A stretch of 21,810 bases of DNA from Planctomycetota bacterium (lineage in GTDB: Bacteria; Planctomycetota; Phycisphaerae; Sedimentisphaerales; SM23-30): NCBI GenBank assembly GCA_029573975.1, contig JAKQBU010000045.1, positions 1-21,810 of the forward strand, in the 5' to 3' direction. The position numbers and the translations under genes were made by a program. Shown here in pieces: positions 1 to 21,810 of this stretch (position 1 is the first letter of the stretch; every line of letters begins with the position of its first letter). Under the pieces are notes generated by a model, which saw only the letters and a list, made by a program, of their open reading frames with translations, ran no database searches and was not told where the DNA came from.

Positions 1-2
1 CG

Positions 3-215
3 TTTGGCAGCATTGTCTTTATAACAGTTTATCAACCTGGCTGAGGAAATCCCATCGGCGCCCTTGTAGGGTGCGTTGTATCGCTGAGCGTTTTGACCTC
101 CTTCCTTATGTGTATTCTTGGATTATGTCTGGATCAGCGTAAAGGGCTTGCGATTGCTATATTTGCAATAACAGGTCTGTTGTTTTTTTTCTTTTTGGCA
201 CAAATGACGCTCTAA
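3..215 (+). pseudogene. C-terminal remnant of a small membrane protein, with in-frame TGA
   Basis: One reading frame runs from the window edge to a TAA at 213-215 and is broken only by a TGA at 42-44. After the TGA it reads through two hydrophobic stretches (starting GALVGCVVSLSVL and ending LLFFFFLAQMTL) joined by a short polar loop with LDQRKG, which is the pattern of two membrane helices. No ATG, GTG or TTG lies between the TGA and the first helix; the first ATG (108-110) is inside that helix. Either this is a decayed gene or the stretch before 42 is unrelated and the start is non-standard. I do not recognise a family. It is followed directly by the repeat at 222-312. Confidence 0.35.
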
Positions 216-221
216 CATCAT

Positions 222-312
222 CTAGCCCGCAAATTTCGCAGGCTTTCGATTTTCAGCAGTCTTTTTACCCGCCCTCTTCGTTCTGGTTGCTATTTGTCCT
301 CGACTTATATGG
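222..312 (+). repeat. Short dispersed repeat, copy A
   Basis: This stretch matches the minus strand of 9655-9560. From the shared CTAGCCCGC start to the shared TGTCCTC, most bases agree, with single substitutions after a more variable first 20 bases. The cores include CTTTCGATTTTCAGC, GTCTTTTT and TCTTCGTTCT. Copy A abuts the stop codon of the antiporter gene (316). Copy B lies downstream of the alkyltransferase gene, and both copies have the same orientation relative to the gene they follow. No transposase or long ORF is present. Confidence 0.75.
224..253 (+). terminator. Hairpin with T-rich tail, possible terminator
   Basis: AGCCCGC (224-230) and GCAGGCT (238-244) form a 7-bp stem with one G-U pair and a 7-nt loop, followed by TTCGATTTT. 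Read on the plus strand it could end transcription of the remnant at 3-215. Read on the minus strand it lies about 70 nt past the antiporter stop but lacks a U-run. The same stem position is kept in copy B of the repeat with a different sequence. Confidence 0.4.
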
Positions 313-315
313 TTT

Positions 316-2073
316 TTAATGCGGCAGGGCTTTGTCAATGGCGTCAAGGTAAGCCTGGGTGGTCTGATCAGGACCGCAGATGCTGGCGAAGGCGCCGCGG
401 GAAGTTTGTTCGGCTATTTCCTCCACCTGGACCGAGGTGGTTATGATTTTCGCACGGGGGGCCAGCGAACGAACCGAGTCGATCAGTCGCTCGTTGGACG
501 TTCCCCGCAGAAAGGTATTGGCGATGGTGCAGACTACAACCTTGGCCTGTTCAAGGCCGGCATGGCGGAGTGTTTCCACGTTACAGATGTCGCCGTACAT
601 GACGCGGAGTCCGTGGCTGCGGATCCGGTCGTGGTTGCGCAAATTATAGTCAATGACCATCATGCGAGGCAGCAGATCGGGCCGTTTTTCTTTGATACGC
701 CGGACGAGGGCCTCGGCATTGAGATAATAACCCAGCAGGTAAATTTCCGCAGACCAGTGCCGGTCGTCAGCGACCGCAGCGGCAGAATCGGGCCGGGGCG
801 CGGCGGTTTTCAGGCGGATCAGACGGGCCAGGTTACGGGCCGCCGCATAGTTGAAACGTATGGCAAATGGCGTGAGGACCAGGGAGAGCATCAGGGCATA
901 GGAGATGACCGAGGCTTCTTCCTGAGTGATGGCGCCGGCAGACAGGCCCACCGGCAGCAACAGCAGCGAGAACTCAGAAAGCTGGGACAGGTTCAGGGCA
1001 GCGGTTAGCGAGACAATATTTCCCATGCGGGCTGCCATCAGGGTAGGAGCAAAGAGAAGAAACCGGGTGAGAAACACCAGTGCAGTCAGCAGGCAGGCGC
1101 CCAGAATGGCAGTGAAAGAGGGGGGCGGGAGTGTCATGCCCAGGGTGACAAAAAACAAGGCCATAAAAAAATCACGGAGGTTAGTGACTTTCGAGAGGAC
1201 TTCCCCGGCTTGGGGGAGGCTGGCGATGGTCAGACCGGCGATCAGGGCGCCCATCTCGGCTGAGAGGCCGATAAATCCGAAGGCGGCACTGCCCAGGAAG
1301 CACCAGGCCAGGGCTGACATGGCCATCAGGTCCGGGGCGGTGGCCACAAATTTCATGATGCGGGCCAGCAAATGCCGGGCTACCCAGCTCATAATGAGGG
1401 TTACTGCCACCCCGCCAGCTATCGAGAGTACAATCGACAGGGGGCCGCTGCCGCCATGACCGCCGGACTGGGAAGAGATATAGGATAGTACCGTCACGGC
1501 CCAGATGTCCTGGGCGATGAGGGTGAGGACGGTGATGCGGCCGGCCTGGCTGGTGAGGTCGAATTTATCGCCGAGCAGGCGGACCACGACGGCGGTGCTG
1601 CTCAGAGCGGCGGCGGCGGCGAAGATAATCTGTCCCTGGGGCCGGGAGGCCAGGCCGGGCAGGTGGATGTCCAGACAGCGGAGAATAATCTGGAGCAGCC
1701 ACACGAAGCCGATGGTGATGGGACCCTGCAAAAAGATAGCCGCAGCGGGGGCCTTGCCCAGTCCGAGCACTTTTTTGAGGTCCAGTTCCAGTCCGATGAC
1801 AAAGAGCAGCAGGATTAATCCCAGGCTGGAGATGTGCTCCAGGCTTTTGGAAGCGTCCCCCAGCAGCGGCCGGGTCAGGAAGCCCAGCAGCAGGCCTGCC
1901 GCTATATATGCTACCAGCGAAGGCTGCTTGATGCGATGGAGTACGACAGCCAGGATGGAGGCGGCGACGATGGCAATCTGGATGGCTCGAACTACATCAT
2001 GCCCGGAAGCGGCCTCTGCTTCGGAGGCAGATGCGGTCAATAGCAATGAGTGAACGAACAAACTACAATTCAT
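316..2073 (-). CDS. Kef-type cation:proton antiporter with C-terminal RCK-like domain
   Basis: Predicted inner-membrane monovalent cation:proton antiporter of the CPA2/KefB-KefC family (about 585 aa). The N-terminal 420 residues hold about a dozen hydrophobic helices with family-typical segments such as AYIAAGLLLGF, LLFVIGLELDLKK, SSTAVVV and GLSAEMGALIAGL. Residues from about 445 onward resemble a TrkA-N/RCK domain, which in relatives binds nucleotide and gates the channel. Its usual GxGxxG motif is degraded here (LLGYYLNAEAL), although a later Asp (MVIDYN) and GDICN segment remain. I chose the ATG at 2073; the reading frame extends to a TTG at 2112, but that lies inside the leader and extends a plausible N-terminal signal or membrane segment without need. 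It has its own near-consensus promoter and sits 3' of the efflux operon on the same strand. Potassium efflux is the likely role, but the ion is not provable from sequence. Confidence 0.88.
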   Translation of the reverse strand: MNCSLFVHSLLLTASASEAEAASGHDVVRAIQIAIVAASILAVVLHRIKQPSLVAYIAAGLLLGFLTRPLLGDASKSLEHISSLGLILLLFVIGLELDLKKVLGLGKAPAAAIFLQGPITIGFVWLLQIILRCLDIHLPGLASRPQGQIIFAAAAALSSTAVVVRLLGDKFDLTSQAGRITVLTLIAQDIWAVTVLSYISSQSGGHGGSGPLSIVLSIAGGVAVTLIMSWVARHLLARIMKFVATAPDLMAMSALAWCFLGSAAFGFIGLSAEMGALIAGLTIASLPQAGEVLSKVTNLRDFFMALFFVTLGMTLPPPSFTAILGACLLTALVFLTRFLLFAPTLMAARMGNIVSLTAALNLSQLSEFSLLLLPVGLSAGAITQEEASVISYALMLSLVLTPFAIRFNYAAARNLARLIRLKTAAPRPDSAAAVADDRHWSAEIYLLGYYLNAEALVRRIKEKRPDLLPRMMVIDYNLRNHDRIRSHGLRVMYGDICNVETLRHAGLEQAKVVVCTIANTFLRGTSNERLIDSVRSLAPRAKIITTSVQVEEIAEQTSRGAFASICGPDQTTQAYLDAIDKALPH

Positions 2074-2101
2074 AGCATGTACAAATAAAACAAAAAGGTA
2101 A

Positions 2102-2125
2102 TCACAATCCAATTGGATCGGTCAT
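2102..2125 (-). other. Possible 7-codon leader ORF in the antiporter leader
   Basis: Within the predicted leader an ATG at 2125 opens a reading frame encoding MTDPIGL and a TGA at 2104-2102. The palindrome ATCCAATTGGAT lies inside it. There is no strong ribosome-binding site at the right distance, so translation is uncertain. Confidence 0.2.
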
Positions 2126-2168
2126 ATACCGTGATTTCTCGATAACCTTGTCGAAGAATATGGCCGTT

Positions 2169-2197
2169 AGTATAGGGCAGCCCGTTTGCGGTGTCAA
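2169..2197 (-). promoter_or_regulatory. Sigma70-type promoter of the antiporter gene
   Basis: On the minus strand a perfect TTGACA -35 box (2197-2192) is separated by 17 nt from TATACT (2174-2169). Transcription would start near 2161, giving a leader of about 88 nt. The leader begins with an imperfect hairpin (TTCTTCGA at 2158-2151 against TCGAGAA at 2142-2136) and later holds the 12-bp palindrome ATCCAATTGGAT (2107-2118). Confidence 0.7.
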
Positions 2198-2270
2198 ACC
2201 TTTTCAGGAGGATGCTGCTGCAATTTTGTTACCTGCGATACAAGGCAGTTGCGGGCTTGTTCACGGGCGG

Positions 2271-3734
2271 TTAGGGTTCTGTTGTTTCGGGCAAGGGGTC
2301 GCCGCCGCCGCCCAGGACGGCATAGAGTCTGACCTGATTGGTTAGTTTCGCCAATTGCAGATAAACCAGTTCCTGCTGGGCGGCATACAGGGAACGCTGA
2401 GCCACCAGCACATTGAGGTAGCTGTCCACGCCCTTGTCGTAGCGGGCGTTGGATAAACGATAGGTTTCCGAAACGGCGTGAACCAGTGATTGCTGAGCCG
2501 CAACCTCATTTTCCACCGTACCGCGAATCGCCAGGACATCCGCCACCTCGCGGAAGGCCGTTTGAATGGCCCATTCATATTCGGTGATGGCCATTTCCTT
2601 TTGTACTTTGGTGGCCTGGAGGGCAAACCAGGTGCGGGCGTCAAAGATCGGCATAACGATCTGGGGGGAATAACTCCAGGTGCCGGAGCCGGATTCAAAG
2701 AGGCCGGAGAGGTCTTTGCTGGCGGTGCCGACGGCAGCCGTCAGGGAGATGCGGGGGAAGAAGGCGGCGCGGGCGGCGCCGATGTCTGCATGGGCGGCCT
2801 TGAGCAAATTTTCAGCCCGCAGCACATCCGGGCGGTTCAGCAGCACCTCGGAGGAAAGGCCGGCACTGATTTCCCGAAGAGCCGAGACATTGGCCAGATC
2901 CGAAGGCAGCAGTTCAGCCGGAATCGGAGAACCCGCCAGCAGATTCAGAGCATTGACATCCTGGGCCACCAACTGTGTATAGAGAGCGACATTCCGGCGG
3001 GCGATATCCACCTGGGTTTGGGCCTGAAAGATATCCAGTTCCGGCACCAGGCCCCGGTCGAAGCGGCGTTTTACCAGATTATAGGCATCCTGCTGGGTTT
3101 TTACGGTGGTTTCGGCCAATGTGAGGTTTTCCCGGTCGGCCGCCAGAGTCAGATAGGTATTGGCAACCGAGGATACCAGCAGGATCTGGGCGCTGTTGCG
3201 AGCCTGCTGGGATGCCAGAAATTCCTCCAGGGCACGATCTTTCAGGCTGCGGAGACGTCCGAAAAAGTCAATTTCCCAGGATGCCATGCCCAGATTGGCA
3301 TCGTATCGTTCGGTAATCTGCCGCCTTCCGGAACTGGAAAGATCCGCGGGAACCCGCTGTCGGCTGCCGCTGCCGATGGCATCGACCGTGGGCAGTAATT
3401 CGGCTCGTTGAATGCCGTAGAGTGCCCGGGTCCGTTCCACATTCAAAGCCGCCAACCGCAAATCGCGGTTGTTGTTCAGGGCGGTTTCAATAATCTGCTG
3501 CAGCCGCGGGTCCGTAAAAAATTCCTGCCAGGCAATTTCCGCCGCGGCCGGGGCACCGGTTGCGGTGTTGGGTTCCTGATAGGCCGTACCCGACGGCCAG
3601 CCGGCCGGAACGGGGGCTTCCGGTCTGGTGTATTTTGGGGCTAGCGTGCACCCGCCCGGCAGCAGGACGATTCCCAGTAACAAGAAAAACCATAATCTAT
3701 TTATAGGTTGTTTTCTAAAGTGTTTTTTGTTCAT
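2271..3734 (-). CDS. Outer-membrane efflux lipoprotein, NodT/OprM family
   Basis: Outer-membrane channel of a tripartite drug-efflux system, working with the RND pump and adaptor encoded just upstream. About 487 aa, the usual length for OprM/CmeC/NodT proteins. A short basic N-terminus and a hydrophobic stretch lead to LLPGGC, with Cys29 the likely lipidated residue; Pro at -3 is slightly unusual. Then follows the typical TLAPKYTRPEAPVPAGW opening. Two OEP repeats follow, with segments such as AWQEFFTDPRLQQIIETAL, ASWEIDFFGRLRSLKDRAL and NRPDVLRAENLLKAAHADIGAARAAFFPRISLTA. I chose the ATG at 3734 because it overlaps the pump stop codon as ATGA, typical of translational coupling; an ATG seven codons earlier (3755) is also possible. 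Confidence 0.95.
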   Translation of the reverse strand: MNKKHFRKQPINRLWFFLLLGIVLLPGGCTLAPKYTRPEAPVPAGWPSGTAYQEPNTATGAPAAAEIAWQEFFTDPRLQQIIETALNNNRDLRLAALNVERTRALYGIQRAELLPTVDAIGSGSRQRVPADLSSSGRRQITERYDANLGMASWEIDFFGRLRSLKDRALEEFLASQQARNSAQILLVSSVANTYLTLAADRENLTLAETTVKTQQDAYNLVKRRFDRGLVPELDIFQAQTQVDIARRNVALYTQLVAQDVNALNLLAGSPIPAELLPSDLANVSALREISAGLSSEVLLNRPDVLRAENLLKAAHADIGAARAAFFPRISLTAAVGTASKDLSGLFESGSGTWSYSPQIVMPIFDARTWFALQATKVQKEMAITEYEWAIQTAFREVADVLAIRGTVENEVAAQQSLVHAVSETYRLSNARYDKGVDSYLNVLVAQRSLYAAQQELVYLQLAKLTNQVRLYAVLGGGGDPLPETTEP

Positions 3735-6700
3735 CTGCTGTTTGCCTTTTTCCATTTGCCAAAGATTTTCTCCACCAGTACGTAAAATAACGGGGAAAAT
3801 AAGACCACCAGAATGGTACCGGTAATCATCCCCCCCAGCACTACCGTACCGATGGCGTTCATGGCACCAGCTCCGGCACCAGTACTAAAAGCCATTGGCA
3901 GTACCGAGATCCCGGTCGTGGTGGAGGTCATTAGAATCGGACGTAACCGCAATTTTACTGCCTGAAGAGAGGCCTCGATCAGGCCCATCCCCTGCGCAAC
4001 CCCGTTCATGGCGAACTGCACGATCAGGATGGCGTTCTTGGTGGCCAGGCCCAGGGTGTTCAGCAGACCAATCTGAAAATAGACATCACTGGGCAAGCCG
4101 CGCCAGTAGCTGGCAGCAAAGCCGCCGATAACGCCGATCGGCAGGATCAGCAGCACCGCGATGGGTACATCCCATTTACCATAGAGGGCCGCCAGGAACA
4201 GGAAGACAATCAGAATGGAAAATGTATAGAGAAGGCCGGTTTGAGCGGCCGCCTGCCGTTCCTGATAGGAAAGGCCGGTCCAGTCGAATCCGACGCCCTG
4301 CGGCAGTTTGGCTGTGATGTCTTCCATGGCCTGCATGGCTTCGCCGGAACTCCGGCCCGGGGTCGGCTCCCCCTGGATATTCATGGATGGAAAGCCGTTA
4401 TAGCGTTCCAGACGCGGAGAACCGCTGGTCCAGTGGCTGGACGCAAACGAGGTAAATGGAACCATCTGGCCGGCCTGGTTGCGGATATACAGTTTTTCCA
4501 GGTCCTCGGGCAGCATGCGGTAGGGGGCATCCGCCTGGATATAGACCCGTTTGACGCGGCCGCCCTGGATGAAGTCATTTACATACGCACTGCCGAATGC
4601 CGCGGATATGGTATTATGAATGGCGGTGATGGGCAGGCTTTGGGCACCGGCCTTTTCCCAGTCCACATCAATCCGGTATTCGGGTACATCTTCCATACCG
4701 TTGGGCCGGACTTTGGTTACTCTTGGATCCTGAGCCGCCATGCCCAGTAACTGATTGCGGGCGTTCGTCAGGGCATCATGGCCCGAGCCACCCCGGTCCA
4801 GCAACTGGAAATCAAATCCGGTGGCGTGTCCCAGCTCGATGACGGAGGGGGGGGCAAAGGCAAATACCATGGCACTATGAATGGTAGAAAATTTGGCCGT
4901 AGCCCGGCCGGCGACGGCCTTGATCCGCAAATCCGGACGGCCGCGCAGCCCCCAATCCTTTAGCTTGACAAAAACCATGGCGTTATTCTGCCCCTGACCG
5001 GAAAAGTTTACCCCGGCAATCGTCATGCAGGATTCTACCGCCTCTTTTTCATTTTCCAGAAAATAATGCTGGACTTCGTCCGCGATTACCTGGGTTTGCT
5101 CCAGGGTAGATCCGGTGGGCATGAGGATCTGAGCAAAGAGGATTCCCTGATCCTCGTCCGGGAGGTAGCTGGTCGGCATGCGATGAAAGATGAATCCCAG
5201 GCCGGCGACAATCAGGATATATACGGCTACAAAACGGAGTTTCCGGGCCAGCGAATAGCCGACCAATTTTACAATACCATTCCGAAACCGGTAAAAACCC
5301 CGGTCGAACCAGAGGAAGAATGGACGCAGGAACCAAACGGCCCCTTCCGCTGCTTCGTGGCCCTTGACAACCGGTTTGAGGATGGAGGCACACAGCACCG
5401 GCGTCAGAATCAGGGCCACCAGGACGGACAGAAACATGGAGGTGACGATGGTTACGGAAAACTGGCGGTAAATAATCCCGGTAGAACCGGCGAAGAATGC
5501 CATTGGACCAAACAAGGCTGCCAAAACCAGGCAAAATCCGATCAGGGCGCTGGTGACCTGCTCCATGGACCGGGCGGTGGCTTCCCGCGGCGAAATCCCT
5601 TCATCGCTCATGAGCCGTTCCACATTTTCCACTACGACGATCGTATCGTCCACCAGCAGCCCGATGGAAATCACCATGGCGAACATCGTCAGCATGTTGA
5701 TGGAATACCCAAAGGCCCCCAGGGCGGCACAGGTGCCCAGAATTACCACCGGCACCGAGATCGTGGGAATGAGGGTGGCACGGATATTTCCCATAAACAG
5801 CCACATAACCAGAAAGACCAGCGCAATAGCTTGGAAAAGAGACTTCACGGCTTCCAGAATGGCGGCCCTGACGAAGGGGGTCGTATCGTAAGGATAGACA
5901 ACCTTGGTCCCCGCCGGGAAATAGCGGCTCATTTCTTCCATTTTGCTTTTGATGGCATCGGCGGTTTTCAGCGCATTGGCGCCGGGGGTTTGCCGGATCG
6001 CCAGCATGGCCGCCGGTTTGCCGTTGTAATGTCCCTCGATATCATAGGACTCGGTCCCCAGTTCGGTCCGCCCGATATCCTGAATACGTATGATAGCACC
6101 GTCCGGATTGGTACGCAGGGGGATGGCGGCGAACTGATCCGGGGTTTGCAGCAGGTTTTGTACAATAATCGAAGCGTTCAGCCGCTGGCCTTCCACCGCG
6201 GGTACTCCGCCGAACTGGCCGGCGGATACCTCGACATTGTAGGCTCGCAGGGCGCTGATCACATCGGCTACGGTCAGGTGATAATTGGTCAGTTTGTCGG
6301 GATCGAACCAGATCCGCATGGCATATTGAGAACCAAAAATCTCTACTTCCCCCACGCCAGGCACGCGCGACAGAACTTTTTCGAGATTGGACTTGGCATA
6401 GTCGCGCAGATCATTGCCGGTCATACTGTCGTCTTCGGAGACCAGCCCTACCATAATCAAATAGTTCCGCGTGGACTTGCTCACCTGGACTCCGGTACGC
6501 TGGACCACCTCCGGCAGACTCGTCAGGGCCAACTGCAGCTTGTTCTGGACCTTGGCCCACGCCAGGTCCGGGTCGGTACCCGGGGCAAAAGTCAGTTCCA
6601 GACGGGAAGAACCGGAGGAATCACTGGTGGCGGACAGGTACAGCATATCATCAAAACCCGTCATCTTTTGTTCGATGATCTGGGTCACGCTGTTTTCCAC

Positions 6701-6871
6701 CGTTTGTGCCGAAGCCCCAGGATAGAAGGAACTGATGGCAATGGCCGGCGGAGCAATGGGCGGATACTGGGAAATCGGCAGGTTGTAGATGGCCAGACCG
6801 CCCAGCAGCATGATGCAAATGGCGACCACCCAGGCGAAAACCGGACGATCGAGAAAAAATTTCGATAACAT
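3731..6871 (-). CDS. RND multidrug efflux pump, AcrB/MexB (HAE1) type
   Basis: Inner-membrane proton-driven exporter that passes drugs and other amphiphiles from the periplasm and membrane to the outer-membrane channel. At 1046 aa it has the family's usual length. The N-terminus (MLSKFFLDRPVFAWVVAICIML) is the standard first helix. The TM4 proton-relay pair is present in GLLVDDTIVVVENVER (Asp408, Asp409), and the TM10 lysine in GLATKNAILIVQF (Lys945). Two large periplasmic halves follow TM1 and TM7. GGAG precedes the ATG by about 9 nt. The gene starts 1 nt after the adaptor stop and its own stop overlaps the next start, so the three genes form one operon. Substrate range cannot be read from sequence. 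Confidence 0.97.
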   Translation of the reverse strand: MLSKFFLDRPVFAWVVAICIMLLGGLAIYNLPISQYPPIAPPAIAISSFYPGASAQTVENSVTQIIEQKMTGFDDMLYLSATSDSSGSSRLELTFAPGTDPDLAWAKVQNKLQLALTSLPEVVQRTGVQVSKSTRNYLIMVGLVSEDDSMTGNDLRDYAKSNLEKVLSRVPGVGEVEIFGSQYAMRIWFDPDKLTNYHLTVADVISALRAYNVEVSAGQFGGVPAVEGQRLNASIIVQNLLQTPDQFAAIPLRTNPDGAIIRIQDIGRTELGTESYDIEGHYNGKPAAMLAIRQTPGANALKTADAIKSKMEEMSRYFPAGTKVVYPYDTTPFVRAAILEAVKSLFQAIALVFLVMWLFMGNIRATLIPTISVPVVILGTCAALGAFGYSINMLTMFAMVISIGLLVDDTIVVVENVERLMSDEGISPREATARSMEQVTSALIGFCLVLAALFGPMAFFAGSTGIIYRQFSVTIVTSMFLSVLVALILTPVLCASILKPVVKGHEAAEGAVWFLRPFFLWFDRGFYRFRNGIVKLVGYSLARKLRFVAVYILIVAGLGFIFHRMPTSYLPDEDQGILFAQILMPTGSTLEQTQVIADEVQHYFLENEKEAVESCMTIAGVNFSGQGQNNAMVFVKLKDWGLRGRPDLRIKAVAGRATAKFSTIHSAMVFAFAPPSVIELGHATGFDFQLLDRGGSGHDALTNARNQLLGMAAQDPRVTKVRPNGMEDVPEYRIDVDWEKAGAQSLPITAIHNTISAAFGSAYVNDFIQGGRVKRVYIQADAPYRMLPEDLEKLYIRNQAGQMVPFTSFASSHWTSGSPRLERYNGFPSMNIQGEPTPGRSSGEAMQAMEDITAKLPQGVGFDWTGLSYQERQAAAQTGLLYTFSILIVFLFLAALYGKWDVPIAVLLILPIGVIGGFAASYWRGLPSDVYFQIGLLNTLGLATKNAILIVQFAMNGVAQGMGLIEASLQAVKLRLRPILMTSTTTGISVLPMAFSTGAGAGAMNAIGTVVLGGMITGTILVVLFSPLFYVLVEKIFGKWKKANSR

Positions 6872-6872
6872 A

Positions 6873-8213
6873 TCATTTCTCCAATTCGTTCGTAGCGGCG
6901 GAAGGCGGTGCGGCCTTCTCCGGGGTATTCTCTTGACGGCCAGACTCGAATGGAAACGCCTGGACTACAGCGCCGGGCCTTATTTTTTGCGTTCCCTCGA
7001 CAATCACCCTGTCGCCGGGATTCAATCCTGACGAAACCAGCCATTGGTTGCCTATGGCTCGCTGGATAGTGAGCATTCTTTGTTGAACCTTGTTTTCCCC
7101 ATCCACAATCAGGGCGTAGGGATCCCCTTTCGGGGTACGGAGGATGCCCTGCTGAGTGACCAGGATGGCTTGCTCACTGGTTCCTTCGGTAATTATCGCC
7201 CGAACAAACATACCCGGCAGCAAAACCCCGTTCGGATTGGGAACCATAATCCGCAGAACTACAGATCCGGTCGATGGATCCACCGTAACATCCTGAAACT
7301 GAAGTATTCCGGCTGTGGAATACTCGGTGCCGTCTCCCATAAAGATCTTGACCTGGTTTTCGTTGGTTCCATTCCGGCGGAGATTCCCGCTTTCCAGACT
7401 GCGCCGCAGTCGGTTCAATTCCGTGGTCGATTGTTTCACATCCACGTAAATCGGATCGAGCGAAGTAATGGTCGCCAATACTGCCTGATAGGCAGTCACG
7501 ATGGCTCCTTCTGTCACGTTGGACCTGCCGATGCGGCCGGAGATCGGGGCGGTTATCTGGGTGTACGCCAGATTGATCCGGGCCGTCTCGATTGCCGCTT
7601 CCGCCTGTTTGATCAGGGCCTCCGCCTCCGCCATCGCCGCGGCATCACTGTTGACCTGGGCCTGGGCGGCACGCAGTGTGGCTTCCGCCACCTCCACATC
7701 CGTCACTGCCTTATCCAGATCGCTGGCCGATACGGCCCGATCCTTAAACAGATCCTCCATCCGCTGCCGGTTGATTTTAGCCAAAGATAAAGTGGCCTCC
7801 TGCCGCGTAACCCCTGCCGCACTGGCCGCCTGTGCCGCCCGCGCGCGTTCCAGCATCTTTCGTGCAGCTTCCCGATTCGCCACCGCATGATCATAGGCCG
7901 CCTGATAGGGGGCCGGATCAATCAGGTACAGCACATCACCGGCCTTCACCTCCGTGCCTTCCGTAAACAGGCGTTTTTGAATCAGGCCGTTTACCTGGGG
8001 CCGGATTTCCGCGAAGAGCTGGGCCGCGGTACGGCCCGGTAGGGGGGTGGTCAACTCCACTTTTTGCGGCTGGACCGTGACCACCGCCACTTCCGCTGCC
8101 GCAGGCGGCGGTGCCGCTTGCTGCTTACGGTTGCAACCGCCCAGCCACAGGCCTGCCAGCAAAACGGTCCCGGTCAGAATCAGTCTAACTCTATGTTTTT
8201 CACAAAATCGCAT
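6873..8213 (-). CDS. Periplasmic adaptor (membrane fusion) lipoprotein, AcrA/MexA family
   Basis: Adaptor that links the RND pump to the outer-membrane factor. About 446 aa. A basic N-terminus and hydrophobic segment lead to LWLGGC with Cys27 as the lipid attachment site, followed by a low-complexity linker of Gln, Ala and Pro. The lipoyl half (KVELTTPLPGRTAAQLFAEIRPQVNGLIQKRLFTEGTEVKAGDVLYLID) is followed by an alpha-hairpin rich in Ala and charged residues (about 85-200), the second lipoyl half (ITAPISGRIGRSNVTEGAIV) and a beta-barrel domain. GGAG lies 7 nt before the ATG. First gene of the operon, with a leader of about 215 nt after the predicted promoter. No TetR or MarR regulator gene lies beside it. 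Confidence 0.96.
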   Translation of the reverse strand: MRFCEKHRVRLILTGTVLLAGLWLGGCNRKQQAAPPPAAAEVAVVTVQPQKVELTTPLPGRTAAQLFAEIRPQVNGLIQKRLFTEGTEVKAGDVLYLIDPAPYQAAYDHAVANREAARKMLERARAAQAASAAGVTRQEATLSLAKINRQRMEDLFKDRAVSASDLDKAVTDVEVAEATLRAAQAQVNSDAAAMAEAEALIKQAEAAIETARINLAYTQITAPISGRIGRSNVTEGAIVTAYQAVLATITSLDPIYVDVKQSTTELNRLRRSLESGNLRRNGTNENQVKIFMGDGTEYSTAGILQFQDVTVDPSTGSVVLRIMVPNPNGVLLPGMFVRAIITEGTSEQAILVTQQGILRTPKGDPYALIVDGENKVQQRMLTIQRAIGNQWLVSSGLNPGDRVIVEGTQKIRPGAVVQAFPFESGRQENTPEKAAPPSAATNELEK

Positions 8214-8435
8214 TAGGAATCTCCAATAATAAGGATGAAGTTAAATACCTTGGGTACATGAAAAATCAGCTTCCGGTCATGCGGGAAAACCTTTTAAAAA
8301 GGGCGGCAGCAAATTTTTCCATGGACTCAGTGCAGCCAGGTATCTGATAAAATCAGTTCGTTTGTGTAACATAATCATGCTTTTCAGCAGTAAAAAATTC
8401 TTCATGTACTGCATTTTTTCAGTAAATTAAAGAAA

Positions 8436-8464
8436 ATTGTACTGAATGAGTATTCATTTTACAA
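8436..8464 (-). promoter_or_regulatory. Promoter of the efflux operon with TetR-type operator in its spacer
   Basis: On the minus strand TTGTAA (8464-8459) and TACAAT (8441-8436) are separated by 17 nt. The spacer contains TGAAT-GAGT-ATTCA (8443-8456, given on the plus strand), a perfect 5-bp inverted repeat around 4 nt. A repressor bound there would block RNA polymerase, the usual arrangement for AcrR/TetR-family control of RND operons. The predicted start near 8429 leaves a long leader of about 215 nt. Confidence 0.5.
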
Positions 8465-8528
8465 ATAAATATTCAAATTTTCTTTACCCCGGTGGAATTT
8501 GCTCGGTACCAGGATAGGTATGAAACTC

Positions 8529-8570
8529 CGCCAGGAAGATTTGAATATATGACGCTCCATATATCTGGCG
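8529..8570. repeat. Composite inverted repeat (hairpin)
   Basis: CGCCAG (8529-8534) pairs with CTGGCG (8565-8570), and inside it ATATATG (8545-8551) pairs with CATATAT (8558-8564) around a 6-nt loop. Ten unpaired bases on the left make an asymmetric internal loop. About 13 bp of perfect pairing in a 42-nt stretch suggests an RNA structure or a remnant of a mobile element. Confidence 0.5.
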
Positions 8571-8714
8571 ATTGTAAAACCCTCGGTTCTCCTGAATTTT
8601 TAGCGTACCGGCGGAAAAACGAGCGATGAAAGACAAGCAAGAGAGCCGTATTATTCAAAGAATGCCAAATTTTACTATTCTAATTTTTGACTGGTCCTGA
8701 TTGGAAAATTCTGT

Positions 8715-9371
8715 ATGTATTATATGGAGAATCGACTTGTGTCTGACAATGATTGCCATAAAGGATTATCAGTGGTCCCTAAACCAAAACTGCCAGCTTG
8801 GAATAGTCAGCAAAGAGGGTTTATGCCGGTTATTTTTGTCGATAAAGCCCAAAATTCGCTTGAGAAGGGTCAGTACGTTCGGTTGTCAACGGTTCTTGGC
8901 CCGGTGTGGCTGGCGGGCCGGAACGGGGTAGTGGAACATATCTTTCTGGGAGCGATCAGCCGGGAAAAGGGGGAAACTTTTCTTGCCGGCTATCGAAAAA
9001 ACAATGCTTTTTTACCCTCTCTCCAACAGGCTCTTATAGATTATTTTAAGGGTAAGCAGGTAAAATTTAACTGCCGGATCGATGTGAGCTGGGCCGGCGA
9101 TTTTGATCAACAGGTGCTGCGATGCTGCACAAAAATACCGACTGGCAAAACCTGGTCCTACCAGGAACTGGCCCGGCAAGCGGGCTATCCTTCCGCCGCC
9201 CGGGCCGTCGGCGGGGTTATGGCCCGCAATCGGATACCTGTTTTGATCCCCTGTCATCGGGTGATACGTTCTGACGGCAGCCTGGGTGGATATTCAGCCG
9301 GAACGGGATTGAAATGGAAAAAATGGCTGCTCCAACATGAAAATGATATCATGGAAAAGAGTACTTTATAG
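8715..9371 (+). CDS. ogt: Methylated-DNA--protein-cysteine methyltransferase (O6-alkylguanine-DNA alkyltransferase)
   Basis: Suicide DNA-repair enzyme that moves the alkyl group from O6-alkylguanine (or O4-alkylthymine) in DNA to its own cysteine. The C-terminal domain is clear: QVLRCCTKIPTGKTWSYQELARQAG, the recognition-helix segment AARAVGGVMARN, and the active-site motif IPCHRV with Cys180. There is no Ada-type zinc domain, so this is a stand-alone Ogt/MGMT enzyme. The ATG at 8715 has GGAA 8 nt upstream. The first 36 residues are not conserved in appearance and another ATG at 8823 (GAGGG only 3 nt upstream) would give a 182-aa protein closer to the usual length, so the start is uncertain. 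It appears to be a single-gene unit, divergent from the efflux operon. Confidence 0.9.
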   Translation: MYYMENRLVSDNDCHKGLSVVPKPKLPAWNSQQRGFMPVIFVDKAQNSLEKGQYVRLSTVLGPVWLAGRNGVVEHIFLGAISREKGETFLAGYRKNNAFLPSLQQALIDYFKGKQVKFNCRIDVSWAGDFDQQVLRCCTKIPTGKTWSYQELARQAGYPSAARAVGGVMARNRIPVLIPCHRVIRSDGSLGGYSAGTGLKWKKWLLQHENDIMEKSTL

Positions 9372-9403
9372 CATAGAGCAATAAAATTTGGTACTGCCAA
9401 ACA

Positions 9404-9654
9404 AGCCCGCATTTCTCACGGGGTTTTGACGAATTTATTGATAACTCCCATGCTTCAGAATGTCGTATGTACCATTTTTCGGTTCATCGGCTTCGACCGT
9501 CTGTTTTCAGCGCGAATGTTTGTCCGCCTTCGAGGCCGCAGGAGCTATCTTCCGCAGGCATATAAGTATATATGTTGAGGACAGATAGCGACGAGAACGA
9601 AGAAGGCGGGCAAAAAGACCGCTGAAAATCGAAAGTCCGTAAGAAATGCGGGCT
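9404..9654. repeat. Imperfect palindromic element with 18-bp terminal inverted repeats (copy B)
   Basis: AGCCCGCATTTCTCACGG at 9404-9421 recurs inverted at 9654-9637 with 17 of 18 bases equal. Inside, TTTTCAGCG (9504-9512) recurs inverted at 9628-9620, TTTGTCCGCCTTC in the left arm recurs as TTTGCCCGCCTTC in the right arm, GCTATCT occurs in both arms, and the centre near 9566 reads CATATA...TATATG. The left arm has about 75 extra bases. The right arm (9560-9655) is the part shared with the repeat at 222-312. Size, inverted ends and lack of a protein suggest a MITE-like or REP/BIME-like element. Two overlapping minus-strand reading frames cross it but look fortuitous. Confidence 0.65.
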
Positions 9655-9668
9655 AGGAAACAGGGCTG

Positions 9669-9708
9669 AAAAATAAAGCCGACAGACATAAGGAGGCAAT
9701 CTGTCGGC
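9669..9708 (-). terminator. Intrinsic terminator of the small-RNA candidate
   Basis: A 9-bp GC-rich perfect stem (9708-9700 with 9686-9678) is followed at once by TTTATTTTT (9677-9669). This is the best Rho-independent terminator in the window. No gene lies upstream on this strand before the divergent proS promoter, which is why it points to a short independent transcript. Confidence 0.7.
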
Positions 9709-9737
9709 GGAAGCGCCGCGAAAGGAATAAACGCTTC
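9669..9737 (-). ncRNA. Candidate ~69-nt small RNA with 16S-tail-like loop
   Basis: The predicted transcript starts with G at 9737, 7 nt past the -10 box, exactly at the first base of a hairpin: GAAGCG (9737-9732) pairs with CGCTTC (9715-9710) around a pyrimidine-rich loop containing UUCCUUUC. A second hairpin has a 9-bp perfect stem, GCCGACAGA (9708-9700) with TCTGTCGGC (9686-9678), and a 13-nt loop containing CCUCCUUA. A TTTATTTTT tail follows directly, so the second hairpin is also the intrinsic terminator. No start codon or ORF lies inside. A small RNA that pairs with Shine-Dalgarno sequences is an inference; expression is unknown. Confidence 0.5.
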
Positions 9738-9743
9738 TATTCA

Positions 9744-9773
9744 ATCATACAATTTTTTGACATGTAAAGTCAA
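9744..9773 (-). promoter_or_regulatory. Promoter of the small-RNA candidate
   Basis: On the minus strand TTGACT (9773-9768) and TATGAT (9749-9744) are separated by 18 nt. The -35 region overlaps an inverted repeat, TTTGAC-N7-GTCAAA (9756-9774), which could be a regulator site. Confidence 0.5.
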
Positions 9774-9892
9774 ATGTATATGCAACTCCTGGGGTGTTAC
9801 CGATGTTTTTTTCCAATTTTATGGATGCTAAATGCGGAATATAGGGGATATTACGAAAATATGGAGCGCGATAAAAATAACGAATATAACCA

Positions 9893-9920
9893 TTGGCAGA
9901 TAAGATAAATTCGGTATAAT
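9893..9920 (+). promoter_or_regulatory. Sigma70-type promoter of the proS operon
   Basis: TTGGCA (9893-9898) and a perfect TATAAT (9915-9920) are separated by 16 nt. Transcription would start near 9927, about 68 nt before the proS ATG. The leader has a small hairpin, TCCAG-GGAAGT-CTGGA (9943-9958), and AAGGA 9 nt before the ATG. I see no T-box: the leader is too short. Confidence 0.7.
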
Positions 9921-9994
9921 ATTTTATTTATATTTCAAAGGCTCCAGGGAAGTCTGGAACATTTAATTTATAATTTGTTGAAGGATAAGTATTT

Positions 9995-11734
9995 ATGAAA
10001 TGGAGCAATTTGCTGATCCCCACGGTGAAAGAAGTGCCCGCCGATGCGGAAGTCCCCAGCCATCAACTCATGATCCGTGCCGGCCTGATGCGGAAGCTGT
10101 CCAGCGGGACATACACCTATCTGCCGCTGGGCTGGCGGACGCTGCTGAAGATTATGGGGATCGTGCGCCAGGAGATGAATGCGGCGGGAGCACAGGAAAT
10201 TTTGATGCCGTCGGTCCAGCCGATGGAATTGTGGCAGCAGACCGGGCGGGATGTGGCCTATGGGGAGACGATGTGCCGGTTCAAGGACCGCCATGGGCGG
10301 ATGAATGTGCTGGCCCCGACGGCGGAAGAGGTGGTCACGTATGTAGCGGCGGGCGAAATAAACTCATACAAGCAACTGCCGGTGAATTTGTATCAGATCA
10401 GCTTTAAATTCCGGGATGAATTCCGCCCCCGCTTTGGAGTATTGCGGTCGCGCGAGTTTATCATGAAGGATGCCTACAGCTTCAACGCCGACCCGGCCAG
10501 TCTGGAGGTATCATACCGGCAGATGTATGATGCCTATTGCCGGATCTTCAAGCGGTGCGGCCTGGATTATGTGATTGTGGAGGCGGAATCGGGGGAGATG
10601 GGCGGCTCGGGATCGCACCAGTTTACGGTGCCGTGTGATTCAGGCGAGGATATTATCGTGCATACGGAGGACGGGGCCTACGCGGCGAATATTGAGAAGG
10701 CGGGCGTGGATCCGCTGCCGAAGCAGCCGTCCGTGGGCCAGGTGCCGCCGATGGAGGAAATTCATACGCCGCATGTGGGGAGTATCGAGGCGGTCTGTGA
10801 ATTTTTGCAGAGCCGGCCGGAGCAGATGATTAAGACGCTGATATTTTCGCAGGGGGAGAACGTGGTGGTAGCGGTGCTGCGCGGGGATCATGAACTGAAT
10901 CCGGAGAAGCTGACGCAGGCGCTGGGCGGCAAGGCAGCGGAACTGGCGGATGAGGCGACGATTCGCAGAATTTCGGGGGCGGCGGTGGGTTTTGCCGGAC
11001 CAATGGGTATGGCGGAAAAGGTTTCGCATTTGTTGATCGATCATGCCGTAGCGGCGATGGCGGTGGGGATCGCGGGTGCGAATAAAACGGACTATCATGT
11101 GAAAAACGTGGTGCCGGGACGGGATTTCCCGCTGGAGGGGCAGACGGTGCGAGTGCTGGATATTCGCAATGCAGTGGAAGGGGACCGGCATCAGGGGAAG
11201 AAGCTGGTGTTCAAGCACGGGATCGAGGTGGGGCAGGTGTTCAAGCTGGGTACGAAATATAGCAGTAAGCTGGGCGCGAAATTTCTGGATGAAAGCGGCG
11301 CCGAGCAGGTGTGCCTGATGGGCTGTTATGGGATCGGGATCAACCGGATTATGGCTTCGGCGATTGAAATTCGCAACGATGGCGACGGGATTATCTGGCC
11401 GATCAGCATCGCCCCGTTTGAGGTGCTGGTGACCTCGGTGAATCAGGATGATGAAGAGGTGGCGCGGACAGCGGAAGCAATTTATCAGGAGTTATGCCGG
11501 CAGAATATGGATGTGCTGTTTGACGACCGGCGGCTGCGGGGCGGGGTGAAATTCAAGGATGCGGATTTAATCGGAATTCCGATTCGGATTACGGTGGGCA
11601 AGCGCGGGGTAACGGAAGGGAAGGTGGAGATCAAGCTGCGGCGGCATGAGAACAGCGAGACCGCGACGATCGATGAGGCAGTGGAACGGGTGAAAGAATT
11701 AATCGGACAGCTTTATGCGGAGATTAACGGATAA
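9995..11734 (+). CDS. proS: Prolyl-tRNA synthetase, bacterial type with editing insert
   Basis: Class II aminoacyl-tRNA synthetase that charges tRNA-Pro in the cytoplasm. 579 aa, the usual length for the long bacterial (ProS type) form. It starts MKWSNLLIPTVKEVPADAEVPSH. Motif 2 lies at about 137-163 (FKFRDEFRPRFGVLRSREFIMKDAYSF). The YbaK-like editing insert, which removes mischarged alanine, spans about 225-400 and includes MIKTLIF, GDHELN and the GPMGM and NKTDYHVKNV segments. Motif 3 appears as MGCYGIGINRIMASAIE. The C-terminal anticodon-binding domain contains VLFDDRRLRGGVKFKDADLIGIPIRITVGKR. First gene of a five-gene run; the next gene begins 3 nt after its stop. Confidence 0.98.
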   Translation: MKWSNLLIPTVKEVPADAEVPSHQLMIRAGLMRKLSSGTYTYLPLGWRTLLKIMGIVRQEMNAAGAQEILMPSVQPMELWQQTGRDVAYGETMCRFKDRHGRMNVLAPTAEEVVTYVAAGEINSYKQLPVNLYQISFKFRDEFRPRFGVLRSREFIMKDAYSFNADPASLEVSYRQMYDAYCRIFKRCGLDYVIVEAESGEMGGSGSHQFTVPCDSGEDIIVHTEDGAYAANIEKAGVDPLPKQPSVGQVPPMEEIHTPHVGSIEAVCEFLQSRPEQMIKTLIFSQGENVVVAVLRGDHELNPEKLTQALGGKAAELADEATIRRISGAAVGFAGPMGMAEKVSHLLIDHAVAAMAVGIAGANKTDYHVKNVVPGRDFPLEGQTVRVLDIRNAVEGDRHQGKKLVFKHGIEVGQVFKLGTKYSSKLGAKFLDESGAEQVCLMGCYGIGINRIMASAIEIRNDGDGIIWPISIAPFEVLVTSVNQDDEEVARTAEAIYQELCRQNMDVLFDDRRLRGGVKFKDADLIGIPIRITVGKRGVTEGKVEIKLRRHENSETATIDEAVERVKELIGQLYAEING

Positions 11735-11737
11735 AGT

Positions 11738-12289
11738 ATGGGGCAGATCAGGCAGCCGGCGGCGGTGAAATTGATTGTGGGGATGCTGGGTCAGCGGGAG
11801 GAACTGTTCGCTCTGGCGGAGGAGGCGATGCAGGGATGGTGGGGGGGGATTGATGTTCGCAGCGCGGTGCTGATTTTTGATCAGACGGATTACTACGACA
11901 AAGAAATGGGCAAATCCCTGCTGCGGAAGTTTGTCAGCTTCGACCGGCTGATCGATCCGGGCGAGCTGGCGGGGATCAAACATCGCAGCAACGGTCTGGA
12001 AGAGACGCTGGCGGCCCATCCGGAAGGCCGGAAGCTGGCAGTGAACCGACCGATTAACCTGGATCCGGGGTATATAGATGCCAGCAAGCTGGTGCTGGCG
12101 ACGACCAAAAATTATTCTCATCGAATTTATATCGGCCAGTCGATGTATGCTGAGGCGACGCTGCATTACCACAGGGGTAAATGGCAGGCGTGGCCGTTTA
12201 CCTATCCGGACTATGGCAGCGGGCTGTATGATCCGTTTTTGAATGCGGCTAGAAACCGTTATCTGGAGCAGACAACATCAACGAGATAA
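11738..12289 (+). CDS. DUF4416 family protein
   Basis: 183-aa cytoplasmic protein of the uncharacterised DUF4416 family. Typical segments are VKLIVGMLGQREELFALAEEAM near the start, FDQTDYYDKEMG, LLRKFVSFDRLIDPGELAGIKHRSNGLE, the RPINLDPGYIDASKLVLATTKNYSHRIYI core and AWPFTYPDYGSG near the end. I know of no proven function; the conserved Asp, Tyr and His residues suggest an enzyme or nucleotide-binding protein, but that is inference. No signal peptide or membrane segment is visible. It follows proS by 3 nt and its 3' end overlaps or abuts the next gene, so it is co-transcribed. In the family, a place next to translation or envelope genes is plausible, but I cannot confirm it here. Confidence 0.9.
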   Translation: MGQIRQPAAVKLIVGMLGQREELFALAEEAMQGWWGGIDVRSAVLIFDQTDYYDKEMGKSLLRKFVSFDRLIDPGELAGIKHRSNGLEETLAAHPEGRKLAVNRPINLDPGYIDASKLVLATTKNYSHRIYIGQSMYAEATLHYHRGKWQAWPFTYPDYGSGLYDPFLNAARNRYLEQTTSTR

Positions 12290-12303
12290 TATATATAGCG
12301 CTA

Positions 12304-13401
12304 TTGGGATTCCTGGCCTTGGCCGGGTCGGTCATCGGCACCATGCTGGTGCGGCGTTGGGCGATTGCGCGGGGGTTTGTGGATCAGCCGGGCCATCGCA
12401 AGATTCATCAAAAACCGATTGCGCTGGGGGGCGGGATCGTGATTTTCTGGATTACGATGGGGCCGGTGGCTGCGGTGGAGGTATTGGCGGTCCTGTTCCA
12501 CCGGTATGGCATACCGGGATGTATTCCGGAGTCGCTGGTGATCCATATTCCGGGTCTGGCCAGCCGGGCGGTACTGGTGCTGGTGCTTTTTCTGGGGGCG
12601 GCGGCCATGCATATTCTGGGGCTGATTGATGACCGGAAACATCTGGGACCGTGGAGCAAGCTGGTGGTGCAGATCGGGGCGGCTATCCTGCTGGCAACGG
12701 CAGGTGAAATCCGTTTTGACTTTTTCATTCCCAGTACATCCATCAAAGTTGTTTTATCTGTGCTCTGGATGGTGGTGATTCTCAATGCCTTTAATTTTCT
12801 GGATAATATGGACGGGCTTTCGGCGGGGATTGCCGCAATTTGCGCCGCGATGATTCTGACCGCATCCTATGCCAGCGGCCAGGTATTCGTCAGCGGGCTG
12901 CTGGTCCTGTTGATCGGGGCGCTGCTGGGCTTTCTGGTTTTTAATTTTGCGCCGGCGAAAATATTTATGGGGGATGCCGGATCCCTGGTCGTCGGCCTGC
13001 TGATTGCGGTAGCTACGATCCGCACGACCTATTATCAGGAGCAAACCCAAAGCGGGCCCTGGTTTGCCGCCTTTATGCCGGTGGTGGTTCTGGCGATCCC
13101 GCTGTATGATTTTACCAGTGTCGTGATCCTTCGGCTTTTGCAGGGCAAAAGTCCCTTTGTGGGCGACAAGCAGCATTTTTCGCACCGGCTGGTCAATCGG
13201 GGAATGACGCACCGGCAGGCAGTGCTGACGATTTATCTGGCGACAGCGGGCACGGGATTGGGGGCCACATTTCTGAATCAGGTCAGGCCGGTGGGGGCGG
13301 TGCTGGTACTCCTGCAAACTTTCTTAATTGTTTTAATCATAGCGATCCTGGAACGGGACCCCAAAAAGAATACCCTATCGAATCGTGAACAAGCGGAGTA
13401 A
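12304..13401 (+). CDS. WecA/MraY-family undecaprenyl-phosphate sugar-1-phosphate transferase
   Basis: Integral membrane enzyme that starts a polyprenyl-linked glycan by moving a sugar-1-phosphate (often GlcNAc-1-P) from a UDP-sugar to undecaprenyl phosphate. About 365 aa with around ten helices. Family motifs are visible: GFVDQPGHRKIHQKPIALGGG near the N-terminus, the catalytic DD pair in LGLIDDRKHLGPWSK, NAFNFLDNMDGLSAG, FMGDAGSLVVGLL, and the HFSHRLVNRGMTHRQAV loop. It is closer to the WecA/TagO/WbpL type than to the peptidoglycan enzyme MraY. The TTG at 12304 has no ribosome-binding site and cuts the first helix short; an ATC at 12277 with GGAG 8 nt upstream is a better-looking start (see findings). 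Downstream genes for polymerisation and an amidotransferase support a surface-polysaccharide role. Confidence 0.92.
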   Translation: MGFLALAGSVIGTMLVRRWAIARGFVDQPGHRKIHQKPIALGGGIVIFWITMGPVAAVEVLAVLFHRYGIPGCIPESLVIHIPGLASRAVLVLVLFLGAAAMHILGLIDDRKHLGPWSKLVVQIGAAILLATAGEIRFDFFIPSTSIKVVLSVLWMVVILNAFNFLDNMDGLSAGIAAICAAMILTASYASGQVFVSGLLVLLIGALLGFLVFNFAPAKIFMGDAGSLVVGLLIAVATIRTTYYQEQTQSGPWFAAFMPVVVLAIPLYDFTSVVILRLLQGKSPFVGDKQHFSHRLVNRGMTHRQAVLTIYLATAGTGLGATFLNQVRPVGAVLVLLQTFLIVLIIAILERDPKKNTLSNREQAE

Positions 13402-15778
13402 TATATCCAGTCCATCCAGCCGAATCGAGAAAGCCATCGATCTGGTGCTGCTGTTTTTCTGTTGCGTGCTGATTGCGGGACGCGGGCAGATCAGCGAGGA
13501 TTTTCCGATGGGTTGGCGATCTTCCGGTCCGATGGAAGGTCCGGACATCGGGCAGGGAGAAATACCGGCGCGACTGGTTTTTGCGGGATTGATTTTTCTG
13601 GCGTGGGGGATTTGGCTGGTACCTAGGCTGATGCGCGGCTGGCTTACCTGGCGGAAATCGGCCCTGATGGTACCTCTGGTTTTATTGACGGCCGGTTCGA
13701 TAGTTTCGACCTGGGCAGCCTCCAACCGCTCCGCCGCTCTCGTCGAGTCGCTGACCCTGCTGAGCCAGGTGTTATTGGCCATACTGCTGGTGCAGCTATT
13801 GGATGCTCCGTGGAAACAGCGTCTGGTATTATGCGTAATAATGGCGACGGGGGGAACCCTGGCCTATCGCTGCTGGGAACAATATCGCCATGAAATTCCG
13901 CTAACGGAACAGGCGTTTCTGGCTAATCCGGACGCGGTGCTGCAATCACAGGGGATTGAGCCGGGTTCGTATGCGGCCCGGCAGTATGCCCAGCGCGTGG
14001 CCAGCCATGACATCGGCGGTTTTTTCCCCATCAGCAATACGGCGGCATCCTATCTGCTTTTGACCATTCTGGTCAATGCGGCGGTCATCCGGGAAAGCTG
14101 GAAAATGAAAAAAACGGACAGGATTTTCCCCCTGCTGGCGATCTTTGTCCTGCTGTGCCAGTTGGCGGCGTTTATTCTGTTGAAGAGCAAAGGGGGGATG
14201 GGGGGACTGGCGGCGGCGGTGGCACTTTGCCTGATTCTCTGGCTGGGCAAAGATTCCCTGAAAAAACATTGGCGCAGCGGTCTGGCGGTCGGGGCGGCAT
14301 TGATGCTACTGGCGATCCTCGCGGTGGTACTATACGGATTACATACGGGGCGGCTGCCCGGCAATTCGATGTGGCTGCGCTGGCAATACTGGCAGGCCAG
14401 CGGGGCGATGATTGCCGATCACTGGCTCACCGGGGTAGGCGGGCATAACTTCAGCCAGTATTATCCGAGGTACATGAACGGGGCGGCGCCGGAAGTGGTC
14501 AGCGACCCGCATTGTATCCTTTTATCCATCTGGAGCCAGTGGGGACTGCTGGGAATAATCGCTTTTCTCTGGGCGGCAGCAGCGGTTTTCATCACCCTGG
14601 CCCGTCCGGCGGAACGAAACAGCGACATTGTCATGCTGACGGTCCCTCTCCGGCCGTCCGGCAAGAGGATGTGGATGTGGGCCATCAGTATCCTTTCGGC
14701 TGTGGTTATGATCCGTTGGGCCGTCAGCAGTCTGGGAATGCTCACCAGTGAAGCGGAACAGGTGGGTGTGTATATCGTTTCCTTCGCCATGCCGGCGGCC
14801 GTCTGGTTTTTAATTTTTATTATTGCCTGGGGTGCCCTGAGCGAAAATGCCAAAACCTTCCCGGCAAATAATACGCCGCTTTCCATGAGCGTTCTTTTTC
14901 TGGGCGGCGGCCTGCTTGGCTACCTGGCTCATAATGGCATCGATATGGCCTTTACCCAGCCGGGGGTCGGAATCTGCTTCTGGGCGGCGACGGCAGCCGC
15001 GATTTCAATCAAACGAATTTCCGGCGGACGGAAGGATACGGTTTTTTCCCTGAAGAAGGCCTCCGGAATTTCGGCGGCATGTCTGGTTTTGGCGGCAGCC
15101 GCTGGATTATGGATCCTGGTGATTTTTCCGTTTAACCGGTCGTATGGAAAAATGAAACAGGCCCAGTCTCAGGCGCTGCTGGCGGCAAATCTGCGGGAGG
15201 CGTATAAGGAAGGGCTGGTTCCGGATTCTTCGGCGGAACGGTGGAAATTCACACGGCAGCAGGCTCTGTCTTTGGCGCAGGCGGCTGCGCAGATCAACCG
15301 GTGGGACCCGGAGGCTTCTGATTTTGCTGGGGAACTGCTTGGTTCCCAGTGGCGGCAATCACTCCAAGTGGAAGATTTGCAAGCCGCCGTCCAGAAATAT
15401 CAGGAAGCCATTCGCCGCGACCCGGCCCATTTCCGGTATTATCGGGACTTGGCCCGGCTGTACCAGGAGGCGGCCATTCTAAACAGCCGGGAGAAAGCGG
15501 AGTATCAACGGCAGGCGGCGGGCTATCTGGAGCAGGCCTTGCTGCGGTATCCGGTGAAATCGGAATTACTCATCGAATACGGCCGCCTGCTGGTCGAGCA
15601 GCAGGAAAAGGAAAAGGCTCTGGACAGCTTTGAACAGGCGATTGCCATCGAAAATGCATTTTTGTCGCAGCAGCGGGCGATGTGGGGAGAAGCAATCGAA
15701 ACCCCGTGGCGGCTCCGGCCGGAGTTGCGGAAATATGCGGAAACCCAAATCGAAATTCTCAGAGAGGAAATCAGGTAA
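13385..15778 (+). CDS. O-antigen ligase/polymerase family membrane protein with TPR tail
   Basis: 797-aa Wzy_C/WaaL-type protein that would polymerise or ligate polyprenyl-linked glycan on the periplasmic side of the inner membrane. The N-terminal 550 residues hold many hydrophobic helices. The large periplasmic loop carries the family signature GVGGHNFSQYYPRYMNGAAPEVVSDPHCILLSIWSQWGLLG, with the conserved H and N/S region. After the last helix (near WILVIFPFN) comes a soluble C-terminal part of about 220 residues with TPR-like helices (AVQKYQEAIRRDPAHFRYYRDLARLYQEA and LLIEYGRLLVEQQEKEKALDSFEQAI), seen in other ligase relatives. It starts at a GTG that overlaps the previous gene by 17 nt, with no strong ribosome-binding site, suggesting coupled translation. 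Ligase or polymerase cannot be told apart here. Confidence 0.9.
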   Translation: MNKRSNISSPSSRIEKAIDLVLLFFCCVLIAGRGQISEDFPMGWRSSGPMEGPDIGQGEIPARLVFAGLIFLAWGIWLVPRLMRGWLTWRKSALMVPLVLLTAGSIVSTWAASNRSAALVESLTLLSQVLLAILLVQLLDAPWKQRLVLCVIMATGGTLAYRCWEQYRHEIPLTEQAFLANPDAVLQSQGIEPGSYAARQYAQRVASHDIGGFFPISNTAASYLLLTILVNAAVIRESWKMKKTDRIFPLLAIFVLLCQLAAFILLKSKGGMGGLAAAVALCLILWLGKDSLKKHWRSGLAVGAALMLLAILAVVLYGLHTGRLPGNSMWLRWQYWQASGAMIADHWLTGVGGHNFSQYYPRYMNGAAPEVVSDPHCILLSIWSQWGLLGIIAFLWAAAAVFITLARPAERNSDIVMLTVPLRPSGKRMWMWAISILSAVVMIRWAVSSLGMLTSEAEQVGVYIVSFAMPAAVWFLIFIIAWGALSENAKTFPANNTPLSMSVLFLGGGLLGYLAHNGIDMAFTQPGVGICFWAATAAAISIKRISGGRKDTVFSLKKASGISAACLVLAAAAGLWILVIFPFNRSYGKMKQAQSQALLAANLREAYKEGLVPDSSAERWKFTRQQALSLAQAAAQINRWDPEASDFAGELLGSQWRQSLQVEDLQAAVQKYQEAIRRDPAHFRYYRDLARLYQEAAILNSREKAEYQRQAAGYLEQALLRYPVKSELLIEYGRLLVEQQEKEKALDSFEQAIAIENAFLSQQRAMWGEAIETPWRLRPELRKYAETQIEILREEIR

Positions 15779-15787
15779 AATCCAGGG

Positions 15788-17818
15788 ATGTGCGGGATTG
15801 CGGGAATATGGTATTGGAAGGGAGCTGCCATCGATCCGGCAGTAATTCAGCGCATGACGGACTTGCAGCATCATCGCGGACCGGACGATCACGGGTATGC
15901 GTTTTTCGGCCCGTCGGGAAGCTGCTTCTGGCTGGGGCGGCAGTTGGAGGAACTCCCCTCGCAGCCGGTGTGTCTGGCGTTTGGGCATCGGCGTCTCTCT
16001 ATTATCGACCTGTGTGAAACGGGATGGCAGCCGATGGGCAGCGGGAACGGTCGATACTGGATTACCTATAACGGGGAAATTTATAACTATCTGGAACTGC
16101 GGGAGCAACTAGTACAACTTGGCTATTCCTTTTTGGGGACCTGCGATACCGAGGTCATTCTCAAGGCGTATGAAGAGTGGGGTAGCGAGTGTGTGAGCCG
16201 CTTCAACGGCATGTGGGGATTTGCGATCTGGGATGTCCGCGAACAGGTTTTATTCTGCAGCCGGGACCGGGTAGGGGTCAAACCGTTTTATTACCATGCC
16301 GATAGCGAACGGTTTATTTTTGCCTCCGAGATCAAGGCCGTGCTGACAGGACTGGAAGAGGAAGTGCGAACGTCGCTCAATGAGCCATATCTGGCCCGCT
16401 TTATCATCCGGGGGCAGTTGGACGATGGGGAAGATACCCTCTTTTCCCAGGTGCAGCAATTGCCGCCCGGCCATTGTCTGGAAGTGCGCAGAGGACAAAG
16501 GCGGCAGTGGCGCTACTGGGATTTGCCGGCCGAATGCATTGCGCGGGCGGATGAAATGATCCCAAACGAGGCGGAGGCGGCGGAATATTTCCGGCATCTG
16601 CTGACGGATTCGATCCGGCTGCGGTTTCGTGCGGATGTGCCGGTCGGCACCTGTCTGTCGGGTGGGCTGGATTCGTCGAGCGTGGTGGCACTGGCAACAA
16701 AGGCCCTGTCCGGACGGCTGAGCACGTTCACCACCGAATACCAGGAGCAGGAATTTTCCGAGGGTCACTACGCCCGGGCTGCGGCGGAGGCTTTTCAAAC
16801 TGACGCTCACTACATCACCCCTGCCGGAATGCAATACATCGATTTTATCGACCGATTTAGCTGGTATCATGACGAGCCGTGTCCGGGGCCGGGCCTCTTT
16901 TCGCAATGGCACGTCATGCAGTTGGCGAGCCGGCATGTGAAAGTGGTTCTGGACGGCCAGGGGGCGGATGAGCTGATGGGGGGATATCCCTACTATTTCA
17001 ATTATTATTTGACCTCCCTGCTTAGCCGTGCAATTCGAAATCAAGATAGATCGGCCGGTTTAAAGCAATATATCCGGGATCATCATGCCATAGCGCGCCA
17101 TTTGAATATATCGAATACCAGGAGTTATGCGGCTGCGCTGAACCATGTTGCCAGCCAAAAACTGCCGGAATGGCTGCGAGGGCTGGCCCGGCCGCTGCGC
17201 AGAATATTTCACCGGGGGCTGGGGGCCGGGCCGATGTTTGATCTGGCGGATTGCGAATTATTGCGGAAGGCGATGCCGGCCTATCATCCGCGGCCGCGAC
17301 GGTACCGGGATGATCTGAACGAAATTCTATACTGGGAGCTGACGCGCGATAATATTCCCATGCTGCTGCAATACGGCGACCGGACGAGTATGGCTTTTTC
17401 GATTGAGTCGCGCTTGCCGTTTCTGGATTATCGCCTGATCGAATATGTCGGTTCCCTGCCCTATCATTTCAAGATTCGGGCCAATACCACCAAGTATCTT
17501 ATGCGTCAGGCGATGCGCGGTCTCCTGCCGGATTCGGTGGTCAACCGCCCGGATAAGAAGGGCTATCCCACTCCCTTTGCCATCTGGCTGAAAGGCCCGA
17601 TCCGCGCGTATGTTCAGGACATGCTCCACAGCCGCTCTTTTACCCAACGGGGGATCTTCCGCCCGGACAAAGTGGAGGCCCTGCTGGACCAGCATTGCCA
17701 GAACCGGATGGACCATGCCTGGCTGCTCTGGCGGGTCATTAATATCGAACGTTGGCTGCAGGTCTTCTTTGACGATTTTCCGGGCAGTTGCCAGAAGCAT
17801 ATCCAGAAAAAATTTTAA
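15788..17818 (+). CDS. asnB: Glutamine-dependent asparagine synthase-like amidotransferase
   Basis: 676-aa enzyme of the AsnB family. Cys2 follows the start Met (MCGIAGIWYW) and is the glutaminase nucleophile; the Ntn domain covers about 2-215 with HHRGPDDHG, FGHRRLSIIDL, YNGEIYNYLELR and SRDRVGVKPFYY. The synthase domain has the ATP-pyrophosphatase loop SGGLDSS (291-297) and DGQGADELMGGYPYY. The C-terminal part contains RTSMAFSIESRLPFLDYRLIEY and DKKGYPTPFAIWL. It begins 9 nt after the ligase gene. In polysaccharide clusters, relatives often amidate a sugar or another acid instead of making free asparagine, so the substrate is uncertain. It ends 2 nt from the convergent DUF4832 gene, and I see no terminator between them. 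Confidence 0.93.
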   Translation: MCGIAGIWYWKGAAIDPAVIQRMTDLQHHRGPDDHGYAFFGPSGSCFWLGRQLEELPSQPVCLAFGHRRLSIIDLCETGWQPMGSGNGRYWITYNGEIYNYLELREQLVQLGYSFLGTCDTEVILKAYEEWGSECVSRFNGMWGFAIWDVREQVLFCSRDRVGVKPFYYHADSERFIFASEIKAVLTGLEEEVRTSLNEPYLARFIIRGQLDDGEDTLFSQVQQLPPGHCLEVRRGQRRQWRYWDLPAECIARADEMIPNEAEAAEYFRHLLTDSIRLRFRADVPVGTCLSGGLDSSSVVALATKALSGRLSTFTTEYQEQEFSEGHYARAAAEAFQTDAHYITPAGMQYIDFIDRFSWYHDEPCPGPGLFSQWHVMQLASRHVKVVLDGQGADELMGGYPYYFNYYLTSLLSRAIRNQDRSAGLKQYIRDHHAIARHLNISNTRSYAAALNHVASQKLPEWLRGLARPLRRIFHRGLGAGPMFDLADCELLRKAMPAYHPRPRRYRDDLNEILYWELTRDNIPMLLQYGDRTSMAFSIESRLPFLDYRLIEYVGSLPYHFKIRANTTKYLMRQAMRGLLPDSVVNRPDKKGYPTPFAIWLKGPIRAYVQDMLHSRSFTQRGIFRPDKVEALLDQHCQNRMDHAWLLWRVINIERWLQVFFDDFPGSCQKHIQKKF

Positions 17819-17820
17819 TT

Positions 17821-19326
17821 TCAGTTGTGCAACGATCTGTCCAGCAGTTTGAGTTTGCCTAAATAATAGCGTTTATGGCCGTCCTGATTGTCATACGGAA
17901 GTTCGAAGACCGGGGTGGCATCCTCTTTTCCCACCGAAACAAATAAATCGTATTCGCCGGGTTTTACGTTTTGGAAAAAAAACGGTTCACCATCCCCCAG
18001 CCAAGGAGCCACATTCAGTTTGGAATTAATGGTTTTTGGGCTTGCCTTTCCCGCCGGCCCGGCTTCCAGTTCTTTCACATCAAAGTGGTGATCAATATAT
18101 GTGAACACGATTCCCCCCTTATCATCCTTGAGCGTAAAGGCCGCATACCCGCCCGGATAACAGGGTGCAACCCCGGCGTTATACCAGGCGGTTTGTATCT
18201 CGAATTCCTGCCCGAGCTTTACTTTCTTTGGCCAGGTAGCCTCCTGCACGCATAGACGATAGCCCATACGACGGTTGATCTTATCGATCGCATCCCGATT
18301 TTCATCCAGGAGTATTCTCGGCCACCAGTGGATGGACATGTAGCTGGCGTGGTAGTCTTCAACGGCCCGGAGCCAGAGATCCTTGCTCCAGGCTTTTCGG
18401 ATCAGAGAGGATCCATAGTGCTCGTGTTCCAGGACGACCGGAAAATGCGGCCAGAATTTCTGCGCCAGTTCGGCATGATACCAGCTTCGAGGCGGCGGCT
18501 GAACCATAATGCTGTCATCGCGAAGGGTAATTCCCTTGGCAAGGGCATAATCAGTAATCGGAAATGCATCGCCCGGTTGGTCATGGCCGACAAAATCATC
18601 TATGATACACAGACGTGTTTTTGCAAAATGTTTGAGGTGAAGATCAATATGTACTTTTTGGATACGGTAAAGAAGATCGTCTGGCACCTGGCTGCTCATA
18701 TGGGTATGGCCTTCGCCCCACAATCCGAAGGTGCCGATATCAATAAAGGCGACGTTGGGATTGCCGTCGTAGCGGTCGGCCATCTCGGTCAGGAAGGCGT
18801 CGAGCTTGTCGAGATAGACCGGGTCGCTGAAATCCGGATCCCAGAGGGGGCCGTTCTCCACCCGGCCCATGCCGAGTTCGTAAAAATACCCTTTGGCACC
18901 GGCCTCTTTGACCCATTGGGGCGTGGCGTAACGCATCCAGCTTTCGGAAGTGGTCACTCGCAGCGCAATCTGTTTGCCTTTATCGATCCATCGCTGGGCA
19001 GGGGTATCGAGCAGGGACCAGTTGTATTGCCCTTCCTTCGGCTCGAGAAAAGCCCAGGGCACCCGCAAATACACTGTCGATAATCCCGGAAAATCGTCCA
19101 AGGTGTCCGAAGGTTCCAGCCGGGAGCCGTAATTGGTTATGATGTTGGAATAGTAATGCATCGTCCAGCCCATGTCCGGATTGACCAGGGCCTGGCCATT
19201 ATCTACCGGCCGGACGGTGACTGTATCCTCGCCCGCAACCGGCACGGCCATACTAATTAGTACGGCCAGGGCCGGCATCAGCCCGGCAAATACCTTTCGT
19301 CCCGATTTCCATCGCTTGCTGCTCAT
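17821..19326 (-). CDS. Secreted DUF4832-type protein with TIM-barrel-like domain
   Basis: 501-aa exported protein. A basic N-terminus (MSSKRWKSGRK) and a hydrophobic stretch ending near VPVAGE form a Sec signal peptide. The first ~330 residues resemble the glycoside-hydrolase-like barrel found before DUF4832, with NPDMGWTMHYYSN, STVYLRVPWAFLEPKEGQYNWSLLDTPAQRWIDKGKQIALRV, NVAFIDIGTFGLWGEGH and PVVLEHEHYGSS. The C-terminal ~150 residues form a beta-rich DUF4832 part (NAGVAPCYPGGYAAFTLKD, GEYDLFVSVG). Several Glu residues could be catalytic, but no family motif lets me assign a reaction or substrate. AAAGGAACTAC precedes the ATG. It lies about 50 nt downstream of the TolC-like gene on the same strand, a gap containing four GGAT units, so it may be the last gene of that operon. 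Confidence 0.85.
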   Translation of the reverse strand: MSSKRWKSGRKVFAGLMPALAVLISMAVPVAGEDTVTVRPVDNGQALVNPDMGWTMHYYSNIITNYGSRLEPSDTLDDFPGLSTVYLRVPWAFLEPKEGQYNWSLLDTPAQRWIDKGKQIALRVTTSESWMRYATPQWVKEAGAKGYFYELGMGRVENGPLWDPDFSDPVYLDKLDAFLTEMADRYDGNPNVAFIDIGTFGLWGEGHTHMSSQVPDDLLYRIQKVHIDLHLKHFAKTRLCIIDDFVGHDQPGDAFPITDYALAKGITLRDDSIMVQPPPRSWYHAELAQKFWPHFPVVLEHEHYGSSLIRKAWSKDLWLRAVEDYHASYMSIHWWPRILLDENRDAIDKINRRMGYRLCVQEATWPKKVKLGQEFEIQTAWYNAGVAPCYPGGYAAFTLKDDKGGIVFTYIDHHFDVKELEAGPAGKASPKTINSKLNVAPWLGDGEPFFFQNVKPGEYDLFVSVGKEDATPVFELPYDNQDGHKRYYLGKLKLLDRSLHN

Positions 19327-19340
19327 GTAGTTCCTTTCCT

Positions 19341-19356
19341 GGATGGATGGATGGAT
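19341..19356. repeat. GGAT tetranucleotide repeat
   Basis: Four tandem GGAT units lie in the 49-nt spacer between the TolC-like gene and the DUF4832 gene, about 15 nt upstream of the latter's start codon. Slippage here would change spacer length only. Confidence 0.6.
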
Positions 19357-19375
19357 TACTCTTTTTTAGAGAATA

Positions 19376-21052
19376 TCAGTTTTTAGCGGCTCTTTCGATT
19401 TCATTTTGTTTCTGTTCGTCCGAGAGAAACTCGACTTGGGCGGCCTCCAGCAGGCTGCCGGCGGCATAGGCCAAATCGACCTGGGCCAACTGGTATTCAG
19501 CCAGGGCCTGCGCGGCCGACCAGAGGGCGTTGGTATAGCGGGTCTGGGCATCGAGCACCTCGGTGGAAATCTGCATCCCCAGCTCGAACTGGCGTTCTTC
19601 GGCCCGAAGGGTTCGTTCGGCTAACTCCGAACTTTTGCGGGATACCAGCACCCGCTGCCAGTTGGCTTCCAGCAGGTCAGCCGCATTGAGGACTTCCTTA
19701 GTGATGAGTTTTTCCCGCTGTTCTTTGCTCACCAGATGCTGGAGTTTTTGCAAAACGCTGCGGCGGTACTGGCTGCGGGCCGCCTGATTGCCCAGCGGAA
19801 TTTGCAGGACCAGCCCGGCGCGGTGATCGGCGAACCGGTTGCGCCACATCAGATCATAGGAATCGCCGGCTGTCTGGCCCAAAGCGTTGATGTTGTAGGT
19901 ATAATCCAACGCCAGGTAGGGCAGCATCTGGTTACGGTTAAAATCGACGGCACTGACGTCTTTGGCAATCTGCAGTTCCATCTCCAGCAGTTCCATCCGG
20001 TTGGCAAGCGAATAGTCCATCAGCTTTTCGTTATCCAATGCGTAATGCTGGGGATTCGGCTCGGTGGACAAAATCAGGGTGGTGGGTGTTTCCATTTCCA
20101 AGCCGGCTTCGTTGAGAATGCGTTTCAATTCCCGCTGGCGGTTGCGTACCTGGTTCTCCGCCAGGAGGATACCTTCAACCCGTTCGGCAACCGCCGCCTC
20201 AGCCCGCAGGATTTCAATTTCCGGCGATTGGCCGGCCTGCACCATCCGCCCAGCGCGTTCCAACTGAGCCTGGGCCAGGTCGTGTTCGAGTTTGCGCAGC
20301 TCCAACAGTTTATTCACCGCGAATAACAACCAATAAGCCTTATCGACATCCGCTAGCACGCGGGTAACTTCCAGCTTGGTCATGGCCTTGGCAATTTGGG
20401 TATCATAACGGGCGATGCGGAGCGTATGGGTGTTGGCGCGGACGCCGCCGCCCTTTAGCAGCGGCTGTTGGACGGAAAGGGCGGCATCGGTGGTGTACCA
20501 TTCATCCAGCGTGGAAAAGATATTGTTCGTCTGTGTCCAGGAAAAGGGGTGCGAAAGCGTGATATCTCCCCCGGTCCGCAGGGGGAATTGCACCCCGGCG
20601 GTATTGTCGAAATATTCCTGTTTGCTGGCCTCCAGCGTCAGGGAGGTCGGGGCATCGGTTTTGGTATAATTCATCCGGGAAAAGGCCAGCGGTTCAAAGG
20701 CAGCCTCCGCCTGCACGATGCCTTCCTCCGCCATAGGCACGTTGTAAATCTGCACTTTCAAATCGAGATTGTTTCTCAGGGCCAGTGCCCGGCATTCTTC
20801 AATGCTCAACTGCCGTTCCGATTCCGGTTCGCCGGCCGGTCCTTCGGTTGCGGCTTCCGATTCTTTCGGCGGCTGGGACATGGCCTCCAGATCCAGTTTT
20901 TCAATCTGGTTCAGTTTTTCCGATGGAATCGACACGGTTTCATACGGATAACGCTGCCACATTTCGCAGCCACCGGAAAAAAAGAGCCAAACGCTCCCTA
21001 CGAATATTCCCATCCAGTTCCGCCATTTTGGTCTTTTCATTATGTAATCCAT
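19376..21052 (-). CDS. TolC-like outer-membrane efflux lipoprotein
   Basis: About 558 aa. Outer-membrane channel, likely for the MacB-type system encoded upstream. The N-terminus (MDYIMKRPKWRNWMGIFVG) leads to LFFSGGC with Cys29 the likely lipidation site. An unusually long acidic linker follows, rich in Glu, Ser and Pro (about residues 45-85), before the first OEP repeat (SIEECRALALRNNLDLKVQIYN). The repeats include LSVQQPLLKGGGVRANTHTLRIARYD, PLGNQAARSQYRRS and a closing SSELAERTLRAEERQFELGMQISTEVLDAQTRYTNALWSAAQALAEYQLAQVDLAYAAGSLL. I chose the ATG at 21052 because AAGGAG lies 11 nt upstream and it sits 19 nt after the permease stop; the frame runs open further upstream across that gene. 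It differs from the NodT-type protein at 2271-3734. Confidence 0.92.
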   Translation of the reverse strand: MDYIMKRPKWRNWMGIFVGSVWLFFSGGCEMWQRYPYETVSIPSEKLNQIEKLDLEAMSQPPKESEAATEGPAGEPESERQLSIEECRALALRNNLDLKVQIYNVPMAEEGIVQAEAAFEPLAFSRMNYTKTDAPTSLTLEASKQEYFDNTAGVQFPLRTGGDITLSHPFSWTQTNNIFSTLDEWYTTDAALSVQQPLLKGGGVRANTHTLRIARYDTQIAKAMTKLEVTRVLADVDKAYWLLFAVNKLLELRKLEHDLAQAQLERAGRMVQAGQSPEIEILRAEAAVAERVEGILLAENQVRNRQRELKRILNEAGLEMETPTTLILSTEPNPQHYALDNEKLMDYSLANRMELLEMELQIAKDVSAVDFNRNQMLPYLALDYTYNINALGQTAGDSYDLMWRNRFADHRAGLVLQIPLGNQAARSQYRRSVLQKLQHLVSKEQREKLITKEVLNAADLLEANWQRVLVSRKSSELAERTLRAEERQFELGMQISTEVLDAQTRYTNALWSAAQALAEYQLAQVDLAYAAGSLLEAAQVEFLSDEQKQNEIERAAKN

Positions 21053-21071
21053 GCGTTTGAGTGCTCCTTTT

Positions 21072-21810
21072 TTATTCGTGCCGCAGGGCCTCGATGGGGT
21101 CCAGACAAGCGGCCTTGACCGCCGGGAACATGCCGAAAACAATCCCGACCAGTGCCGAAAATCCGAATGCCAGTCCAATCGCCCACATGGGGATATAGGC
21201 CTTGTCCAGGTGGGCATTGGGAATATTCGCCAGGGCCGAGGTCATCCCCTGCCCGCCGAGCACACCCAGCAGGCCCCCGAAAAAACACAGGATGACCGCT
21301 TCCACCAGGAACTGCAATAAAATGGCCGAAGGTTTGGCGCCCACCGCCTTGCGCAGGCCGATCTCCCGGGTACGCTCCGACACCGAAACCAGCATGATAT
21401 TCATTATCCCCACCCCGCCGACCAGCAGGGAGATACCCACTACCCCGGTGGCAATGGTGGTGATGATAATGGATACCTTTTCGAATTGCCGTAATACCTG
21501 TTCCACCGTTTCAATCCGGAATAAATCCGGGTCGCCCGGCTTCAGGCCTTTGCATTTGCGGAGGTAGAAACGCAGTTCTTCCCGCGCCTCTTCCGCTACT
21601 TCCGGCTTTTTGGCTTTGGCCAGGATGACCGGATGGTTGCGCCAGAGTTTCCATTCGGTTTCATACGGTATATACACCTCCGCCTTGCTGCGGCCCATGT
21701 CAAAGGCCGAGATTCGCTCTTCCACCACCCCGACAATCCGAAACGACCGGCCGTCGATCTGGATTTCCTGCCCGACACAATCCTTGTCCAGCTTCAGTTC
21801 CTTTTTTACT
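21072..21810 (-). CDS. MacB-type ABC transporter permease, partial (5' end outside window)
   Basis: C-terminal 245 residues of an FtsX-like/MacB permease; the rest lies beyond the right edge, and the frame is open to position 21810. The visible part starts inside the periplasmic domain (IDGRSFRIVGVVEERISAFD, VYIPYETEWKLW) and ends with the FtsX domain of three helices, including GISLLVGGVGIMNIMLVSVSERTREIGLRKAVGAK and the terminal GMFPAVKAACLDPIEALRHE. In MacB systems this permease drives export of macrolides, lipopeptides or virulence peptides with an adaptor and a TolC channel; the TolC-like gene is 19 nt downstream. Whether an ATPase domain is fused or separate cannot be seen. Confidence 0.93.
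   Translation of the reverse strand, partial: VKKELKLDKDCVGQEIQIDGRSFRIVGVVEERISAFDMGRSKAEVYIPYETEWKLWRNHPVILAKAKKPEVAEEAREELRFYLRKCKGLKPGDPDLFRIETVEQVLRQFEKVSIIITTIATGVVGISLLVGGVGIMNIMLVSVSERTREIGLRKAVGAKPSAILLQFLVEAVILCFFGGLLGVLGGQGMTSALANIPNAHLDKAYIPMWAIGLAFGFSALVGIVFGMFPAVKAACLDPIEALRHE

Follow-up and report, generated by a model that had tools for sequence, protein, structure and literature searches.

The minus strand of a 21,810-nt stretch of a planctomycete contig (hereafter the window, meaning the whole stretch of DNA that was analysed) carries a member of a real small RNA family, which is found in one planctomycete family and has no Rfam match. The anatomy of the gene, its conservation among relatives and the complementarity of its product to ribosome sites are directly observed. 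From these we infer, with a probability of about two in three, that the gene specifies a trans-acting antisense RNA of ~69 nt, which would be transcribed, pair with the mRNAs of a few surface proteins and repress them.

Promoter scan, folding and covariance modelling predict the anatomy of a trans-acting small-RNA gene, with its own promoter, a short structured RNA and an intrinsic terminator. The features are as follows:

9768..9773, minus strand: −35 element TTGACT (promoter scan)
9744..9749, minus strand: −10 element TATGAT, with an 18-nt spacer to the −35 element (promoter scan)
9669..9737, minus strand: whole predicted small RNA, ~69 nt (fold and covariance model)
9710..9737, minus strand: hairpin 1, 8 pairs, stem GAAGCGUU/GGCGCUUC and 12-nt loop (fold)
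9717..9727, minus strand: proposed seed UUCCUUUCGCG in hairpin 1 (loop conservation and complement at ribosome sites)
9720-9727, minus strand: UUCCUUUC in the loop of hairpin 1 (sequence)
9678..9708, minus strand: hairpin 2, terminator stem of 10 pairs with a variable loop (fold)
9689..9696, minus strand: CCUCCUUA in the loop of hairpin 2 (window and nearest relative only)
9669..9677, minus strand: U-rich termination tail UUUAUUUUU (sequence and fold)

The predicted start at 9737 lies 7 bases past the −10 box and is the first base of hairpin 1. This promoter (TTGACT-N18-TATGAT) and start had been proposed by an earlier reading of the DNA made from its letters (the sequence-only reading), together with the two hairpins and the U-rich tail; the scan and the fold confirmed them (9737-9710, 9708-9678 and 9677-9669), and the motifs named for the second and first loops, CCUCCUUA and UUCCUUUC, were located at 9696-9689 and 9727-9720. 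Folding of 81 nt of the minus strand yielded −26.0 kcal/mol, compared with −15.2 ± 2.5 for shuffled sequences (z −4.3; 0/200 as good). A terminator scan with a loop limit of 8 omits hairpin 2. That reading saw no ORF here. A mechanical ORF call does place an overlapping 86-aa frame with a TTG start at 9744-9484 of the minus strand, but we take this frame as spurious because 171 of its 261 bases lie inside an inserted repeat that is absent here in the nearest relative. Promoter-like sites were barely above chance (7 in 4 kb; shuffle mean, 4.4 ± 1.8); such a match means little alone, and relatives were therefore examined. The feature is lifted above chance because nine relatives keep the promoter, both hairpins and the U-rich tail. 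Among 4227 Rfam models, none matched the window at the gathering score and none matched 9600-9800 at E values up to 1.

The nearest relative of the window, genome G001, has 57% of sampled words in common with it. A blastn search of 40 relatives with 141 bases gave matches in nine genomes, all of one planctomycete family (the one in G006 being no copy of the RNA). The covariance search of related genomes that had been suggested was run with a model built from nine sequences and located the RNA in 9/13 genomes of the family, G005 being newly found; across 161 genomes of the order, under stricter filters, the same nine were matched and 0/148 others. The model matches all 10 of the members given to it, nine of which were used to build it; counts out of 10 here and below refer to the window and nine relatives. 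A pattern scan of an 84,980-species genome collection returned 11 stretches, two judged to be chance and nine members, the latter from the same genomes as the covariance-model matches and all MAGs (by record title, Sedimentisphaerales, 5; Phycisphaerae, 3; Planctomycetota, 1). The RNA was not matched in plasmids or, with one pattern, in viral contigs. A looser RNA pattern applied to G002, G004, G006 and G013 had as its sole match the ribosome site of the G006 gene for the LEERIAP protein described below. None of the open-licence papers listed by literature searches describes the RNA, as judged by title or the start of the abstract.

Several further candidates were rejected. The blastn match L009 in G006 (E 6.9e-4) is without the GAAGCG arm or a U-tailed second hairpin, the similarity of L008 in G010 (E 1.9e-4) stops short of the loop core, and L011 in G001 is a copy of the inserted repeat. 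The model match L060 in G011 (E 8.6e-4) is, on the opposite strand, the ribosome site of an ATP synthase A-chain gene. L187 (Anaerolineae) sits within an ORF, and no promoter or second hairpin is visible at L190 (Rickettsiales).

Promoter spacing, start and terminator stay constant while the neighbouring genes vary. The −35 element reads TTGAC in 9/10 members (TTGCC in G005), the −10 element follows TANNNT in all 10 (TATGAT, TATAAT, TAAAAT, TAGAAT or TAAAGT), and the spacer is 18 nt in nine (20 nt in G010). Hairpin 1 begins at the expected transcription start and in 10/10 members is followed by a second hairpin and a U-rich stretch, the U-tail being weakest in G012. In an alignment fitted to the structure, 97.1% of cells were paired over 14 pairs (0/500 shuffles as high; slid controls, at most 50%) and, with the same fitted alignment, 4/14 pairs were changed on both sides (shuffle mean, 0.5; 0/500 as high). 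Further pair types were not unusually numerous (100/500 shuffles). One compensating change, G-C to A-U, falls in hairpin 1 of G005.

Within hairpin 1, six of the eight stem pairs and the loop core never vary. All 10 members carry the loop UCCUUUCGCG, an anti-Shine–Dalgarno stretch extended by CGCG: UCCUUUC is present in 10/10 and so is the CGCG that follows it. We take UCCUUUC to be the canonical tail of 16S rRNA and the CGCG part to be non-ribosomal; the 16S 3′ end was not found among the loci searched. Hairpin 2 varies freely in sequence, with its stem kept and its loop not. The sequence-only reading had placed the key anti-Shine–Dalgarno copy in this second loop, and had named a kept stem with a lost loop among relatives as the mark of a plain terminator. 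That is what the relatives show for hairpin 2: CCUCCUUA occurs in 2/10 members (window and G001), and because the stem is kept while the loop motif is in two only, hairpin 2 can be assigned as the terminator; the constraint lies on hairpin 1, which would hold the working loop. A short C/U-rich run, identified by eye in the hairpin 2 loop of all 10 members, may provide a weak second seed.

Unrelated genes share, at their ribosome sites, the complement of the hairpin 1 loop, (C)GCGAAAGGA(G): they encode an OmpA-like lipoprotein, a large protein that we call LEERIAP and a TolC-like outer-membrane efflux protein (OEP). The pattern CGCGAAAGGA-N3-10-ATG has 38 sites in the 13 family genomes against 5 for the reversed pattern, a contrast that includes the ordinary Shine–Dalgarno signal, and genes were identified behind 30 of the 38. 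The pattern stands before the OmpA-like gene (Pfam OmpA) in G001, G002, G003 and G007, before the LEERIAP gene in G002, G007, G010 and G012 and also G006, and before the efflux gene (Pfam OEP) in G012 and G013 and also G002; further sites, each in a single genome, precede genes named by eye as ClpX, PdxJ, aldolase and AqpZ-like. G007, which is 99% complete, has only two such sites, at the OmpA-like and LEERIAP genes.

Reading of start regions gave GCGAAAGGA at 6/7 readable LEERIAP genes (exception, G009) and GCGAAAGG at 5/6 OEP genes (exception, G007), counts that leave out the LEERIAP gene of G005 and the OEP start regions of 5/11 closer orthologs. Part of this recurrence is selection, because the gene families were picked through pattern hits; outside the picking hits, the site is present in 3/4 OmpA-like genes with GAAAGG, 1/2 LEERIAP genes and 2/3 OEP genes. 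A single-genome candidate target is the ATP synthase A-chain gene of G011, the ribosome site of which (L060, L064 and L094; G011:C53, 646-668) is complementary over 17 bases with no mismatch; the match takes in part of the RNA stem and was seen in G011 only.

The LEERIAP protein begins MANGLRK or MAKGLRK and bears VEELEERIAP (in G012 the contig end cuts it after VEE); 300 residues of the G007 member had no Pfam match at E 0.01 and no NCBIfam match at E 1. Large proteins with MA(N/K)GLRK and a VEELEERIAP-like stretch form a family at L109, L111, L116, L151-L155 and L157, and this N terminus is a possible export or surface tag of the planctomycete family. At L107 (G002:C114), a Phd/YefM-type antitoxin ORF is preceded by a ribosome site and an N terminus (MANGLRKLI, the first nine residues) that are the same as in the G002 LEERIAP gene; this start may have been duplicated or rearranged.

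The OmpA-like protein was matched in 40/40 relatives, and its start region was read in 30 genomes, 13 of the family and 17 others. GAAAGG is present in the ribosome site of 8/13 family genomes and 16/17 others; a GC directly before it was found in 7/8 of the former against 0/16 of the latter (Fisher 2.3e-5, kinship ignored), and in 3/4 against 0/16 once the four picking genomes were taken out (Fisher 0.0035, kinship ignored). The ribosome site reads GCGAACGGAG in G013 and CACGAAAGGA in G004; G006, G009, G010 and G012 have other sites. The flanks of the site diverge more than the site itself. Beyond this gene, the comparison was made with a family (f7) in which no genome had a match in the covariance-model search. 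At sites of the form BBB-GAAAGGA-N8-ATG, GC precedes GAAAGGA in 25/119 family sites compared with 12/150 of the f7 sites listed (Fisher 0.0019, kinship ignored), and in 22/116 family sites against the same f7 sites when three OmpA-like sites are removed (Fisher 0.0069, kinship ignored). CGC precedes GAAAGGA at 10 family sites compared with 2 among the f7 sites listed (Fisher 0.0058, kinship ignored).

Duplex energies were ranked for 1011 start regions in a 1.41-Mb sample of G007, the contigs of which were picked to include the OmpA-like and LEERIAP genes. The first four were NuoJ, OmpA-like, an ABC ATPase (named by eye) and LEERIAP, with the fifth weaker by ~4 kcal/mol. When the loop was replaced by 48 controls in which UCCUUUC was retained, the median ranks were 19 and 28 of 1011 for the OmpA-like and LEERIAP genes (best, 1 and 3). 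The NuoJ-like gene (Pfam Oxidored_q3; L240, G007:C20 near 179185-179201) has GCCGCGAAAGG 16 bases before its start codon. Signal-peptide genes of the sample were not enriched for GCGAAAGG (3/34 versus 4/33 in others), and we therefore claim a few recurrent targets and no general envelope regulon.

These comparisons bear on an explanation that we consider rather unlikely, in which the RNA is a ribosome or mRNA decoy: its loop would imitate the 16S tail and bind any strong Shine–Dalgarno sequence, damping translation broadly. Such a decoy would fit every GAAAGGA site by way of its presumed 16S tail, and signal-peptide genes in the G007 sample do have stronger ribosome sites overall; however, the CGCG kept in every member adds nothing to anti-Shine–Dalgarno pairing, and the RNA-bearing family has an excess of GC before GAAAGGA, as do particular genes, such as the OmpA-like gene. 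The sequence-only reading is supported as to a stand-alone small-RNA gene with an anti-Shine–Dalgarno-like loop able to block ribosome sites. Selective pairing is more likely than the global repressor or ribosome decoy that it suggested, as particular genes repeatedly show the CGC extension.

A somewhat less probable alternative is that the invariant hairpin 1 serves to bind a protein, either as a sponge or as a bound RNA, and that the complementarity to ribosome sites is secondary. The unvarying stem pairs and loop core speak for it, as pairing alone needs no invariant stem, but a protein site does not predict that complementarity to the loop should recur at unrelated gene families.

The genes around the RNA suggest a common origin of the locus and bear on a further alternative. 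In 7/10 members, including G005, an ogt gene faces the RNA gene (confirmed with Pfam in the window, G003 and G010 and identified by eye in the others), and a PTS EIIA gene precedes it in three (Pfam-checked in G007); descent from one locus is likely because the order ptsN–RNA–ogt is common to G005 and G010. The proS neighbour that had been pointed out lies upstream of the RNA gene in the window and G001 only, within the stretches listed, and its position is incidental. The direction of ogt, towards hairpin 2, and the terminator character of that hairpin would suit an intergenic terminator or bidirectional terminator lacking any function as an RNA, but we regard this as very improbable: in every member the terminator is directly preceded by a dedicated promoter and the invariant hairpin 1, and no ogt is listed alongside in G007, G008 and G011. 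Equally improbable is a plus-strand product serving as a decoy with AAGGAGG and GAAAGGA loops for a GGA-binding protein such as CsrA, for although the plus strand folds too (z −3.2) and its loop in the window has AAGGAGG, the conserved promoter and U-rich tail belong to the minus strand in members and the GGA in the hairpin 2 loop is, by eye, not kept.

We propose that the antisense RNA would act as follows. Transcription would begin at the foot of hairpin 1, from a housekeeping-type promoter, and stop at hairpin 2 and its U-rich tail. Hairpin 1 would display the fixed loop (C/U)UCCUUUCGCG, which could pair over ~10–12 bases with (C)GCGAAAGGA(G) at selected ribosome sites, chiefly those of the OmpA-like lipoprotein, the LEERIAP protein (presumably located at the surface) and the TolC-like outer-membrane efflux protein. 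This pairing would cover the Shine–Dalgarno sequence and lower translation; repression is the probable sign of regulation because of the position of the sites.

The strongest point against the antisense reading is that G002 and G013, of one genus, carry several target sites and the RNA was not found there. These assemblies are 87% and 62% complete, respectively; the RNA may have changed or may fall in gaps of the assemblies, or else something other than the RNA may account for the sites. G009, G010 and G012 have the RNA but an OmpA-like ribosome site without the complement, and G006, in which the RNA was not found, nevertheless has the complement at its LEERIAP gene. The proteins at duplex ranks 1 and 3 in G007, NuoJ and the ABC ATPase, are not surface proteins.

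More tentatively, at somewhat less than even odds, the RNA may be a family-specific regulator of the planctomycete surface, in which one loop would coordinate an OmpA-like lipoprotein that anchors to peptidoglycan, the LEERIAP protein and an outer-membrane channel. It would have arisen separately from the sigmaE RNAs known in Proteobacteria and Fusobacteriota, and the target ribosome sites of the RNA-bearing family would have gained GC(G). If true, envelope control in Planctomycetota would have a non-coding arm.

MicA, RybB and OmrA/B depend on Hfq, pair through a seed at the 5′ end and are under sigmaE or EnvZ–OmpR control, whereas the planctomycete RNA would have its seed in a hairpin loop and has a housekeeping-like promoter. 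TTGAC and TANNNT separated by 18 nt are, judged by sequence only, of the housekeeping type, unlike the promoters of sigmaE-type RNAs. MicA and RybB repress outer-membrane proteins and share OmpA as a target (PMC11005410), and OmrA/B likewise act in outer-membrane protein repression (PMC9029176). Outside Proteobacteria, abundant envelope proteins are repressed through C-rich seeds by the sigmaE-dependent small RNAs FoxI and FoxJ (the latter ~156 nt long) of Fusobacterium nucleatum, a species described as lacking Hfq and ProQ (PMC11005410). The planctomycete RNA is like MicA, RybB, FoxI and FoxJ in its complementarity to start regions of envelope mRNAs, which is not seen in every genome; it is set apart from FoxI and FoxJ, by description, in its length of ~69 nt, its housekeeping-type promoter and its mixed, longer seed.

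Closest in form are the cuckoo RNAs of Alphaproteobacteria (alpha-r14, NfeR1), which are described as having an anti-Shine–Dalgarno sequence in unpaired parts of hairpins, a sigma-70-type promoter, independence of Hfq and three hairpins, each with CCUCCUCCC and with varied stems; as a measured case, NfeR1 silences ntrB by pairing at the translation start region (PMC10746234). Like these, the planctomycete RNA exposes an anti-Shine–Dalgarno seed, UCCUUUC, in the hairpin 1 loop of all members. Unlike them, it has two hairpins, the loops of which are UCCUUUCGCG and variable, with one seed hairpin and a nearly invariant stem, and it comes from a different phylum and has no Rfam match. Small-RNA regulation is hardly described in Planctomycetota: a table in a 2022 survey gives 8 distinct annotated small RNAs for the PVC group versus 345 for Proteobacteria (PMC9029176). 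For the family described here, the putative seed is defined, the host range is narrow and candidate targets, most of them at the cell surface, can be named; these are testable by reporters without growing the host. If the antisense reading is right, short-RNA repression of envelope proteins would extend to one more distant phylum, with the target ribosome sites changed alongside.

Other elements lie close to the RNA gene. Just past its terminator in the window is a repeat of ~250 bases (9404-9654) with 26-nt inverted ends that are 85% complementary; it is absent there in G001, which has a 90% identical copy elsewhere (L011, 1261-1513), and it looks like a small non-autonomous transposable element. 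Shortly past the terminator in 5/10 members (L002, L004, L005, L006 and L007, by eye) is a palindrome like ACCGACYGGTCGGT, placed between the 3′ ends of the RNA and ogt in G003, G009 and G012, which we presume to resemble a TetR-type operator. Further along the window, at 17821-19326, a gene for a DUF4832 protein with a glycosyl hydrolase 42-like stretch lies near an O-antigen-ligase-like gene and a glycosyltransferase gene.
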